IMG/VR virus record: IMGVR_UViG_3300031957_002677
Coordinates: 25,836-89,835 of that record
Source of the DNA: a virus
DNA length: 64,000 nt
Reading direction: 5' to 3' (one strand)
Shown: one piece after another, positions 1 to 64,000 of the stretch
How positions within the stretch are numbered: the stretch's first letter is position 1
How the letters are laid out: every line of letters begins with the position of its first letter
Program-made: the position numbers and the translations under genes
The notes under the pieces: model-generated
The model's database searches: none
Told to the model about the DNA's origin: nothing
Seen by the model: only the letters and a program-made list of their open reading frames with translations

Positions 1-156
1 ACGATTGTCTAATGCAACATATTCTGGATTACCATCATCATCAGTCAAATAGCAATCTTCAGCAGTGTAAATCCATGCCGAACAGGGTGCATCTTCTCCC
101 TGAACTTCGATCAGTTTGTTGACACGTTCTTGAAGTTGCTTGAGAGTGTAATTCAT
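1..156 (-). CDS. Hypothetical protein, 3' end beyond window
   Basis: An ATG at 156 opens a frame that runs off the left edge without a stop, giving 52 visible residues. The visible part starts with a short amphipathic helix (LKQLQERVNKLI) and continues into an acidic stretch ending DDDGNPEYVALDN. This resembles the very small conserved early proteins of cyanomyoviruses. It follows the 55-residue gene at 199-366 in the same minus-strand run. I do not recognise a family and assign no function. Confidence 0.6.
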   Translation of the reverse strand, partial: MNYTLKQLQERVNKLIEVQGEDAPCSAWIYTAEDCYLTDDDGNPEYVALDNR

Positions 157-198
157 GATTTAGTCCTAATTTGGATGAGATTTGGAGTTAGTTAGGAG

Positions 199-366
199 TT
201 AAAAGACGTTTGTCCATCTTTCGTGCTGTATTCTGGTGATTCTACCATCATCAAGTAGATTATCACAGACACGACAGAAAACATCGAACTTTTCTAATCT
301 TGTCATGTTAGAGTCAATGCCAGTTGCAGTTTTTCCAACGACTTTGAGAACTTGATGTTTGAGCAT
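199..366 (-). CDS. Small hypothetical protein (55 aa)
   Basis: I chose the ATG at 366 because it lies 4 bases after the stop of the upstream gene, in the junction TAACATCATG, which is identical to the junction before the next gene upstream. The product starts MLKHQVLKVV and contains two cysteines spaced CRVC (about residues 31-34), with basic and acidic residues mixed. It belongs to a run of small early genes. A longer frame opening at 402 would overlap the upstream gene. I do not recognise a family. Confidence 0.5.
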   Translation of the reverse strand: MLKHQVLKVVGKTATGIDSNMTRLEKFDVFCRVCDNLLDDGRITRIQHERWTNVF

Positions 367-370
367 GATG

Positions 371-550
371 TTAGTTAGTGACGTAGGTTTGTGCGATTGC
401 ATCAGACTTGAATCGTCTGCATAACTTAAACAACAGTTTTAAGTCATCCTTAATCACATATCGGAACGAGGATGATTCAATCACAAAGTTACCATCTTCC
501 AACCATACTTGTGGGAGTTTCTTTTTGTAGATCGGGAAGTCAGTTGGCAT
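371..550 (-). CDS. Small hypothetical protein (59 aa)
   Basis: The ATG at 550 follows the upstream stop by 4 bases (TAACATCATG). The product begins MPTDFPIYKKKLPQVWLEDG and is rich in aromatic and basic residues, with no membrane segment and no recognisable motif. Two possible earlier starts would overlap the upstream 55-residue gene. It is co-directional and tightly packed with its neighbours, which suggests one early transcript. Function unknown. Confidence 0.5.
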   Translation of the reverse strand: MPTDFPIYKKKLPQVWLEDGNFVIESSSFRYVIKDDLKLLFKLCRRFKSDAIAQTYVTN

Positions 551-554
551 GATG

Positions 555-722
555 TTAGTTGATGGGGAAGTTGGTGCAGACTGCATCACATAGAATGCGA
601 GTTAAATCATCACGTTCTCCCTGATATTGTTCAAGATGATCGTTGAAAAATCCATCAACAATAGCATCAATGTCTTCCATCAATTGTTCTCTTTGTGATA
701 ACATTTCGAGTTGATCGTTCAT
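555..722 (-). CDS. Small acidic hypothetical protein (55 aa)
   Basis: The frame runs from an ATG at 722 to a TAA at 555-557 and encodes a 55-residue acidic protein beginning MNDQLEMLSQREQLMEDIDA. The first 40 residues look helical (leucines spaced with Glu, Asp and Gln). It fills what would otherwise be a 200-base hole between two coding frames and shares the TAACATCATG junction with the next gene. I do not recognise the family. Being small, it rests on packing and composition only. Confidence 0.5.
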   Translation of the reverse strand: MNDQLEMLSQREQLMEDIDAIVDGFFNDHLEQYQGERDDLTRILCDAVCTNFPIN

Positions 723-759
723 TTGAAGAGTGTGGAATAGGATTTGATAAGTGACATAA

Positions 760-1014
760 TCACCAACGAGTTTGAATCAGTGCAGAGTTGAAAAGTTGTG
801 GTTCTGTATGAAGATCAGTCACTTCATAGTTGTAACCATAAACACGATTGTCAACCTCTTTTTCAAACGATTCTTTGTTGATGTAGGACTTAGATTGCAT
901 GTCATTAGCAAATGTAACCGTCTTATACATTAGACGCTCACTGATACTTCCATCAGCATATTTGACGGGGTAGAAGTCAACAACCATGTTTCCGTGCTGT
1001 GCTGTGAGTTGCAT
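760..1014 (-). CDS. Hypothetical protein (84 aa)
   Basis: This is the first gene after the promoter at 1031-1097, with its ATG at 1014 preceded by an AAAGAAACGGATTCAACCCG leader. The product is soluble-looking, with beta-strand-like alternation (MVVDFYP, YEVTDLH) and no cysteine. The same promoter block precedes other small early genes in this window, so it is probably expressed early. I do not recognise a family. Confidence 0.55.
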   Translation of the reverse strand: MQLTAQHGNMVVDFYPVKYADGSISERLMYKTVTFANDMQSKSYINKESFEKEVDNRVYGYNYEVTDLHTEPQLFNSALIQTRW

Positions 1015-1030
1015 CGGGTTGAATCCGTTT

Positions 1031-1097
1031 CTTTGACTCTTTAATAATACACGAGATCGGGGTCAAATCAAGCAATGGTGGACACTTTGACCAACTG
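1031..1097 (-). promoter_or_regulatory. Early promoter with upstream dyad element (site A)
   Basis: Reading the minus strand, CAGTTGGTCAAAGTGTCCAC (1097-1078) is followed after a fixed gap by TGTATTATTAAAGAGTCAAA, with -10-like TATTAT at 1049-1044. The second block is identical in sites B and D. The 24-base gap between the two blocks is identical in sites B and C. A weak -35 (TTGATT) lies 16 bases before the -10. It should drive the gene at 760-1014 and those below it. Confidence 0.7.
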
Positions 1098-1655
1098 TCA
1101 CAAGGGCAGCACTGCTCTTGATTGTTGTTGTTTTGGAACTTGAAGTTCTTCCATTATAATTTGCTTGGGTAAAAAGTTCCAACAATAGTAACTACTACTG
1201 AATGTAATCTTGTCGTTTGGTCTACCATCAGGAGAGTGAAACTTCATCCTCTTATCAAACATCAACAGTTGTAGATCCTTATCCTTAAACAACTGTTTCG
1301 GTGCAGAATCATTCAACCAAGTGTTAGTCATAATCAACGCAAATGGTTTATTAAATGATAATGCACGTTCAAAAAACTTACGTTTGTTTGTGAATGGTGG
1401 ATTGGATACAATCACATCCCAATGCACTTCAGGTTCCCAAGTTAGGAAGTCTTGACCAGTATCAAGATGTGACATTACAATTTGATTAGTCTGACCAATT
1501 TGCTGAACAAACTGACTCTCAACTTTATCGAATGGACACCAAACAATAGCATCCTCTGGGATGTACTTCAGGATGGGAGTAACACCATATTCAGGTGTAT
1601 ATGCTTCATCACCACCACCGTGACCATATGCCAGTTTTTTACTATCAATACTCAT
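1098..1655 (-). CDS. DNA adenine-type methyltransferase (NPPF motif)
   Basis: This is a 185-residue S-adenosylmethionine-dependent methyltransferase of the small phage type. The catalytic motif IV is NPPF at residues 85-88 in the context WDVIVSNPPFTNKRKFFERA, the amino-methyltransferase signature (N6-adenine or N4-cytosine). A likely motif I/II region is VWCPFDKVES at 38-47, an abbreviated form seen in phage Dam-like enzymes. The expected activity is methylation of phage or host DNA; the target sequence cannot be read from the gene. Its ATG follows the stop of the nuclease-like gene at 1657-2160 by one base, so the two are almost certainly translated together. Adenine rather than cytosine-N4 specificity is a guess. 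Confidence 0.8.
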   Translation of the reverse strand: MSIDSKKLAYGHGGGDEAYTPEYGVTPILKYIPEDAIVWCPFDKVESQFVQQIGQTNQIVMSHLDTGQDFLTWEPEVHWDVIVSNPPFTNKRKFFERALSFNKPFALIMTNTWLNDSAPKQLFKDKDLQLLMFDKRMKFHSPDGRPNDKITFSSSYYCWNFLPKQIIMEELQVPKQQQSRAVLPL

Positions 1656-1656
1656 A

Positions 1657-2160
1657 TCAACCTAAAATACATGTGCCAACAGCATAAATCTCTTTCTTAC
1701 TAATTGTAGCAGAAAGACGGGGATCTTTGTGGTTTCCATTGATTTTTCTAGTCCAATCTTTCTTCAACTTAGGAAGAAGAATTGAAAGAACGTCATCACC
1801 ACTTAATCTCCACACTTCTACCACTTTACCGTCCTCATATCGTGCAATGAAGTGATTATCATACTTACCAATTTTATTGTTGATAAGATAATCTTCCTGA
1901 TCTTCCCAAGTGTCTTGAACACTAATACCATTATATGTGCCATTGATGTTTTTGGCAATAGTAGATTTATATTCTAAAGGTTTGCCATCTTTATCAAAAG
2001 CATCCGCACCACTGTAATCATCTGCTACAGTATGACCCAGCAATCCTGCTAAGTGAATCTCACGGGATCGAGCATATGAGAAAGGATCACCCCAACCTTG
2101 TTCTCCACAAAGTGAATACATCTCTTCAAACAGTTGTTGAAACTTTTGTTCGGGTGTCAT
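1657..2160 (-). CDS. Putative PD-(D/E)XK endonuclease, possible restriction enzyme
   Basis: The product has 167 residues from the ATG at 2160; an in-frame TTG two codons upstream is less likely. Residues 51-65 contain GADAFD followed by EYK, matching the D-(9)-ExK spacing of PD-(D/E)XK nucleases (D53, E63, K65). The region between is a predicted beta hairpin (KDGKPLEY). The N-terminal segment SREIHLAGLLGHTV is also typical of type II enzymes, where an active-site acid precedes the core. It lies immediately upstream of the methyltransferase and is nearly fused to it by spacing, which suggests a type II restriction-modification pair or a host-DNA-degrading nuclease with a protective partner. 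I do not recognise a specific family. Confidence 0.5.
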   Translation of the reverse strand: MTPEQKFQQLFEEMYSLCGEQGWGDPFSYARSREIHLAGLLGHTVADDYSGADAFDKDGKPLEYKSTIAKNINGTYNGISVQDTWEDQEDYLINNKIGKYDNHFIARYEDGKVVEVWRLSGDDVLSILLPKLKKDWTRKINGNHKDPRLSATISKKEIYAVGTCILG

Positions 2161-2162
2161 AA

Positions 2163-2345
2163 TCAATAAGAATAGGTTGAGAGGTTACGAGCAGGAACGT
2201 GATAACTATTGTCAGGTTTGTTTGCATCGAAAACCCATACTAGTTCATCATCGGATGCTTTGTAAACATCCATGGCAAACATAGGAACAAGTTTGACCAT
2301 CAGAGCACCCCAGTGGTATTCGGTTTCAAAGTCGAGAGTCAGCAT
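2163..2345 (-). CDS. Small hypothetical protein (60 aa)
   Basis: I placed the start at the ATG at 2345 because a longer frame (from 2426) would translate through the promoter block at 2356-2378. The product begins MLTLDFETEYHWGALMVKLV and is acidic and soluble, with a Tyr-rich end. Its stop is 2 bases before the ATG of the nuclease-like gene. It heads the unit containing that gene and the methyltransferase. No family recognised. Confidence 0.55.
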   Translation of the reverse strand: MLTLDFETEYHWGALMVKLVPMFAMDVYKASDDELVWVFDANKPDNSYHVPARNLSTYSY

Positions 2346-2355
2346 AGGTCTGTTG

Positions 2356-2422
2356 CTTTGACTCTTTAATAATACACGATTTTGGGGTGCTGTGGTGGTT
2401 TGGTGGACACTTTGACCAACTG
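2356..2422 (-). promoter_or_regulatory. Early promoter with upstream dyad element (site B)
   Basis: The minus strand has CAGTTGGTCAAAGTGTCCAC at 2422-2403 and TATTATTAAAGAGTCAAAG at 2374-2356. Both blocks match site A base for base, and so does the 24-base gap, although the gap sequence differs (GC-rich here, with no -35-like hexamer). This argues that the upstream element replaces the -35. The ATG of the downstream gene (2345) follows at once. It controls the gene at 2163-2345, the nuclease-like gene and the methyltransferase. Confidence 0.7.
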
Positions 2423-2441
2423 GCACACCCAGACTTTAATT

Positions 2442-2672
2442 CTATTCTCTTTCGAGTGTAAGATCGGGTGCGAAGAATATCTCTACACCACCATCTTGAG
2501 GGTCTTGACCATCAACAATCCACTCTTCATAGCAAGCAATTGCATCAAAGTTGCGGTTATCTGCTGCACAAGTTGTCATTGCTTTGAAGTAAGTCTCTCC
2601 CATAGCATCAATCAATTCATCATTATCATTGCTCTGGTTGAATGTGAAAAGGTCCAAAGTGGTGTTAAACAT
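2442..2672 (-). CDS. Acidic hypothetical protein (76 aa)
   Basis: The product starts MFNTTLDLFTFNQSNDNDEL and is strongly acidic, with two cysteines (about residues 35 and 47) and an Asp/Gln/Gly-rich loop (DGQDPQDGG). Its ATG lies 2 bases after the stop of the metalloprotease-like gene, so they are probably cotranslated. There is no membrane segment and no motif I can name. It sits at the end of the unit that starts at promoter C. Confidence 0.55.
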   Translation of the reverse strand: MFNTTLDLFTFNQSNDNDELIDAMGETYFKAMTTCAADNRNFDAIACYEEWIVDGQDPQDGGVEIFFAPDLTLERE

Positions 2673-2674
2673 GT

Positions 2675-3001
2675 TTAGTTAGTGAATTGGTTGAAGAGAA
2701 TAGATTCTAAAGAATATGCTTCGTTTTCTCTCTCTTCGTCATCAAATTGTCCACTCTCATTTTGAACAACGTGAACTAATTCGTGCAGCAATGTGGTGAT
2801 ATAGTCCTTTTCATTCAGATCATTGTGAATCTGAACAAATTGCTCATCACCATTAACCTCAGTAAATCCAAAGGCATTATCATCACTTAGGTCAGTGTGA
2901 TAAACCTCAACGTCACTGTCAATCTCGTATTTGGTTGTAAAGAATTCAAACACACTTTGAGTGAGGTGAGTGTGTTGAGACTTGCCAGAGGTGAATAACA
3001 T
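2675..3001 (-). CDS. Small zincin-type metalloprotease-like protein (HEXXH)
   Basis: This 108-residue protein has the zinc-protease signature LLHELVHVVQNE, with HELVH at residues 73-77, followed by a Glu-rich segment (RENEAYSLES, about 91-100). A Glu there could serve as third zinc ligand, as in minimal gluzincins. The N-terminal half is a predicted beta sheet. Such tiny HEXXH proteins are found in cyanophages and may be proteases or inactive relics. No signal peptide is visible, so it acts in the cytoplasm if at all. Its start overlaps the upstream stop (TGATG). Substrate unknown. Confidence 0.6.
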   Translation of the reverse strand: MLFTSGKSQHTHLTQSVFEFFTTKYEIDSDVEVYHTDLSDDNAFGFTEVNGDEQFVQIHNDLNEKDYITTLLHELVHVVQNESGQFDDEERENEAYSLESILFNQFTN

Positions 3002-3243
3002 CAGTAGGAAACTGCGAAAGTGTTGTTAAGTTTGTCTTGAGTTACTGTCTCCTTGCCAGACAACATGCTGAATTGATCATACAAAATCCAGGCATCTGCG
3101 TCTTCTGAAATAACAGCAAAACCGAAACATCCTGCCATTGGCATCATGTATTTGCCATGATTTTCTGCCTGTTTGAGTGATGAAAATCCACGGGCAGTGA
3201 TTGTCCAATCCTTACCAAAGTAAGCACAGATGAAGTCTTGCAT
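3001..3243 (-). CDS. Hypothetical protein (80 aa)
   Basis: The product begins MQDFICAYFGKDWTITARGF and contains a Met/Gly-rich segment (MMPMAGCFGFAV) flanked by beta-like strands. It is the first gene after promoter C, and its stop overlaps the start of the HEXXH protein, so the two are probably coupled. I do not recognise a family. The Met/Gly segment is too short to be a membrane span. Confidence 0.5.
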   Translation of the reverse strand: MQDFICAYFGKDWTITARGFSSLKQAENHGKYMMPMAGCFGFAVISEDADAWILYDQFSMLSGKETVTQDKLNNTFAVSY

Positions 3244-3254
3244 GGGTTGAATTC

Positions 3255-3321
3255 CTTTGACTCCTATAGAATACAGGAAAACGAGTCCAGATCAACCGAT
3301 AGTGGACACTTCGACCAACTG
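3255..3321 (-). promoter_or_regulatory. Early promoter with upstream dyad element (site C)
   Basis: The minus strand has CAGTTGGTCGAAGTGTCCAC at 3321-3302, one base different from sites A and B. After the same 24-base gap comes a diverged core, TGTATTCTATAGGAGTCAAA, with -10 TATTCT at 3273-3268. The leader continues AGGAATTCAACCCATG, including a plausible Shine-Dalgarno AGGA. It drives 3001-3243 and the genes below. Confidence 0.65.
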
Positions 3322-3360
3322 TCCACCAGTCAGAGCAAGGGATCTCAAGGTGATATAAAC

Positions 3361-3429
3361 TGATTTTTCCATATTTTAATCTGAAATGGGCATCAGGTCA
3401 TCCCCAACAACAAAACTATGGAAAAATCA
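3361..3429. repeat. Perfect 13-bp inverted repeat, 43-base loop
   Basis: TGATTTTTCCATA at 3361-3373 and TATGGAAAAATCA at 3417-3429 are exact reverse complements. The right arm begins just after the stop of the minus-strand membrane-protein gene (3432). On the minus transcript this forms a long AU-rich hairpin between that stop and the next promoter (site C). It could be a terminator or a transcript-stabilising structure, or a protein-binding dyad. The intervening 43 bases contain no frame of note. Confidence 0.5.
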
Positions 3430-3431
3430 AT

Positions 3432-3767
3432 TTACTTATCCCACCAGTGTCGAGTTTTGTCTGCAATCCACCCCAAACCACAAATTGCTGCGATGGGTAC
3501 AATAATCCACCAGAACTCCATGATCAACCAAGTTACAAAAACTATGCAACCAAGTATAAACCATCCACCCATATCTCCTGCGGAAGATATAAAGGAAGAA
3601 CTCTGACCATCTTCAAGTGAACCTACTTCTACAAGATTAGAAATAGATTCTGCACCATAAATGTATCTAAATTGTTTTTCAGCACCAGAATAACTACTAG
3701 AATTAACTTCTAAAGTTTGATATCCACCTTCAGACCCCAACCAACATTTTGCACGATAAGTTGCCAT
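3432..3767 (-). CDS. Small inner-membrane protein (111 aa)
   Basis: The N-terminal about 60 residues are soluble and beta-like (MATYRAKCWLGSEGGYQTLE). Then come two adjacent hydrophobic segments, approximately WFILGCIVFVTWLIM and WWIIVPIAAICGLGWIA, separated by only Glu-Phe. This looks like a helical hairpin or one long re-entrant span. The C-terminus is basic (DKTRHWWDK). No signal peptide is present. It follows the deaminase-like gene with a gap of 3 bases. It may be a phage membrane protein made early in infection; the role is unknown. Confidence 0.6.
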   Translation of the reverse strand: MATYRAKCWLGSEGGYQTLEVNSSSYSGAEKQFRYIYGAESISNLVEVGSLEDGQSSSFISSAGDMGGWFILGCIVFVTWLIMEFWWIIVPIAAICGLGWIADKTRHWWDK

Positions 3768-3770
3768 CAG

Positions 3771-4157
3771 TCAATCCTCCCAATGTTCATAAGACCATTT
3801 GTTATTAGTGACAGAGTAGTAAACATCTTTGATGCCACATTCTCTGAGGTATGCTTCGCAAATTGGGCAAGGTCTTGCCATCCTAAGTTCAGTTTGATTA
3901 CGACCTCCCAAACGTGCAACAATAATTTTATCCCCATCTTCTTTAGATTTAACTAAAGCAGATAATTCTGCGTGAAGATAGATTTTTTGTGGTCGTCCTA
4001 CTTTTCGTGCCCAATGTGCTTGAAGTGGATGAGTTTTCTTCTCATTGTTAGTTGCACAGACAAGAACACGATTCTTTTTAAGTAGAATAGCACCAACCTT
4101 TTTCTTTGAAGGTGATGATTCTGCGACCTCAGTTGCAAGTTTGAAAAGATTTTCCAT
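3771..4157 (-). CDS. Cytidine/deoxycytidylate deaminase-family protein
   Basis: The 128-residue product shows the zinc-dependent deaminase signature: HAE at 62-64 (His zinc ligand, Glu proton shuttle) and PCPIC at 96-100 (two Cys ligands, C97 and C100). The order and spacing fit the dCMP/cytidine deaminase fold. Phage enzymes of this type usually convert dCMP to dUMP and so feed thymidylate synthesis. That fits thyX in the same genome, but the substrate is not provable from motifs. It is shorter than T4 dCMP deaminase and lacks the allosteric insert. The ATG overlaps the stop of the upstream gene. Confidence 0.7.
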   Translation of the reverse strand: MENLFKLATEVAESSPSKKKVGAILLKKNRVLVCATNNEKKTHPLQAHWARKVGRPQKIYLHAELSALVKSKEDGDKIIVARLGGRNQTELRMARPCPICEAYLRECGIKDVYYSVTNNKWSYEHWED

Positions 4158-4468
4158 CAGCAGTCTTCCGACGAGGTTTCTTCTTCAGAGTTCCAAAAAT
4201 CTTCCCAATCTGCATCATCTGCATCTCTGACTGCATTGAATTTTTCAAGCAGTCGTGAACACTTTTGCTCATATCTTGCAAAGTATTCATGACTACCACG
4301 GACCTCTGCAATAATATCATCAAATAGTTCTTCCATTGATGTTTCTTCATCTGAAATGTAGTCAAAGATGACATCATTCAGACGTTCACGACGTTGCTCA
4401 GAGTAAGACATATTAAGAAATCTGTTTTTATCGTAGTCCATAAGTGATTGAATAGTAGGATAACACAT
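4157..4468 (-). CDS. Acidic hypothetical protein (103 aa)
   Basis: The N-terminal 35 residues are neutral to basic (MCYPTIQSLMDYDKNRF). The rest is acidic and predicted helical, ending in a Glu/Asp/Ser-rich tail (DADDADWEDFWNSEEETSSED). It immediately precedes the deaminase-like gene with a stop/start overlap at 4157, which suggests coexpression. No motif recognised. The acidic tail resembles proteins that contact nucleic-acid-binding partners, but that is only an impression. Confidence 0.5.
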   Translation of the reverse strand: MCYPTIQSLMDYDKNRFLNMSYSEQRRERLNDVIFDYISDEETSMEELFDDIIAEVRGSHEYFARYEQKCSRLLEKFNAVRDADDADWEDFWNSEEETSSEDC

Positions 4469-4499
4469 TGTAATTTAGTAGGTAAATGCTTCAGAAAAA

Positions 4500-4685
4500 T
4501 TACTCAAAGCATGGAATCTTTGATTTTGCCTCTGCTTCATACTTTTCAGCATAAACACCAGCAATCCATTCAGTTTCGAGTTGTGTTGGTTGCTCACCGT
4601 ATCCAATTTGTGGACCTAAATCGGATTTACGACCGACCCAGATACGTTGCCGAGTTTGAAGATTTGATGCTTGTGAGAGGATCAT
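4500..4685 (-). CDS. Small hypothetical protein (61 aa)
   Basis: The start is set at the ATG at 4685, preceded by AAAGGAACACAACC. The longer frame from 4730 would read through promoter D. The product begins MILSQASNLQTRQRIWVG and is soluble, with a charged C-terminal helix ending in a single Cys. It lies at the head of the unit that includes the deaminase-like gene. No family recognised. Confidence 0.5.
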   Translation of the reverse strand: MILSQASNLQTRQRIWVGRKSDLGPQIGYGEQPTQLETEWIAGVYAEKYEAEAKSKIPCFE

Positions 4686-4695
4686 GGTTGTGTTC

Positions 4696-4762
4696 CTTTG
4701 ACTCTTTAATAATACACGACTGAGAGGCATCTACAAGGGTCTGTGTGCCACTTGTTTCATCG
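4696..4762 (-). promoter_or_regulatory. Early promoter, degenerate upstream element (site D)
   Basis: The core TATTATTAAAGAGTCAAAG at 4714-4696 is identical to sites A and B. The expected position of the upstream element (4762-4743) keeps only part of the motif (AAGTG then CAC), because it overlaps the 3' end of the ligase-like coding sequence. This site shows that the core block can occur with a weakened upstream element. It should drive 4500-4685 and the deaminase-like gene. Confidence 0.55.
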
Positions 4763-5641
4763 TCCAGGTGTCTCCCAACGTTTCGGCATATTAAAGTTGA
4801 ACATCGAGAAAATTTCACGATCTACAAGTTTAACAACCTGACCAGATTCATCAGCAATAGTGAAACCTTCCTGCTTGATTTGCAGAGACCCAATGAAAGA
4901 CTTGGGACAATTTGTGATCTTGATACTATCCATCAGATCCTCTTTCATCTCAATCACAGTGAGATAAAGACTTGCAAGTTTAGGACAATCAAACACCAAC
5001 GTAAGCAATTCATGCGTCAGTTCTTTTTGTTCTCGAATGAAAGCATTGATGATTTTCTTACAGCAATCTGATGTACGTTTGTCCAGGAACTTAACATCAC
5101 TAACATCAATTTGTGGTGTTTTTGGTCCTGGCATCCAATCGACGCAAGGTTGAACCCACTTAACCTTTTGATTGTCAACAAAATGCTCTTTAAGTGGAGA
5201 TGCTACAGCATTGCGAAGATCATCTTCTGCAAAGTATTCAGTATGAGGTGCAACAATAAACTTTTGTGTTACATACTCGGGAAATTCATAAGAGATTGTA
5301 TTCTGAGTGAAAATACGTTCAGCACCCCAACCAAGAAAGTCACCTTGAAAGATTCGATCAGTGCGAGGGAGAAATTGATAAGCAAGATGAAGAATCTCTG
5401 CCATCTCACCATCATAGAAGAAATCAATTTCTTCAGATGAGTGTGCAATACGAATCTTTTTCTTGTTGAAAACTGCTTTGTTACCAACGAAAAATGTGCC
5501 AGTGGCAGGATCTTTACCCCAAACAATAGCAATACCATCCATCTTCACACTTGCATGTGTGAAATTGTAAAGTAGATCAATGGCAGAAAGATCACCAGTC
5601 AGGATGCAATCTTCTGGATGTTCTTGGTGCTTGTTTTGCAT
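4757..5641 (-). CDS. Ligase-like covalent nucleotidyltransferase (KxDG)
   Basis: The 294-residue product carries motifs of the DNA/RNA ligase and capping-enzyme superfamily. Residues 33-36 are KMDG (nucleotidyl-lysine K33). A motif III-like segment IFQGDFLGWG and a C-terminal pair EGFTIAD then VVKLVDREIF match motifs IV and V. This would adenylylate Lys33 and act on nucleic-acid ends. T4-like cyanophages carry a related, little-studied family that I recall as DUF6267. I chose the ATG at 5641 because it leaves a normal leader after the -10 at 5668. The ATG at 5656 would be almost leaderless, and the frame's first Met (5734) lies upstream of the promoter. Confidence 0.65.
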   Translation of the reverse strand: MQNKHQEHPEDCILTGDLSAIDLLYNFTHASVKMDGIAIVWGKDPATGTFFVGNKAVFNKKKIRIAHSSEEIDFFYDGEMAEILHLAYQFLPRTDRIFQGDFLGWGAERIFTQNTISYEFPEYVTQKFIVAPHTEYFAEDDLRNAVASPLKEHFVDNQKVKWVQPCVDWMPGPKTPQIDVSDVKFLDKRTSDCCKKIINAFIREQKELTHELLTLVFDCPKLASLYLTVIEMKEDLMDSIKITNCPKSFIGSLQIKQEGFTIADESGQVVKLVDREIFSMFNFNMPKRWETPGR

Positions 5642-5662
5642 TGTTGTGTTTTTCATACTGTT

Positions 5663-5717
5663 AGTATGGCACGGAACGACAGGGAAATCAAGTGATAGTG
5701 GACACTTCAACCAACTG
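5663..5717 (-). promoter_or_regulatory. Early promoter with upstream dyad element (site E)
   Basis: The minus strand has CAGTTGGTTGAAGTGTCCAC at 5717-5698. There is a -35-like TTGATT further down and a -10 CATACT at 5668-5663, a 29-base separation between element and -10. The core block of sites A, B and D is absent, so the upstream element is conserved independently of the core. It drives the ligase-like gene. Confidence 0.65.
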
Positions 5718-5723
5718 GCACAC

Positions 5724-5819
5724 TCAAAAACCACTCAGCAGAGAATAAGTTAATCGAGTTCCCCAATTCATAATGATGAAGAATGAACCCACGAATATAA
5801 GTTTTTCTTTAGAAGTCAT
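5724..5819 (-). CDS. 31-residue hydrophobic peptide
   Basis: An ATG at 5819 overlaps the stop of the lipoprotein gene in an ATGA junction and opens a 31-codon frame ending in TGA at 5724-5726. The peptide has a charged N-terminus (MTSKEKL) and a hydrophobic middle (IFVGSFFIIMNWG), so it could be a single-span membrane peptide. The coupling arrangement is the main support. Its stop lies just upstream of promoter element E. It could also be a chance frame. Confidence 0.4.
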   Translation of the reverse strand: MTSKEKLIFVGSFFIIMNWGTRLTYSLLSGF

Positions 5820-6094
5820 CGGGAAAGTCTAACATTTGAACCAACACAATGTAGTTGTTCACCAGTCCACACGTTGTGGGTACGATAATTGATTGAAGTT
5901 TCACTTTCAATGGTCCATCCATCATTAAGGTACTTTCGCAACCCATTAACATCTGTGTCAAACTCACAAAATAACCAACCAAAGGTATCTGCGGTTTTCA
6001 CTGATAGATACATATATTCTTTTTCTCTTGCCTCAGAAGAACAACCAGAGAGAAGAAAAATTGCAGTAGCAGAAAGAAGAAATAGTTTTTTCAT
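5816..6094 (-). CDS. Putative lipoprotein, paralogue of 6154-6438
   Basis: The 92-residue protein begins MKKLFLLSATAIFLLSGCSS, a classic lipoprotein signal with lipobox LSGC (Cys at residue 18). After processing it would be anchored in a cell envelope membrane. The mature part (YMYLSVKTADTFGWLFCEF, then YLNDGWTIESETSINYRTHN) aligns along its whole length with the next gene upstream, including two cysteines. That makes the pair tandem paralogues with different export signals. A role in the host envelope during infection is likely (superinfection exclusion is one possibility), but no function is known to me. Confidence 0.7.
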   Translation of the reverse strand: MKKLFLLSATAIFLLSGCSSEAREKEYMYLSVKTADTFGWLFCEFDTDVNGLRKYLNDGWTIESETSINYRTHNVWTGEQLHCVGSNVRLSR

Positions 6095-6153
6095 TGTTTA
6101 GAAGTCATCGATGATAATGTATGGTATTTGTTCATTAAAATACTGAATTTCCA

Positions 6154-6438
6154 TCACTCATGCTTTACAAGAACAACAGAAGCACCAATACAATTAATAA
6201 CTTGTGTTCCTTGATTACCAAAACCTCTTGTTTGGAATTGCATTGGAGTTTCACTTACAAATTCCCATCCATTTGCAAGATACTTTTTGATATCTTTAAT
6301 GGAAGAGTCCCATCCACAATAAGCATAACCAAACGTACTTCTGGTCATAACTTTAAATTGCTTGTAACGTGGTTTTGCTTCAACAGATGCAGGAAGGAGA
6401 ATTAGTGCGGCAGCAGCAAGAGGAAGTAGTTTTTTCAT
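6154..6438 (-). CDS. Secreted paralogue with Sec signal peptide (94 aa)
   Basis: The product begins MKKLLPLAAAALILLPASVEAKP, a cleavable Sec signal with an AxA-like site (VEA) near residue 22 and no lipobox. The mature region (FKVMTRSTFGYAYCGWDSSIKDIKKYLANGWEFVSET) matches the lipoprotein encoded just downstream at about one identity in three, conserving the YLxxGW core and both Cys positions. It would be periplasmic, unlike its membrane-anchored sister. The YLxxGWxxxS pattern recalls the DUF4177 type of small beta proteins, but this is a weak resemblance. Confidence 0.7.
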   Translation of the reverse strand: MKKLLPLAAAALILLPASVEAKPRYKQFKVMTRSTFGYAYCGWDSSIKDIKKYLANGWEFVSETPMQFQTRGFGNQGTQVINCIGASVVLVKHE

Positions 6439-6441
6439 TGT

Positions 6442-6993
6442 TCAGAAGTTTAGATAGTTTTCGATTGCTTTGTTGATAGCATCAGATAAGAATGATGGTG
6501 GTTGAATAACATCAAACTCACCTAGATCGCACTCATAATAGTCACCCAATTTAAGTTCAATCATGGCACCGTCAGCACCTTCCTGATAGAGAGATCGTGC
6601 TGTTTCATCTTCAACAATCACCACACGACGTGCGGTAAGATCCATCACCATCATGTAGTCAAATGTTTTTATTTGCTTGAAATCTTCTACAGTTTTAGTC
6701 TCACTCAGGAAAGATTTGACTTTAAACTTTTTTGTGGCATTGACATCTTTACGTTTATAGAATAAATTCTTACCCATCTTCAGTTCTACTTTCTTATCAC
6801 CAAAGAGAAAATCATATCCAGTTTGATCAACACGGACCAGATCTGAGAACTTTGCGATTGCTTTCTCAACAGCAGTTGCACGGGCAAAGTTATCAGCATT
6901 TGAGGTGAATCCTTTGTCACTGTAGAGAGAATCTACAACACCAAAGATCTTACCCCAGTCAGTTTTTGTTTCGAGAGAGTCAATCAGGTGCAT
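6442..6993 (-). CDS. Putative PD-(D/E)XK-like nuclease (183 aa)
   Basis: The product begins MHLIDSLETKTDWGKIFGVV. Residues 60-72 read YDFLFGDKKVELK, which fits a PD-(D/E)XK core (D61 or D66, then E70 and K72) as found in small restriction-type nucleases. The region after it is basic (KNLFYKRKDVNATKKFKVK) and could bind DNA. I used the ATG at 6993; an in-frame GTG at 7038 would extend the overlap with the gene upstream. No nearby methyltransferase belongs to it. Assignment is by motif only; a phage protein of unknown fold is the alternative. Confidence 0.45.
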   Translation of the reverse strand: MHLIDSLETKTDWGKIFGVVDSLYSDKGFTSNADNFARATAVEKAIAKFSDLVRVDQTGYDFLFGDKKVELKMGKNLFYKRKDVNATKKFKVKSFLSETKTVEDFKQIKTFDYMMVMDLTARRVVIVEDETARSLYQEGADGAMIELKLGDYYECDLGEFDVIQPPSFLSDAINKAIENYLNF

Positions 6994-7201
6994 CGTTTTG
7001 TTGAGAAAAAGTTTTTTCTGTGATAGAGTGCATATCACTCAGAATCTGTAACTCTTTAAGATGCCATGAAGAAAGATTTGAGATAGCATGATTCATACAG
7101 TGCTGAAGAACCTCTGCTCCATCATCATACTCACACAATTCGCAGATTGTGTCCGCAAACCACGTTTCGTAATCTTTCTTAACCTTATCTGGAGTTTTCA
7201 T
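6980..7201 (-). CDS. Small hypothetical protein (73 aa)
   Basis: The product is helical-looking (MKTPDKVKKDYETWFADTIC). It has three cysteines, two in TICELCEY (CxxC) and one in QHCMNH; the CxxC followed by Cys/His could bind a metal. Its 3' end overlaps the nuclease-like gene by 14 bases, and its start lies inside the end of the preceding gene. It belongs to the unit that begins at promoter F. No family recognised. Confidence 0.5.
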   Translation of the reverse strand: MKTPDKVKKDYETWFADTICELCEYDDGAEVLQHCMNHAISNLSSWHLKELQILSDMHSITEKTFSQQNDAPD

Positions 7202-7382
7202 CGTTCCTAGTAAGTTGCTCCACTATTTCAATGTTAGCATATGTTTCATAATATGCCAAATCCCACAATTCATTAAGAATTGCATCATATTCTTTGTAAG
7301 ATGATCCGTTTACGATACTATTCACCTGTTGTTTGCGAACAGCATCATAAACAAGTTTCCACTGATGATGATTCAAATTCAT
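7185..7382 (-). CDS. Small hypothetical protein (65 aa)
   Basis: I took the ATG at 7382; an in-frame TTG at 7394 would give four more residues and would overlap the upstream gene. The product begins MNLNHHQWKLVYDAVRKQQV and is an acidic helical protein rich in Tyr and Asn (SSYKEYDAILNELWDLAYYET). It overlaps the next gene by 17 bases. It is likely a small early regulatory or host-takeover protein by position, but nothing in the sequence shows its role. Confidence 0.5.
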   Translation of the reverse strand: MNLNHHQWKLVYDAVRKQQVNSIVNGSSYKEYDAILNELWDLAYYETYANIEIVEQLTRNDENSR

Positions 7383-7390
7383 AATATCTA

Positions 7391-7783
7391 TCAACCCTGA
7401 TAGTATGCGTTACGATACAAATAACCACCAGTCCATTCACAATTCTCCAATAAAAATTCACGTTCTTGAATGATCAAGAGATTGAAACGAACACCTTTTG
7501 CAGGTGATTTGTATGATGCTGCCTTGTATACTTCACCAGTCTTCTTGTCAATAAAGGCATGAACTGAATCGTTTTTGCCATTTTTAGTCATGAAGATCTT
7601 GTGATACTTACGACCCATAGAATCAAGATAGAAACCAATGTTACTACCAGTTTGTGGAGCAGTTTGAGTCAGTGCATCACATAAAATGAGGCAAAACTTA
7701 GTGACATTCAACTGAATAGTGTTTCGTGCATCTTGTGTGGCAACGAAATCAGAAAATTCTTTGTTCACTGGTGTGGTGGTCAA
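7391..7783 (-). CDS. Conserved hypothetical phage protein (130 aa), non-ATG start
   Basis: The frame opens with TTG at 7783, preceded by GAAGAAAG as a possible Shine-Dalgarno. An in-frame stop lies just upstream, and the only other nearby start is a GTG five codons in. The N-terminal half is helical. The C-terminal half contains KKTGEVYKAASYKSPAKGVRFNLL, a beta-rich segment typical of a small phage protein widely seen in T4-like cyanophages (from memory). It is the first gene after promoter F. Function unknown. Confidence 0.6.
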   Translation of the reverse strand: MTTTPVNKEFSDFVATQDARNTIQLNVTKFCLILCDALTQTAPQTGSNIGFYLDSMGRKYHKIFMTKNGKNDSVHAFIDKKTGEVYKAASYKSPAKGVRFNLLIIQEREFLLENCEWTGGYLYRNAYYQG

Positions 7784-7805
7784 CTGCTTTCTTCAGAACA
7801 AATAT

Positions 7806-7860
7806 AATATAGAGCATTTCTAAGGCAAAGTCAAGACCTAGTGTACAGTTCACTTACTGG
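7806..7860 (-). promoter_or_regulatory. Early promoter with upstream dyad element (site F)
   Basis: The minus strand has a good sigma70-type promoter: TTGACT (7834-7829), a 17-base spacer, then TATATT (7811-7806). Upstream, CCAGTAAGTGAACTGTACAC (7860-7841) is a diverged copy of the element and shows its dyad (CAGT...ACTG) well. The separation between element and -10 is 29 bases, as in site E. The element overlaps the last codons of the oxygenase gene at 7850. It drives 7391-7783 and the genes below. Confidence 0.7.
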
Positions 7861-8446
7861 CACAGTGTACAAACTTTGTGATGGCATATCTATCATTCTC
7901 AAGAACATCTGTAACACTATGCTCAATCCAACCAGGAAAAATTACGGTTTTATTATTCTTCGTTTCAATTTCATGATCATATCTTGGGAAATATAAATTT
8001 CCTCCAGCATCTTCTTTATGACAAAGTGTTGTGGTTATTAACACATGCACCCAAGTATCTGAGTGTGGTTCATATCCATCCCCAGGAAAATATCTTCTAA
8101 TTTTAGTATAATCTTCACTAGATCTCTGGTATGTAATCCAATAATCATCTTTTGCGATTAAATCATCATAAAACTTATCATTATTGAAAAACATATTCTC
8201 ACAAATCGTTAAGATGTCAGAAATATTACGATAATCATTATGATACACTGAATCTAATGATAAACCTTTTGCTGTTGTTAGATATTTTCCTTCATCATCT
8301 TTTGCTGCCATATATCCTGCAGGATCCTTGAATTTATTCAAAAGAAAATCAAGTTCTCTCCAAATCATGTCATATTGATCTTCATCAAATGTTTCTTCTA
8401 TGATAACATGAGAGAAAGGTTCAGTGTTAATCTGGTAGTTCATCAT
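7850..8446 (-). CDS. 2-oxoglutarate/Fe(II)-dependent oxygenase (198 aa)
   Basis: The protein shows the double-stranded beta-helix oxygenase pattern. The metal triad is H128-x-D130 (in YEPHSDTWVH) with H176 (in PGWIEHSV), and R186 is placed to bind the 2-oxoglutarate carboxylate. The segment GGNLYFPRYD between them is typical of prolyl-4-hydroxylase-like members. Such enzymes hydroxylate protein, nucleic-acid or small-molecule substrates in the cytoplasm. It is the last of a run of oxygenase genes beginning at 10677. The start is the first Met of MMNYQINTEPF, inside the end of the preceding gene. Substrate unknown; a virion protein is one candidate. Confidence 0.8.
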   Translation of the reverse strand: MMNYQINTEPFSHVIIEETFDEDQYDMIWRELDFLLNKFKDPAGYMAAKDDEGKYLTTAKGLSLDSVYHNDYRNISDILTICENMFFNNDKFYDDLIAKDDYWITYQRSSEDYTKIRRYFPGDGYEPHSDTWVHVLITTTLCHKEDAGGNLYFPRYDHEIETKNNKTVIFPGWIEHSVTDVLENDRYAITKFVHCASK

Positions 8447-8636
8447 TTTTTTCCAAGAGTTCTTGCATCGTATCCATAAAATCATCTGCTGAAGATAGAG
8501 TATCTAAGGCATGAATCATTTCACCCAATGCTTTAATAAAAAAAGGTTTCTCATTTCTTGCAGCAAATGCTAATGCTTCACGAAGATGTGTTTGAGCAGA
8601 GTCTATTTCTACCCTTACTTGATCAGATAGTGCCAT
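8427..8636 (-). CDS. Small helical protein between two oxygenases (69 aa)
   Basis: The product is predicted all-helical (MALSDQVRVEIDSAQTHLRE, then LGEMIHALDTLSSADDFMDTM) with an acidic C-terminus. Its ATG overlaps the stop of the upstream oxygenase and its 3' end overlaps the start of the next one, so it is translationally embedded between two oxygenase genes. It might be an accessory or partner protein for them. No family recognised. Confidence 0.5.
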   Translation of the reverse strand: MALSDQVRVEIDSAQTHLREALAFAARNEKPFFIKALGEMIHALDTLSSADDFMDTMQELLEKNDELPD

Positions 8637-9283
8637 TAGTTTTTTCTTCCTGTGTAAATTTTTAGGTCTTCTTCATATTCAAAATAATCTTCAAGTTCAC
8701 TATCATCGCAAAAATAGTTTCCCCAACCAGTTGCAATATATTTACTCTTTGAATATACAGGATTTCCACGATGAGTATGAGTGTAAAATGCGGGCCAAAT
8801 TAACATCGTCCCTGCTTTTGGTTGTACTCTAAGACCTTGCCAAAGAAACTCACTTTCACCCTCACCTTCAGGAATGTCATTCAAATATAACATCCAAGCA
8901 ACACATCTATCAACAGCACCCAAATCAGTAATCTCACAGTGCCAGTCATGAAATCCACCTCTAGGTGGAGTTTTTTGAAGTTTTACCTCATCAAAGTTTA
9001 TAGAAACATAATTAGAAACCCAAAAGATTTTTTGATACTTTTCCCAGCAATACTCTACTGTTTTAATAATAAGATCAAATGCTGGACTATGATCCAGATA
9101 CCACTGATAATCATGCCTAGTTAGATGACCCATTACAGTGCCATCTATTCCCTTCCCAGTTCTAAGATTGTTGCTTGGATCATCTGGATCCTTATAATTG
9201 GAATCAAATAGTGATACTAAAGAATCACAAACATCAATATCCATTACATTTTCATAAAGACCAATAAAATCATTATGTTTCAT
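8636..9283 (-). CDS. 2-oxoglutarate/Fe(II)-dependent oxygenase (215 aa), HxE type
   Basis: The jelly-roll core is visible from about residue 90. The first two metal ligands appear to be H115-x-E117 in FHDWHCEITD, a Glu in place of the usual Asp. The distal His is H169 or H171 in PAFYTHTHRGNP, followed by a strand ending KYIATGWGNYF, where the usual 2-oxoglutarate-binding Arg may be a Lys. GEGESEFLW matches the EGGEx strand of prolyl-4-hydroxylase-like enzymes. The ATG overlaps the stop of the two-domain oxygenase (ATGA). The substitution at the triad makes activity less certain than in its neighbours. Confidence 0.75.
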   Translation of the reverse strand: MKHNDFIGLYENVMDIDVCDSLVSLFDSNYKDPDDPSNNLRTGKGIDGTVMGHLTRHDYQWYLDHSPAFDLIIKTVEYCWEKYQKIFWVSNYVSINFDEVKLQKTPPRGGFHDWHCEITDLGAVDRCVAWMLYLNDIPEGEGESEFLWQGLRVQPKAGTMLIWPAFYTHTHRGNPVYSKSKYIATGWGNYFCDDSELEDYFEYEEDLKIYTGRKN

Positions 9284-10677
9284 ACGACCCAAGTAATGAT
9301 AGAAAATCTTGTTCCAGATTTAACTGGCATAATTTCATGTGGGTACATAAAATTAGATGGGAACATGATCACATCACCAGCATCCAGTTTATATACCAGT
9401 TCACGATTGAATAGTGCAACTTCTCCACCTTCATAAGCATTATTCATTGACACAATCACTGTCAATGCTCTAGGTTGTTCTTTGAATGAATCTGTATGTT
9501 CAATATAAAAGTCACCCTCTTCATATTTGAGCAGTTCATAACCACTATCCTCCTGGATTTCTAGTTCAAACTCTGGATGTGCTTCTTGATAAAGTCCGAT
9601 TAAGTTTTGAACAACCTCAAACATTTGATCATCTAATTGCTTCCTAACCTCAGAATTTTCTTCAGCAATGATTGATTGTTCAGAGATACAAATTTGTTCA
9701 CATCTTCTTGCTTCTGGATCGTGACCACTTCCAGTTAATGTTGCTTCCCAATAGTTTGTATTTGCATACTCATCTAGGATTTTATCGCATAGTTCAGGAT
9801 CAACAACTTCTTCACCATACCATACAAAGTCGGCAAGAGATTTAGATGATAATTTGCCAGATGGTTTTGATTTCTCTTCTACTTTAGGTTCGTTAATCAA
9901 CTCTGGAGTATCCTTCTTTGTCAAGAACTTTTCATATTTGCTATTAACAATGACTACATCATCAAAGTCAATATAATCAGTATCATTTACAGGATCTTGC
10001 ACAATTTCAACTGTTGAAGAGTCTTCATTTTGTTGCTGTTGCTGTCTATACTTCCGAGGAAGAATTGTCATGTCACTTACATTAGAAAAGTTTCTCATTT
10101 GTTCATACTCCTGTAATAGTTCTTCAGTGTTAATATCTCTAAATTTATTTTTATCAAAGTATGCAGGACTACACATACCACGACTTCTTACATAATGCAA
10201 GAAAAATTGAGTGTACTCTTCACCCTCAAATTCATCTCTCCAATGTGGAGCAATACACCCCAAGTATAGCATAGCATCACCAGGATTCAAGTTAACTGAT
10301 CTATTCTTTCCTTCTGGTGTTTCAATCCAAATTGCCCAAGGTTTATCACTACCAAGGTGCAATGTCATTGAAATTTCACATCCAGGACGATCAGTATGTC
10401 TATGGAGAATACTTCCGTTTCGATATATTCTAGAATAAACGTAAGTGGGAAGAACGGTTTCACCAATTAGTTTAGAAACTTCTGGAGTTTTATTTGCCAG
10501 AAGTTCTAATGCTGGAAGATAATCATATACTGCTGATGATTTTGGTGCCTGTTCATCACCATTGAAATCAAAGATTTCATCAGTAACAAAAAACTCTTTC
10601 TCTAATTGTGCTGCATGTTGTGGATCAATAAAATTTGGAACAACAATATAGTTGTTCTTCAATAATTCAATATTCAT
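9280..10677 (-). CDS. Two-domain 2-oxoglutarate/Fe(II) oxygenase (465 aa)
   Basis: Two oxygenase domains are fused. The N-terminal one (about 1-165) has LHRHTDRPGC (H94-x-D96) and APHW (H145). The C-terminal one (about 270-465) has FYIEHTDSF (H394-x-D396), the EGGEVALF strand, FMYPHEIMPV (H447) and SGTRFSIITW (R457), a textbook prolyl-4-hydroxylase-like arrangement. They are joined by a charged, Gln/Glu/Lys-rich linker of about 100 residues, including a run QQQQQN. Each domain retains its own ligands, so both may be active. It follows the coiled-coil protein gene by 9 bases. The pairing suggests two modifications on one substrate. Confidence 0.8.
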   Translation of the reverse strand: MNIELLKNNYIVVPNFIDPQHAAQLEKEFFVTDEIFDFNGDEQAPKSSAVYDYLPALELLANKTPEVSKLIGETVLPTYVYSRIYRNGSILHRHTDRPGCEISMTLHLGSDKPWAIWIETPEGKNRSVNLNPGDAMLYLGCIAPHWRDEFEGEEYTQFFLHYVRSRGMCSPAYFDKNKFRDINTEELLQEYEQMRNFSNVSDMTILPRKYRQQQQQNEDSSTVEIVQDPVNDTDYIDFDDVVIVNSKYEKFLTKKDTPELINEPKVEEKSKPSGKLSSKSLADFVWYGEEVVDPELCDKILDEYANTNYWEATLTGSGHDPEARRCEQICISEQSIIAEENSEVRKQLDDQMFEVVQNLIGLYQEAHPEFELEIQEDSGYELLKYEEGDFYIEHTDSFKEQPRALTVIVSMNNAYEGGEVALFNRELVYKLDAGDVIMFPSNFMYPHEIMPVKSGTRFSIITWVV

Positions 10678-10686
10678 TTCATTCTA

Positions 10687-12021
10687 TCAACTATTCTTAT
10701 CTAGTACGTCTTTAAGAGCAGCAAACCACTTGACTGCTTTTTCTGCTGGGAATGAATTATCATCTCTCTCATTATCAGTTAGTGTAGTATAAAGTTGCTC
10801 TGGATCAATACCATCCATAAGTGTTAGGATTTCATCAATAGATTTGTCTTCACCACTTTCAATTTCCTGACGTTCAATGTTAGTCCTAATAAGTTTTTCT
10901 TGCTCAGCAGCATAACCACTACTATAAGATGATTCAAGTTTTTGTTTCTGAACTTTTTTATACTCAACTTCTGCTTTTTCAAATTCACGTTCTACAGCAT
11001 CATCAAGTTCGTCATATGCTTCTTCTTGAGACATTTTATTGAGAAGATCTTCATGTGCCCTCATAATAATATCTAGTTCTTGTTCCTTCTGAATCTCAAA
11101 TTGAGTTCTTTCTCTCTCCAGTTCTCTCTGAATCCTCTCCCTATTCAAGTTAATTTGATCTTGAACTTCTCTATTCTCTAATTCAATAATCTCTAGAACT
11201 TGTTTCTGCGATTCAATTTCTATCTTAGAAATATCGAGTTGTTCTTCCTCAAGCAACCTTACTTTTGCTATCATTTCTTCTCTCATTGCTCTTTCTTTAT
11301 CTTCGAGAGCAAGATTTTTCTCAGAGTCATCAATTTCACGTTCTATCTTGTCACGTTCCATTTGAAGCAGTTCTTGATACTGCTTTCGTTCTTCCACAAA
11401 GTGTTCCTTTTCTTTCTCAAAATCATGATAAAGTTCATCATATTTTTTAGAAAGTTCTAGAGACTTTTTCTCGAAGAACTCATCTGCTTTTTGTGCTTCT
11501 AACCCTGCTTTTTCGGACTCACGTGCTGCTTTTTCACGTTCAAGTTGAATATTAGCATTTTGTTTTTCATATTCTAATGCTTGCTCTTTCTTAGACTTTT
11601 CATCGTAAAGATTCTCTCTCTCATCACGAAGTTCTTTGTTCTGCCTCTGAAGATCTTCAATAATAACAAGTTGTGCTTCTTTCTCCAGTTTATCTAGATT
11701 TAATTCCTCGATCTGAGCAGCAAGATTTTCCTCTTCTTTTAGTGCAGATTCAAGTTCTTTTTTCTCATATACATCCAAAAATGTATTGAAATAATCTAAG
11801 TATGGTTGAATAATAGTATTAAATTCATCTTCACCAAAAACTTTATTGGGTGCAGGATCTTCACCAGGAGTATCTTCATACTCTAGTTCACCTCTACCAT
11901 CTCTCCATTGAATAGCATGAATAGTCTCGTCATCAAAATCCCAAGGTGCATCATCCTCAAGATCTACAGTACGACCATCTACGATAATTTTTTTATCTTC
12001 TGGAATAATAGAAATTCTCAT
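10687..12021 (-). CDS. Long coiled-coil protein (444 aa), tail-associated domain
   Basis: Residues 1-75 form a compact beta-rich domain (MRISIIPEDKKIIVDGRTVD, then IHAIQWRDGRGELEYED) like the N-terminal domain of phage tail-fibre assembly proteins. From about 85 to 400 the protein is an almost uninterrupted Glu/Lys/Gln-rich coiled coil (ERENLYDEKSKKEQALEYEK style). The C-terminus is a short helical domain. The ATG overlaps the stop of the Cys-motif gene (ATGA). Its position among tail-collar genes suggests a fibre chaperone or a rod-like virion component. It shares no sequence with the oxygenases around it. Confidence 0.6.
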   Translation of the reverse strand: MRISIIPEDKKIIVDGRTVDLEDDAPWDFDDETIHAIQWRDGRGELEYEDTPGEDPAPNKVFGEDEFNTIIQPYLDYFNTFLDVYEKKELESALKEEENLAAQIEELNLDKLEKEAQLVIIEDLQRQNKELRDERENLYDEKSKKEQALEYEKQNANIQLEREKAARESEKAGLEAQKADEFFEKKSLELSKKYDELYHDFEKEKEHFVEERKQYQELLQMERDKIEREIDDSEKNLALEDKERAMREEMIAKVRLLEEEQLDISKIEIESQKQVLEIIELENREVQDQINLNRERIQRELERERTQFEIQKEQELDIIMRAHEDLLNKMSQEEAYDELDDAVEREFEKAEVEYKKVQKQKLESSYSSGYAAEQEKLIRTNIERQEIESGEDKSIDEILTLMDGIDPEQLYTTLTDNERDDNSFPAEKAVKWFAALKDVLDKNS

Positions 12022-12398
12022 TGTTGATCCTCTTCAGATTTTGGTAGTAAGTTACTTTCTTCAGTATTATCTAGTTGTTCGATGTATTCGGAAACATTGA
12101 CACCCTGATCTTCACACATATCAAGATACATATTACCAACAGCATCTAGCATATTCTGATTGGTTTCATGTGCTTTCACCATTTCATTTCTAAATGACTC
12201 AACAGCAGAACTGGTAGATCTTTGTTGCTGACTGTTTTCAATCATAAGCATTGGCATCCATTGAATTGCACACGACCAATGATCTACTTGCTGACCAGTA
12301 TTAGGATCTTGCCCAGCAATATGTGTGTACCATGCACACTTATGTTCGACACAATCCTTTTTAATAAGAGGACACCACTTGCCAGATGCTTTAGTCAT
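12018..12398 (-). CDS. Conserved phage protein with four-Cys N-terminal motif
   Basis: The 126-residue protein has cysteines at 9, 16, 21 and 43 (WCPLIKKDCVEHKCAWY then HWSC). That spacing could coordinate an iron-sulphur cluster or zinc. The rest is Gln/Glu-rich and helical. Proteins with this CPLIxxxCxxxxCxWY start occur in several cyanophages and other phages, from memory, without known function. A late-type promoter (AATAAATA) lies 20 bases upstream of its ATG. The gene overlaps the coiled-coil gene by ATGA, so the two are coexpressed late, with the oxygenases downstream. Confidence 0.65.
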   Translation of the reverse strand: MTKASGKWCPLIKKDCVEHKCAWYTHIAGQDPNTGQQVDHWSCAIQWMPMLMIENSQQQRSTSSAVESFRNEMVKAHETNQNMLDAVGNMYLDMCEDQGVNVSEYIEQLDNTEESNLLPKSEEDQQ

Positions 12399-12417
12399 AA
12401 GATGAAATTCAGTGTAT

Positions 12418-12425
12418 TATTTATT
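12418..12425 (-). promoter_or_regulatory. T4-like late promoter AATAAATA
   Basis: The minus strand carries AATAAATA followed by ATACAC, 20 bases before the ATG at 12398. It matches the T4/cyanophage late consensus NATAAATA. It would place the Cys-motif gene, the coiled-coil gene and the oxygenases at 7850-10677 in the late class. Confidence 0.6.
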
Positions 12426-12434
12426 ATAGCACGA

Positions 12435-13697
12435 TCAATCCAAAGTGCAAAGGATCACATCGATATATTGAACTCTCAATGGTGATAATGAAGCAACAAA
12501 ACTAACAGGACTTCCACTAAATGGATGACTATGTGGTTGACCACCACCAGTTGATGATGTTGCTGGACCTTGAGTATTGCTATTTCTAATAGTACCACCA
12601 GGAGTCAAAATTCTCTGTGTTACCCTCACACTTGTAGTTTGTGGATATCTTTGAGGTGTACGATATGCTCTTGGTTGCCTATAAGCTGCAGGATTTCTTT
12701 GAGGAACTGTAACTCTGAATGGAATATTCACTCGGAAAGAATTTCTCTGTCTGAATGAATATCTCACTCTGAATGATCTAGGTTGCCTCTGTCTAAATGA
12801 TCTCCTCTGCCTAACATTTCTAGGTTGTCTAGTATTACGAGGTTGACGGAAAGATCTTCTCTGCCTAGAAGATACAGGTCTCCTAAACTGCCTTCTCTGT
12901 CTCCACCAACTTACTCTAGGTTGTCTTCTATCTGCTCTTCTTGGGATTCTATCATTTCTCCTTCTCCTACCCCATCTTCTTCTAGGTGTTCTGTCATTAT
13001 TTCTGACACTTGCTCTCCAAGATTGACCAATAGGGTTTCTCCATCTTCCACCATCAACACGGAAACTGAACGGTCTTCGTGATCTTAAAGGAACACGAAA
13101 AGCAATAGGAACTCTGAAACTGATTGGTCTTCTAGAACGTGTAGGGTATCTAACTCTTTGGTTTCTTGGTTGTCTCTGTCTGAGTGGAACTCTTTGTCTT
13201 CGTGGTTGTCTATAGTTACGAGGTTGCCTTACATTAGTTGGTTGTCTAAAGTTGACAATAACACGGTTATTGATCTGGACTCTTCTTGCCGCTCTAATAT
13301 TATATCCACGTGGTTGCCTATTACTGGTTCTAAATGGTGAAGAACCAGCAGATGATCTATATGAGTTTGGATTACTTCCCGTATTATGTGTATGTGCTGG
13401 TAATTGTTGAGTGGTAAGTGTAGTACCACCCGAAGAACCTGCAATGGTCGAACTACAATTTGCATCTGCACCTGCATCAGCAAATACTGCACTAAAATCA
13501 AGTGCTCCAGATGATAATCCACCAGTACCATCTACAACTCTAAGTGATTGATCATTTGCCTGTGTTTCTTTGGACCATCCAGTTGGTGCTGATGCTTGAT
13601 AAAACACCATTGTAGAGGATTGTGGAATGATCCCATAAAATGTTGATAATTGAGTACCATTGCCAAATTCGATCCCATCTGCTCTTAAAATAGACAT
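12435..13697 (-). CDS. Tail-collar protein with large Arg-rich hexapeptide insert (420 aa)
   Basis: Residues 1-110 and 374-420 form a phage tail-collar domain. It has an N-terminal MSILRADGIEFGNG tag, VFYQASAPTGW, the His motif PAHTHN at 100-105, then PHSHPF at about 388-393 and a terminal strand LRVQYIDVILCTLD. The paralogue at 13708-14244 has only about 25 residues between the His motifs. Here they are separated by about 260 residues rich in Arg, with repeats such as RQPRNT, RQPRNV and SFRVPI at a mostly six-residue period. The C-terminal homology resumes in the same frame, so the insert is translated. This is a short-tail-fibre or receptor-binding candidate. Confidence 0.8.
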   Translation of the reverse strand: MSILRADGIEFGNGTQLSTFYGIIPQSSTMVFYQASAPTGWSKETQANDQSLRVVDGTGGLSSGALDFSAVFADAGADANCSSTIAGSSGGTTLTTQQLPAHTHNTGSNPNSYRSSAGSSPFRTSNRQPRGYNIRAARRVQINNRVIVNFRQPTNVRQPRNYRQPRRQRVPLRQRQPRNQRVRYPTRSRRPISFRVPIAFRVPLRSRRPFSFRVDGGRWRNPIGQSWRASVRNNDRTPRRRWGRRRRNDRIPRRADRRQPRVSWWRQRRQFRRPVSSRQRRSFRQPRNTRQPRNVRQRRSFRQRQPRSFRVRYSFRQRNSFRVNIPFRVTVPQRNPAAYRQPRAYRTPQRYPQTTSVRVTQRILTPGGTIRNSNTQGPATSSTGGGQPHSHPFSGSPVSFVASLSPLRVQYIDVILCTLD

Positions 13698-13707
13698 ATA
13701 TTATACC

Positions 13708-14244
13708 TCAACTAAAACGACAGATAATGACATCAATATACTTAACTCTTAGATCAATATTTCCAGTATATGGTGATGCTCCACCATTAAATGGGTGAGT
13801 ATGTGCTGCACCTCCACCAGTTGGTGATGTTGCTGGAGCACTGGTATTTACAGCACGACCACCAATACCAGGAGATCCAGGACTTACATTAACCTGAGAA
13901 CCAGCATTATGAGTATGCCCAGGAATTTGTTGAGTTGTCAATGTTGTAGGTCCTAATGAACCAGCAGCAGTTACAGTTCCACTAATTGGACGAGTTGATG
14001 TGGGAAATATTGTGGAGAATGGTTGTCCACCAGGACCAGCAGTTCCACCAGAACCAAATCCACCACCAGTTCCAGATACAACTCTAAGTGCCTTATTATT
14101 ATGAGAAGTTACTTGTGCCCATCCACTAGGTGCCGATGCCTGATAAAATACTGCAACACTATTTTGAGGGATAATTCCATATTTAGAGTTCAGAACGGTA
14201 TTATCAGATCCAAATTGTATACCACTCGTTTGTAAAATAGACAT
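13708..14244 (-). CDS. Tail-collar (short tail fibre) protein, compact paralogue
   Basis: The 178-residue protein has the same plan as its downstream neighbour: MSILQTSGIQFGSDN, VFYQASAPSGW, PGHTHN, then AAHTHPF and a closing strand LRVKYIDVIICRFS. Paired HxH motifs in such phage tip proteins are metal ligands that hold trimers together (T4 gp37 and gp12 are the known cases). The intervening loop is Gly/Ser/Pro-rich without Arg repeats. A GATAAATA late promoter lies 35 bases upstream. It is likely a virion protein at the tail tip or baseplate. Confidence 0.8.
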   Translation of the reverse strand: MSILQTSGIQFGSDNTVLNSKYGIIPQNSVAVFYQASAPSGWAQVTSHNNKALRVVSGTGGGFGSGGTAGPGGQPFSTIFPTSTRPISGTVTAAGSLGPTTLTTQQIPGHTHNAGSQVNVSPGSPGIGGRAVNTSAPATSPTGGGAAHTHPFNGGASPYTGNIDLRVKYIDVIICRFS

Positions 14245-14278
14245 ATTATACCAATTACTAACAACAGATAACGTGTAT

Positions 14279-14286
14279 TATTTATC
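14279..14286 (-). promoter_or_regulatory. T4-like late promoter GATAAATA
   Basis: On the minus strand, GATAAATAATACACG overlaps the stop codon of the oxygenase at 14282 and lies 35 bases before the ATG of the tail-collar gene. The downstream ATACAC matches the late promoter at 12418. It separates the tail-collar genes transcriptionally from the oxygenase block upstream. Confidence 0.65.
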
Positions 14287-14938
14287 CAATATTAAATGCG
14301 ATGGATATTCTTTCTTCTTGACTAAAGTGTGGTGTAACATAATGTGCGACTGTAGATGGCATTAAATAGAAAACATCTTCCTTAGGTTCAATTACCCACT
14401 CACAATTCCCAGGAATATCAGCAAAACAAGCATTGTGATTTGATGGATCAGTTCTTAGTAAAGTGAGTTTACCTTCCTGTTCATTTAGGTTCTTAGGAAT
14501 TTTTGGATAATAAAGTCCAATAACAGTACATCCAGGATGAGTATGATAAACATTATATCCCATTCCCTTGTTAATGTTAATCCACCATCCAATTTGATTA
14601 TCATCTACCCTATAAGTTGCACCAAAGTCTTCCAGCATTTCATTTGTTAGATCGATGGCATTTCTTGCTAAATTTTGAACAGCAGGAGTTGTTGTTCTTT
14701 TGATTGTGGGTAATTCATAAACCTGACTTTGCCATCCTTCACCAAAATTAGATTTTTTCACTCCATTAGGAAACTTTCTCATTAGATCATAACATTCATG
14801 GATAAGAGATTCGTTATCAATATCTAAAGTGAAAGTATATAGTGGTGTGATGAAGAGGTCATCACGACTTTTGTCAGAAACAGTAATCTCTGAGAAATTA
14901 TCATCGTTTGGACTAATCTCAGCTCTAAATCTGTGCAT
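14282..14938 (-). CDS. 2-oxoglutarate/Fe(II) oxygenase, TIGR02466-like (218 aa)
   Basis: The metal-binding region is YNVYHTHPGCTVIGLYY (H132, H134), with a distal H199 in PSTVAHYVTPH and R210 in EERISIAFNIG. This layout matches the putative oxygenase family in which the second ligand is His or variable. The start at 14938 is supported by GAGGAG ten bases upstream; an in-frame ATG at 14962 would overlap the preceding gene by 23 bases. It is the fourth of four consecutive oxygenase genes immediately upstream of the tail-collar genes. Substrate unknown. Confidence 0.75.
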   Translation of the reverse strand: MHRFRAEISPNDDNFSEITVSDKSRDDLFITPLYTFTLDIDNESLIHECYDLMRKFPNGVKKSNFGEGWQSQVYELPTIKRTTTPAVQNLARNAIDLTNEMLEDFGATYRVDDNQIGWWININKGMGYNVYHTHPGCTVIGLYYPKIPKNLNEQEGKLTLLRTDPSNHNACFADIPGNCEWVIEPKEDVFYLMPSTVAHYVTPHFSQEERISIAFNIG

Positions 14939-14939
14939 A

Positions 14940-15677
14940 TCAATCTTGCTCCTCAGTTTCATTCATCATAAAAAATACTTGATTAATTCTATATTCAGCA
15001 TCACTATAGTGATCACCAAAATAATGTTCACCAGTTAAGTTCATACTATGATAATAATATGATCCTTCAAACATTGCAAATCTATTAAATTTTGAACGAA
15101 AACTAACTACAATTTCCCATAAGTTTTTTGGTGTCCATGGTATTGCATGTTCATCTCTAACACCATTATTTTCATCCAGAGGTAAGAGGTCTGGATTATC
15201 AGTAATTAATGGTTTATATAAGTTAGTCCCTATCTCATCATTCGTGGATAAGTAACAGATACCATTATATCCTCCATCATGATGAGGCCACCAGTAATGA
15301 CTTTCATATGGATTATCATCAATTCGTGAGAATCTTGTAAAATTAGTTACTATTTCATCCACATCTGCCGATTCTTGATTACAAATACCTGAGATCTTAT
15401 TGTATAGTGAAGACATACCAGGATGCTTCATCATATGTCTACGATCCTCAAAGTTCTTGGTGTTGAGTGTACCTCTACCAAGTTCCCAATCTTCTCCCAT
15501 TTTCCACAATGGTGGTTCAATAGACAGAAGATATTCATAGACATCATATGGTCTTTTATAAAAATTATCCATCCAATAAAAATTGGAAACCTTATCACCA
15601 TCATAAAACTCAATGATATTCATATTAGAAAAATCATTGGTATCAAACAATGAATGATCATTTGCAAAATTTTTCAT
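14940..15677 (-). CDS. 2OG-Fe(II) oxygenase-like protein, DUF6445-like (245 aa)
   Basis: The core reads ESHYWWPHHDGGYNGICYLS, with candidate metal ligands H132/H133 and D134. A segment FNRFAMFEGSYYYHSMNL follows with the distal His, and then YRINQVFFM supplies the Arg. The Tyr/Trp-rich strands and the order match DUF6445-type cupin/oxygenase proteins found in cyanophages. It overlaps the preceding gene by ATGA at 15677. It is longer than its neighbours, with an extra 60-residue N-terminal region containing FYKRPYDVYEYLL. The assignment to the 2OG superfamily is by pattern. Confidence 0.7.
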   Translation of the reverse strand: MKNFANDHSLFDTNDFSNMNIIEFYDGDKVSNFYWMDNFYKRPYDVYEYLLSIEPPLWKMGEDWELGRGTLNTKNFEDRRHMMKHPGMSSLYNKISGICNQESADVDEIVTNFTRFSRIDDNPYESHYWWPHHDGGYNGICYLSTNDEIGTNLYKPLITDNPDLLPLDENNGVRDEHAIPWTPKNLWEIVVSFRSKFNRFAMFEGSYYYHSMNLTGEHYFGDHYSDAEYRINQVFFMMNETEEQD

Positions 15678-16237
15678 AAAAATATCTCCTGTATTTTTTC
15701 ATCATCTAAACAAAATCCAAAAACCCATAATATTCTAGGAGTATCACCTTTAGTCGGAGTTACTTCATGATGAATCTCAGATACTTGATATATCAAAAGG
15801 TCTGTAGAATTTATGTCTTTATATTCTACACCACCAATGATAGTATGTCCACCCACATCTGCCTGTTGTGTGATAGCATTGAAGTGAACTGTTTTAGTAT
15901 TTGGATAATATGTAGGGTCAATATGATTATCTATTCTACCACCTTCATATCCAATTCCATTTACGATTCCATGACTATATGATGGTGGACTTTTATACCA
16001 TTCTAGATGAAAATAATTGATTATTCTTTGCCTGACAATATGTGCAGCATTAGGATATTGTATATCTGGAGCAACTGATTCATTTGGAAACCGAGTTGTA
16101 AATCTCGTTCCAGGATTATCAGGATCCATGTTAGCATCCTCAAAGAATTCTTGATTACAATTATCAAGAGTCCATTGATTAAGTGCCTTTACATCATCTT
16201 TGAATATAAAATTGCGAAGAATAAATGATTTAGACAT
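15674..16237 (-). CDS. 2-oxoglutarate/Fe(II) oxygenase (187 aa)
   Basis: The active-site pattern is RIDNHIDPTYYPNTKTVHFN (HxD), then VGGHTIIGG, a distal His in SEIHHEVTPT and an Arg in DTPRILWVFGF. The order and spacing match a cytoplasmic 2OG oxygenase. I used the ATG at 16237, whose first codons overlap the stop of the preceding oxygenase (ATGTCTAA). A longer frame from 16285 would overlap it by more than 50 bases. It is part of the four-gene oxygenase run. Substrate unknown. Confidence 0.75.
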   Translation of the reverse strand: MSKSFILRNFIFKDDVKALNQWTLDNCNQEFFEDANMDPDNPGTRFTTRFPNESVAPDIQYPNAAHIVRQRIINYFHLEWYKSPPSYSHGIVNGIGYEGGRIDNHIDPTYYPNTKTVHFNAITQQADVGGHTIIGGVEYKDINSTDLLIYQVSEIHHEVTPTKGDTPRILWVFGFCLDDEKIQEIFL

Positions 16238-16898
16238 CTTGGGTGCAATACTCACCACCACCCTTTTCTTCATCTGCAAAAGCAAAACTCTCGTATTCTG
16301 TATTCAAATTAAATGAAAGAATAATTCTGTCCTCATCACTTTCATTTGGAGCAGTGTAATGAAGAACATATGATGGGAAGAAAAGAATAGATCCTTCTCT
16401 AATTCCTGGTGGAAGAGTATTACAAATCTCAGTATCTGCTAGATTGGGATTTAGAAATATGGTTGGTGTGTGTTTATTAGGATCAAATTTAATGAAACAA
16501 ACAGCACTAAATCCCTGCGATCCATGATTATGAACCTGATGAAACTTACTATGAGTTGCTCTCTCAAACCAAGACGTACATACTTCTACAGCACACTCAA
16601 AGGTATCCGAAAAAGATTCTAATTCTGATTGAAGAATCTGCGTAATCTCTCTATCATAAGTTTCTCCAGTATCATGATTATGATGATAGTCAGTTTCCAC
16701 ATCTAGAGAAGATTCTGAACCTGTAGCAATCTTAAATTTATCTCTTTCATCCCTTCTCCGTTCAAACATATCAAGGAGAATTGCTTTCTTTTCCTCCCAG
16801 TCTTCTACTTTAAGATGTAGAAGTGGAACAGAAAACATAGGAATCAAGTATTCACTATGCCCTTCAGGAACTTCACAGTATAAATGAAAATTTGACAT
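16230..16898 (-). CDS. 2-oxoglutarate/Fe(II) oxygenase, TIGR02466-like (222 aa)
   Basis: The core motif is SKFHQVHNHGSQGFSAVCFI, followed by the EGSILFFPSYVLHYT strand with the distal His and DEDRIILSFNL with the Arg. This closely parallels the gene at 14282 (VYHTHPGCTVIGLYY, then YLMPSTVAHYV), so the two are probable paralogues. The N-terminal part contains a charged helical segment (ERRRDERDKFK) and a His-rich loop (DYHHNHDTG). It is the first of the four oxygenases, downstream of the helicase and a 74-residue protein. Confidence 0.75.
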   Translation of the reverse strand: MSNFHLYCEVPEGHSEYLIPMFSVPLLHLKVEDWEEKKAILLDMFERRRDERDKFKIATGSESSLDVETDYHHNHDTGETYDREITQILQSELESFSDTFECAVEVCTSWFERATHSKFHQVHNHGSQGFSAVCFIKFDPNKHTPTIFLNPNLADTEICNTLPPGIREGSILFFPSYVLHYTAPNESDEDRIILSFNLNTEYESFAFADEEKGGGEYCTQDV

Positions 16899-16903
16899 AC
16901 TAA

Positions 16904-17128
16904 TTACTTTTTCGTTTTCTTTTTATATCTTTTTTGTAATTTTAACACATCTTTCATTGCTGTGTCAAATTTACGGTAAAGTTTACCTGTTGGTTTTCCT
17001 TCAGCAATAATTGTGTATTTAACACCATTTCCTGCCATCGGAATCACAACAAAGTTTCCATCATCAGAGCAGAATTGTTTGTAATGAGTAGATTCTAACA
17101 CTGATGAGTTAGTATATGTATACTTCAT
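16904..17128 (-). CDS. Small basic hypothetical protein (74 aa)
   Basis: The product begins MKYTYTNSSVLESTHYKQFC and ends in a Lys-rich helix (LKLQKRYKKKTKK) that could bind nucleic acid. The middle is beta-like (NFVVIPMAGNGVKYTIIAEG). It lies 3 bases after the helicase stop and 5 bases before the first oxygenase, so all are probably on one transcript. No family recognised. Confidence 0.5.
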   Translation of the reverse strand: MKYTYTNSSVLESTHYKQFCSDDGNFVVIPMAGNGVKYTIIAEGKPTGKLYRKFDTAMKDVLKLQKRYKKKTKK

Positions 17129-17131
17129 AAA

Positions 17132-18391
17132 TTACTTCTTAATTACAGAAACAGCAGCATCACCTTGCTCAAACACAATGTCAACAACATTCTGAATCTT
17201 TTGTGCAGTCTGAATACCAACTTTGTTGTAAGCAGGAATACAAACCAAACCATAAGATTTAGTGTATTGATCAAGTTTACCTGGAACAATAGTTCCATTG
17301 CGAAGACCAGCAGCATCATCTTTATGCAATCGAATCACACGACCGATAGTCTGACTGATGCCAATATAATTCATTGACCTCATAAAGATCACAGAATTGA
17401 GACCAGAGACGTTAATACCTTCTGAGAGGATGCTGTGATGAAGCACAACAAACTTCTTCTCATCATCCCTACCCCAAGCACTCAAAGTCTCAAAGAACTT
17501 CTCACGATTGACCTTACGACCATCAATCACTGCACCAGTCTTGGCAGTGATATACATGTAAGAATAACCACGTACTTCCAGTTGAAAAGTAAAATCAGAC
17601 TGACCAATCAGGTTGATGATATTCTTAGTAGATTTTGAGCAGATCAGTGCTTTATCAGCACCAGTCTCATCAATAGTCTTGATTAGATGTGCAGAATCAC
17701 GGACAGGAACATCAGGATAAAGATCTGCATTATCTAGTTGATTGACAACAACCTTAGGAGGAATGATGAAACCGTTGTTGACCAGTTCGGGTGCAGGAAC
17801 CTGACAAATAACCTGACCGTAAACTTCAGGATCATTCATGCCAGGTTTCATTACCGTAATAGAATGCTTCGGAGTTGCAGTAAAGAAATAGCAACGATCA
17901 GCATCATGACTGAAAAACTCAGTAGGAGGAAAGAAGTTACGGGTAACGGAATTGTGTGCCTCATCAAAATATATTGTATTGACTTCAATATCTGCTTCCA
18001 TCACACGATGAAGAGAATGATAAGTAGTGAAGATGATCATGTTCTCACCCATGCTACGAGCAGTGCCAGCATATAGATGAATCTGATCTGGTTTAGTAGA
18101 ACTAAAGTAATGAGTCTCACCACTATGAACGTGCATTACATGCAAATATGGATCACTGTTATTAGGATCAATAAGTTCCATAAACTCACTACAGAGTTGC
18201 TCAGCAAGAAGAATGCGAGGAGCAACAACAACAGTAGTGGTGCCACTGTTGATTGCATCGTGTGTTGTAATAGTATCTTGAATCATGGTGATAGTCTTAC
18301 CACCACCAGTCGGAACGATTACTTGTCCAAGATCGTGCTTCAACATAGCATCGCAAGCACGTTGCTGATGAGGACGAAGAGAAATGGTCAA
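17132..18391 (-). CDS. SF2 (DEAH-type) DNA helicase (419 aa)
   Basis: This is a superfamily 2 helicase of the ResIII/UvsW-like kind. It starts with a Q-motif-like RPHQQRACDAM, Walker A VPTGGGKT (about 25-32), motif II YFDEAHN, motif III FFTATP, and the second RecA lobe with SEGINVSGLNSV and motif VI QTIGRVIRLHK. It should couple ATP hydrolysis to duplex unwinding or branch migration. Many T4-like cyanophages encode a similar protein; whether it is the functional counterpart of T4 UvsW is not clear. It is the first gene after promoter G, which implies early expression. Confidence 0.85.
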   Translation of the reverse strand: MTISLRPHQQRACDAMLKHDLGQVIVPTGGGKTITMIQDTITTHDAINSGTTTVVVAPRILLAEQLCSEFMELIDPNNSDPYLHVMHVHSGETHYFSSTKPDQIHLYAGTARSMGENMIIFTTYHSLHRVMEADIEVNTIYFDEAHNSVTRNFFPPTEFFSHDADRCYFFTATPKHSITVMKPGMNDPEVYGQVICQVPAPELVNNGFIIPPKVVVNQLDNADLYPDVPVRDSAHLIKTIDETGADKALICSKSTKNIINLIGQSDFTFQLEVRGYSYMYITAKTGAVIDGRKVNREKFFETLSAWGRDDEKKFVVLHHSILSEGINVSGLNSVIFMRSMNYIGISQTIGRVIRLHKDDAAGLRNGTIVPGKLDQYTKSYGLVCIPAYNKVGIQTAQKIQNVVDIVFEQGDAAVSVIKK

Positions 18392-18414
18392 GTGCTTTCC
18401 GTATCAATGAATAT

Positions 18415-18469
18415 ACTATAAAGCACCCAGACCCTAAAGTCAAGGTGCTTGTGACAGTTCGCAAACTGG
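18415..18469 (-). promoter_or_regulatory. Early promoter with the clearest upstream dyad (site G)
   Basis: On the minus strand, TTGACT (18443-18438), a 17-base spacer and TATAGT (18420-18415) form a good sigma70-type promoter for the helicase. Upstream, CCAGTTTGCGAACTGTCAC (18469-18451) contains CAGTT-TGCG-AACTG, a 5+5 dyad with perfect arms, 30 bases from the -10. Of all seven copies this one shows the symmetry best. It lies just after the stop of the 54-residue gene. Confidence 0.7.
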
Positions 18470-18474
18470 TTCTA

Positions 18475-18639
18475 TCAGATCATTTTCATCGTCTCTTGTT
18501 GTTTGAAATATAATTTTACATATGATTTAAGCATCGTTCGTAGACCCTCAATATCTTCAATCTTATCAATATCTCTTGAAAGTCTTTCATACTCAAAAGA
18601 TTTTGATGGTGTTTGTAATGAAATCTCAGATGGGTCCAT
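18475..18639 (-). CDS. Small helical protein (54 aa)
   Basis: The frame from ATG 18639 to TGA 18475-18477 gives a 54-residue helical protein (MDPSEISLQTPSKSFEYERL, ending KLYFKQQETMKMI). The ATG is preceded by a strong Shine-Dalgarno AAAGGAG eight bases upstream. A sigma70 promoter is present further up (18724-18752). Similar-sized proteins sit in the same place in other cyanophages, from memory. No function known. Confidence 0.65.
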   Translation of the reverse strand: MDPSEISLQTPSKSFEYERLSRDIDKIEDIEGLRTMLKSYVKLYFKQQETMKMI

Positions 18640-18723
18640 AAAGATACTCCTTTAGCAATTTTCTAGCATTATATAGACGTGTCAAGGTCTTAAAGCTATT
18701 TCCTTTCTAACCCCAACAGAGAG

Positions 18724-18752
18724 ATTGTAGCAACTTTTAGGTATCTTGTCAA
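18724..18752 (-). promoter_or_regulatory. Sigma70-type promoter TTGACA-N17-TACAAT
   Basis: The minus strand has TTGACA (18752-18747), exactly 17 bases, then TACAAT (18729-18724). The -35 overlaps the stop of the giant fibre gene ending at 18749. A second TTGACA with a nearby TATAAT lies about 60 bases further on but with non-standard spacing. It drives the 54-residue gene and, by read-through, possibly the helicase. Confidence 0.7.
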
Positions 18753-21700
18753 TACAACCCAGCATCAATCTCAACATTTACAACATTTAGAACTTCTTTT
18801 ACCTCTACTCCTGTGTCAATAGTATTTGCTTCAAAGATTGTAGTGATTCCAAGAGTGTTGCTTATGTTGATATAGAGATTTTGTAACTCTATCTCAGATG
18901 GAAGTCCTTGAGGTAGGAGATAACGATCTCTTCCAACTTCACCAGTGCCAGGATCAATATTTACATCGGTGCGGATTGCAACTCTTCCAGCAGATTGATC
19001 ATAGAAAATACCAGCATACTTATGAGTTGAAAGTCCAACATCATAACGTGCCATCAAAATACCAGCATCACCAGTATTTCCTACTGCTACATTAGGTGGA
19101 ATAAGTGTTCCTTGATTAAGTGGATCTTCAATGAGACCAAGTGTGAGAAGGTTATCTCTAATGTTAACATCTTCAACATTCAGTCTTGCTTCATTACCAT
19201 TGAAGAATGCACTATTAGCAGTAACATCACTTGAAATTGCAACATTACCAGTGCCATCATCCATTGCAATACAGATTGTTCCACCACCAGCACGCATAGT
19301 GCCTGTGCCTACTTGTAAATCACCTGTGACAGTTGTCAATATATCACTATCCATTGTGATATTATCTTGACCATTACTTGCACGAATGATGTTACCACCG
19401 ACTTGAATTGGTCCAGCAAATATGGTATTATTATTTGCTACCATAGTGATATTAGTATCACCAGTACCTGCTAGAATATTATTTCCTTCAACTCTGATGT
19501 CACCAGTGAAACTTGTTAGTTCCTGAGCATCAAACATCAAGATATTAACTGTACTATCAGATGCTAGAATTTGATTTCCACGAACTTCTAGATCACCATA
19601 AAGAATAGTTTTAGAATCACCTTCTATTGTAATGTTAGTAACACCAATACCATCTTGAATATCTCTTCCACCAACAACTAAATCACCAGTAATTTCAGTA
19701 TATGTTGCACCAAGACCAATTTGAATTGCAGTAAATTCGTCAGATGATTGAATAACATTCTTACCAAGTCTCAAGAAACCAGTAAGTTCTGTGACATTAT
19801 TCCTAATGGTAGCAATACCAATATCATCTGCACCAATAACAACATCTTCTCCAGATTTGAATAAGTCTGCTCTTTGTGATGTATCAGCAATATCAATAAC
19901 ATTAGAGTCGCACTTAATATGAGTACCACCAATCTGAACGAAACCTGCAAATGCTGTTGAAGTAGCACTATCAAGTGTGATATTTACTTGCCTATCACTT
20001 GCTTTAATTTCATTTTGTGATAGAATCAGTCTTGTAAGTTCTGTATTTTCACTTCTAATTGATGTAATAGATCCTGCCTGTTCACCTTGACCCATGTCAA
20101 TGAATTGTGCTCCACCTGCAAAATTCAGTTCAGTAACACCATAATTTAATAGGTCAAATCTTAATTCTGGATTTTCTACTGATGCATTGATTGCAGTGCC
20201 AAGAACACTTAAGTTATTGTGTACGAATAGACTTGTACTAAATGCATCCAGATAGAAACCTGGATTAACAAACATTTGTGCTCCAGCATCAGTCTGAGAA
20301 GTTCCAGCATTTGCCATTGCTGGATAGAAGAACTCAGGATTTGTGCTATTATTTACATCTTGCTTATAAACGTCTACATTATTTGCTTGGAAAGCAGTAG
20401 AAACGAATGCATTATTGAAATTATCACTAATAACGTTTAAGAATCCATTGATTGTTGCAACACCAACATGATTAAAGAAACCAGCACTATCAACATTAGC
20501 AAACCTCGACTTACCTGGACCAACATCTAGGTATATTTCATTTTCATCCGTATTACCAACTCCAGCAACATTTAGATATGCAATCGTTGCACCCAAACCA
20601 ACGTCTAGGTTCACCAAATTTGCTTGACTGTCAGTTCCCTCAGGACCAACATCTAAGAAGTTACTAAAAATAGTATTCCAACGACCACCGTCACTACCAA
20701 TACCACCAGTTGGAATGTTATTAGTATTTGGTAATAAATTTGAGAATACTGCACCATCAGTATTAACCTCAGTTTTTCCCAATGGAGCAAATGATGATTG
20801 TTTAGAAGATGGTGTCATACCAATCGAAAGGATTGGCATCTCCAAATTCATATTTCCGTAAAATCTACTGAGTACATCATCACCGAGATGATCTTCAGAT
20901 CCACTAGTTCCACCTAATCCATAACCAACTTCAATATATTCGGAAACACTAAATCCATAACCAACTTGTCCAAATTGACGAACCTCCATACCACCAGTGG
21001 TGAAAATGGCGGCAGAAGCTGCTTCTGTATCAATACCTGCTTGTGCCCAGTCACCTTCACGTTGATCATTAAATACTCTCAACCTTGCTTTTTCTGAATT
21101 ACCTGGTTCACGGACGATATTAATGTCCTCCATACAAGTGATGGTGTCATAAAATAGGGATTCGGGAACAACAACGAACTCAGTTCCTAAACCAGTCTCA
21201 CCACCATTTATAGGATCAGTGATAAGTGGATCACCACCATTAAAGTGAACTCTACCAGAAACATATAGTGCTACTTCTTTGGGATCTGCTGCACCAACAT
21301 TATCAATTACAACTAAACCGTGTGCTGTAAAATCATCATCCGCAGAACCATTGATAGTACCACCAGGACCAGTGACTGCGATACCAATATCAGCATTACT
21401 ATTTGCCGCATTACCACCTTGTGCTCCAGCAACAGGAACATTTGGTTGTCCAATATAAACCGTTCCCATTCCTGAGTCACGGGCAAGCGTAGTAACTCCA
21501 GTAACTACAAGATCCCTAGTTGTTGTGAGTCCACCTACGTTTAACTTGGGGAATGTTGCTCCGAAACCAGTTACAGAACCACTAGATCCATTATCAACAT
21601 TTAAGTTTCCTTCAATATAAACATCGTCTAGTAAATATGTCTCATTAAAGTTAATCAGTGAATCATCAGCAGTAGAACCTCTTGCTGTTCTCTCTGTTAG

Positions 21701-21835
21701 ATAGTCACCGACTGTGCTACCGATACCAACACCACCCAACATGACTAAAGATGTTGATAATCCTATGTTTTGATTGGCATCTCTAATTTCAACAAAAGAT
21801 GCAAATTGAGATAATTCTCTACTATTTCTAGTCAT
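18749..21835 (-). CDS. Giant tail-fibre protein with about 30-residue repeats (1028 aa)
   Basis: This is a virion tail-fibre protein. The N-terminus (MTRNSRELSQFASFVEIRDA) is probably an attachment domain. The body is Gly/Asn/Thr/Val-rich beta structure typical of trimeric fibres. From about residue 595 to 850 there are about seven repeats of roughly 30 residues of the form GDLxVxGNxIxASDxxxNITM, which look like beta-helix rungs. The C-terminal about 100 residues form a separate domain (DRYLLPQGLPSEIELQNLY). A GATAAATA late promoter precedes it. The location in the virion is inferred from composition and context. Confidence 0.75.
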   Translation of the reverse strand: MTRNSRELSQFASFVEIRDANQNIGLSTSLVMLGGVGIGSTVGDYLTERTARGSTADDSLINFNETYLLDDVYIEGNLNVDNGSSGSVTGFGATFPKLNVGGLTTTRDLVVTGVTTLARDSGMGTVYIGQPNVPVAGAQGGNAANSNADIGIAVTGPGGTINGSADDDFTAHGLVVIDNVGAADPKEVALYVSGRVHFNGGDPLITDPINGGETGLGTEFVVVPESLFYDTITCMEDINIVREPGNSEKARLRVFNDQREGDWAQAGIDTEAASAAIFTTGGMEVRQFGQVGYGFSVSEYIEVGYGLGGTSGSEDHLGDDVLSRFYGNMNLEMPILSIGMTPSSKQSSFAPLGKTEVNTDGAVFSNLLPNTNNIPTGGIGSDGGRWNTIFSNFLDVGPEGTDSQANLVNLDVGLGATIAYLNVAGVGNTDENEIYLDVGPGKSRFANVDSAGFFNHVGVATINGFLNVISDNFNNAFVSTAFQANNVDVYKQDVNNSTNPEFFYPAMANAGTSQTDAGAQMFVNPGFYLDAFSTSLFVHNNLSVLGTAINASVENPELRFDLLNYGVTELNFAGGAQFIDMGQGEQAGSITSIRSENTELTRLILSQNEIKASDRQVNITLDSATSTAFAGFVQIGGTHIKCDSNVIDIADTSQRADLFKSGEDVVIGADDIGIATIRNNVTELTGFLRLGKNVIQSSDEFTAIQIGLGATYTEITGDLVVGGRDIQDGIGVTNITIEGDSKTILYGDLEVRGNQILASDSTVNILMFDAQELTSFTGDIRVEGNNILAGTGDTNITMVANNNTIFAGPIQVGGNIIRASNGQDNITMDSDILTTVTGDLQVGTGTMRAGGGTICIAMDDGTGNVAISSDVTANSAFFNGNEARLNVEDVNIRDNLLTLGLIEDPLNQGTLIPPNVAVGNTGDAGILMARYDVGLSTHKYAGIFYDQSAGRVAIRTDVNIDPGTGEVGRDRYLLPQGLPSEIELQNLYINISNTLGITTIFEANTIDTGVEVKEVLNVVNVEIDAGLY

Positions 21836-21889
21836 CTATTTCTTTAGCTAGGTGGATCTCTTAAGAGTATTTAGTTTCTCACAATCTCC

Positions 21890-21897
21890 TATTTATC
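21890..21897 (-). promoter_or_regulatory. T4-like late promoter GATAAATA
   Basis: The minus strand reads GGGATAAATAGGAG, overlapping the stop of the 114-residue gene. It lies about 55 bases before the ATG of the 1028-residue fibre at 21835. It matches the late consensus NATAAATA. Confidence 0.65.
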
Positions 21898-22237
21898 CCA
21901 TAGTAATTGTTGTGGATAATGCACCAACAGTAATGACTAAATTATTACCAATAACATTTAATGAAACTGCTGTACCAATTCCATTTGTACTAATACCACC
22001 AGTTACTAGAATCTCACCAGTCACATCAAGTGCTTTCTGTGGTTGAGTGCTACCAATACCTACAGAATATCCAGTTCCTACAATTACGTCAGACTGAACT
22101 TTACCACCAATAGTAACATCTGTGCTAATAGCAACAGTATTTGCATCTAGATTGAGATTTGTGGGACTAGTTAATTTGGGTACTCCAGAAGAACCAATCA
22201 GTTCTATTTTCTTTACACCAAAATTTTTATCTGCCAT
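21893..22237 (-). CDS. Short tail-fibre-like protein (114 aa)
   Basis: The protein contains SVGIGSTQPQKALDVTGEI, which resembles RVGINSGTPEHELDVIGDA near the N-terminus of the 700-residue fibre encoded at 24184-26286. It looks like a fibre N-terminal or attachment module followed by a very short shaft. It may be a true small virion protein or a truncated remnant of a longer fibre gene. It has its own late promoter (22250-22257) and an intact frame from ATG 22237, which favours a functional gene. Confidence 0.6.
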   Translation of the reverse strand: MADKNFGVKKIELIGSSGVPKLTSPTNLNLDANTVAISTDVTIGGKVQSDVIVGTGYSVGIGSTQPQKALDVTGEILVTGGISTNGIGTAVSLNVIGNNLVITVGALSTTITMG

Positions 22238-22249
22238 GGTTTTTTTAGT

Positions 22250-22257
22250 TATTTATT
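22250..22257 (-). promoter_or_regulatory. T4-like late promoter AATAAATA
   Basis: The minus strand reads CGAATAAATAAC, 12 bases before the ATG of the 114-residue gene and overlapping the end of the subtilase gene. The leader would be very short. It matches NATAAATA. Confidence 0.5.
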
Positions 22258-24184
22258 CGTATGATATAGTTATTCCTTCAAGAGTTATATTTTCCATAGA
22301 AACTTTATCATCATTAGCATATGGGTTATAAGTAACTCTTGGATCTGCACCTCTTAAATTATAACTTCCAGTCCAATAATTTGTTTGAGTGTCGTCATTA
22401 ATTGCAGAATAAAAACCATCACCAGAACCAGAAGTTGTAGTTACTGGTAAAATAGTAGTGCCATGATCTTTTAACCAATTATGAACTGCTCTAGAATCTG
22501 CAGTTGGATTTGCTTCTAAAAATAATGCAATCAAACCACATGCAACGGGAGATGCAGCAGAAGTTCCATTGAAAGATGCATCATAAAAATTAGAATCATC
22601 ATATCTTTCATAATCATTATATCCACCATCAGAAAAAACTCCACCAGCAGCAAGAGTTTCATCTGCTGGAGCCCAAACATCAATACCAGGACCATTGTTT
22701 GAATATGATGCCTGATATTCTGCACCAGGAGTAGTCAAAGTATCTTCTAATGCACCAACACATACAACAGGATGAAAGTCTTTTGACTCATCAAATCCAA
22801 TTCCCTGAGGATTCATCCAATCACGATGATTGCAAGGAACTGTAGTTGATGGAAATTCATCTCTAGGGTCCGTTGTACTAAAGTAATCATCTTCCAAATA
22901 ATTTAATCTATCTGGATCAGTTGCACCAATACCTAGTCTTTGATTATTATTTCCTGCTGCTGCAACATAAATGACACCTTCTAACATCAATTCATTTGCA
23001 GCAGCATCAGTTGAATTGGAACGTGAAGAAGATGACCAAGATTTATATGCACCATTGACTTGATTACTCAATCCACTTTTCATTGCAGTAACTTGATCTG
23101 TTACTGATGCATCTCCAATAAATGAACCTGTTGAACCTCTAAAATTATAAATTACGGTATCACTAGATGAGAATGCTGCTTGATATCCCCAACTACCATT
23201 AATAATCGTTGGATTCTTTCTACCAGTTGATGAATTAACTGGTTTTAGACGTTGCCAAAGTTTCATCGCATCATAATTAGTTTCAATACCCATTGAAACA
23301 TTGTCACCAATACCAGGCATGTTCCAAATATTTGCTTCAAAAGCATTACCAAAGTTTTTACCTGCTACTAATGATGCACATGCAGTTCCGTGTCCACTTG
23401 TTAAACTATTAGTACCATCTAAAGATCCACCCATAGATCTTGCTTCAGTATAATTTGCAGATACTGTAATAGTTCCTTCTGATTGAAACTGTGCAGATCT
23501 ATTTAAACTGTTTGTCCACCAATCTCTAGATGCTGATTCTTGTCCTGTTACTCTACCATCTGCTCTTGTAGTTGTATATCCATTAGAGATAAAGTAATCT
23601 GGATCAATATAATATGGACCATCAAGAATAATATCTCTTACTCTAGATTGACTATTTCCATCCATAAACTCTGGATGATATTGTAAAACTCCAGAGTCAT
23701 GAATAATTACATCCACATTCCTACCAGTTAGAGTGAAAGAAACGTCACCTTCTTGAACTGCAACAGTACCACTATTATCTGAAAAAAATGTGCCAGTTTG
23801 CCTGACTGTTGGCCTTGCTACACCATAATTAGATCTATCTAGTTCTACATCAGTTGGATTAGTTGCAGGTATGCTTGCAGAAAGTACATCACGATAGAAC
23901 TTTACATTCTTCTTAAATCTTTTTGTGGCAAATTGAGGTTCTGGATATGAATCTGGATTATCAATAGGTGATAATTCTATCCATTTAATATGAGGATGAG
24001 CAGCAATCTCTGCTGCTTCCTCTTCTGTCAGTTCATAAGTTCCACGAGTAGAACTATGTTCTTTAAAATCTGTACATGCTACTTGTCTATCAGGAATACC
24101 ATCTTGATTAGAGTCTACAATTAATGCATCATGAATCTCAGTCCAATATTCTGGACTTGTAACGGATAATTCGTATCTTTGCAT
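22253..24184 (-). CDS. Subtilisin-like serine protease (peptidase S8), 643 aa
   Basis: A complete S8 catalytic set is present: Asp163 in VDVIIHDSGV, His265 in SGHGTACASLVAG, oxyanion Asn412 in VAAAGNNN and Ser542 in FNGTSAASPVACG. There is no signal peptide. Residues 1-100 are a separate domain (possible propeptide or virion-anchoring region) and the C-terminal about 70 residues another. The gene sits between two tail-fibre genes, its ATG overlapping the upstream stop (TGATG), so it is probably made late and packaged or used in assembly. It could mature tail fibres, process itself, or cut host surface proteins at adsorption. Confidence 0.85.
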   Translation of the reverse strand: MQRYELSVTSPEYWTEIHDALIVDSNQDGIPDRQVACTDFKEHSSTRGTYELTEEEAAEIAAHPHIKWIELSPIDNPDSYPEPQFATKRFKKNVKFYRDVLSASIPATNPTDVELDRSNYGVARPTVRQTGTFFSDNSGTVAVQEGDVSFTLTGRNVDVIIHDSGVLQYHPEFMDGNSQSRVRDIILDGPYYIDPDYFISNGYTTTRADGRVTGQESASRDWWTNSLNRSAQFQSEGTITVSANYTEARSMGGSLDGTNSLTSGHGTACASLVAGKNFGNAFEANIWNMPGIGDNVSMGIETNYDAMKLWQRLKPVNSSTGRKNPTIINGSWGYQAAFSSSDTVIYNFRGSTGSFIGDASVTDQVTAMKSGLSNQVNGAYKSWSSSSRSNSTDAAANELMLEGVIYVAAAGNNNQRLGIGATDPDRLNYLEDDYFSTTDPRDEFPSTTVPCNHRDWMNPQGIGFDESKDFHPVVCVGALEDTLTTPGAEYQASYSNNGPGIDVWAPADETLAAGGVFSDGGYNDYERYDDSNFYDASFNGTSAASPVACGLIALFLEANPTADSRAVHNWLKDHGTTILPVTTTSGSGDGFYSAINDDTQTNYWTGSYNLRGADPRVTYNPYANDDKVSMENITLEGITISYE

Positions 24185-26286
24185 CAAAGCATGGTCTCCC
24201 TTACTACTCTATATGTAACAATTCCACTCACCCCAGTTTCTGGTGTCCATTGTAATTCACAAGTTCCAGCATTTACAGTTGCACCAACAGAAACTAGAAG
24301 ATCATTATTATACATGATCGCATATTCTTGAGCATATGCTGTAGTTCCATCATTCATCACAAGAACTTTTTGAGATTGAATTCCAGATGAATGTTGGAAA
24401 TATAATGTATATTCTGCAGTCTTAAAGTCATCAGTTGCAATTACCCAACCAGCGTCACCTGTTGTAGTAACACCTGCTGTTGCGGTGAATGATCCATAGT
24501 CAGTGTAAACACCATAGACTTCTTCAACTTGTAGAGGTGTTCTTGGATTTATAGTTCCAACACCAACCGAACTTACCGTAATATTAGGAGAACCACTCAG
24601 TCCCGTTGAATTGCCAGTTACATCACCAGTTAACGGACCATTAAATGATGTCGCATAAAGTGTTCCAGTTACAGTAGCACCTGTACTAATAGTTTCAAAC
24701 TTCTTAGAGTTATTATAGAAAAGACTTACACCAGCACCCACTCTAAAGGATGCCATCTCTGCAGTAGTTCCATATTGTCCAATAGTAACGGATGGATTTG
24801 CGTCAATGTTAAGACCACCACCACCTTGATCTTGGATATAACTATTTGTACCATCAAAGTAAATTCTTAGGTCATTACCTGCACCAAAGATTGCCTGATC
24901 ATTATTTCCAAGTTGAATATTATTCTGGAATGTTACTTCATCAGTAAATGTAGAAATTCCAGTTGATTGTAATCCACGTGTACTCGTAACACCAGCATTA
25001 GAGAGTTGACCAGTAGAAGGATTATATTGTAGTTTTCCACTCAGATCATATCTATTAAATGTATGACCACCTTGGGTTGGATCAAGGAATAGTGCAAGAT
25101 CATAATCATCACTATTAGATACACCTGCAGTAAAGACTTTGTGCTGACCAACTAAGTCACCATCAAATCCAGATGCAGTAACAATACCAGCATATTGTGC
25201 TCCACCATCAGAAGTAATCGTAAGAGATGTACCAATTCTAATTTCATCATTAATACCATCAATTGTAATACTGGATGAACCAACTGTTAAAATTCCAGTA
25301 ATTCTTGCGTCTCCATTGACCCAAAGTTGAGTTCCAGCAGCACCTACAGGACCAATTTCTGTTTGGAATCTTGGATTTGTTGTCCCCAAACCAACTGCAG
25401 CAGTATCAGTAAAGATACCGACAGCAGCATCACCATTGAGTAATCCAAATACTCCTGATGGACCACCAGAACCTTCACCTAGTCCAACACCATAATCTAC
25501 AATATTGAGAGTAGAAATACCAGTGATATTGGAACCATCACCATGAAATTCTGTTGCAGTAATGACACCTACACCTGCAATACCTCTATTGTTTAGATCT
25601 AAGTATCCACCAAGTTGTGGTGATGGATCAGAAAGAACATCTGTTAGACCACCAGAGTCAATGTATGCAGTGACCAGACCTGATGTTCCATCTAGAGTAA
25701 CACCTAGACCAACAAAGTCGAGGATTTGAATTCTGCCAGCAGTTCCACTATCAATACCTGCCTTTCTAACAGAAACACCAAGAATACCAGTGTTTCCTGC
25801 ACCGACAGATGCAACACCGTGACCAATAAGTTCTACCTCTTCACCACCAAATGCTGCAGCAAACAGTGTGATAGATCCACCACCAGGATTAATTGCATAA
25901 TCACCAGCAGTAAGTTTTACACCATCAAGGAATACACTGGTTAGATCCGTTTCTGTAAGTATGAATGAACCAAAAGTTCCAGTGGCAGGAAGTCTAGTTT
26001 GTCCTGCAGTAAGTGTAAATATTTCTGTTTGTCTAGAGACTGGAAATGATTCCCATCTCCACTTATCTCCAGTAGATTGTAAATATTGACCAGTTACACC
26101 ACTAGTGCCACCAGTTGATACGGGTGAAAATAATGCACCATCAATAGCAGCATCACCGATGACATCCAATTCATGTTCAGGTGTTCCTGAGTTAATACCA
26201 ACACGATTAGTTTCATCATTTGCATATAACAAGGTATTCGCAACTTCAATACCATTGCGAACGACAAAATTCTTGTTAATACCCAT
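24184..26286 (-). CDS. Tail-fibre protein (700 aa)
   Basis: The N-terminal segment MGINKNFVVRNGIEVANTLL followed by RVGINSGTPEHELDVIGDA is the attachment-type start common in cyanophage fibres. The shaft is Gly/Thr/Ile/Val-rich, with recurrent VGLGTTNPRF and ITGILTVGSS-type strands that suggest a trimeric beta structure. The C-terminal about 100 residues (DYGSFTATAGVTTTGDAGWV) form a globular tip. A late promoter CATAAATA and a Shine-Dalgarno (AGGAGA) precede it. It overlaps the subtilase gene. Probable receptor-contacting or baseplate-linked fibre. Confidence 0.7.
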   Translation of the reverse strand: MGINKNFVVRNGIEVANTLLYANDETNRVGINSGTPEHELDVIGDAAIDGALFSPVSTGGTSGVTGQYLQSTGDKWRWESFPVSRQTEIFTLTAGQTRLPATGTFGSFILTETDLTSVFLDGVKLTAGDYAINPGGGSITLFAAAFGGEEVELIGHGVASVGAGNTGILGVSVRKAGIDSGTAGRIQILDFVGLGVTLDGTSGLVTAYIDSGGLTDVLSDPSPQLGGYLDLNNRGIAGVGVITATEFHGDGSNITGISTLNIVDYGVGLGEGSGGPSGVFGLLNGDAAVGIFTDTAAVGLGTTNPRFQTEIGPVGAAGTQLWVNGDARITGILTVGSSSITIDGINDEIRIGTSLTITSDGGAQYAGIVTASGFDGDLVGQHKVFTAGVSNSDDYDLALFLDPTQGGHTFNRYDLSGKLQYNPSTGQLSNAGVTSTRGLQSTGISTFTDEVTFQNNIQLGNNDQAIFGAGNDLRIYFDGTNSYIQDQGGGGLNIDANPSVTIGQYGTTAEMASFRVGAGVSLFYNNSKKFETISTGATVTGTLYATSFNGPLTGDVTGNSTGLSGSPNITVSSVGVGTINPRTPLQVEEVYGVYTDYGSFTATAGVTTTGDAGWVIATDDFKTAEYTLYFQHSSGIQSQKVLVMNDGTTAYAQEYAIMYNNDLLVSVGATVNAGTCELQWTPETGVSGIVTYRVVRETML

Positions 26287-26334
26287 CGATTCTCCTGGGG
26301 TTCACTCTCCCCCCAATTTATTTTTTACTAATCC

Positions 26335-26342
26335 TATTTATG
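26335..26342 (-). promoter_or_regulatory. T4-like late promoter CATAAATA
   Basis: The minus strand reads CATAAATAGG, overlapping the stop of the 1334-residue adhesin gene and about 50 bases before the ATG of the 700-residue fibre. The leader contains GGGGGGAGAGTGAACCCC, which could fold into a small G-C hairpin just before the AGGAGA ribosome site. Confidence 0.65.
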
Positions 26343-29300
26343 TATATCTTGGATACGCATTTCCACAGTTGTCTCTTGGATTTCCACCACTTCTTGATCC
26401 ACCAAGATTACTTTTGATAGTATTGTACATACTGTCTAGAGTGGGATATCCTGCAGGATTATCTTTAAATCGATTATACCAAACTTTGACTTCATCACCA
26501 GTTGCTGGCCTCGCTTGATCATCCCAATATGCTCTATTAATTCTTCTCATAACATCAACTTTATTTGCTCTTGCAAATTCAATATAATATTTAATAACTA
26601 CAAGTCCATCTGCACCTCTGCCACCACCATTACCACATCCACCACCAGATCCACCTCCACCATAGGTGTTTCCAGACGCACCTTCTTCTGTTCCTTTTTC
26701 TTGTCTATTACTTCCTCCACATCCACCACCAGCATCAGTGCCTTGTCCTGGTCCACCTTGATCGCATGGTTTTGAACCAGGATCTGCCTGTCCAGAAGAA
26801 CATTGCCCACCATTCATCCTAGCGGCACCACCACCATGCCCACCTTCATCACCTCTTCTACCACCACCAGAACGTCCAGATGAACCACTACCTTGGCCAC
26901 CTCCACCACCTCCTCCATTATTTTCACCACCACCACCACCACCACCACAACTTGCTCTGCTGCGTTGTCGAGCTCCTCTAATTTCGATGAAAGAAGATTC
27001 TCCAGGATCTCCAGAACCAGCATTACCACCCTTACCATTACCACCTCTACCGGCCCAGAATGTAACTACATCTCCACCCTCTGCTTGATTCCATTCGACA
27101 TTAAAGGATCCAGCTCCTCCTCCTCCACCACCACCTTCATTTTGATCTTTTCCACCACCACCTCCACCAGCAACTCCTTTTGCTTCTATTCTTGCAGTTC
27201 CTTGAGGTAGAGTAAATGTTGAATTCTTTTGATTTGAAAATCTATCTACAGTTCCTGAAGTACTCTGTTCTCTAGCTCCTCCAGTTGTTCCACTACAATT
27301 ACTAAGACCCATGAAACCCATGATATTAACACCATAATTGTTGAGGAATCTCCTAGTTTTTAATGTACATCCAGCAAGACCATATGTACCATTTTCTACT
27401 GTACAACTTTTTGTTCTTACTGAGAAGGTTTTACTAACTCCACCAATGTTCATTGTGGCAGTTTTTGTAGAGCTGAAAGAACTAGATGCATTCATCTTAA
27501 TTCTTAGATCGTTACAAGAAGTTCCATTCGATACAATTTTTGTGGTTCTTCCATTAAGGAATGTAGCACCACCACCACTAACTTTAGCAGTTACACTTAC
27601 ACCAGGAGATAGACCATGAACAAAGTTTACGGGAGAAGAAGTAAATCTTGGTTGAGATTCTCTTCTTTCACCAAGATTTCGGTTAGTTTCACTTGATGGA
27701 TTCATATTATAATTATCAACAGTTGTATCATCAATTACTGTTACTGTGTCACTTGCGGTATCACTCTCACCACTTCCATTATCCTTAACCGTAATAGACC
27801 AAGTATAATTTCCATCTTGACTCATAGTTGTGGTTTTTGAACCACTTAGAGCACTAATATTATTAAAATCTTGACCACTACTAGAAGTTACTAAATCAGC
27901 ATCAGTAGCAGACCATGTGATGGTTACAGGATTGCCAGTAATTACATTTGCAGGTGTTACATTTAAAGTAACTGTTGGTTTAAATCTAAAAATAATAGTT
28001 TTGGTAACTGTTTGAGGACTTACTCCAGCACCAGTTGCTTTTGCAGTATAAACTTCACCATCAGACGCAGGAGTTACTGAGTCACTACCACTTTGTTTAT
28101 TGGAAGTATTAAATCCACTTCCACTAGTAGCTTCTACTTTAATTGCATTAGTTGATGACCAATATAAAGTTGCATTACCACCTCTCTGAATATTAAATGA
28201 TGTGGGACAACCACTTGTGGGAGGATTTCTATTAACACAGAAGAATAATGTCGGTGCTGGTGGAGTTCCAGTAATAACATTAATTTGATCTGTTGCGCTT
28301 CCAGTACAATTAGAAACAGTTAATTTAAATGTACTTTGCCCACTTGCTAGATCTGATACTGCCCTACTTCCACTCTTTGTTTGATCACCAAGAGTCGTAA
28401 CTGGAATACTACTCAAATTACTAAATCCACCAGGACCAGTGGCAGTTACTGAACTGTTAGTAACATGTGTATATGAATATCTAATTGTAGTGCTTCCTCC
28501 ATCTGGGAAGACAAACGGTGGATTAAGATTATCTGCAGTTAGATTTAATGTTGGTAGTGGAGGTGCTTTTGGTGATATTGTCCAATTAGCACTTTTAACA
28601 GAACCAGGTGTTGTGAATGCTGCAGATAAACTTACTGTTGTAGTTCTAGTGCTACAATAGTATGGAGTTGTCATGTAGACTTGAACGACATCTCCAGCAA
28701 CAAGATTACTTAATGTTGTGCCTTGCTGAGTAGTTCCTTTCTTCTTAAGGAATGAGTTGGCATTAGATGTAGTTGCAGAAATATTACAATCAAATTCAAA
28801 ACTTCCATTAACTGTAAATTCTGTACTTGCCTGTTGACCAGGATTTAGTGTAGATGATGCTTCTGGTATATTTGGGAGACTAAAACTTGTGACTCCACAA
28901 TCTCTTGCTTTTGATGTTACATTCCAAGTGTCTGATGTGGATCCATTAACTCCAGTAATAACATTAAATGTATTTGTTCCAGCAATAGTAAATGTAGCAC
29001 TTCTCGTTCCTTGAGATGCTGTTGCTGACAATAGTCTTAATTGAATTTGATCACCAAGTTGAACTCCAAATGAATTCTTAGTCCAACTTCTTACTACTGA
29101 TCCATTTCTAGTAACTTGATATTGTGAAGACTCATTTCCACCAATACTAGCAGTGCCTTCATCACCAAACGCAGTCATACCTGCTAAGGTAATTGTATTA
29201 CTATAAATTAATTCATTTCTGAGTACGTTATTTTGATCAGTAAAAGTAAATTGATTTGGGATTGTATCAATCGGTCTTGGTCGAGTTGTTACAGAATAAG

Positions 29301-30342
29301 TGTCTGACCGATTTGCAACGGTTAGTGTTGCATCAGTTTTTGCAAGATAATTGCCAGATGCTGTTTGCTTTAAGGTAATTACATCACCATTATTGCAACT
29401 GGATGGTGATGTATCTGTATAGTCTTGTACTGTAGAACCACCTCTGGTGATTTTATACTGACCATTACCACTAAAAGTGAGAGGTAGTGGGTTATTCCCA
29501 TTTAAGTTCTCATCAGCACCACTGATAGTGATTGAATTGCTTTCATGAATTGTATTAATATCTACATCAACAATGTCATTAAACGTAAAATCGTTGATTG
29601 TAGTATCTGCTGCCCTACTTTGGATTATCCAATTAGCCTGGAAAATGCCAATTTGAACAACTGTTTCTACTTGGGTGGAATAAAAATTTGATGTAGTATT
29701 TCTTAACTGTAGTGTCTGTCCATCAAAAATCTTTGCCGTTTGAGTCCAGACTCCATTTCCATTTACTTGGAGTTGTCCTGTACCAACGATAAAAATATCT
29801 ACACCAATCGTATTGTCGATGTCATCAACTGTTACGACATCACTATTGGTAAGAGTGTTAATCTCAAGATTATTAAGATCGACGAAATCGAATGGGATGG
29901 GATCGTCATCTAACAGTCTTGTTTTAGCAAACCAACCTTCTGGACCTCTTTTACCAATAGTAACGTTTACGGGATATGTTCTATTAAATGCATCTCTACC
30001 AAGTACAGCAGGTGCTTCAGTTACTACTTGAATTTCAATTTTATCTTTATTTCGGATGATGACGGGGTTATTATCTACATCATCACCAGGTAGGAATGGT
30101 CCTACTGGTCCATAAGAATCAGTTTCTTCAATATATGGAGTAACTCTAACTGAAGCTCCAGCACCAGTTGCTGTTACTAGTGCCTTATAGTTGATACCCG
30201 TAATAGTTTCTGGAGAACACGTTGCCGCTGTTCCAGGAAATACCTCAGTAACTTCTACAAAACTAAAGGAATCTGGATATTCATCAAGATTACCTCTCCA
30301 TGATATATTAGATCCAGGACCCTGAGCACCAATTAAAGGCAT
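26338..30342 (-). CDS. Giant adhesin-like virion protein with polyglycine domain (1334 aa)
   Basis: Residues 1-100 look like an attachment domain (MPLIGAQGPGSNISWRGN). About 150-1000 is a series of Ig/PKD-like beta-sandwich modules (for example PTVTLNVTPANVITGNPVTI and TITWSATDADLV). About 1050-1250 is a glycine-rich domain with many GGGGG runs, bounded by FTLPQGTARIEAKGVAG and ADGLVVIKYY. That is the pattern of phage receptor-binding domains with polyglycine-II packing. The last 70 residues are helical (RPATGDEVKVWYNRFKDN). A strong GGAGG precedes the next gene upstream. It is the best receptor-binding candidate in the window. Confidence 0.75.
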   Translation of the reverse strand: MPLIGAQGPGSNISWRGNLDEYPDSFSFVEVTEVFPGTAATCSPETITGINYKALVTATGAGASVRVTPYIEETDSYGPVGPFLPGDDVDNNPVIIRNKDKIEIQVVTEAPAVLGRDAFNRTYPVNVTIGKRGPEGWFAKTRLLDDDPIPFDFVDLNNLEINTLTNSDVVTVDDIDNTIGVDIFIVGTGQLQVNGNGVWTQTAKIFDGQTLQLRNTTSNFYSTQVETVVQIGIFQANWIIQSRAADTTINDFTFNDIVDVDINTIHESNSITISGADENLNGNNPLPLTFSGNGQYKITRGGSTVQDYTDTSPSSCNNGDVITLKQTASGNYLAKTDATLTVANRSDTYSVTTRPRPIDTIPNQFTFTDQNNVLRNELIYSNTITLAGMTAFGDEGTASIGGNESSQYQVTRNGSVVRSWTKNSFGVQLGDQIQLRLLSATASQGTRSATFTIAGTNTFNVITGVNGSTSDTWNVTSKARDCGVTSFSLPNIPEASSTLNPGQQASTEFTVNGSFEFDCNISATTSNANSFLKKKGTTQQGTTLSNLVAGDVVQVYMTTPYYCSTRTTTVSLSAAFTTPGSVKSANWTISPKAPPLPTLNLTADNLNPPFVFPDGGSTTIRYSYTHVTNSSVTATGPGGFSNLSSIPVTTLGDQTKSGSRAVSDLASGQSTFKLTVSNCTGSATDQINVITGTPPAPTLFFCVNRNPPTSGCPTSFNIQRGGNATLYWSSTNAIKVEATSGSGFNTSNKQSGSDSVTPASDGEVYTAKATGAGVSPQTVTKTIIFRFKPTVTLNVTPANVITGNPVTITWSATDADLVTSSSGQDFNNISALSGSKTTTMSQDGNYTWSITVKDNGSGESDTASDTVTVIDDTTVDNYNMNPSSETNRNLGERRESQPRFTSSPVNFVHGLSPGVSVTAKVSGGGATFLNGRTTKIVSNGTSCNDLRIKMNASSSFSSTKTATMNIGGVSKTFSVRTKSCTVENGTYGLAGCTLKTRRFLNNYGVNIMGFMGLSNCSGTTGGAREQSTSGTVDRFSNQKNSTFTLPQGTARIEAKGVAGGGGGGKDQNEGGGGGGGAGSFNVEWNQAEGGDVVTFWAGRGGNGKGGNAGSGDPGESSFIEIRGARQRSRASCGGGGGGGENNGGGGGGGQGSGSSGRSGGGRRGDEGGHGGGAARMNGGQCSSGQADPGSKPCDQGGPGQGTDAGGGCGGSNRQEKGTEEGASGNTYGGGGSGGGCGNGGGRGADGLVVIKYYIEFARANKVDVMRRINRAYWDDQARPATGDEVKVWYNRFKDNPAGYPTLDSMYNTIKSNLGGSRSGGNPRDNCGNAYPRYT

Positions 30343-30362
30343 TTACCAAAACCTCCGAAATA

Positions 30363-33300
30363 TTACTGATATTGAGATTGTGAGTACAGAACATCAAAGT
30401 CAGTTACTGGATCACCAGTATTTGATTTCCTGACCAACACATAAGTATATAGATCTATACTGTTCGCATTTCCAGTATTTATAGCTAATGAACCATAGTA
30501 TCTTGGAGACATTCTAATGTCATCAATATAAACTTCATCATTATAATATGGTGTCGGACCCTGTTTTGTAGTGATCGCAACTGTGATAGACTCACTAACT
30601 TCTAAGAATTCAGTCAGTGCAAGTCCCGCACGTGCTCTCATATTCACTGCCCAGTTATCACCAGCATCTTGTGTGAAGTAGTAGATAGAAGATTTATCTA
30701 GATCAGCATGAACAATTGTAGTGCCGATACCAATGACTGTAGAGTTGTCTAGAGTAGTGTTTTCAATGATTTCAAACACCTTCATGGTGCCTCTAATCTC
30801 TGCGTTTCCTTCAACATACATGGAAACGTCTGCTTTGGAACTATTTGTAGAACCAAAACCTACATTACGAGTAGTGTGAATACCTGTTGCATCGATTGCC
30901 CAGATATCAGACACGTCATAGAGACCAGATCCATCACCAGTAAATGTACCAATGAAGTATCCACCAATCTCAAACACATCTGTTTTATTGGAAATAGCAC
31001 CCCAAGGATACCAATCATTATCAGTAGTATAAACCCAACCAGCATTTTGACCTTTGAATGGGTTGCCGTTAAAGATAATATCACCTGGGTTTCCTGCACC
31101 CTCTCCGACAAGTTCAACAGAAGATGCTGGTTGAGTAACACCTACAGTATACTTCCTAGAAACCGTCTCTTCACCTTGTAGGAATAGACTTGGAGATTCT
31201 AATCCTTTATTTGATGTAACAGTAAGTTTATTATTAACAAGAAGTGGACCATCAAACTGTGAAATAGTAGTTTTACTATCACCACCATCAACTCTTACAG
31301 CATCAGAGACATTAACTTCGGATGCTTTGATGACATTGAATCCAAGTTTAGTATCTGGAATCTGCTTAGATTCACCTCTAAATCTAGGACGTGGTGTGGA
31401 GAATACTTCTTCATCACCTGCAGTAGTAATGACTCTCTTATTGGAGATATAGAAGTCACCATCACTATTCATACCAGTGTAAACAACAAATCCACCTTCT
31501 TCTTGGAATGATTGGGAAAGAACTTCTTCCGAAGCACTCAGTTGACGATCATGACGATCTGGGAACGCAGTAGAATAGTTACCAGGACCATAACCAAGAT
31601 ATTCAAATGTATGACCAGAAGCACGAATAATAGAATGCCTTCTTAGTTCTACTGGTTTTGCATCAATCCTTCTGAATGCGGATCCACTGATATGTGATTC
31701 TGCTTGTGTTCCTAAGAGACCTCTGTAAACCTGAACTGGATTTCCAGTCACAGTTTGCTTGACTCTCATGATTTCACTATCAATAAGAATAAAGTCACCA
31801 ATTTTCAAATCAAGATCATCAAGATCGGTAATATTCATCGTACTATCAAGTTTTGTCATTGCTAATGCAAGACTTCCATAAAGATTACCATATGGAATTG
31901 AAAGTCTGCTGCTGAAACTTTCATCACCTATAGTAATTTCTCCACCTTTAGCACCCAACGTAGTGGGATATACTGCTGGTGATCCACCAAGAGTAACAGT
32001 TGCTAATGTTGAAATTCCGACATTGACAACAAGTTCAGTTAGTGAATCAACTCTCTGAATTAAGAATTCTCCATTGAATGCTTCACTATCTCCAGTTGCA
32101 CCACCAATCAAAACACGATCATTAACTTGCAATCCGTGTGGATTAATTCCTGTTGTAAATGTAGCAATACCAGTTGCTGGTGTGAAATCAGAATTGGTGA
32201 TATTAAATGCTGGTCCGTTTAGATATGCAAATGCGTCTGATGCATTTAATTCACCAATTCCACTGATTGTAGAACCAATACCAACTGAAGTAGCAGATAT
32301 TACGTCAAAACTATTAGTTTCTCCAACACTAAGATCATTGATTTGGTATGTGGTATTATAATCCTGATAAAGGTCACTAACTCTTTCAATACTAATAGAG
32401 TCACCAATGTTATTGTAGACTTTAGTTACTCTTACAGAACCTGCAGTATGACCTGTTGTTGTCGCAATACCAACAACAGACATAGTGTTTCCTACACCAT
32501 ATGCAGAACCACCATCAATAATTTGAATACTGGCAAGTGTACCAGCAGATGATACCTGAACTCTTGCAGTTGCTTTATCACCAGTAACTGATCCACCATA
32601 TCCAATCAATTCTGCATTATAAAGGTTTTCAGTTACACCAATACCAGATCCATAATTGGATCCTGGATCAACAATCTCAACCTCTATAATTCTATTAAGT
32701 CCGTGATCAGATTTTGTAAAGATCGTATGTCTATAACCATTAACCTCATCTTGAGATAAGATATCAGTAATTCCAATACCAATACCATTATTTTCTAATT
32801 TGGAAATTACTGTTTCTTTAGTAATACTCTTTTCTGGATCATTGATAACAACCTTACCAATCGGATCCGCAACAGCAAAACATCTTGCAGGATCTGGATC
32901 AGATTTTGGATTATCTCTATCATACTCTGGATATAAGTTATCAAGAGGTTGTGATAGTTTTACACCAGTAAATGGTGAAACATTTGGTGTATTTGATGAG
33001 TTAATGATAGTTAAGTGATATACACCATCCTGCTCATTCTGTACATATCTTTGAATCTCATCTGATTTGTATACAACAAAAGTTCCATTGTGCTTTTTCT
33101 TCTTAAGTTTTGGAAGATTTTGATTACGAATAGATGTATCACTCGTAAAATCACCTGGATTTGTTAAAATATCAATTTTAAATTCTTTTCTAGATACAAT
33201 ATTATCTACAATAAATGTACCATTAAATCCTAGATTTGCTTTTCCTGTGGTGTTAAATCCACTAATTGTATTGATGATTTCTACTTGAGAACCAGCAGTC

Positions 33301-35924
33301 AAATTATGCGGTATTTCTGTTCTAATTGTTGCTTTACTATCAACAGAACTCCATTCAGCATCTGCAATAAACTTAAAGTTTCTGAACTCAGTTGAATTTG
33401 ACAGTGTTTCACTATCAAAACTTAGGTATTTTGCGACTTCAGTATCGGAAGCACCATCAATATTATTTGATTCTTGGATAATAAATCCATCAACAGGAGG
33501 TCTACCTAGTGTTGGAGAATCCTTTGGTAGAACATAACGCATTTTATAAATGCTTGCTTCAATATTCCTATCAGATGGTTTTCTGAGTACAAATGTTCTT
33601 GGAGTCGTTTCACCTAGTTGTGCAACACCTCTATCATAAAGTTGCTTATAAATGCTTGCATCAGTGCTACCAGTAGATACATTAATATACCATTGACTTT
33701 GTGTTCCATCCCATTGAACTGGATGTCCAAGATCTCCAGCAGATTTATCAGATACTCTACTTACAATATTAAGAATACCACCAGTATTGTTGAGAGTGAT
33801 TGGGATATCATTGTTTGCGTCGTTTAGAGTTGCGGCAAGTTTTAATTGATTTGCTCCAAGTGCTGGATTGGGAGCAATTGCCGTAGTAATTGCATAATAT
33901 ACTCTTTCTTCCTCAACACCATCAGGTAGTCCACCATTTTCACTAATAACTCTAACAGTTTCACCATTTAGGAAAGTGTGATTTCCTTGTAGAGTGAGTG
34001 TATTAGATAGAATGACGTTTACACCAGCAGTTTGTTTTACTTTGTGAATTTTTTCAGATATCTTTTCATTTACAGTGCCTTCAGTGTTAGGCATTACAAC
34101 TTTAGAATGGTAGGTTGTAATTTCATTGCCTTCAGCAAGAAGAACCTTCAATGCTTCATCTTTATTTGAACCAACACGATATCCATCAATGACTGTTGCT
34201 GGTGGAATATCGAAGTTATTCTCTTCATATAGGAATAGTTTGCTGGTTGTTGCAATACCTACAGCAGTAGTAACACCAACATCAATACCTAAGAATTCAA
34301 TACCTGCCTCAACAGACTCAATTTCTTTTGGTGAAACTACGTGTGAAATATAACCAATATCGTCTCTTGCGAATGCATCTGGACGGAATCCTCTAGAAAC
34401 AAGAGCTTTAGCACCAAAGTTAGAGTTGGAGTTAGTGATAGACGCATCACCACCAGACTCTAATAAGAAGTGGTTATTGAAACCAATTGCGAAGACCGAA
34501 ACGATCTGTAGTAGTGAATTGTTACTACACTTAATATGGAAGTTTTCGTATGATGGTTTAAATCTTGCTTCGGAGTCTGTATGAATATTTTCATTACCTG
34601 CAGCAAGAGTTCCTTCATATAATCCAGTAGTTGAATTATACTTAACAAACGCATTATCATCCTTCTGAAGTCCAATTCCCGTGAATTGAGCTAGAACCAT
34701 AGACTTAAATCCAGTTGCCTTTGATCCATCTGCATGGAGACCACACATACCAAAAACAGATCTCAATGATATGTTAAAGATATATGGTGATGCGGATGTG
34801 ACAGTATCAACAGAAATATTCAGTGTTGAACCAGAAGTTGATGCTGGTAGAGGATTATTTGGTGGAACAGATACTTGATATTTAATCTCTGTTGGTGATA
34901 GAACTTCAAATACGGCAAATTGTCCATCATAACCCTCATCAGCAATACCTTCAATACGAATTGGAGTATTTACATCTAGTCCAGGAACTTCAGTCTCTAA
35001 GGTGACTGTAATTTCTGTTGTAGCAATAGTACCATCACCAGACTTGATACTAGTAATACCTACTTCAGCACCAGTAGAACCAACAATACGGTATTCGTCA
35101 ACCTTTGGTTCAATATCTAGAGTATCGGAAGGATAGTCTGGTGAAACTTCTCTTCCAGATGGTTTACCATATGCAAAACCAACCTTTTGATAATACATCT
35201 CAAGGTCAGTATTTGTATCATTATAGACTAAGAAGTCATCATTAATAGATACTGGATTTACACCATCAGCATATTCAAATACTGTGAGTTTATGGTGTGA
35301 GAAGTTGGGAACGAATGCGTTAGTTGTATAGTCTTTATATACAGTACCAGTCTGATCACCATCAAAGACGGAGAACTGCCACATGTAACATGCTCCCGTT
35401 ACACGAAAAATTGCAGATCTTTCGATTTGGTCGTTTTCTGGGTTGGGAATGTACTTGGGAATAATTTTGGTCTTTCTAAGATCAAGACCTACGAGTGATG
35501 TACCTCTAGGAATGATAACACCACCATTAATACTATTAATTTTATATAGTGCGTTATTGGGACTATCTAGATCGAAGTTACTGTTGACATCTAGTGGTGG
35601 GAAGTCATCAGAAGTTGTACCAGATCTAAGTCTGTACGTGTTTGGTACTTGATCATGAATTGGTATCCATCCTGGTCTATTATCTACGACGTGCTCACCA
35701 GGATAGAGTAAAATAGTTGTTTTACCAAACCTATCATTATTTTCTCCTGCTTGGTAGGAGAAACGAGCTGCCTCTAGCAGTGCTCTTTGAATTGTTTTAA
35801 ATGGTCTTGCTAAAGAGTTACCCTTATTCTCAATGCTATCTGTAGAATCAAGACTTGAGGGATCTACATAAAGAATCTCACCTTTGGTACTCTTTAGAAA
35901 ATTATCCAGACGACTAAGACCCAT
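30363..35924 (-). CDS. Very large virion structural protein (1853 aa)
   Basis: The N-terminus MGLSRLDNFLKSTKGEILYV followed by DPSSLDSTDSIENKGNSLARPFKTIQRAL is a signature of a large structural protein conserved in T4-like cyanophages (from memory; usually annotated only as virion structural protein). The first about 550 residues look like a beta-helix of pectate-lyase type (PFKTIQRALLEAARF, TTILLYPGEHVV). Later parts are mixed beta domains, ending with FDVLYSQSQYQ. A GATAAATA late promoter lies about 30 bases upstream of the ATG. Probably part of the baseplate periphery or a long fibre base. Confidence 0.75.
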   Translation of the reverse strand: MGLSRLDNFLKSTKGEILYVDPSSLDSTDSIENKGNSLARPFKTIQRALLEAARFSYQAGENNDRFGKTTILLYPGEHVVDNRPGWIPIHDQVPNTYRLRSGTTSDDFPPLDVNSNFDLDSPNNALYKINSINGGVIIPRGTSLVGLDLRKTKIIPKYIPNPENDQIERSAIFRVTGACYMWQFSVFDGDQTGTVYKDYTTNAFVPNFSHHKLTVFEYADGVNPVSINDDFLVYNDTNTDLEMYYQKVGFAYGKPSGREVSPDYPSDTLDIEPKVDEYRIVGSTGAEVGITSIKSGDGTIATTEITVTLETEVPGLDVNTPIRIEGIADEGYDGQFAVFEVLSPTEIKYQVSVPPNNPLPASTSGSTLNISVDTVTSASPYIFNISLRSVFGMCGLHADGSKATGFKSMVLAQFTGIGLQKDDNAFVKYNSTTGLYEGTLAAGNENIHTDSEARFKPSYENFHIKCSNNSLLQIVSVFAIGFNNHFLLESGGDASITNSNSNFGAKALVSRGFRPDAFARDDIGYISHVVSPKEIESVEAGIEFLGIDVGVTTAVGIATTSKLFLYEENNFDIPPATVIDGYRVGSNKDEALKVLLAEGNEITTYHSKVVMPNTEGTVNEKISEKIHKVKQTAGVNVILSNTLTLQGNHTFLNGETVRVISENGGLPDGVEEERVYYAITTAIAPNPALGANQLKLAATLNDANNDIPITLNNTGGILNIVSRVSDKSAGDLGHPVQWDGTQSQWYINVSTGSTDASIYKQLYDRGVAQLGETTPRTFVLRKPSDRNIEASIYKMRYVLPKDSPTLGRPPVDGFIIQESNNIDGASDTEVAKYLSFDSETLSNSTEFRNFKFIADAEWSSVDSKATIRTEIPHNLTAGSQVEIINTISGFNTTGKANLGFNGTFIVDNIVSRKEFKIDILTNPGDFTSDTSIRNQNLPKLKKKKHNGTFVVYKSDEIQRYVQNEQDGVYHLTIINSSNTPNVSPFTGVKLSQPLDNLYPEYDRDNPKSDPDPARCFAVADPIGKVVINDPEKSITKETVISKLENNGIGIGITDILSQDEVNGYRHTIFTKSDHGLNRIIEVEIVDPGSNYGSGIGVTENLYNAELIGYGGSVTGDKATARVQVSSAGTLASIQIIDGGSAYGVGNTMSVVGIATTTGHTAGSVRVTKVYNNIGDSISIERVSDLYQDYNTTYQINDLSVGETNSFDVISATSVGIGSTISGIGELNASDAFAYLNGPAFNITNSDFTPATGIATFTTGINPHGLQVNDRVLIGGATGDSEAFNGEFLIQRVDSLTELVVNVGISTLATVTLGGSPAVYPTTLGAKGGEITIGDESFSSRLSIPYGNLYGSLALAMTKLDSTMNITDLDDLDLKIGDFILIDSEIMRVKQTVTGNPVQVYRGLLGTQAESHISGSAFRRIDAKPVELRRHSIIRASGHTFEYLGYGPGNYSTAFPDRHDRQLSASEEVLSQSFQEEGGFVVYTGMNSDGDFYISNKRVITTAGDEEVFSTPRPRFRGESKQIPDTKLGFNVIKASEVNVSDAVRVDGGDSKTTISQFDGPLLVNNKLTVTSNKGLESPSLFLQGEETVSRKYTVGVTQPASSVELVGEGAGNPGDIIFNGNPFKGQNAGWVYTTDNDWYPWGAISNKTDVFEIGGYFIGTFTGDGSGLYDVSDIWAIDATGIHTTRNVGFGSTNSSKADVSMYVEGNAEIRGTMKVFEIIENTTLDNSTVIGIGTTIVHADLDKSSIYYFTQDAGDNWAVNMRARAGLALTEFLEVSESITVAITTKQGPTPYYNDEVYIDDIRMSPRYYGSLAINTGNANSIDLYTYVLVRKSNTGDPVTDFDVLYSQSQYQ

Positions 35925-35953
35925 TGTATTAACGCGTTAAATTCCTATAGGTC

Positions 35954-35961
35954 TATTTATC
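35954..35961 (-). promoter_or_regulatory. T4-like late promoter GATAAATA
   Basis: The minus strand reads TTGATAAATAGACC, 30 bases before the ATG of the 1853-residue gene and 25 bases after the tRNA 3' end. It matches NATAAATA. Confidence 0.65.
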
Positions 35962-35985
35962 AATATAATTATAGTAATAATTTGA

Positions 35986-36078
35986 TGGAAGTGGTGGGAC
36001 TCGAACCCACAACCGCGCACTAATCTGGTGCATACAGAAGGTATAAGCTTCTCGCTCTGCCAATTGAGCTACACTTCC
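35986..36078 (-). tRNA. tRNA with UAU anticodon (Ile, AUA) and long variable arm
   Basis: The minus strand folds into a tRNA. The acceptor GGAAGTG/CACTTCC pairs fully, with discriminator A. The D arm is GCTC-AATTGGCA-GAGC, the anticodon stem AGAAG/CTTCT has loop CTTATAC, and the T arm is GTGGG-TTCGAGT-CCCAC. The anticodon reads UAU, which decodes AUA as Ile. The variable region is 25 nt with a 5-bp stem (TGCAC/GTGCG, one G-T pair) and 7-nt loop, which is class II-like and not expected for tRNA-Ile. No CCA is encoded. The body is class I in its D arm. Confidence 0.8.
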
Positions 36079-36083
36079 GAAAT

Positions 36084-36656
36084 TTATTTAAATGGTGGTC
36101 CTCCCATCCAACCAACTAATGAAAACCTTTTTCCCGATTTAATTGGTCTTACTCTATGTTGCAATATTGATGGAAACACTATAACTTCACCACAATCAAG
36201 TTTAATTGTTTCTTTCATTGTTGATGATGGCCAATATAGTTCAAATTCACCACCTTCATAATCATCCTTTGATGATAAGCACATAACAATACTAAGTTTT
36301 CTAGTAAGTTTTTCAGATAAAGATTCGTTATCCACATCAATATGCCATCCATAATAATCACCTTCAGAATCATATACAGTAAATTGAATATGTTTTCTAA
36401 ATCCATCTATATCAAAATTAAAATATAATGAATTTGCACTATTGGCAAAATGTGCCAACATTCCCGCAATCCAAGTATCATTATTAATCCAAAATACTTT
36501 TGATTTTCTATATTTGTAATTTACCGAATTGACTCCTCCATTTTTTCCCACTTCGGCAATATTTAATTCATCTTCATTATAATACTTCTTTATAATTTCA
36601 TCACAAATAATCTTAGGTATCTCTGAAGGAATTCTATAGTAGTTCAGTAGTGTCAT
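36084..36656 (-). CDS. 2-oxoglutarate/Fe(II) oxygenase, prolyl-4-hydroxylase-like (190 aa)
   Basis: A canonical pattern is visible: YYGWHIDVDNES (HxD), the KDDYEGGEFELYW strand, FPSILQHRVRPI (distal His) and SGKRFSLVGW (Arg). It is close in layout to the C-terminal domain of the two-domain enzyme at 9280-10677 (EGGEVALF, SGTRFSIITW). It lies just 5 bases from the tRNA 5' end and overlaps the small gene upstream by 23 bases. Similar single-domain enzymes are frequent in cyanophages; substrate unknown. Confidence 0.8.
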   Translation of the reverse strand: MTLLNYYRIPSEIPKIICDEIIKKYYNEDELNIAEVGKNGGVNSVNYKYRKSKVFWINNDTWIAGMLAHFANSANSLYFNFDIDGFRKHIQFTVYDSEGDYYGWHIDVDNESLSEKLTRKLSIVMCLSSKDDYEGGEFELYWPSSTMKETIKLDCGEVIVFPSILQHRVRPIKSGKRFSLVGWMGGPPFK

Positions 36657-36807
36657 CTAATTGCCAAGTGGGTGGATGAAAAACGCAGTATTCGTTAAAT
36701 GTTATTTTCATTTCCTTTTCTGTCAATCCACAATTCTTTGCAGCTTTTGGTAAATTCCATTTTGCGGAAAATAGCATTTCCATTGACTCTCGTGTTTTTG
36801 GTCGCAT
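36634..36807 (-). CDS. Small conserved cyanophage protein (57 aa)
   Basis: The product begins MRPKTRESMEMLFSAKWNLP and ends in a Pro/Trp-rich tail. I recall near-identical small proteins (MRPKTRES...LFSAKWNLPKAA) in many T4-like cyanophages, with no known role. I chose the ATG at 36807, 4 bases after the CpeT-like stop; an ATG at 36840 would overlap that gene by 29 bases. The AKNCGLTEKEMKITFNEYC segment looks like a small helix-turn-helix, so DNA binding is possible but unproven. Confidence 0.65.
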   Translation of the reverse strand: MRPKTRESMEMLFSAKWNLPKAAKNCGLTEKEMKITFNEYCVFHPPTWQLDDTTELL

Positions 36808-36811
36808 AATT

Positions 36812-37270
36812 TTAAAATCCGTTTTCCTTTTGGAGTTCATAATATGTCAATGAACCCCACTCAAGTTTGCTACCTTTCCATCCTTGATCCATACTACGAT
36901 AGGTATACCCATCAAATTCTACGAAACTTTTAAGTGATGTTTCACGAATGATTGGATCTGGATGAATTAGTTCACCTTTATAGAATGTGTCTATGAGTGT
37001 GAACCTCATATCGAATGCAGGACTATGAGTCCAATCAGTCCCCCAGTTTTCAACAACGATAGAGTTATCTTTTACTAAGACCTTATGGCATCTAGCACGA
37101 TAAGGACTTGATTCACCCTCATGATCATACCATTGCTTGATGGTCATTCTACCTTCATCACGAAGGTTTGTCCACACAATATGAACATGAGAATGATCTC
37201 GGGGACTTGATTGTGCTTGCTTTAAATTATTATACTTTCCTGCTAATTTTGATACAAACTCTTCAATCAT
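36812..37270 (-). CDS. cpeT: CpeT/CpcT-like phycobiliprotein lyase family protein
   Basis: The 152-residue product has the start typical of this family: FVSKLAGKYNNLKQAQSSPR followed by HVHIVWTNL. The order is a short helix, GxYxNxxQA, then beta strands, and the Arg-containing SSPYRARCHKVLV matches the conserved PYRxR strand. CpeT/CpcT proteins attach phycoerythrobilin or phycocyanobilin to phycobiliproteins in cyanobacteria, and phage copies are known auxiliary metabolic genes. The phage copy may keep light harvesting going or bind free chromophore. It overlaps the small gene upstream by ATGA. A search against CpeT profiles would settle it. Confidence 0.7.
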   Translation of the reverse strand: MIEEFVSKLAGKYNNLKQAQSSPRDHSHVHIVWTNLRDEGRMTIKQWYDHEGESSPYRARCHKVLVKDNSIVVENWGTDWTHSPAFDMRFTLIDTFYKGELIHPDPIIRETSLKSFVEFDGYTYRSMDQGWKGSKLEWGSLTYYELQKENGF

Positions 37271-37455
37271 GCTGCTACATTTGGTTTGGTATAGAAGATC
37301 ATTTCCTCATCAACTTTATCACGAACAACTTTGAAGACGTTCATGAACTCATCATAAGTATCACACTTGACAACTTTCTCATTGCCTTGAGTTGAGAACA
37401 ACGTGAACTGCCTCTTGCTCATATTGATGAGGACTGAATTAACGTACTCTTCCAT
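37267..37455 (-). CDS. Small hypothetical protein (62 aa)
   Basis: The ATG at 37455 is used because the in-frame Met at 37476 lies too close to the -10 of the promoter at 37479-37507. The product begins MEEYVNSVLINMSKRQFTLF and contains a beta strand pair (FTLFSTQGNEKVVKCDTYDE) and a helix. It precedes the CpeT-like gene with a 4-base overlap, so they are cotranscribed. No family recognised. Confidence 0.55.
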   Translation of the reverse strand: MEEYVNSVLINMSKRQFTLFSTQGNEKVVKCDTYDEFMNVFKVVRDKVDEEMIFYTKPNVAA

Positions 37456-37478
37456 GGTGTTCCCTGGTTTACCCACGT

Positions 37479-37507
37479 ATTATAGCAGGATCAGAGACCC
37501 GTGTCAA
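37479..37507 (-). promoter_or_regulatory. Sigma70 consensus promoter TTGACA-N17-TATAAT
   Basis: The minus strand has TTGACA (37507-37502), exactly 17 bases and TATAAT (37484-37479), a perfect consensus. The -35 overlaps the stop region of the structural gene at 37504. It drives the 62-residue gene, the CpeT-like gene and the small genes below, giving them host-type early expression within a late structural region. Confidence 0.85.
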
Positions 37508-38118
37508 CCCTCTTCGTCTTGCTCGATTACCAGTGGATCGATGTCCTTACGTTCTCCATAAATGTGATAGAAGCAATCGATTGGCATACCACCCTGTGCT
37601 TGAAGATATACTTTTTCAGCATCAAGTCTCTTTACAATAACATTCTGATGAGCACCAATAGGTGTCAGTGAAACAGTCATTGTCCTAACATCTACAAGAT
37701 CTTTCCAATATGCAGGAAGATTAATTTCTTTCTGATTAGTTACTCTTCCACGAACATATACTGCATGTTCTGGTCCTTCAAGACATCCGTGCCATAACCG
37801 AACACCTTCTTTATCTGGTGATGGGTGTGGAATATTAAATGCTTTCGAGTTTGCACTGAACGATCCTGCAGAAACCAAACCAGAAAATGCTGCGGTTGTT
37901 CCTGTTAAAGGACCAGCAAGAGTTAGTGATGTAGTGACTGTAAAGTTATCAATCTTTGCAGTGGAATAATATCTATTTGGACAAGCCTCTGTTGGATAAT
38001 CCTCTTCTGCAAGTAGAAACTGTTTAGTAATGTACTGATCAAGAGCAGATGGAACTCCATATGCTGCTCTATCTGCACAATCGGGACCATCAGGTCTGCT
38101 TCCTGGTGTAAATGTCAT
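37504..38118 (-). CDS. Virion structural protein, paralogue of 38118-38951 (204 aa)
   Basis: The C-terminal half contains IPHPSPDKEGVRLWHGCLEG and PEHAVYVRGRVTNQKEINLP, matching MPHPNKDGWRLRHVCIEG and PEIAVYCRGKIPPNGVIELP in the neighbour. The two share a domain of about 110 residues with conserved HGC/HVC and PExAVY. The N-terminal half is different (PDGPDCADRAAYGVPSALDQ, then a beta-rich SLTLAGPLTGTTAAF). The domain recurs in structural proteins of marine myoviruses, from memory. The start is joined to the upstream stop at 38118. Confidence 0.65.
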   Translation of the reverse strand: MTFTPGSRPDGPDCADRAAYGVPSALDQYITKQFLLAEEDYPTEACPNRYYSTAKIDNFTVTTSLTLAGPLTGTTAAFSGLVSAGSFSANSKAFNIPHPSPDKEGVRLWHGCLEGPEHAVYVRGRVTNQKEINLPAYWKDLVDVRTMTVSLTPIGAHQNVIVKRLDAEKVYLQAQGGMPIDCFYHIYGERKDIDPLVIEQDEEG

Positions 38119-38951
38119 TATTTTTCCTCAATGTTGTTTAGATTTTCTTTAACCATGTCTTTAATCAATCCTTCAACATAGTTATGTTCAAAGTTGAAGG
38201 AGTACCCTTCATTTCCTCCAGGATAATCTTCATGTGATTCACCCTCATATTCTACAATAAGATCATCATCTAGTCTACGGGCAACAATGTGGTAATCACC
38301 ACCAATAGGTCCACCAAGATTATTTCTTACGATAACTTGTTTTCCCCATCTAATCTCTTGAACAAATAGTTCTTGCCAAGTTCCAAATGGTGTTAGATTA
38401 ATGGACATATCTTCTTTATTGACGAGACCATCCCAAAAAGATGGAAGTTCAATAACACCATTTGGTGGAATCTTTCCTCTACAATATACAGCAATCTCTG
38501 GACCTTCTATACAGACATGTCTCAATCTCCACCCATCCTTATTTGGATGGGGCATGTCAAATGGGAGATCTTTTTTAAGTGCAAGAACATGTCTTCCACA
38601 ACTACCTATAACCATGCCTTGTGCTAAAACATTAGCACCTACGACTGCATTGGTAGCAACATTAAGATCACCCAGAATACCAACACTACCCAAGACTGCT
38701 AATGAGAATGGATTTGCGGGTGGTCCATAGCAGAACCCACCAGGAATGAATGGTGGTGGTGAGTCTGGATTGATTAGAGGTCCAATATTAACTGCACCAA
38801 AACAAAGAGGGAATGGTGTACCAACATTCATTGGTCCTTCAATATACGCAGCACCACGTACTTTTGCAGGACCAACTCCAAAAAATGGAACGACACCTAA
38901 ACCAATATTGAGTTGGTGTTGAATAGTTAAATCATCGAATGACCATGCCAT
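38118..38951 (-). CDS. Virion structural protein, shared C-terminal domain (277 aa)
   Basis: The N-terminal part (MAWSFDDLTIQHQLNIGLGV) and a Gly/Pro-rich middle (CFGAVNIGPLINPDSPPPFI) are followed by the domain shared with the gene at 37504. After it comes an acidic C-terminal extension (DDLIVEYEGESHEDYPGGNE) ending in a helix. It lies between the gp5-related spike gene and its paralogue, suggesting a baseplate or tail-fibre-base component. No enzymatic motif. Confidence 0.65.
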   Translation of the reverse strand: MAWSFDDLTIQHQLNIGLGVVPFFGVGPAKVRGAAYIEGPMNVGTPFPLCFGAVNIGPLINPDSPPPFIPGGFCYGPPANPFSLAVLGSVGILGDLNVATNAVVGANVLAQGMVIGSCGRHVLALKKDLPFDMPHPNKDGWRLRHVCIEGPEIAVYCRGKIPPNGVIELPSFWDGLVNKEDMSINLTPFGTWQELFVQEIRWGKQVIVRNNLGGPIGGDYHIVARRLDDDLIVEYEGESHEDYPGGNEGYSFNFEHNYVEGLIKDMVKENLNNIEEK

Positions 38952-38957
38952 AATTAT

Positions 38958-39548
38958 TTAAACGTAAGATGATAATGTTGTGAAATCTGTGACATTCAAG
39001 AGATCTGTTTTACCGACTAGTTTGGAAGATGCACATGATAATCCTTTGATAAAGTTTGATACAATTTTCATTTCGGTATTTGCCACAATCTTTCCTACAT
39101 GAGGTGTAAAAAGTCTATATCCAACTTCTGCTTTTAGATCAAATGATCCATCGGCTTTAAGTTTGATATCTTGGTTTGCTTCTATTTTGACATGACCACG
39201 GCCTGTAGTTTCACCATTTGCTAGAATGTCAATATCTCTAGCAACCAGTCTAATACGACCATTGTCTGCTGTCAAGTTTATATCACCATTAAGACAATGA
39301 ATATCAATTCCAGGTTCTCTACCATTTACAGTATCACCACATTTTATCTGAAATACACCAGGATTTCTTAGAGAAGTCCATCCTGCTCTATTTCCATCAT
39401 TATCCATATGCAGATAATGTAATGGGTGGAAAGCTTCAAATCCACATCCAGTAATTACACCGTCAGCACACTGAGTTCCAAGCAACATATCACCCTGAGG
39501 ATTAGTTTTTCTTACCTGGAAATGTTTTAACTGCTTTGTCTCTGACAT
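38958..39548 (-). CDS. Baseplate spike-like protein, gp5 C-domain-like beta-helix (196 aa)
   Basis: The protein has a run of short repeated strands (GDINLTADNGRIRLVARDID, then GHVKIEANQDIKLKADGSFD) like the intertwined beta-helix of the T4 gp5 C-terminal needle and other phage spikes. The N-terminal part (MSETKQLKHFQVRKTNPQGD) is separate. It sits directly downstream of the gp5-like gene, so it may be the needle encoded as its own gene. The late-like CTAAATAC lies upstream at about 39564-39571. Confidence 0.65.
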   Translation of the reverse strand: MSETKQLKHFQVRKTNPQGDMLLGTQCADGVITGCGFEAFHPLHYLHMDNDGNRAGWTSLRNPGVFQIKCGDTVNGREPGIDIHCLNGDINLTADNGRIRLVARDIDILANGETTGRGHVKIEANQDIKLKADGSFDLKAEVGYRLFTPHVGKIVANTEMKIVSNFIKGLSCASSKLVGKTDLLNVTDFTTLSSYV

Positions 39549-39567
39549 ACTGTGTTTTTATTTGTAT

Positions 39568-42378
39568 TTAGTACCCTGATCCACCACTTCCACCACTACT
39601 GTATCCAGAACTTCCTCCACTAGATGGTGGTGGTGTTGGTGTTGATATGATTGTAGGAGTTTGTGTCGGTGTTGATTGTTCCACTACAACACTTTCATCA
39701 GAAGAAACTTCTGTTTCATCAACTGGAACAGTTGGTTCTGCAATATAAACCTTTGAAGTTTGATTTGAATATGGATCTCTCAAACTTTCTTCTGGTGTAT
39801 CGTAAATATATGCATGTTTCGTTGGAGTGTGAAATCTTCCAACCATTTTTCTTCCTTCATGTTTATGGTATGGTCCATAGTATGGTTGACCATTTACATA
39901 ACCTATAATTAATCTACCAATACAATCATCGACGGAAATAATTCTGTCTCCAGAAAGAATTCTCGCATTTGCGTCAGGATCTTCATCTTCAGTCCTAACT
40001 TTAAATATCGGTAAGATTTTAGCATTAATTCCAGTCACTGATTTAATGTAAATTTCTGGATAAGAACTATATGTTGACCCAGGATCTTGAATTGTAACAT
40101 CAGTCAATTGACCAATATCATTAAATGTTGGAATCAATCGAAGACCTGTATCACCTTCAACTACAATGACATCACCTTGTTGATAATTATATCCAGGATT
40201 GTAAATATACACTCCATCTAATATAATATCTGCTTTTTCTCCACCACTATTAGGTCTATTATCACGTGGTTCTTTTATAAGTCTCCATTCTTCACCATCC
40301 CAAATTGCTCTATCACCAGTTCTAACATCCTCACCAACAAATCCTTCCCAGTTACCAGTACCATTTGTAATATTAGTATATGGGGAATTGATTTCAGGAT
40401 CTACAGGTGCAGTTCTAGTGAAATCTGCAGGACCTTGTTCATCTTCAAATGTATTTGGGGGAGTTGGAACTGTAATTGTCCCACCATTACACATTGGAAG
40501 TGGAGTTGTTGGTCCTTGACCAGTAAGAACTTGAATTACATTTCCACTTGGATCAAATACTTGAGCTTCTGTATCTACTGGCATAGCAATAGTAGGACAA
40601 TTATCATATCCGTCTTCTTTATAAGGTATCTCAACTACATCATTGGGTTTTTTAACTTCCCATTTACCATTTTCATCTCTAATAATTGATTCTTCTGGTT
40701 TACTGATATTTGTAGAACCATCTGGTGTATCTAGATAACCAGAACCAGGTTGAACTACAACAGCACCAACAACTTGAATGTCATCTCCTTCTTTTAAACT
40801 TGTATCTGAATTTGTTCCATCACTAGTAATAAGTTCAATTTTATATCCACCACCATTTCCACAACCATCCGTAACACTAAGGGTTGGTGTGTATGAATAC
40901 CCACTACCGAAACTGGAGAAATCAACACCCATGATTTGTCCAGCAGACATTATCAGATTACCAGCAAGACCAGATCCACCTCCACCACTGAAGGAAAGAC
41001 CTGGAGGACCACAAGGTAGTTGATCAGTGTTACATCCTCCACCAGCACCTCCTCCTCCACCACCGAGAGCATTATCAACTCCCTGTGAGATATCTTTCAT
41101 AATATTTGCAATTCCATCAGACACATCTGCCGATAGACTAGAACCGTTCCAGAAACTCCACTGATCTTTATACTCACAATCTGGAGTAGCATCACATTTT
41201 AAGAAATTGAGAAGACCTTGAATAATTTCAAGAACAGAAAATGCTTGGTCTACAATAGCAGATCCCGAGTCAACTAATCCAGCAATACCACTTATCGCAC
41301 CATCAACAGCATCAGTGATCTCACCTAGAATATTTCCAATCATATCACCGACCATCTTTTCGGCAGCACATAATGGTGCCGTCACATAACTATCAACCAA
41401 CTGCTCAAACAAATCCTTTGCCATCTGAAAGAGTGTACCCATAATTTTTTGGAATACACAGGCAAGTGTGTCGGTCGTAGTCGAAGCACCAGCAGAAAAT
41501 GCTTGTCTCAAACTTGGTGGTAACAATTCTCCAACATCTTTAAGACCAGCATTGATTTTATTGAGGATAAATCCTCTCATCTTACCAACAATCATCTTAA
41601 AGAGACTTGCAACTGCACCAGCAACTTGATTTGTAATGTTCGATGCAGTTGCTAAGATGCTGTTAATTGTGTTCTGTGCTGTTGATTTGAACAGTTTTAG
41701 TTTTTGGATAGTGGCAAGAGCTCTTTGGATAAATCCTTGAATACCTTTTATTGGTCCAGAACCACCTTCACACTCAATATTTCTTTTTCTTGGTGATACC
41801 TCACTACCATCCACTGATTGTATAGGATCTGCGGAGGTTATTTCACTAGGATCTGCACTTTTTGATTCGATAGCAGGCAATGTATCACTTGCAGTGCCAG
41901 AAAGTATATCTTCTTCTTTTATCGGTTTTGGTCCAGTTAGACCATTCATACCAGTTCTACCAATATATCCTTCTGGTGGATCTCCACCAAAAAGTGAAGT
42001 ATCTGGATTATTGGGGAGAGAACCTAAAATAACTGGTTGTCTACCTTCAGCACCATCCCAAAACCATCCTGTAACCCAGGATCCTTGAGATAAGACGACA
42101 GTCTCAGAATAACAACCATGACCAGAACCTGCAGTTACAGGGACAATGACATCTGCCATATCCAGTTGTTGATCTGGGACAATTTTGACCTCAGAATCTC
42201 TACTGAATATTCTAACACGATATCGTTTTCCATGACCTTTTGCAGCACCTTTTGGGTGGTTTGGCGTAAGTTCATTATCAAGCCAGGTAGACTCATCAAC
42301 TACTTGACCAGTCCACCAATACATTACATTTTTTTCAACACCTGTCCTGTTATACTGACTTGTTATTCTTCTGGCCAT
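39568..42378 (-). CDS. gp5-like baseplate hub protein (936 aa)
   Basis: The N-terminal about 130 residues (YWWTGQVVDESTWLDNELTP, then GKRYRVRIFSRDSEVKIVPD) resemble the OB-fold of T4 gp5, followed by GCYSETVVLSQGSWVTGWFW. The centre (about 220-400) is helical with Ala/Gly-rich heptads. The later part has Gly-rich and calcium-like loops, and the C-terminus is a Pro/Thr/Ser/Gly low-complexity tail (TPPPSSGGSSGYSSGG). No lysozyme domain is visible, unlike T4 gp5; wall-degrading domains appear in the two large genes upstream instead. Confidence 0.75.
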   Translation of the reverse strand: MARRITSQYNRTGVEKNVMYWWTGQVVDESTWLDNELTPNHPKGAAKGHGKRYRVRIFSRDSEVKIVPDQQLDMADVIVPVTAGSGHGCYSETVVLSQGSWVTGWFWDGAEGRQPVILGSLPNNPDTSLFGGDPPEGYIGRTGMNGLTGPKPIKEEDILSGTASDTLPAIESKSADPSEITSADPIQSVDGSEVSPRKRNIECEGGSGPIKGIQGFIQRALATIQKLKLFKSTAQNTINSILATASNITNQVAGAVASLFKMIVGKMRGFILNKINAGLKDVGELLPPSLRQAFSAGASTTTDTLACVFQKIMGTLFQMAKDLFEQLVDSYVTAPLCAAEKMVGDMIGNILGEITDAVDGAISGIAGLVDSGSAIVDQAFSVLEIIQGLLNFLKCDATPDCEYKDQWSFWNGSSLSADVSDGIANIMKDISQGVDNALGGGGGGAGGGCNTDQLPCGPPGLSFSGGGGSGLAGNLIMSAGQIMGVDFSSFGSGYSYTPTLSVTDGCGNGGGYKIELITSDGTNSDTSLKEGDDIQVVGAVVVQPGSGYLDTPDGSTNISKPEESIIRDENGKWEVKKPNDVVEIPYKEDGYDNCPTIAMPVDTEAQVFDPSGNVIQVLTGQGPTTPLPMCNGGTITVPTPPNTFEDEQGPADFTRTAPVDPEINSPYTNITNGTGNWEGFVGEDVRTGDRAIWDGEEWRLIKEPRDNRPNSGGEKADIILDGVYIYNPGYNYQQGDVIVVEGDTGLRLIPTFNDIGQLTDVTIQDPGSTYSSYPEIYIKSVTGINAKILPIFKVRTEDEDPDANARILSGDRIISVDDCIGRLIIGYVNGQPYYGPYHKHEGRKMVGRFHTPTKHAYIYDTPEESLRDPYSNQTSKVYIAEPTVPVDETEVSSDESVVVEQSTPTQTPTIISTPTPPPSSGGSSGYSSGGSGGSGY

Positions 42379-42385
42379 TGCTTAT

Positions 42386-42613
42386 TCAGTCCTCATAAAC
42401 CAAACATTCGGGTTCTGAAGGATTTTGGTCGCAGAAAAGTTCTAGATATGTGGGATCATGATGATCTCCTGCTTCAATCTCTTTCTTATGGTGCTCTACA
42501 TACTCTTCCAACTCATGCAACTCACCTTCAATGTGACGACGTTGATTGGGAGAGATCATAGGATTATCAAGAATCTCTTTGTCCTTTTCAATATGTTGCT
42601 CGATACTGTCCAT
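42386..42613 (-). CDS. Small acidic protein between gp5-like and gp27-like (75 aa)
   Basis: The product begins MDSIEQHIEKDKEILDNPMI and forms two predicted helices (HIEGELHELEEYVEHHKKEI), ending with an acidic Cys/Pro tail (CDQNPSEPECLVYED). Similar small genes occupy this slot in related cyanophages, from memory. It could be an assembly chaperone for the hub, since it is helical, acidic and translated between the two hub genes. This is inference. Confidence 0.6.
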   Translation of the reverse strand: MDSIEQHIEKDKEILDNPMISPNQRRHIEGELHELEEYVEHHKKEIEAGDHHDPTYLELFCDQNPSEPECLVYED

Positions 42614-42614
42614 T

Positions 42615-43919
42615 TTACTCCTCTTCTACTATTGAGTCTCTGATCATATTTAGCTTAGTATAACAACCTTCTGGACATATTAAATGTGCCACGTCTGCTA
42701 CTAAGTATTTTCCAGATTTTTTCTTTGAAATTTTCTTTGAAGTTTGTTCGGCAGAAATTTCTGGAAAGTCGCAGTATATTACATCACCAGGAAAAATGCC
42801 AAAATCACCGTATAATTTAATATTTACAGTATACAACCTAGACTGATAATATCTTTTTATTGCTAATTGGGGAATCGTATCATGATCAAATGTAGGTTCT
42901 TGTGCAAATGGAAGTTGTGCATCTAAGTCTTCTCCAGGTGGGTGGACACCAGTATTACGAATTTGATTTATAACTCTACTAGATTTTGTTGGAAGTTGTA
43001 AGTGATCTCCAACTACTGGTTTTACATCCTTTAGATTATTGTCTCCCAAATAAAGTGAATCACTATTATGGTTATTTTGTGCATATGTATGATAATTTGG
43101 ATCTAGTGTCCTCATCTTATCGTTTTGCAATGCACCATATCTTAAACTATCAAGAACATTCATAGTGTTACTAAATTCGACATTTAATATTTTATTACTA
43201 TATCCTGGAGGAAGTCTTGGAGTTTCATTCAATATCATTCTCCTCTTAGGTTCCTGACTAAACATAACATCAATAGATCTAAAGTTTAGTCCATTATAAG
43301 TATCAAAAAGAAGATATCCTGCTGACGTTGGAAACTTTTCTGGTTGTGCTTTTGGGCATAATGTTGTAACAAAATCAAAAGGTCTTTCAGTACATCCTTT
43401 TATTGGCAGTTCTGTCACTGTTGAATCAACAAATACAGGTCGTTCAGTTATAGTAGAAAGAACTTCATTGGCAGTAGCACTTATTTTTTGATCAAATCTT
43501 TTAACGACAAAATTTTCCTCCAATTCATTCTTTATATAATCATTCAAACACATTTCAATCTTAAAGTTTTCTTTCATAGTGTTCGTCATTGACGTTTTCA
43601 CTTCTGATATTGTAAATACTCTTCCTTCAATAAATTCTAATTTTTGTTTTCTTTCATCTTCAATTACAAGTTCAACCTTTTCACCAGCAGTTAGATTAAA
43701 TGACTCTGTTTCTTCAATAGATTTAGTTTTCTTTTCTTCCTGTCTTATACCACTATCAAACATTTCAAATGTTGCACGAACAGAATGATCGTAGATGCTT
43801 TGAAATATTAGAACATGTGAAAAAGCACCCTCTCCAAGCAAACTAAGATCCTTTCCATAGTTTGAGTGAAGTTTAAACTTCGTTATATTATGTACTTCTA
43901 GTGCTTTGTTTGTTGTCAT
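42615..43919 (-). CDS. gp27-like baseplate hub subunit (434 aa)
   Basis: The 434-residue protein begins MTTNKALEVHNITKFKLHSN and has the position, length and beta-rich composition expected of gp27, the trimeric hub platform above gp5. The N-terminal domain includes LIFQSIYDHSVRATFEMFDS, and the late part contains KYLVADVAHLICPEGCYTKL, the typical C-terminal hub strand. It is one base from the amidase-domain protein and 1 base from the small acidic protein. The assignment rests on context and overall pattern more than on a catalytic motif. Confidence 0.65.
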   Translation of the reverse strand: MTTNKALEVHNITKFKLHSNYGKDLSLLGEGAFSHVLIFQSIYDHSVRATFEMFDSGIRQEEKKTKSIEETESFNLTAGEKVELVIEDERKQKLEFIEGRVFTISEVKTSMTNTMKENFKIEMCLNDYIKNELEENFVVKRFDQKISATANEVLSTITERPVFVDSTVTELPIKGCTERPFDFVTTLCPKAQPEKFPTSAGYLLFDTYNGLNFRSIDVMFSQEPKRRMILNETPRLPPGYSNKILNVEFSNTMNVLDSLRYGALQNDKMRTLDPNYHTYAQNNHNSDSLYLGDNNLKDVKPVVGDHLQLPTKSSRVINQIRNTGVHPPGEDLDAQLPFAQEPTFDHDTIPQLAIKRYYQSRLYTVNIKLYGDFGIFPGDVIYCDFPEISAEQTSKKISKKKSGKYLVADVAHLICPEGCYTKLNMIRDSIVEEE

Positions 43920-46900
43920 TTACGAATAGAATTTACTTCCAGATGAACTTGCCATTTGTTGCTCATCACGATTACCAGTAGCAATTATATATGGTTGATT
44001 TAGTATAATTGTTTTACTACCTTCCTGTTCATAACTTGCTTGATCTCGTAAAGCAGTATCCCTATTTAGTTGCTCAGGTCTCATAATAGTAGAAGATGGA
44101 CCTACTGATGACAAGCTACTTCTTGCTCCAGCAAAAACATCAGTAAATCCAGAAGTTCCTCTTAGATCTGAAAAATCTATGCCTGCTAAAGGTGATTTTT
44201 CTAACTGCTTTGATGTATCCGTTGTTGTTATTTTTTCTTCTTTTCGTTTCGCATCTTGGGCATCCAAAGCAGCATTCTGTTCTTGTAAAGAAGCTGCTCT
44301 TTTTCCAGGAAGACCTGCACCTTTCTTAGTCCTTCCTTTTTCATTTATAATTTGATCGGATACCAACTTTGGATAATTTCTTTCAAGGTATGTTCTAATT
44401 TTTACTATACCTTTTATTTGTCCATTTTTGTCTTTAAATTCCTTAGCACCAGGATATAAGAATAACTTGTCATAAGGTGTTCCTCCAAACATTGTCCCTC
44501 TAACATAATTTCCAACTCCTGTCATATTATATGCTTCTCCACTACCTGCAGGAGTGGTATTGAGCCACTTTTCTAATCCAGATGCATTTGGAATGTTTCT
44601 ATTACCTGCTCCTGCAGGTGCCGTTGCTTCTGGACCTTCAGCATCACTATTTCCTCTTTTACTTTCTTCTTCCTTAAAGTTTTTAAAATGTTTCTTGATC
44701 ATGTCACGGGCAACACTACCTCCAGTACCCATTTTTGCACCTTCGGTAACATTCAATAAGTCCCATCTTGCTACAGATCCACCCCACATGCTTGGACCAT
44801 AGTTATCTGGACTTCCATCTCCATTCTTGTCTAGGTGGCCACTCAATCCTCTTGGATCTTTACCAGAACCTGCCTCAGCATGAGTCCAAACATTTTTATC
44901 AATATCACCTTCACTCCATCCCCATTTGATTGCAAGTCTTGCTGCTTCTGCAGTCATTGCATTTAATTGTTCATGAGTGACTGGGTATGATCCAAATCTA
45001 TCCCAATCCACACCTTCTCCACCCATAGCAGCAAGTGATAGTCCTATTGAATCATAGTTCTTTCCTTCAGTGTGTTTTCCAGTAACATCATAGTCCTTAT
45101 TTCTATGAATACTACCATCACCAGCAAAAATAGAATGGTATCCATAACTTGCACTAGTATCATTATAAGTTCCACCAGTCCAATGCAGATAAATTTGTGT
45201 GGACTTACCTCTTGTTTTACCTGGACTAAAGTTTGGATCACCAAATGGCACTTTGGTAATTGATCCATTTCCAGAAGGAATTGAACGTTTACCACCACCT
45301 GATGTTACAGTCGGTTTCGATCCACCACTCCTACTTTCGTCACCCTCAGAATCACTATTTCCTCTCCCATCATTATTTTGAGTTTTAACATAAGTTGTTG
45401 AACCTTCACCCATTTTATCTGATTCTGAGAAGAATGCTTTTCTTAAAACATCAAACTTTTTAAGTAGATTCATCTCTAAAGGATTTAATAGAGTAGCCCA
45501 ACCACCAAGTCTTATCTTACCAAGGTTTGAAAAAGGAACCCATGATAAATCAAGTTCTGGTCCATCTTGCTTTTGGATATTGGTAATACCTTTCAGCATC
45601 CACTCAGAAAATAATTTAGCACCATCTACAATTTTTAAAATATCTTTTTTCAGTCTATTACCAACCGCAGATGCACCACCACCACGTATTAGTTCATACA
45701 TCAGATCACCGACATATTCACCAGCAAGTGTTCCAATGAGTGTTCCTAAGAATGGAATTGGGATAAATGATCCAAGGAAACCACCAAGTGCAGAACCACC
45801 TACCTTGAACAATGCTCTATCAAGTTTACCATCTTCCATATAGGAAGCAATACCAACCATAAGTGGACCTATAATTGGTAATCTACCTAGAGGTCCAGAA
45901 CCAATTCTGGCAAATTTACTTGCAAGTCTTGCTCCTGTTCTATTCAAACCAAGTCTTGCACCACGACCCATAATTCTGGTCTGAAGACGACTTCCAGATC
46001 TTCCAAGTCCTCTTCTGAAAACACCACCCATTCTTCCAGATGCTGCTCTTCCTCCAGTACCTGATGAAAGACCAGGACCTGCAGGTTTAACTGTCGTCAT
46101 ACGACCCTTATTTTTTCTTATCAACCTTTCTACACTTGTCTTTGCTGATCGTGAAGCTTGAGTTGGAGTCTGACCAGATTTTATAGCATCATCATATGAA
46201 TTCTGAAATTGTCTAGCAGCATCATTGCCATACTTTCTCTCAAATAATTTTGCCTGCCGATTACGATTCATATACTCTGCAGTCTTATTATTTCCAGTAC
46301 CAAAACCTTTCTTTGATGTTGGTATTGGTTTTCCATTAGGTAATGTTTTAGGTTTTCCTCCAGGAGTCATACCTCCACCAGCAGAAATAGGAACACCTGA
46401 CATTGCCAAGATCATTGCAATGTTGATAAATTTATTAAAACTTCCTAAGAATTTGTTATATTCTTTTCCAGCATCCTCACCACCAACACCTTCAATCTCT
46501 TTTCCTATTGCATCAGTAATGTTATAAGCACCATCAACTAGAGATATAATTCCGTCTAGAACTTTTCCTCCTAGAGTTATAACAAATTCTGTAGCAGCAG
46601 CAAGACCTTTTACAATATTAAATACTGTCTCTCTATTCTCAAATAAAAATATTAATATCTTTCCAGCAATGATACTGAATATAAAGTTTTGGATGGCACC
46701 AATAATTCCACCACTGGGAAGAATTTTTGAAAGTGCTGGTCCACCAAGTCCAGCGCCAATTTTAGATTTACTTTCTAGTTTTGTCTCTTTAGACTGTCTT
46801 CGTTCTTTTTCAAATAATTTTTTCTTATTATTTACATCTTTCTTCTCTTCTTTTATTGACTTACCAAGTAACTTTCTAATCTCAAGAACTTCTTTATCAA

Positions 46901-47162
46901 TACGTTCGAGTGTTCCTGGACCAGACTTTGATGGTCCAGATACTGTTGTATTATTTCTTGCTGGAATAGTTGATGCTGGTATAAGTACAGACTTTGGTCT
47001 TATTACAACCCCACCACTTTTTCCCTGTTCTTGACCTTGGGTTGGACGTTTGATAAGTTGAGATTGTTTTTTATTTTTACCACCAAATGCTTTTTTTGCA
47101 GCACCTTTTGCTAGTTGACCACCAACTGCTCTTGTGATTGAACCTCCCAGTAGTCCAATCAT
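43920..47162 (-). CDS. Large hub-associated protein with N-acetylmuramoyl-L-alanine amidase domain (1080 aa)
   Basis: The N-terminal about 150 residues are basic and helical. Two or three Ala/Gly/Ile-rich hydrophobic stretches follow (about 150-290 and 440-500). At about 650-800 an amidase_2/PGRP fold is visible: STQIYLHWTGGTYND (first zinc His), YGYHSIFAGDGSIHRNKDYD, GLSLAAMGGEG, then TEAARLAIKWGW and WTHAEAG for further ligands. It should cut peptidoglycan stem peptides during DNA injection. The C-terminal region carries AGIDFSDLRGTSGFTDVF, almost identical to a segment in the gene upstream. Alternative role: tape-measure-like or gp29-type hub protein. Confidence 0.75.
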   Translation of the reverse strand: MIGLLGGSITRAVGGQLAKGAAKKAFGGKNKKQSQLIKRPTQGQEQGKSGGVVIRPKSVLIPASTIPARNNTTVSGPSKSGPGTLERIDKEVLEIRKLLGKSIKEEKKDVNNKKKLFEKERRQSKETKLESKSKIGAGLGGPALSKILPSGGIIGAIQNFIFSIIAGKILIFLFENRETVFNIVKGLAAATEFVITLGGKVLDGIISLVDGAYNITDAIGKEIEGVGGEDAGKEYNKFLGSFNKFINIAMILAMSGVPISAGGGMTPGGKPKTLPNGKPIPTSKKGFGTGNNKTAEYMNRNRQAKLFERKYGNDAARQFQNSYDDAIKSGQTPTQASRSAKTSVERLIRKNKGRMTTVKPAGPGLSSGTGGRAASGRMGGVFRRGLGRSGSRLQTRIMGRGARLGLNRTGARLASKFARIGSGPLGRLPIIGPLMVGIASYMEDGKLDRALFKVGGSALGGFLGSFIPIPFLGTLIGTLAGEYVGDLMYELIRGGGASAVGNRLKKDILKIVDGAKLFSEWMLKGITNIQKQDGPELDLSWVPFSNLGKIRLGGWATLLNPLEMNLLKKFDVLRKAFFSESDKMGEGSTTYVKTQNNDGRGNSDSEGDESRSGGSKPTVTSGGGKRSIPSGNGSITKVPFGDPNFSPGKTRGKSTQIYLHWTGGTYNDTSASYGYHSIFAGDGSIHRNKDYDVTGKHTEGKNYDSIGLSLAAMGGEGVDWDRFGSYPVTHEQLNAMTAEAARLAIKWGWSEGDIDKNVWTHAEAGSGKDPRGLSGHLDKNGDGSPDNYGPSMWGGSVARWDLLNVTEGAKMGTGGSVARDMIKKHFKNFKEEESKRGNSDAEGPEATAPAGAGNRNIPNASGLEKWLNTTPAGSGEAYNMTGVGNYVRGTMFGGTPYDKLFLYPGAKEFKDKNGQIKGIVKIRTYLERNYPKLVSDQIINEKGRTKKGAGLPGKRAASLQEQNAALDAQDAKRKEEKITTTDTSKQLEKSPLAGIDFSDLRGTSGFTDVFAGARSSLSSVGPSSTIMRPEQLNRDTALRDQASYEQEGSKTIILNQPYIIATGNRDEQQMASSSGSKFYS

Positions 47163-49558
47163 TCTCCATCACCCCCAAGAGTGTTTAGAAGAACGATTTC
47201 TCTCACATTTATCGACTCTTTGCATCCTGAAATTGTTGGAAATTCTGGATCATGTGGTGAGTTTGTGGGATTTGGAGATGGTGGTCCAAATGCCGATGTA
47301 ATTGGATCAAGATTTATAGTTTCAACTGAATTTAGAGGTTGAGGTTTTAATTGCTCGATTGGAGAAAGTTGCTCCAAAGGAAATGGGATGATTTGTTGTC
47401 TAGTATCTAAGATAGAAAGGTTATTATTATTATTTTGAATTGACGTACTTGATGAATTATTTGGGGTAAACGTTGGTTCTACTGTTCCTAAACTCTGTCT
47501 TGCTCCAGCAAAAACATCACTAAATGCAGAAGTTCCTCTTAGATCTGAAAAATCTATACCTGATATATTTAAATTAGTTCTGACACCCGATTCCTGATAA
47601 CTGGAGGCAGATTTACCAGTTACAGTATTTGAAACAGTTCCTTGAGATGTTGCTGATCTTGAATCCTTAGCATCTGCCCATCCAAATCCATCAAATATCA
47701 TAATTTTATTGCCAGATCCAGGCTTATTTTTCACAAGATCACCAGTTTTATATCCTCTAGTATTATCCTTTTCTTGATTATAATTTGGAATCTTATCGAG
47801 ATTAGGAAGAGAATAACCACCATAACTTCTCAGTCCATCAAAAGAGAGTGTATAGTTTGAAATCGTTTCATCTTTAATTGGACCCAATGGAGAATTATTC
47901 TTTGCCATATGGATAGTAAATCCACTACTTCCAGTTCCTAGATAATTTTTAGTAGCAACACTAAAATCTAGCATATGGTTATCGGAATGTCCTGCAACTC
48001 CAGGACCAACATCATTAACACGTACAACTGCCTTTTTGTCACCTTTGGTGACAACAACCTGGAATGGTTGTTTTAATGTTCTGCCTCCAGGGAAATTCTT
48101 TGCAGGAACTGTCATGTCTTTGGGAAGGAGTTTTAATAATGGTGGAAATGCTGCAGCAGAAAATACTTCAGGTCTATATCCTTCACCAGTAGAAGTAGCA
48201 GGTAGTCCATCAGCAGTTTTATATCCACTAGCATTTATTCCACCAAGTGATGGATCATAATAACTTGTCTTAGCATCAGACGCAATAACACTACCACCAC
48301 CTTGTGCATATGTGGTTCCACTCACTATTTTTGGTTTATTTGTACCACCACCAGCAGCATTGATAGATTCCATAAAATCACTACCAAACTTATCAACAGC
48401 ACCACGACTCATTACAAACTCACCTGGAGTGAGCATGGCAGGAACAGTGTCAGTTCCACGAGCCATACCACCACCAGAAAATCCTTCTCGTTCATTCAAA
48501 GAAGGTAGTAGACCTCTAGTAAATGTTTCCATAATACTACCAGGTTTTGATAGTTCATCTACTTGCTGCTTTGGAGTAGCATCAGTCAGACCTTTATCTT
48601 CTAGTTGCTGTTCAGTGCTATCCTTAGCCCTGAATGCTAAAGCACCAGCACCGATGGCAGTGGCAACCGCAGCAGCTGCAAGCGGATTCTTTGCTGCAAA
48701 TCTTATTAATGCAGGTATTGCTCTTCGTACTAAGAACGCAGTAAGTCTTGCCATTCCACTTACTACGGTTCTAATAAAATTACCCAATGGTGTAGCAAAC
48801 AATACAAATGCTGCAGTAAGTGCTGGCCACCAATCCTTCAAGAATCTACCAAGAGTATCAAGTTTTTTCTTATTCTTTGGATCTGACATCCAATCAATGA
48901 TCTTGATAAGAATTCTGCCCATAACCACATTCTTGATCCAATTAAATATTGCATCAAATATACTCAATTGAGGTAAAGCACCTTTTAATTTTTTAAGGAA
49001 ACCTTTTCCTTTCTTATCTTTTTCTAAAGAATCTTCTTTTGCTTTTCTTTTTTGCTTCTGAAGGTTCTTTCTTTCAATATCTCTGATACTCTTAGTTACA
49101 TTAAGTCTTTCCTTAATAAGACCTTTTATTGCAATAATATTCTTCAAGATACTTTCAAGAAGTCCTTGCGATTTATCTGCTTTTAATATATTTTGCTTCT
49201 GCTCAGTCTTAGATTCTTCTGCAGGTTCTTCTGCAGGTTTCTGATATGGAACAAGAGCAGAAGATGGACGTGCCTTTGCTCCAGATAATTTTGCTTTAGG
49301 TTTAAAAGAACTCTTGGATATTTTTGCTGTTTTTGCTCTGAACTTTGGATCTGCTGCTTTTCTTTTCTTTCTTACTGCTATAATTTCCTTTCTAAGAGCA
49401 GCACTACGTTCATCACCACTTCCTTTTGTCTGGAATTCAATAGTTGCTGCTGCCTCCATCAAGGCACTAAGATAATCTTCCTCACCAGAGAGGTTATCTA
49501 GGTCTACACCCATCTCTAAGAGTATTTCTAGTGGATCGGTAGTAGTCCTAGATGCCAT
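47159..49558 (-). CDS. Large virion protein with RlpA-like double-psi barrel (799 aa)
   Basis: The N-terminus (MASRTTTDPLEILLEMGVDL) precedes a long basic helical region with a hydrophobic pair (about 220-310). At about 365-395 is GGGMARGTDTVPAMLTPGEF, a linker motif frequent in phage tail proteins. At about 470-560 FQVVVTKGDKKAVVRVNDVG with PG and SDNHMLDFS resembles the RlpA/expansin double-psi barrel, a peptidoglycan-acting fold. The segment SGIDFSDLRGTSAFSDVF (about 670) is shared with the amidase protein. Its start overlaps the gp51 stop region, and its stop overlaps the amidase protein start. Confidence 0.7.
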   Translation of the reverse strand: MASRTTTDPLEILLEMGVDLDNLSGEEDYLSALMEAAATIEFQTKGSGDERSAALRKEIIAVRKKRKAADPKFRAKTAKISKSSFKPKAKLSGAKARPSSALVPYQKPAEEPAEESKTEQKQNILKADKSQGLLESILKNIIAIKGLIKERLNVTKSIRDIERKNLQKQKRKAKEDSLEKDKKGKGFLKKLKGALPQLSIFDAIFNWIKNVVMGRILIKIIDWMSDPKNKKKLDTLGRFLKDWWPALTAAFVLFATPLGNFIRTVVSGMARLTAFLVRRAIPALIRFAAKNPLAAAAVATAIGAGALAFRAKDSTEQQLEDKGLTDATPKQQVDELSKPGSIMETFTRGLLPSLNEREGFSGGGMARGTDTVPAMLTPGEFVMSRGAVDKFGSDFMESINAAGGGTNKPKIVSGTTYAQGGGSVIASDAKTSYYDPSLGGINASGYKTADGLPATSTGEGYRPEVFSAAAFPPLLKLLPKDMTVPAKNFPGGRTLKQPFQVVVTKGDKKAVVRVNDVGPGVAGHSDNHMLDFSVATKNYLGTGSSGFTIHMAKNNSPLGPIKDETISNYTLSFDGLRSYGGYSLPNLDKIPNYNQEKDNTRGYKTGDLVKNKPGSGNKIMIFDGFGWADAKDSRSATSQGTVSNTVTGKSASSYQESGVRTNLNISGIDFSDLRGTSAFSDVFAGARQSLGTVEPTFTPNNSSSTSIQNNNNNLSILDTRQQIIPFPLEQLSPIEQLKPQPLNSVETINLDPITSAFGPPSPNPTNSPHDPEFPTISGCKESINVREIVLLNTLGGDGE

Positions 49559-49727
49559 TTGCTGTCTGCTGTTTTAACTTCTCTTCATCAAGATGTTGTT
49601 GAAGAAGCATAACATAGATGTCACGTTCGATCGGAATCATATTCTCGATCTCTGTTAATGAGTATTTATGGTACTGCATCAAGGCAAAATTGAGACGGAA
49701 ATAATTCTCAAGATCCATATGGATCAT
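49548..49727 (-). CDS. 51: Baseplate hub assembly catalyst gp51
   Basis: A small frame from ATG 49727 (or ATG 49718, three codons in) to TAG 49548-49550 encodes about 59 residues. It contains NYFRLNFALMQYHKYSLTEI then ENMIPIERDIYVMLLQQHLD. The YSxxEIExMxPxERDIYxxLL pattern is the gp51 signature in T4-like phages, and the place between gp26 and the large tail proteins fits. gp51 acts catalytically in hub assembly and is not a virion component in T4. The start follows the gp26 stop by 2 bases. The 3' end overlaps the next gene by 11 bases. Confidence 0.75.
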   Translation of the reverse strand: MIHMDLENYFRLNFALMQYHKYSLTEIENMIPIERDIYVMLLQQHLDEEKLKQQTANGI

Positions 49728-49729
49728 GC

Positions 49730-50443
49730 CTATGCGAAAAAAGATGCTAGACCCTCAAGTACGACTTCACTTTCAACTTTTGTATTGGGATTTGTAATCT
49801 TTACGGTATGAGTTAGTTTGGGCATACTAGTAAAGAAATCTTCAATCTTTTTAAATTGTGTTGAATTCATTTGCTCAACGAACTCTAGAATTTCTTTCTT
49901 AGTGCAGTTTGCAGTTTCCCAAACTTCGTCTTCAGTATAAACTTTGTCAATACATGTTGCAATTAGATCAAAAGATCTATCTGCTTCAGTTTCGGTATCA
50001 AAGTTATCTTTAACGAACTGTGTTAGAGATGGATATGACATCTCAATCATAATAGTATCATCTAATCTAATCTGGGTATCATGACCCTTTTCCTTATGAA
50101 CTTCAATGTCCTCAACATTAATTTGGACAGTGACAGTACTCTCACCATCATCAGGACAAATCAAATTAACCTCAATATCTTCTCCAACAGACTTTCCACG
50201 AATGTTTAAGAATAGGTATTCAATATCAAAAGTTGGAAGTTTTTCAACTTTAATACCTTTTGTTTTGATACAGTTTTTAATAACAGTCTTCACTGCATTA
50301 CTAATCTGCTTCTGACTTTCAGATTCCAATGCATATAATAGGACCTTTTCTTCTTTAACTAGAAATGGTCTGTATTCAATCGTTTGTCCTGTTGAAGGCA
50401 ATTCCAACTCAAATGTTGGTGTAGCAATTGTTGGTAAAGGCAT
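49730..50443 (-). CDS. 26: Baseplate hub subunit gp26
   Basis: The 237-residue protein begins MPLPTIATPTFELELPSTGQ and has the typical gp26 sequence pattern: FRPFLVKEEKVLLYALES-like early segment (here YRPFLVKEEKVLLYALESES), a central TVTVQINVEDIEVHKEKGHD, and a C-terminal IEDFFTSMPKLTHTVKITNP. The QFVKDNF and NTKVESEVVLEGLASFF features close the protein. T4 gp26 is a minor hub protein needed for baseplate assembly. An AATAAATA late promoter lies about 30 bases upstream. gp51 follows immediately. Confidence 0.85.
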   Translation of the reverse strand: MPLPTIATPTFELELPSTGQTIEYRPFLVKEEKVLLYALESESQKQISNAVKTVIKNCIKTKGIKVEKLPTFDIEYLFLNIRGKSVGEDIEVNLICPDDGESTVTVQINVEDIEVHKEKGHDTQIRLDDTIMIEMSYPSLTQFVKDNFDTETEADRSFDLIATCIDKVYTEDEVWETANCTKKEILEFVEQMNSTQFKKIEDFFTSMPKLTHTVKITNPNTKVESEVVLEGLASFFA

Positions 50444-50469
50444 AATAATCCAATAAAAAATTCAGGTTA

Positions 50470-50477
50470 TATTTATT
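50470..50477 (-). promoter_or_regulatory. T4-like late promoter AATAAATA (overlapping repeats)
   Basis: The minus strand reads ATAATAAATAAATATAACC, giving two overlapping NATAAATA matches (50477-50470 and 50481-50474) about 27 bases before the gp26 ATG. The gp54 stop lies just upstream. Confidence 0.6.
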
Positions 50478-50487
50478 TATTATAGTT

Positions 50488-51270
50488 TTAGAAAAGTTGA
50501 ATCCCTGTGTCATCATTCCAAATGTTACTTGTAGCCCATTCTGGATTTAGATCAAAACTTGGAATCGAATAATCGTAATCAGAATTAGAATCGGACGATT
50601 TCGGTTTCTCTTGACCAGGAGAACTAGAATTACCTTGAATAGGTGTGGTGAAGTATTTTTGATAATCCATCGTTACAGTCATTGTCAATAAATCAGTTGG
50701 TCCCTGAGATATTGGAATACTTGTAATAGCAATCGGAAATGCATTTAAAAAAGTATATTGTAGTGTTTTTTTAGATCCCGATGAAGAGAAACTATCCTTT
50801 TCATACTTAACAATGGATAAATTTTGACACATATAATCATTTGTAAAAGGGACTCTATAACTTTCGTTGATCTGATCCCTATTATAAAAGTTTTGTGTAT
50901 CATTTTCACCACCAATATATCCCATCCATCCTTCAAATAATCTTAAGAGAGTGTATTCTCTATCAATAGCAAACGTAAAATCAATTCTACCATCAAATTG
51001 TCTACGATATACATGTCTCTCAGTAATTCCAGAATAATCATTAGTAATTTCATGAGTTACAAGACTAGAACCTGGCAACGTTGTATCAATACAAGAGATT
51101 TCTACTAAATTTTGATACTGAAATCTATCAACTCCATACTTTGATTTTACAAAATTTTCTGCTACCGCGGGCATTGTAAAGAATACATGATAAAAATTAG
51201 TGGATGCGTAATTACCCATCCTGGCTTTAACATCAGCCATACTAAATTTTTTTGGTCCAGTGGCTGCCAT
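50488..51270 (-). CDS. 54: Baseplate tail-tube initiator gp54
   Basis: The 260-residue protein begins MAATGPKKFSMADVKARMGN and is a tail-tube-fold protein: TNFYHVFFTMP near the start, GSSLVTHEITNDYSGITERH, and a late YQKYFTTP. gp54 starts tail-tube polymerisation on the baseplate. It is transcribed away from the + strand gene 4 (51313), with a 42-base divergent gap holding a late promoter. The tail-tube-fold similarity to gp48 is expected. gp54 versus gp48 is assigned by size and context. Confidence 0.7.
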   Translation of the reverse strand: MAATGPKKFSMADVKARMGNYASTNFYHVFFTMPAVAENFVKSKYGVDRFQYQNLVEISCIDTTLPGSSLVTHEITNDYSGITERHVYRRQFDGRIDFTFAIDREYTLLRLFEGWMGYIGGENDTQNFYNRDQINESYRVPFTNDYMCQNLSIVKYEKDSFSSSGSKKTLQYTFLNAFPIAITSIPISQGPTDLLTMTVTMDYQKYFTTPIQGNSSSPGQEKPKSSDSNSDYDYSIPSFDLNPEWATSNIWNDDTGIQLF

Positions 51271-51275
51271 TACAC

Positions 51276-51283
51276 TATAAATA
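51276..51283 (+). promoter_or_regulatory. T4 late promoter TATAAATA, + strand
   Basis: The + strand has the exact T4 late consensus TATAAATA at 51276-51283, 30 bases before the ATG of gene 4. It drives the only + strand operon in the window (gp4, hypothetical, gp48, gp53). Confidence 0.8.
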
Positions 51284-51312
51284 AAGATACTTCGTTATAC
51301 TATGTATAAGAG

Positions 51313-51762
51313 ATGTCTAAAAGCATCAAGAGCAGATATAAACCTTCCAACCCACAAAAATATGTAGGTGATGTAAATAATATAATTTGTAGAAGTTCAT
51401 GGGAAAGAAGATTCTGCAATTGGTGTGATAGTAATGAAAGTATTTTAGAATGGGGTAGTGAAGAGTTTTGGATACCCTATCGTTCTCCCGTTGATAATCG
51501 AGTTCACAAATACTTCCCAGATTTTTTCGTTAAGGTTCGTGAAAGAAACGGAATGATTAAAAAGTATGTGATTGAAGTGAAACCACATAAACAAACACAA
51601 CAACCTAACCCAAAACCAAAACGTAAGACTAAATCATGGTTGTATGAAGTAAAGACATACGCAGTAAACCAAGCAAAGTGGAGAGCAGCAACAGAATTTT
51701 GTGCTGATCGTTTACTTGAATTCAAAATCATAACAGAAAACGAACTTGGCATTAAGAGATGA
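51313..51762 (+). CDS. 4: Head completion protein gp4 (nuclease-like)
   Basis: The 149-residue protein begins MSKSIKSRYKPSNPQKYVGD and has the conserved gp4 segments CRSSWERRFCNWCDSN, SEEFWIPYRSPVDNRVHKYF, PDFFVKVRERNG and YVIEVKPHKQT. It ends with KWRAATEFCADRLLEFKIIT. The D-x-F...E-x-K (PDFF then IEVKP) arrangement is a PD-(D/E)XK-type active site. gp4 is added to the head after DNA packaging. It leads the + strand operon under TATAAATA. The next gene's start overlaps its stop by ATGA. Confidence 0.88.
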   Translation: MSKSIKSRYKPSNPQKYVGDVNNIICRSSWERRFCNWCDSNESILEWGSEEFWIPYRSPVDNRVHKYFPDFFVKVRERNGMIKKYVIEVKPHKQTQQPNPKPKRKTKSWLYEVKTYAVNQAKWRAATEFCADRLLEFKIITENELGIKR

Positions 51763-52106
51763 ACCGAACCGCAGAATTGGGAGAACTAATCGATACTTTT
51801 TCTGATCCCGATGATTATATGACTGCCGTTCTTGAAGTATTCACTGAGTCTGACTATATTCCAGAAGCAGGAAATTATTATACATTTGTTTATCTCGCAA
51901 AAACTCCCAACATTATTTACGATCAGCATCCATTAATTGCCTGTACTTCTGTTCAGTCTTGGGGATTCACTGGTTTGAACTTTCATTTAGGTATGCCAAG
52001 ACGATATACTTGGCAAGAAGTTATTGGTAAAGTTCATCGGGTATATAATGAAGAGATTGAATATATGAAATCAATTCCATATCAAAAAACAATCCTAAAT
52101 AGCTGA
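51759..52106 (+). CDS. Conserved hypothetical protein (115 aa) between gp4 and gp48
   Basis: The product begins MNRTAELGELIDTFSDPDDY and has NYYTFVYLAKTPNIIYDQHP, VQSWGFTGLNFHLG and RRYTWQEVIGKVHRVYN. The YYTFxYxAKTPNIxYDxHP and GFxGxNFH pattern is conserved in T4-like cyanophages, from memory, without known role. It is coupled to gp4 through ATGA. A CTAAATAG late-like box lies near its end (about 52096) before gp48. It could be a virion or assembly factor by position. Confidence 0.65.
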   Translation: MNRTAELGELIDTFSDPDDYMTAVLEVFTESDYIPEAGNYYTFVYLAKTPNIIYDQHPLIACTSVQSWGFTGLNFHLGMPRRYTWQEVIGKVHRVYNEEIEYMKSIPYQKTILNS

Positions 52107-52123
52107 ATAACAGCATCCACTAG

Positions 52124-53563
52124 ATGACATACCAAGAGAAAAAACAACATACTCTTAGTCTCGATATTGATGTGGGCAAGGGTTCTAAAGTACAAAATAA
52201 AAAATTTAATATACCAATAACCTATAAGTTTCCAACTTCAACTGATGGTGGAGCAGATCAACTAGTAAAACAAGATGGTGGATATGAAATTTATACAACT
52301 ATTGATGGTACAGAAACATTAATTGGAACGGGTGGATCAGTTAAAGCTAACGGGCAGATTACTATTACAGACAAAGAAGCATTACTACAATCTACACAAG
52401 AACTTCCTGGTGGTCAGGATGTAACTCAGTCAAACTTAAATTATGCGATGGCTAATGGTGGGAATCAAAATTTGCAAACAAATGGGAAAGAAAAAAGAAA
52501 TGATAATTTAACACTTGAACAACAGACAAAATTAGTAACTAGTAGTGCATTAGATGAAGGAGAAATAGAAGCAAACGGTTTAACTGTTACAGATGTTAAA
52601 TCTTCAGAAGAAATTGATAGTACTGGTTCTGATACGGATACTGATGGTGAAACAAATGAAGGTGCAAATCAGGAAACTGCATCTTCTGGTCTAAATCCAA
52701 TAAAATTCCAAACAAGTTCTCAGGATTTTGGTACGATGCAGTTTCCTGAAAAAATGGATAGACTGGAGCAAGATTATATAAAATTTAGAACTTATAGGTA
52801 TGAACCACAGACATTTAAAAATGCCGCGCAGATTGGTTTTTCCGATGTAGTCCCTGGTAAATTAGAAGGCACGTGCTATTTGTCAGTATCAGGTGGTGCT
52901 GAAGATGCCAATGCTGTTGGTTGGGGAAATAATGAAGTAAATCCTTTAAAAGCATTTGCATATGAGGCAGCTTATAATGCCATTATTGATGGTGGAAATG
53001 GTCTTGGCAAATCTTTAGAAAATGCAAAAAACACTCTTGCAGGTAAGAGTACAGAAGCAAAGAAATTTATTGCGATGCAGGCTGCTCAAGGAGCATCTCA
53101 AACAACAAATATGCTCTCTAGAACTAGTGGTGGTATTTTAAATCCAAATATGGTTTTACTATTCCAAAAACCAGAGTTAAGAAATTTTTCGTTCACATAT
53201 CAATTACGTCCAAGAAACTCTGCTGAGGCAGTGATGGTTAGAAGAATTATTAGAATGTTTAAGCAATCAATGTCAGTGAGAAAAGAATCAACAAATCTTT
53301 TCTTGCTGGCACCAAACGTATACAAGATTTCTTATCATCGAGGTGGAACGTCAGATAGTGGGAATCACCCATCAATTGGGAGACCTAAAATTTGTGCTTT
53401 AAAATCTGTAAATGTTAATTATATTCCTGATGGAAGTTATATGACTTTCAACGATTCTGCAGCAACGATGACTGCATACTCTATGTCATTATCGTTTACC
53501 GAAATGGAACCACTATTTTATGACGATTACGACGGCATACCTACAGACCAAATAGGATTCTAA
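52124..53563 (+). CDS. 48: Baseplate tail-tube cap gp48 (479 aa)
   Basis: The N-terminal 200 residues are acidic and low-complexity (SEEIDSTGSDTDTDGETNEG). The C-terminal 270 are structured. They contain RLEQDYIKFRTYRYEPQTF, LLFQKPELRNFSFTYQLRPR and a closing strand MSLSFTEMEPLFYDDYDGIP, typical of cyanophage gp48. gp48 caps the baseplate side of the tail tube together with gp54. It sits between the conserved hypothetical gene and gp53, the usual cyanophage order. Confidence 0.75.
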   Translation: MTYQEKKQHTLSLDIDVGKGSKVQNKKFNIPITYKFPTSTDGGADQLVKQDGGYEIYTTIDGTETLIGTGGSVKANGQITITDKEALLQSTQELPGGQDVTQSNLNYAMANGGNQNLQTNGKEKRNDNLTLEQQTKLVTSSALDEGEIEANGLTVTDVKSSEEIDSTGSDTDTDGETNEGANQETASSGLNPIKFQTSSQDFGTMQFPEKMDRLEQDYIKFRTYRYEPQTFKNAAQIGFSDVVPGKLEGTCYLSVSGGAEDANAVGWGNNEVNPLKAFAYEAAYNAIIDGGNGLGKSLENAKNTLAGKSTEAKKFIAMQAAQGASQTTNMLSRTSGGILNPNMVLLFQKPELRNFSFTYQLRPRNSAEAVMVRRIIRMFKQSMSVRKESTNLFLLAPNVYKISYHRGGTSDSGNHPSIGRPKICALKSVNVNYIPDGSYMTFNDSAATMTAYSMSLSFTEMEPLFYDDYDGIPTDQIGF

Positions 53564-53565
53564 TC

Positions 53566-54219
53566 ATGGCAAACTACTTTAAAAGACTACCAAACATAAA
53601 GTATCAAAATCTTTTGGAATTAGATTCTCCAGGATTAAAAGTTGATGCTAAAAATATTTTTAGAAGAGCAAAACTTAGAGAGGACATTTTAAGTCAAACA
53701 ACTTTCTTTGAAGATTATTTTATTGTTGGTGATGAAAGACCAGACAATGTTGCACAAAAAGTTTATGGTGATTCTGATTTAGACTGGGTAGTTTTAATTA
53801 CTAATAATATTTTAAATATCCAGAACGAATGGCCAATGCCGACAAATTTATATAATGATTACCTATTAGAAAAATATGGAAGTTATGAAGAAATATATGA
53901 AATTCATCATTATGAATCTAAGAGAATAAAAAATTCTAATGGCACAATAGTTTTTCCAGAAAAACTTATTGTTCAAGAAAACCATACAGTTGAATATTAT
54001 GATGGCAATTTAGATCAACACGTAACTATTTCTGACTGTTCTTCTCCAATAACAAACTACACATATGAAGAAAGAATCCAAGAACAAAAAAGAGTAATCA
54101 GGATACTAAAACCATTATACTTAAATATTGTATTTGAAGATATTGATGAGATTATGTCATATAGAAAGGGTTCCACTGGTTTTATCAGCAGAACCCTTAA
54201 AGATACAGAATCTATTTAA
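53566..54219 (+). CDS. 53: Baseplate wedge protein gp53
   Basis: The 217-residue protein begins MANYFKRLPNIKYQNLLELD. Its strongest segment is FFEDYFIVGDERPDNVAQKV followed by YGDSDLDWVVLITNNILNIQ and EWPMP. This is the LysM-like fold region of gp53, with the IxEGERPDxVAxKxYGD pattern. It is the last gene of the + strand operon, 2 bases after gp48. gp53 joins the wedges to the hub in T4. The next gene (gp32) is convergent. Confidence 0.88.
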   Translation: MANYFKRLPNIKYQNLLELDSPGLKVDAKNIFRRAKLREDILSQTTFFEDYFIVGDERPDNVAQKVYGDSDLDWVVLITNNILNIQNEWPMPTNLYNDYLLEKYGSYEEIYEIHHYESKRIKNSNGTIVFPEKLIVQENHTVEYYDGNLDQHVTISDCSSPITNYTYEERIQEQKRVIRILKPLYLNIVFEDIDEIMSYRKGSTGFISRTLKDTESI

Positions 54220-54249
54220 ATATTAGACCATAATAAGTTGCAACAACTA

Positions 54250-54270
54250 AGAGGGTTAAGCAAACCCTCT
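54250..54270. terminator. Hairpin between convergent gp53 and gp32
   Basis: AGAGGGTT and AACCCTCT form a perfect 8-bp stem with a 5-base loop (AAGCA) in the 63-base gap between the two convergent genes. No strong U-tract follows on either side, so it is a modest bidirectional terminator or a transcript-end stabiliser. Confidence 0.6.
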
Positions 54271-54282
54271 CATAAGTCCACC

Positions 54283-55212
54283 TCAATCTTCTTCAGCAAG
54301 TTTCTGGAAGAATGAGAGTGCATCATCCTCTTCTGTGGTTGTTTCCAGAGACGGTTCAGGTGCAGGAGTTGGAGCAGAATTGAACTTAGGAGTGAAAGAA
54401 GGTTCTGCTACACGGTTCTGAGCACGGAAGTCTTCCTCTTCCTCTACAGTTTCCTGATCTTGGAAACGAGGAGTACCTTTGTTACCTAGAACGTAGTCAA
54501 GACGCTTCTTTAGATCCTCATAAGTCTTGAACTGATCTGCTGCAACCAATGCGGAAAGAGAATATTCTTTCTTCCAGATTGCTTCTAGTGCATCATCATC
54601 ATTTAGTAGGGCACCAGGACGATCAAACTCAGAAGAATCATAGTTCCAGTAACCTGCAACTTTCTTGATCTTCAGTTTGAAGTTGGCACCCTGCCAGAAA
54701 TCAAAAGGATTGATGGGTTGCTCATCTTCAAACTCGGGTTGCATTGCTTCCATGATCTTATCAAAGATCTTCTTACCGAACTTATAGAGGAAGACTTGAC
54801 CTTCGTTAGAAGGATTTGCAGTGTCCTTGACAACATAGATGTTGGCATAGTAGGACAATTTACGTTTTTGCTTACGGACAGTTTCCTTATCTGCTTCATT
54901 ACCACTGTTCCAGAGTTCACGATTATACTCAGAGACAGGATCCTTCTGACCGATAGTAGTGAGAGAGTTTTCAATAAACCATCCACCAGGACCTTGGAAA
55001 GCATGTGAATACATCTTTGCCCATGGGAGATCTTCACCATCAGGTGCAGGAAGAAAACGAATTACGGCATAACCATTACCAGACTTATCAAGTTCTGGTT
55101 TCCAGAGACGGTCATCTCCACCACTTTTGGTGCTCATTTTTTCTACTTCCTTGACCAGTTTAGAGGTCAGAGAACCAAGAGATGATTGCTTTTTTAGATT
55201 TGAAAAGGACAT
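54283..55212 (-). CDS. 32: Single-stranded DNA-binding protein gp32
   Basis: The 309-residue protein begins MSFSNLKKQSSLGSLTSKLV (the basic cooperative-binding region) and has the T4 gp32 core RFLPAPDGEDLPWAKMYSHA then FQGPGGWFIENSLTTIGQ. The segment YYANIYVVKDTANPSNEGQV is followed by LYKFGKKIFDKI. The C-terminus is acidic (ETTTEEDDALSFFQKLAEED), the protein-interaction tail. The zinc ligands of T4 gp32 are not obvious here. It is the key replication/recombination scaffold and has its own consensus promoter. Confidence 0.92.
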   Translation of the reverse strand: MSFSNLKKQSSLGSLTSKLVKEVEKMSTKSGGDDRLWKPELDKSGNGYAVIRFLPAPDGEDLPWAKMYSHAFQGPGGWFIENSLTTIGQKDPVSEYNRELWNSGNEADKETVRKQKRKLSYYANIYVVKDTANPSNEGQVFLYKFGKKIFDKIMEAMQPEFEDEQPINPFDFWQGANFKLKIKKVAGYWNYDSSEFDRPGALLNDDDALEAIWKKEYSLSALVAADQFKTYEDLKKRLDYVLGNKGTPRFQDQETVEEEEDFRAQNRVAEPSFTPKFNSAPTPAPEPSLETTTEEDDALSFFQKLAEED

Positions 55213-55257
55213 TTGGATTACCTCGGTGTGTTTGTATTGTGGCTTGTGTGCTCTGCT

Positions 55258-55286
55258 ATTATAGCAGGCATCTTATTTAGTGTCAA
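55258..55286 (-). promoter_or_regulatory. Sigma70 consensus promoter of gene 32
   Basis: The minus strand has TTGACA (55286-55281), 17 bases, TATAAT (55263-55258), a perfect consensus overlapping the 3' end of the DUF1825-like gene. It is followed by a roughly 45-base leader ending with GAGGTAATCC before the gp32 ATG. It gives gp32 an independent host-type start. Confidence 0.88.
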
Positions 55287-55621
55287 TCGATTTCCTTAAT
55301 CAATTGCTCCTTGAGATTGCCAATCAACTGAGACATATTAGCAAAGAGTGCGTTCATGTCAACGTCTTCAGGCAGACCCATCATCGTTGCAGAGTCCTGA
55401 ATTCTTAGTTTCATATTCAATGCATCTGGATCGTCCGATAATGCAAGTCTCATATAAAGAATTTTCTGCTTCTCCATAAGCATCTCAAGATCATTAATAT
55501 GTCTTAGTTTATATTCTCTATCCAGACTTGGAAAAGTAAATACGTTTGAATAAACTTGTTCTTGCAACTTAGAGATCTCTTTCATCTCATTTTGCACAAG
55601 TTCTGAGTCAAAGAAAGTCAT
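55283..55621 (-). CDS. DUF1825-family protein (112 aa)
   Basis: The product begins MTFFDSELVQNEMKEISKLQ and continues VYSNVFTFPSLDREYKLRHI and LALSDDPDALNMKLRIQDSA. The FFDSExVQxExxEIxxLQExVYSN opening and SDDPxAxxMKxxIxDSAxMMG segment match a family (DUF1825) I recall in cyanobacteria and cyanophages. It is helical throughout and its function is unknown. It lies between gp59 and gp32 and could be a replication or transcription partner. The start overlaps the gp59 stop. Confidence 0.75.
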   Translation of the reverse strand: MTFFDSELVQNEMKEISKLQEQVYSNVFTFPSLDREYKLRHINDLEMLMEKQKILYMRLALSDDPDALNMKLRIQDSATMMGLPEDVDMNALFANMSQLIGNLKEQLIKEID

Positions 55622-56214
55622 AGTACTATCTCCTTTAGTATTTTTTTATATTTAAAGATATCGATATTTAGGAAAGGAATATACTTTTTGATCCGCAAAC
55701 TAGTCAATTCCCATACTGGATCTTTCAAAGACTTGTCAAAGTGCTTCTTATATCCTAAGATCTTTTCTAAAATTACTAGTGATTCAATAGAAATATCACC
55801 ACACAAATGCTTCTTTAGAATGATTGGATGACCATTCTTTACAGAAAACAATGAGTCAAAGTCTTTATTCTCAACGAGACCTTGAACTTCCTCCCTGAAA
55901 ATATATGACAGAGATTGATTCCTCTTCTGCCACTTATTATAGTTTGTCTGACCAGAACGAATAATCTCACCTATCCATAAAGTTTGTGGATCATCACACG
56001 AAATGAAGTTAGAGACAAAAAAGTCCCTAACTTCATCATCATCTTTCTGTCTAGAAATTTTTTCAAACCAGTATCTGTCTTTCCTTTTATAGAAGGAGTT
56101 TAGAGTTGCTCTAGTCTTTCCACAATATTTGTGATAGTCGAAACTATCTTTTGTGAAATGATTCTTCAGAGCAACATAGGTTTTATAACAATCAAATGGA
56201 GTCATCTTTATCAT
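55618..56214 (-). CDS. 59: Helicase loader gp59
   Basis: The 198-residue protein begins MIKMTPFDCYKTYVALKNHF and contains YCGKTRATLNSFYKRKDRYW, LWIGEIIRSGQTNYNKWQKR and HLCGDISIESLVILEKILGY, the regular gp59 pattern. gp59 loads the gp41 helicase onto gp32-coated forks. It is basic and helical as expected. It lies upstream of gp32 with the DUF1825-like gene between. The region before its ATG is unusually A/T-tract-rich. Confidence 0.88.
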   Translation of the reverse strand: MIKMTPFDCYKTYVALKNHFTKDSFDYHKYCGKTRATLNSFYKRKDRYWFEKISRQKDDDEVRDFFVSNFISCDDPQTLWIGEIIRSGQTNYNKWQKRNQSLSYIFREEVQGLVENKDFDSLFSVKNGHPIILKKHLCGDISIESLVILEKILGYKKHFDKSLKDPVWELTSLRIKKYIPFLNIDIFKYKKILKEIVL

Positions 56215-56287
56215 TTTATAAAAAACCCGACGCGTGAAAAATTTTGGGGATTTTTTTGCGACCTTTTTTGGATTTAAAAGTCGATTT

Positions 56288-56581
56288 TCAAATTGAGAGT
56301 TTAGCTCTACTAGTTCTCTTTAGGAAGTTAAGTTCCATTGCTTCGTATTTAATTTTTTCTTTTAACGGTTTTGAGATTAGTTTAGGAATAGATTCAACAT
56401 CTATCTTATTAAGTTCACAGAAATGCATTACACTATCAATGTAACTCATATCAGAATTCTTGGTATAGATTTCTTCAATATCCTGCGACACTTTTGCCTG
56501 AGAATAGAATTTATTTTCTAATTCCTTATTTAACTCTTCGTTTTCTTTCTTCGGCATAACATCGGAAAAGATCGATAACAT
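56288..56581 (-). CDS. 33: Late-transcription coactivator gp33
   Basis: The 97-residue protein contains DMSYIDSVMHFCELNKIDVE followed by SIPKLISKPLKEKIKYEAME and LNFLKRTS, the cyanophage gp33 signature (YIDSVxHFCExNxIxxESxxKLIxKPLKEKI). gp33 bridges host RNA polymerase and the sliding clamp for late transcription. The ATG at 56581 gives MLSIFSDVMPKKENEE; an internal ATG (MPKK) eight codons on is an alternative start. It has its own sigma70 promoter. Confidence 0.8.
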   Translation of the reverse strand: MLSIFSDVMPKKENEELNKELENKFYSQAKVSQDIEEIYTKNSDMSYIDSVMHFCELNKIDVESIPKLISKPLKEKIKYEAMELNFLKRTSRAKLSI

Positions 56582-56605
56582 ATAATAAAATTAAGTCGTG
56601 GGTAT

Positions 56606-56634
56606 ATTATAACATTAGATATACTAAAGGTCAA
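56606..56634 (-). promoter_or_regulatory. Sigma70-type promoter TTGACC-N17-TATAAT for gp33
   Basis: The minus strand has TTGACC (56634-56629), 17 bases and TATAAT (56611-56606). The -35 overlaps the stop region of the RecB-like nuclease gene. The predicted leader to the gp33 ATG is short (about 18 bases) and lacks an obvious Shine-Dalgarno. Confidence 0.82.
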
Positions 56635-57305
56635 GAAAGTTTATCTTCAACAAACTTTTTAATATACTTAGCTAATAGACGAATATATTTTTCTTTATTG
56701 TACTCTTCATATACTTCCACTTCACCATTCTCACACGACATAATGATTACGAACTTCTTGACTGAGAGACCAGTCAATTCATGAAGCATACACGCATATG
56801 CACAACACTGCACGAAGTAGTTTTCAATCCAACCTCTAGGTTTGGGTTTCTTAGATGTCTTGAAGTCTATGATCGAAAGCTCACCGTCAAACTCTGCAAT
56901 ACAATCGACGGTTCCTGCAATACCTAAGTACTGACTATATAGGGACCTTTCAAGAGCATGAATATTATCTATTCGTTTTAGATCATCCTTTGCAAGTAAG
57001 TATAAAAACTCGGACAATGGTTGAACAGAACCAGATGGCATCTCCTGATTACGAAGAAAGTTCTCTACAAGAGTGTGCATGTCAGTACCACGACTTGTAG
57101 ATTGTTTGGTTACTTTATTAGCTTCTGCCTCACCAACTCTCTTCCTCCACTTCACAAAAATTTCACGATTGAAGTGACTGGTGATTGATGTGACAGATAC
57201 CAACTTCAATGGACCTTCGTGAGTTGGTACTGTATAATATCTCACTCCATCAATAGTTTCTCTACTTAATTCTGGTAGATCTAGGTCAATGTGGTTAAAC
57301 GTCAT
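56631..57305 (-). CDS. RecB/Cas4-like PD-(D/E)XK exonuclease (224 aa)
   Basis: The nuclease motifs are in order: TSRGTDMHTLVENFL (about 70, the GxxxH motif), GIAGTVDCIAEFDGELSIID then FKTSKKPK (about 128-155; D and E/D-x-K) and YFVQCCAYACML (about 165, the QxxxY-like motif IV). This matches RecB-family nucleases that cyanophages carry near gp33/gp59. It may process DNA ends in recombination or degrade host DNA. The start overlaps the 57295 gene by 11 bases. Confidence 0.75.
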   Translation of the reverse strand: MTFNHIDLDLPELSRETIDGVRYYTVPTHEGPLKLVSVTSITSHFNREIFVKWRKRVGEAEANKVTKQSTSRGTDMHTLVENFLRNQEMPSGSVQPLSEFLYLLAKDDLKRIDNIHALERSLYSQYLGIAGTVDCIAEFDGELSIIDFKTSKKPKPRGWIENYFVQCCAYACMLHELTGLSVKKFVIIMSCENGEVEVYEEYNKEKYIRLLAKYIKKFVEDKLS

Positions 57306-57999
57306 GATAAGGGCATTTTCCTCTTAGGTTTTTGTCAAATAAAACTTCTTTTAAGAACTTTGAATCTTCAGATAAAACTTCTCTTCGATTTTCGAGAGCA
57401 TCAAACATACTATCCGTTGATTTTTTCTTCTTAAGAATTGGTTTGTCGTTCATATTATCCGTATAAAAACGAACTCGATAGAGTGGATCACCTCTCTCGA
57501 TCATAACTCCATTTGAGTTTGCTTCATATTTAATACCAAGAGAAGTTGTTCTTGGATGATTAGCAAGATTAAACCATCCACCAATAGCAACAAAGTTATT
57601 ATCAGCAAACGTTTGTGGGTGATCTAAAAATTCAAACCACAAGTATTCTTGATTATAAGATGTCCAGAAAAATGAATTGATGAACGATAATTGAATGACA
57701 TGAATATCAGTATCCAGATCACTTAGTGTGAAGAAAATATTTTCATCACCATATTCTTCATCAATATCATTTAAATTAATAATAACGCAAGGTTCTTCAT
57801 TAATTTGATACTTTAGAATATCACCATCATATTGTAGTGAAAAATCTACGGGAGAATAACCAACAAAAGTTCGATCAAACATATGTCCCCAAACAGGACA
57901 TTGACTATAAGTATAATCTAAATGAGAACTACGATCCTCATGCTCAATTATATTTTCATCATAAAAATTTATAGGATCATAGTAAACATCATACTTCAT
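57295..57999 (-). CDS. Conserved hypothetical protein (234 aa)
   Basis: The product begins MKYDVYYDPINFYDENIIEH and is rich in aromatic residues, with a beta-type middle (CPVWGHMFDRTFVGYSPVDF, INSFFWTSYNQEYLWFEF). It ends in a Lys-rich linker and a helical tail. I recall proteins with this YSQCPVWxHxFxRTFVGYSPVDF pattern next to PhoH or nuclease genes in cyanophages, with no assigned role. It overlaps the PhoH core by ATGA. Confidence 0.65.
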   Translation of the reverse strand: MKYDVYYDPINFYDENIIEHEDRSSHLDYTYSQCPVWGHMFDRTFVGYSPVDFSLQYDGDILKYQINEEPCVIINLNDIDEEYGDENIFFTLSDLDTDIHVIQLSFINSFFWTSYNQEYLWFEFLDHPQTFADNNFVAIGGWFNLANHPRTTSLGIKYEANSNGVMIERGDPLYRVRFYTDNMNDKPILKKKKSTDSMFDALENRREVLSEDSKFLKEVLFDKNLRGKCPYHDV

Positions 58000-58622
58000 A
58001 GAATACCTAATTCATTTTTGGCAACAATATATTCTCTACACAGACCAGATCTTACAATATCATCAGCATCAAACTCAACGATATCTACTGAAGGCATTTG
58101 CTCTAGGATTTTCATAAAGTCAACGATACCATTCTTTTCGTTAGTCTTTACTAAATCACTTTGACTTGCATCACCGCAGAACATAATCTTACAGTTGTCA
58201 CCAACCCGTGTAATAATACTATCGAGTTCATGATAGTTCAAGTTTTGGAATTCGTCAATAAGAAGAATAGAATTGTCAAATGTAGTACCACGAATGAATG
58301 ATGTACTCCAAAAACTAACTGTTCCTTGAGTCTTGAGATTGCCATAGAGCATTTCAAACTCAGCATCAGAAGGCATTTGAAACATGTACTTAACCATGTT
58401 CTTGTATGGAATCTGATAGAGATTGGATTTGTCATCATGATCTCCTGGAAGAAAACCAATCTCTCTGGTTGCCACAAGAGATCTAATCACATATACCTTT
58501 TCATATGGTGTGAATTGATCTAAAGCTTCTTTGATTGCATGATATAAAGTAATGAATGTTTTACCTGTACCAGCAGTTCCGTAGGCAACAATATGCTTTC
58601 CTTCTTCATAAGATTTGAACAA
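57996..58622 (-). CDS. phoH: PhoH-like ATPase core, frame interrupted upstream by TAA
   Basis: The core contains Walker A VAYGTAGTGKTFITLYHAIK, a B-type segment (LLIDEFQNLN) and the PhoH arrangement FIRGTTFDNSILLIDEFQNL then MFCGDASQSD. PhoH is a P-loop protein often carried by marine phages; its role is unclear. The in-frame sequence continues upstream (PLTENQKK) to a TAA at 58647-58649 and then to the 36-codon piece that starts at 58757. No in-frame ATG lies between the stop and the Walker A motif, so expression of the core would need the TTG at 58622 or readthrough. Confidence 0.8.
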   Translation of the reverse strand: MFKSYEEGKHIVAYGTAGTGKTFITLYHAIKEALDQFTPYEKVYVIRSLVATREIGFLPGDHDDKSNLYQIPYKNMVKYMFQMPSDAEFEMLYGNLKTQGTVSFWSTSFIRGTTFDNSILLIDEFQNLNYHELDSIITRVGDNCKIMFCGDASQSDLVKTNEKNGIVDFMKILEQMPSVDIVEFDADDIVRSGLCREYIVAKNELGIL

Positions 58623-58646
58623 CTTCTTCTGATTTTCAGTGAGTGG

Positions 58647-58757
58647 TTAAATATTTAAAAGATGATCAGTATTGATTGGTTTCTTACCTTTAAGTGCTTG
58701 ACGATGATACTCCGAATTAATACCAACGTTATTGTTGTTTCTTTTCCTTCTAGCCAT
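58647..58757 (-). CDS. N-terminal segment of PhoH, ends at in-frame TAA (36 aa)
   Basis: The frame from ATG 58757 encodes MARRKRNNNNVGINSEYHRQ then ALKGKKPINTDHLLNI and ends in TAA (58649-58647). The next codon (CCA, Pro) continues in the same frame as the PhoH core. The Arg/Asn-rich start and the KKPIN segment are typical of the PhoH N-terminal region. Restoring CAA (Gln) in place of TAA would give a 253-residue protein of normal length. So this looks like one gene broken by a single nonsense change. Confidence 0.65.
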   Translation of the reverse strand: MARRKRNNNNVGINSEYHRQALKGKKPINTDHLLNI

Positions 58758-58758
58758 G

Positions 58759-59010
58759 TCAGATTTTTAGGTTTTGTGCTCCAGGTTGTTTTGATGCTCG
58801 TTCAAGAACTTCATTCCAACCTGGTTTTGATTTAACGAGTTTGTCTTTCCACTCACCAATTGGTTCTAGTCCCAATCCAGGTGAATTTTCTGGAGTATAG
58901 AACCTTTCCCAGTCTGGGTTATCTTGTTTCCACTGATCCCATTCGTGAATACTCATTTTCACTTCTTTGGTCTCACCAGTCTCCCTATTTTTTACAGGAT
59001 ATGTTGCCAT
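58759..59010 (-). CDS. Small conserved cyanophage protein (83 aa)
   Basis: The product begins MATYPVKNRETGETKEVKMS and ends in VLERASKQPGAQNLKI. I recall cyanophage proteins of the form MPTYRVKNxxTGE...PGWKExLxKIAExxPGS, some annotated as zinc-ribbon or FmdB-like, and this resembles a compact Cys-free version. The ATG at 59010 is used; the frame could open at a GTG three codons upstream. It is one base before the PhoH start. Function unknown. Confidence 0.65.
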   Translation of the reverse strand: MATYPVKNRETGETKEVKMSIHEWDQWKQDNPDWERFYTPENSPGLGLEPIGEWKDKLVKSKPGWNEVLERASKQPGAQNLKI

Positions 59011-59033
59011 GATTATCACTCAGTGTAGTTTAT

Positions 59034-60050
59034 TTAGATCTTAATCCAACGTTCGTTTGCGAGAGTCCATTGAACAACTTCTTTGACACGATCACGAATA
59101 TCTTTAGGTTCCCATCCCATTGCCTTCATCTTTTCACCAGATAATGCATAACGTAAGTCATGACCAGGACGTGCAGAGTGGAAGTCAACCATCTCATACT
59201 TAAGTTCCTTGCCCTGAGCATCAGCAATCATCTGTGCAAGTTGAAGATTGTTGAGTTCTTCTGCACCAACGATGTTAAACTTAGGACACCTTGCACCACC
59301 CCAAGTGTAAGACTCTACGTCCTTACCAAGTAGGAATAGAAGTGCATCTGCAACGTCTTCGGCATGAATGTAGTGTCGTGATCCAGGAATTTCCTTAGTT
59401 GGATCACTGTGAATGGTAATTGTCTCACCATCACGGGCACGTTTAATGCACATGGGAATGAACTTCTCTGGGTGTTGACGTTGCCCGAAGACATTCATTG
59501 TGTGAGTAATGTATACAGGTACTCCATAAGTGTTGTGGAAAGCAACTGCTAGTTCTTCACCACCTGCCTTGGTTGCACTGTATGGGTTAGTAGAATTGTA
59601 ACGATCGTTCTCTTCATACAGAATACCATCTGGTGCAGGACCAAAGACTTCATCAGTACCAAAGTAAACAAATCTTTCTAGATGATCTAGACTACGGGCA
59701 TAGTCAAGGATGTTGCAGGTTGCCACAACATTATCCATGACGAATTCCATAGGATATTCAATGCTGCGATCAACATGAGAACCAGCAGCAAGATGAAGAA
59801 TGTAATCAACCTTACCAATGTCCGCAGCAATCAGTGGATTCACTGCTGCCTTCAGATCATGGAATACAATCCTCACCCGAGAACGATCTTCAGCAGAAAA
59901 ATCTTTTAGAACGTCTTCAAGACGATTAAGATTTCCACTGAAGTCTAGACGATCTAGCGTAACTACTTCCCAGTCTGTATTTTTCAAAATCTGGGAAATT
60001 AAATGGTGGGCAATAAAACCTGCACCACCTGTAATTAACGCTCTTTTCAT
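59034..60050 (-). CDS. NAD-dependent sugar-nucleotide 4,6-dehydratase-like (RmlB type), 338 aa
   Basis: This is an extended short-chain dehydrogenase: ITGGAGFIAHHL (about 6-17, GxxGxxG NAD motif), HLAAGSHVDRSIEYP, FGTDEVFGPAPDG (the TDE of 4,6-dehydratases), and NPYSATKAGGEELAVAF (YxxxK catalytic pair). RmlB converts dTDP-glucose to 4-keto-6-deoxyglucose; the nucleotide and sugar here are not determinable. I set the start at ATG 60050; a TTG four codons upstream is unlikely. It follows the carbamoyltransferase genes and may feed a decorated sugar. Confidence 0.8.
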   Translation of the reverse strand: MKRALITGGAGFIAHHLISQILKNTDWEVVTLDRLDFSGNLNRLEDVLKDFSAEDRSRVRIVFHDLKAAVNPLIAADIGKVDYILHLAAGSHVDRSIEYPMEFVMDNVVATCNILDYARSLDHLERFVYFGTDEVFGPAPDGILYEENDRYNSTNPYSATKAGGEELAVAFHNTYGVPVYITHTMNVFGQRQHPEKFIPMCIKRARDGETITIHSDPTKEIPGSRHYIHAEDVADALLFLLGKDVESYTWGGARCPKFNIVGAEELNNLQLAQMIADAQGKELKYEMVDFHSARPGHDLRYALSGEKMKAMGWEPKDIRDRVKEVVQWTLANERWIKI

Positions 60051-60069
60051 GTTTTTTCTCAAATACTCT

Positions 60070-61293
60070 TTAATTATAACTCAAATTGTTCTGTCTTGCA
60101 ACCTCTAGTTCAATTTGCTTCTTTAAAATGCTGTTTGGTGGTTGGTGAATTCCTTGATAAATTGACTTTAAAGGTTTAATATCAGTTGATTGAGTTCTTT
60201 CATGATGGAATATTTTTGCCGCACCAAATGATTGACATGCATCACCAGCAATAGGATCAACATAAAAATTAATATTAGGATACTCTTCTTGAACTACTGA
60301 GTTTGCACATATATTCAATGCACATCCACCAGAGAATACAATATTCTTAGTATCTGGTTTCAGTTCTAGAGACTGTTCAATTCTCATTCTTAAAACATCT
60401 TCCATACATTGTTGGACTTCCCATGCCAAATCTGCTTTCTTCTGAAAATCATTATGATGTCTAAGAACTGGAAAGTTTGTTGTGTTGAATAGTCTATTAC
60501 TATAAAACACATTCATATTTGCCATTCCATTATCAAGAATGAATGGTGGGAAATCATCATTTTTATTCCCGTATGCAGCAAGTCCCATTGTCTTACCACA
60601 TTCATCACGATGCCATCCTAGATGATATGTAACTGTTCCATACATAATGCCAATATCATAACATGAGTTGACATCAATCCTATCGTTTGCAGTCATCATT
60701 TCAAAGAAGTCATTTGGGAAATTGACTTGAATGAATCCTCTAGGTTGTGGTGATGGAACGATGAAATTTTTCCACAATGGTATAAAACCATGTGGATATT
60801 GTGCAGAATATATTGATGTGCTCTCTAGGAACATAACGTCATCCCACTGTTGGGCCTCCTTTAATTCAGCATCAGTTAATTCAATACCTGCTAGTTGCAT
60901 TAGAGTATCAACTCTATAATCTGCACCCCATCCATCAATAACAATACAAACAGCCTCATCAAACCCTGAAGCATAAAATGCAGAAGAAGCATGGTACAAA
61001 TGGTGCTCTTGAACTTCTTGCACTCTTTTAATATGGTTAAGTTTGTATTTCTCTAACATGTCAATCATGTCTTGAAATTCTCCATCCTCACCATTAATTA
61101 AAACAATTTCATCAAGACCATATTGTTCATGAAACTTTTTAATATGGTCAAAAATATGGTATAAAAAATTATCATGTTTTTTACCAGACAATCTTTCTTC
61201 TAAAATAATTTCATAGACTTCACCATTATGAAGCATAGTCACACCTGCTTCATGACCACTACAAGATAGAGAAGCTACATTATAATCTTTCAT
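60070..61293 (-). CDS. Carbamoyltransferase N-terminal (Kae1-like) domain protein, copy 2 (407 aa)
   Basis: It carries the ASKHA/Kae1-like half of NodU/TobZ-type O-carbamoyltransferases. The motifs are VASLSCSGHEAGVTMLHNGE (about 6-25), QEHHLYHASSAFYASGFDEA (metal-binding H97/H98/H101), VIDGWGAD (about 118-125), then NIVFSGGCALN and DPIAGDACQSFGAAK. This half transfers the carbamoyl group to the acceptor using adenylate made by the C-domain. In typical enzymes both domains are one chain of 550-600 residues; here the C-domain is a separate gene upstream (61290-61847), overlapping by ATGA. The acceptor (sugar or nucleotide) is unknown. Confidence 0.8.
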   Translation of the reverse strand: MKDYNVASLSCSGHEAGVTMLHNGEVYEIILEERLSGKKHDNFLYHIFDHIKKFHEQYGLDEIVLINGEDGEFQDMIDMLEKYKLNHIKRVQEVQEHHLYHASSAFYASGFDEAVCIVIDGWGADYRVDTLMQLAGIELTDAELKEAQQWDDVMFLESTSIYSAQYPHGFIPLWKNFIVPSPQPRGFIQVNFPNDFFEMMTANDRIDVNSCYDIGIMYGTVTYHLGWHRDECGKTMGLAAYGNKNDDFPPFILDNGMANMNVFYSNRLFNTTNFPVLRHHNDFQKKADLAWEVQQCMEDVLRMRIEQSLELKPDTKNIVFSGGCALNICANSVVQEEYPNINFYVDPIAGDACQSFGAAKIFHHERTQSTDIKPLKSIYQGIHQPPNSILKKQIELEVARQNNLSYN

Positions 61294-61847
61294 TTTACCA
61301 CCAACATACTAACATCTGCGAAATAAACATAATGAAGTTCGGATTTTTGTAAAGAATCTATTGCTTGCCCTACAGTTTCTACTATTGCATCACCAGCAAG
61401 ATTGAATGATGTATTTAATAAGATTGGAACCTGTGTATTAATATAAAAAGTTTTAATCAGATTATAATAATGAAAATTCTCTTCTTTATTTACGGTTTGA
61501 ATTCTACAAGTTCCATCTACATGAGTAATTGAAGGAATGTATTCTGACATTCCATCCTTTACTCTAAGATTGAATGTCATATGAGGAGAACTCTTCAGAC
61601 CAATCATATCAAACCATTTATCAGCATGTTCTTCCAAAACAGAACCAGCAAACGGTCTAAAACTTTCTCTCTTTTTTACAGTGTTGACTATATCTTTTCC
61701 ATCAGGAACTCTTGGATCAAAAATAATTGATCTATTTCCCAATGCTCTGGGACCAACTTCGGATCTTCCTTGATGTATTGCTCCGATTTTTTTATCTAAA
61801 ATCAATTCAACAACGTCATCATATGTAACATCATATTTTATTTTCAT
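61290..61847 (-). CDS. Carbamoyltransferase C-terminal (YrdC-like) domain protein, copy 2 (185 aa)
   Basis: This is the C-terminal domain of NodU/TobZ enzymes as a stand-alone gene. IGAIHQGRSEVGPRALGNRS (about 21-40) is the conserved carbamoyl-adenylate-forming motif, followed by SFRPFAGSVLEEHADKWFDM, HVDGTCRIQTV and LLNTSFNLAGDAIVETVGQA. It should make carbamoyl-AMP from carbamoyl phosphate and ATP. The start overlaps the 61844 gene stop and the stop overlaps the 60070 gene start, so three genes are translationally coupled. Confidence 0.82.
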   Translation of the reverse strand: MKIKYDVTYDDVVELILDKKIGAIHQGRSEVGPRALGNRSIIFDPRVPDGKDIVNTVKKRESFRPFAGSVLEEHADKWFDMIGLKSSPHMTFNLRVKDGMSEYIPSITHVDGTCRIQTVNKEENFHYYNLIKTFYINTQVPILLNTSFNLAGDAIVETVGQAIDSLQKSELHYVYFADVSMLVVK

Positions 61848-63109
61848 GCACTAGGTCCAAAATAAAGGTGTTTGAATGGGAATTTATCTTTACTCTTGGT
61901 CATTCCATACCATAAGTATTTTGCTGCTCCGATTGCTGTTCCCGCGTCGTGTGCAATAGGGTCTACAAAGAATTCTACATTTGGAAATGCCTTTGTATAT
62001 TTATAGTTGTTCACACAATTTAAAAAGTAACCTCCAGAAAGTACAATCTTATTTTTTCCAGTTATATCTAATGCTTTCTTAATTAGATTGCATGTATGAA
62101 TGAAAGTTACAGTCTGAAGTTTATCGGCAAGAGATGCACAAATATAAAAGTCGAGTGTAGGATTATTAAACTCGGTATTGATTCCTCTTGAACCCATTGC
62201 CGCATCATATTCATCTGGATCAATCCCAGCAATAAATTCTTCAAAATGTTTGAAGAGGTCATATACAGTTATATCTACACCTTCGTTCTCCATAAACCAA
62301 TCTTTAATAAAGATTGATTTTTCCTTTTCATAATTTCTAAAGACATGCTTATTCTCTTCAAGATTATCTGATGACAATCGATGACCAGATAATCCCATAA
62401 CTTTTCCCGCTTCAGTTCCACCGTGCATCTCAAAGAGACCACAAATCATATTAAACAAATCCCCACAACTTCGTGTACGGGAGTAGATCTCATTTTTACT
62501 TCTCTTCCAAAAAATTTCTTCCTCCCCACTCATCTCATCACCTAAAGCGTCTAAGATAGAACAATGTTTAAACTTAGTCTCAAAGAATGGAAAATCATAA
62601 GAACAATTAAAGATACTCTCAATTTCTCTGAATGGATATTCATATTTTTCAGAAGTCACTTCTTCTCTATATTTTGTATCGAAAGCACCACCACCATCAA
62701 GAACTAGTGCTGCTGCATCATCAAATCCAGATGCAAAGAAAGCATTTGCAGCATGATAAATGTGATGGTTATCGGAATAAAACATAGAGGTGTTGAAGTT
62801 TACACCACCATTCTGCAGTCCTCTAAGGAAACTGTTACGAACGACATCATCATCGTCCTGTCTATCTCTACCGTAAGAGGAAAAAATAATATAATCAATC
62901 CAAGTTGTATATTTTTTGATGGCATCAACTTGATGGCAAATTTCTAGAATTTTACCACTATCATCATATTCTGCAAAAATTTCATCAACGGATCCCTCAG
63001 GGTTTTTAATACCCGTTAATCTTTCTTCCTCAGAAAAATATACAACTTCACCATCTTTCAAGAGACATGCTGATGGTTCATGTGATATGTTTACACCTAA
63101 GATGTACAT
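61844..63109 (-). CDS. Carbamoyltransferase N-terminal (Kae1-like) domain protein, copy 1 (421 aa)
   Basis: The motifs parallel copy 2: MYILGVNISHEPSACLLKDG (1-20), DNHHIYHAANAFFASGFDDA (H115/H116/H119), LVLDGGGAFD, NKIVLSGGYFLNCVNNY, and DPIAHDAGTAIGAAKYLW near the end. It lies one base after the copy-1 C-domain stop (63111) and overlaps copy 2's C-domain start. The two N-domains differ widely outside the motifs, so they may act on different acceptors. This N-domain/C-domain split is a gene-level one; neither piece is truncated. Confidence 0.82.
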   Translation of the reverse strand: MYILGVNISHEPSACLLKDGEVVYFSEEERLTGIKNPEGSVDEIFAEYDDSGKILEICHQVDAIKKYTTWIDYIIFSSYGRDRQDDDDVVRNSFLRGLQNGGVNFNTSMFYSDNHHIYHAANAFFASGFDDAAALVLDGGGAFDTKYREEVTSEKYEYPFREIESIFNCSYDFPFFETKFKHCSILDALGDEMSGEEEIFWKRSKNEIYSRTRSCGDLFNMICGLFEMHGGTEAGKVMGLSGHRLSSDNLEENKHVFRNYEKEKSIFIKDWFMENEGVDITVYDLFKHFEEFIAGIDPDEYDAAMGSRGINTEFNNPTLDFYICASLADKLQTVTFIHTCNLIKKALDITGKNKIVLSGGYFLNCVNNYKYTKAFPNVEFFVDPIAHDAGTAIGAAKYLWYGMTKSKDKFPFKHLYFGPSA

Positions 63110-63110
63110 A

Positions 63111-63680
63111 TTAAACCTCGTTCTTTGAATAGACTAGTGTTTGCTTTTCTGGAAGATAAAGATATTCAAATGATGACTCTTCCAAAGTACTAAGAGCATC
63201 TTTTAAATTGTGGACAATTGGTTTTCCACTCACGTTAAATGAAGTATTACCAATAATGGGAACTCCAGTTAAATCCTTAAATGCTTTAATTAAATTATAA
63301 TAGTGCAAGTTTTGATCTTCAGTTACAGTTTGGATTCTGCAGGTCTTATTCTTATGTACAATTGCAGGTATCTTTTTTACTTTATCCTTTTTCACATCAA
63401 TGGCATAAGTCATAAAAGGTGATTCTTTAATTGACCCATTATCAAACCACTCAGAAAAGTCTTCCAATAAAATAGAACCAGCTACAGGTCTATACCATTC
63501 TCTACCTTTATGTAAGTTTACATGACCCCACATTTCAAACATAGATGGATTAAACAGAAAAGATCTGTTTCCTAATGCACGTGGTCCACCCTCATCAGCA
63601 CCCTGAAAGATTGCTACAATATGGTTGTCATTTATTAATTTTGCAACGGTAAAATAACTTACCTTTGGTATTACTTTCAT
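63111..63680 (-). CDS. Carbamoyltransferase C-terminal domain protein, copy 1 (189 aa)
   Basis: The product contains IVAIFQGADEGGPRALGNRS (about 21-40). The family usually has GRxE where this copy has GADE, so an Arg that normally precedes the acid is Ala. The rest is regular: WYRPVAGSILLEDFSEWFDN, HKNKTCRIQTV, GVPIIGNTSFNVSGKPIVHN. If the Arg matters for carbamoyl phosphate binding, this copy may be altered. A late promoter AATAAATA lies about 20 bases upstream of its ATG. It heads the carbamoyltransferase cluster, just downstream of thyX. Confidence 0.8.
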   Translation of the reverse strand: MKVIPKVSYFTVAKLINDNHIVAIFQGADEGGPRALGNRSFLFNPSMFEMWGHVNLHKGREWYRPVAGSILLEDFSEWFDNGSIKESPFMTYAIDVKKDKVKKIPAIVHKNKTCRIQTVTEDQNLHYYNLIKAFKDLTGVPIIGNTSFNVSGKPIVHNLKDALSTLEESSFEYLYLPEKQTLVYSKNEV

Positions 63681-63700
63681 CTGAAGAACTACTGTATGTT

Positions 63701-64000
63701 TTATTTATTATGCTCTGCCCACCCAAGTGCTTCAGAAATCACTGGGAACTGTCCAGCAAAGATACACTTACACTCATTAGCAATGTCCATATGCTCTTTC
63801 TGCGTTCCGTTAGCAGACCTCAGATCGATATAATGAATCCATGAACGAACTGAGCCACTCATGTAAATTTTGGTGGGTACTGCTAAAGGAAGCACAAAAC
63901 GAGCACATTCCTTTGCCACACCATGATCAAGCATAGTCTGATATAGATCCATAGCAGAAGCAAAATGCCTTTCAATAGCAATCTCAAACTCTTGCTTATG
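63701..64000 (-). CDS. thyX: Flavin-dependent thymidylate synthase ThyX, C-terminal part
   Basis: The frame enters from the right edge without a start and ends with TAA at 63701. The 99 visible residues include ECARFVLPLAVPTKIYMSGS, RSWIHYIDLRSANGTQKEHM and a C-terminal ISEALGWAEH, the end of ThyX. The ThyX motif (RHRxxS) would lie outside the window. ThyX makes dTMP from dUMP with methylene-tetrahydrofolate and flavin. It connects with the deaminase-like gene at 3771. A Met at 63952 is internal, not the start. Confidence 0.88.
   Translation of the reverse strand, partial: HKQEFEIAIERHFASAMDLYQTMLDHGVAKECARFVLPLAVPTKIYMSGSVRSWIHYIDLRSANGTQKEHMDIANECKCIFAGQFPVISEALGWAEHNK
63702..63709 (-). 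promoter_or_regulatory. T4-like late promoter AATAAATA
   Basis: The minus strand reads ATAATAAATAAAACA, overlapping the thyX stop and about 22 bases before the ATG of the first carbamoyltransferase gene. It implies late expression of the carbamoyltransferase and sugar-nucleotide genes. Confidence 0.55.

Follow-up and report, generated by a model that had tools for sequence, protein, structure and literature searches.

Why would a phage carry carbamoyltransferases in pieces, with the pieces in reversed order, and what enzymes could such pieces make? Within the 64,000-nucleotide stretch of viral DNA analyzed here (the window), four consecutive genes on the minus strand (63680-60070) encode, as C1-N1-C2-N2, the two domains that NodU/TobZ-type carbamoyltransferases join in one chain (Table 1). 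This split and permuted order, described in an earlier note on the same DNA, is confirmed by ORF coordinates and Pfam, and is found alike in S-SCSM1 and IMG/VR contigs. Reading the junctions also verified the two ATGA overlaps and the 1-base gap (C1/N1) that the note had reported, and the flanks are as it described them, with the 3' part of thyX upstream and a sugar-nucleotide dehydratase downstream (96-98% identity among close relatives). The -4 overlap at N1/C2 recurs in most four-gene relatives, and that at C2/N2 in all listed loci with a second C-N pair, except L018 (-17) and L019 (-11).

Table 1. Position of the cassette genes, their junctions and their flanks in the window.
Feature	Position	Strand	Remarks
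thyX 3' part (PF02511), upstream of C1	63701..64000	-	core cyanophage gene; cut by window and contig end
ATAAATA, T4-type late-promoter core	63702..63708	-	22 bp upstream of C1; overlaps thyX stop
C1, stand-alone YrdC-like subunit (Carbam_trans_C)	63111..63680	-	189 aa; ORF and Pfam
N1, stand-alone Kae1-like subunit (Carbam_trans_N)	61844..63109	-	421 aa; ORF and Pfam
ATGA stop/start overlap, N1/C2	61844..61847	-	read on sequence
C2, second stand-alone YrdC-like subunit	61290..61847	-	185 aa; ORF and Pfam
ATGA stop/start overlap, C2/N2	61290..61293	-	read on sequence
N2, second stand-alone Kae1-like subunit	60070..61293	-	407 aa; ORF and Pfam
NDP-glucose 4,6-dehydratase (RmlB-like; dTDP-glucose-4,6-dehydratase-like)	59034..60062	-	final cassette gene, downstream of N2
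RbpA-like transcription regulator (phrog_385)	58759..59019	-	other flank of the insertion site

The survey of relatives for fused and split forms that the note had proposed shows that the arrangement is not isolated. About ten IMG/VR contigs share the order thyX-C-N-C-N-NDP-glucose 4,6-dehydratase-rbpA-phoH with S-SCSM1, an isolated cyanophage. S-RIM44 and Sf-FP1 have a single split pair at the thyX/rbpA-phoH site, which is empty in S-SSM5 and S-RIM2. The best explanation is a cassette inserted at the thyX/rbpA-phoH site of a T4-like cyanophage (Kyanoviridae).

Pfam assigns C1 and C2, which are 46% identical, to Carbam_trans_C (PF16861; E 4e-54 and 2e-56), and N1 and N2, 29% identical, to Carbam_trans_N (PF02543; E 6e-14 and 6e-22). 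AlphaFold models of N1 and N2 as single chains, built from alignments in which rows from annotated phage records were omitted, both have TobZ as their top structural match, the C-terminal tail of the N2 model being of low confidence. The TobZ-type catalytic residues, whose roles have been described (PMC9654439, PMC9633730), can be mapped onto the split subunits (TobZ K443 to K58 and S530 to S147 in C; H14 to H10 in N1). C1 is intact at K58, R60, T146, S147 and N149, and KxR and SxN (K58, R60, S147, N149) are kept in 60/60 split C; N1 is intact at H10, H115/H116, H119, D138 and D388, and the metal-site HxxH, D, D is kept in 100/100 split N. The general-base His is present in N1, N2 and 92 of the 100 split N overall (the rest being 5 Asn and 3 truncated). 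The earlier note had singled out the GADE of C1 (27-30) against the GRSE of C2: the difference is real, but not a meaningful deviation, as this column is variable in split and fused genes alike and an active 5hmC enzyme has N there. An inactive C1 is rejected on the same grounds. The premise that these enzymes are normally one chain, N first, is borne out by fused N-C genes in 77/80 of the nearest loci, from bacterial and archaeal genome contigs, and all class III carbamoyltransferases described in the literature searched are single chains. Class III is defined as one chain with the Kae1-like domain first, whereas here there are two genes, with C ahead; judged by sequence, membership in the class III O-carbamoyltransferases (NodU/TobZ) holds at the domain level only, and the phage proteins are best called a variant.

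In our trees, C1, C2, N1 and N2 form separate clades with the order preserved. C2 (support 89/89) and N2 (97) group with relatives of the N-C-N type and N1 with single thyX-linked N genes (97), while the grouping of all C1 reaches only 85/80 in the careful tree. The trees of C and N agree in broad outline, matching C1 to N1 and C2 to N2; dN/dS values of 0.06-0.23 for C and 0.12-0.33 for N reveal purifying selection, and N diverges faster than C. C1/N1 and C2/N2 are two old paralogous pairs. Because of this age, this congruence and this purifying selection, the best reading of the cassette is that it probably encodes two cognate two-subunit carbamoyltransferases, C1:N1 and C2:N2. Two-subunit enzymes in two divergent copies, as first suggested for this locus, are supported by the catalytic residues, the purifying selection and the conserved order; for the swapped partners suggested along with them there is no positive evidence, and the congruent trees speak against them. 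Partner exchange had a candidate when a quick tree set C1 of L017-L019 beside C2 (84), but the careful tree moved these to the C1 side, and we abandoned the idea. Two different acceptors for the two pairs are plausible, given the faster divergence of N and the membership of the pairs in two old lineages.

The pairing need not be fixed in all phages. The C subunits could be interchangeable activators serving several N in one C/N network with several acceptors, similar to TsaC/TsaD, a possibility to which we give roughly a one-in-five weight. Cassettes of the types C-N-N-C-N-N, N-C-N and NC-N exist, and N exceeds C in 20/48 locally complete cassettes, a surplus seen even though C was sampled more heavily than N; the sole case of more C than N is a truncated fused copy, and the metal residues are kept in all surplus N. 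Since N genes outnumber C genes, C is possibly shared in relatives, where a single activating C may work with several transferases. One could imagine that cyanophages have made the fused enzyme into a modular kit in which one YrdC-like activator feeds exchangeable Kae1-like transferases, as TsaC does TsaD, each for a different host or virion glycan hydroxyl; we give this about the same weight as the network. The window itself, however, has C and N at 2:2, coupled neighbours and broadly congruent trees, which together favour fixed pairs. Lone N genes without a C nearby also occur in other loci, and these do not fit strict 1:1 pairs.

Alternatively, N1 and N2 could associate with each other as a heterodimer of the TsaD:TsaB kind, one catalytic and the other structural. 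Both share the TsaD fold, the partner of TsaD (TsaB) is a degenerate paralogue, and TsaD-TsaB complexes are among the matches of both N models. Still, this is improbable. N1 and N2 both retain HxxH, D, D, as do all 100 split N, so that a degenerate, TsaB-like N1 or N2 is rejected, and there are loci in which one C-N pair occurs with no second N.

For the two cognate pairs, we infer the physical association of C and N, the reaction and the acceptor. The YrdC-like C subunit would convert carbamoyl phosphate and ATP to carbamoyl-adenylate, and the Kae1-like N subunit, which contains the metal and would bind to or dock on C, would transfer the carbamoyl group to an acceptor hydroxyl. N would hold acceptor specificity and diversify, C the shared chemistry and stay conserved. 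The late-type promoter noticed ahead of the cassette is a real motif: 10/13 ATAAATA sites of the window are followed within 60 bp by a gene start on their own strand (circular-shift p 0.0004), and the one upstream of C1, placed by position as a late-promoter motif, is retained in the orthologous gap of most relatives. The cassette genes would be expressed late, and translational coupling, with C ahead of N, could provide matched amounts of both partners.

Among candidate acceptors, a glycan of the host or the virion ranks first, with about an even chance of being the right one. A 4,6-dehydratase lies within the cassette, and fused paralogues adjoin tail-fibre, heptose and mannose/glycosyltransferase genes; the acceptors would most likely be glycan sugars, at a surface or on the virion, and for the pair preceding the dehydratase a 6-deoxysugar is the candidate. 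In S-RIM44 and Sf-FP1, which have one C-N pair, we found no PF00535 glycosyltransferase and no 4,6-dehydratase of the cassette type; a phage-made glycan is therefore not the universal acceptor.

Modified DNA bases had also been proposed. A carbamoyltransferase adjoining a thymidylate synthase recalls the MetaGPA association (PMC8670742), and the enzymes could act on phage DNA, carbamoylating a hydroxymethylated pyrimidine there like the 5hmC carbamoyltransferase (Yang et al. 2021). The evidence goes against this, and we find it very improbable. No hydroxymethylase had been visible at first reading, and indeed PF00303 (ThyA/dCMP hydroxymethylase) occurs neither in the fragmentary G000 nor in the complete S-SCSM1, S-RIM44 and Sf-FP1, with no PF12851 (TET/JBP) match above the cut-off. 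The residues diagnostic of 5hmC enzymes are also absent: at TobZ G421 and R423, all 60 split C have G and R (G37/R39) where the assayed 5hmC enzyme has C and T; at TobZ W408, C1, C2 and that enzyme all have I. The 5hmC enzyme sits on a very long branch of the C tree, and the promoter here is of late type. A functional link to thyX is not supported either; the adjacency is incidental, since thyX is a core gene, present also without the cassette, and the site is empty in S-SSM5 and S-RIM2.

Decaying fused genes, frameshifts or an assembly error have nothing in their favour beyond the split as such and can be set aside, for the domain order is reversed rather than merely interrupted, the catalytic residues are intact, and the split genes are under purifying selection; a contig from another metagenome (L164) matches over 8.8 kb at 99.99%, spanning two of the cassette junctions, and the isolate S-SCSM1 has the identical layout, so the assembly is not at fault. 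The comparison confirms the split as a genuine, long-conserved arrangement within a known enzyme family. A part in pyrimidine biosynthesis as aspartate carbamoyltransferase, stated for related cyanophage genes (PMC10436341, PMC9146016), has practically no probability, as none of the four proteins matches that family and all match Carbam_trans_N/C and class III structures instead. The cassette in the window has no PADLOC match, and we discarded a defence system.

The cassette is essentially the same system as gp175-gp178 of S-SCSM1 (Zhoulongquanvirus, NC_070962), which agree with it in gene content, gene order, flanking genes and the dehydratase that follows (65-86% protein identity). Their annotation goes no further than four 'Nol-like carbamoyltransferase' genes, and they are not discussed in the genome paper. 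With TobZ, VtdB, GdmN and NovN (class III) the phage proteins share the two domains, the catalytic residues and the predicted two-step chemistry, but those are one chain with the Kae1-like domain first and these are two, the YrdC-like gene first. HypF also has YrdC-like ahead of Kae1-like and uses carbamoyl phosphate (PMC9654439), yet it is one chain of another sequence family, acting on the HypE thiol, with acylphosphatase and zinc-finger domains that are absent here, the four proteins carrying Carbam_trans domains only. TsaC and TsaD (t6A) are likewise separate YrdC and Kae1 proteins handing on an adenylate intermediate, but with threonylcarbamoyl, a tRNA acceptor and other sequence families; the best families here are PF16861/PF02543, TsaD/Kae1 chains reaching only E 0.04-0.05 by profile. 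The 5hmC carbamoyltransferase (MetaGPA, PMC8670742) is phage-encoded and of the NodU/TobZ family too, but it is a fused 63 kDa chain with a dCMP hydroxymethylase alongside, is very distant in the C tree and has RALC/NTT where split C has RALG/NRS.

We found no description of a split class III carbamoyltransferase in the open-access literature searched, which is not proof of absence. An enzyme that exists naturally as two subunits, is widespread among sequenced cyanophages and has N outnumbering C in relatives would allow asking if its subunits channel carbamoyl-adenylate or share it, and if swapping one subunit retargets carbamoylation. The finding also corrects the annotation of related cyanophage genes as aspartate carbamoyltransferase, and would turn attention to carbamoylated sugars, an unexplored side of the surface chemistry between phages and marine picocyanobacteria.

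The split C-N-C-N arrangement, in which stand-alone YrdC-like (C1, C2) and Kae1-like (N1, N2) carbamoyltransferase subunits alternate, is real and conserved. Checked on the sequence, the coordinates, junctions, motifs and GADE change in C1 that the earlier note had reported all proved correct, and a single mismatch over 8.8 kb, two junctions included, separates the window (64 kb, at the end of an IMG/VR virus contig of 89.8 kb) from a contig of another metagenome. The isolate Synechococcus phage S-SCSM1 has an identical eight-gene order, its four genes being annotated as Nol-like carbamoyltransferases, and the order is common to about ten IMG/VR lineages. A single thyX-C-N pair is found in phages S-RIM44 and Sf-FP1, and the site is empty (thyX-rbpA-phoH) in S-SSM5 and S-RIM2. 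The genes between thyX and rbpA are therefore a cassette inserted into a core module; the adjacency to thyX that had been pointed out is incidental.

Genes of the carbamoyltransferase cassette and its neighbors, in minus-strand order
Feature	Position	Strand	Description
thyX, 3' part		-	First, before C1
C1	63680-63111	-	Carbam_trans_C (YrdC-like), stand-alone
N1	63109-61844	-	Carbam_trans_N (Kae1-like), stand-alone
C2	61847-61290	-	Carbam_trans_C (YrdC-like), stand-alone
N2	61293-60070	-	Carbam_trans_N (Kae1-like), stand-alone
RmlB-like 4,6-dehydratase	60062-59034	-	Directly after N2
RbpA-like regulator, then phoH		-	After the 4,6-dehydratase

One four-gene relative (L183) carries a gene-sized extra insert of about 680 bases (1259-1937) in its thyX/C1 gap. 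The window's phoH (58757-57996, minus strand) has an in-frame premature stop at 58647-58649, one base different from the 99.99% identical contig L164, where the 253-aa gene is intact; the difference probably reflects either a variant or misassembly. A small protein encoded at 51313-51762 (plus strand) strongly matches the TnsA-like endonuclease N-terminal family (PF08722, E 6e-24); its position is that of an annotated head closure gene in S-SCSM1.

Judged by domain and residues, the four subunits are class III carbamoyltransferases. They depart from the single-chain, N-first form that defines this class, and so constitute a split variant. C-before-N order is shared with HypF and separate subunits with TsaC/TsaD, but both belong to different sequence families. 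Such genes were treated as aspartate carbamoyltransferase in two cyanophage papers (PMC10436341; PMC9146016), a reading contradicted by the family assignment (Carbam_trans_N/C). Stand-alone C genes already form a PHROGs family (phrog_20469), and our literature search found no paper on a split form of the class. Roles are known for KxR and SxN in the YrdC-like domain and for HxxH and D in the Kae1-like domain (PMC9654439), as are the Fe ligands and general-base His of the class (PMC9633730). The PDB contains variants K443A, S530A and H14N of the fused enzyme TobZ, residues that align with K58 and S147 of C and H10 of N1. All 60 split C analysed keep K58, R60, S147 and N149, and all 100 split N analysed keep the metal residues. 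The GADE change does not mark C1 as inactive: the column holding its A is variable, with R in only 38/60 split C and 148/220 fused C domains, and the 5hmC enzyme, a fused phage 5-hydroxymethylcytosine carbamoyltransferase shown by experiment to be active, has N there.

Among the 80 nearest loci on bacterial and archaeal genome contigs, 77 encode the fused N-C form; the exceptions are a C-N pair (L259), a locus cut by the contig end (L312) and the same phage locus in a bacterial bin (L267). This last one, a cyanophage-like thyX-C-N-rbpA-phoH locus within a MAG binned as Rhodospirillaceae, is likely a misbinned phage contig. Viral loci are mostly fused too (170 loci). With viral and cellular loci pooled, 69 of the 271 distinct locus groups contain split genes, which take many forms: C-N, C-N-C-N, C-N-C-N-N, C-N-N-C-N-N, N-C-N, NC-N or lone N. 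In L026-L029 the gene that separates rbpA from phoH is a lone N, and the retrieved stretch has no C; either the C gene is elsewhere or N functions without it. Split and fused genes are interleaved in the C tree, whose starred branches require at least four changes, and splitting or fusion therefore occurred more than once.

In the four-gene cassettes, C1 and C2 form separate clades (100/99 and 98/93), as do N1 and N2 (100 and 100), and the order is never swapped. N1 clusters with single thyX-linked N genes and N2 with N-C-N cassettes near phoH, while C2 clusters with C from those same cassettes that hold the relatives of N2 (89/89), so that the C and N trees are broadly congruent. C1:N1 and C2:N2 appear to be pairs with separate ancestries that were brought into tandem rather than products of a recent duplication. 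ATAAATA, the core motif of T4-type late promoters, lies 22 bases upstream of C1, a position retained in nearly all four-gene relatives, and 10 of the window's 13 such sites closely precede a gene start (p 0.0004). The C/N genes are thus probably expressed late, apart from thyX, and coupled through their overlaps.

DNA is an unlikely acceptor, because PF00303 is absent from every complete relative tested, the TET/JBP family gives no match above cut-off, and the residues marking the 5hmC enzyme are absent from split C. The window also encodes (9280-10677, minus strand) a protein of 465 aa whose C-terminal domain is a 2OG-Fe(II) oxygenase (PF13640, E 3e-15); its match to Tet_JBP is sub-threshold. 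A sugar is likelier, since the cassette's final gene, the 4,6-dehydratase, is highly conserved (96-98% identity among close relatives) and fused paralogues sit in heptose and tail-fibre clusters of S-SSM7 and S-CAM1 and in a mannose/glycosyltransferase cluster of S-SCSM1 itself. The observation in the earlier note is confirmed and its interpretation partly borne out: of the acceptors it put forward a glycan is the likelier, and modified DNA bases are not supported. In S-SCSM1, a glycan-cluster gene (112133-113002; 18134-19003 of locus L331) is annotated 'DNA beta-glucosyltransferase', and its context suggests an ordinary glycosyltransferase. The S-SCSM1 virion proteome study does not name the split carbamoyltransferases among the non-structural proteins it discusses. 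Neither S-RIM44 nor Sf-FP1, each with a split pair, has a PF00535 glycosyltransferase or the cassette's 4,6-dehydratase, so a host glycan or some other molecule may be the acceptor.

N evolves faster than C (dN/dS among relatives 0.12-0.33 and 0.06-0.23, respectively), as would be expected if N determines acceptor choice. Among relatives, 20 of 48 locally complete cassettes have more N than C genes, the lone opposite case being a truncated fused copy. Given that this surplus arises despite C being the more heavily sampled query, it is a fair hypothesis that one C subunit serves more than one N, although the window itself has two of each.
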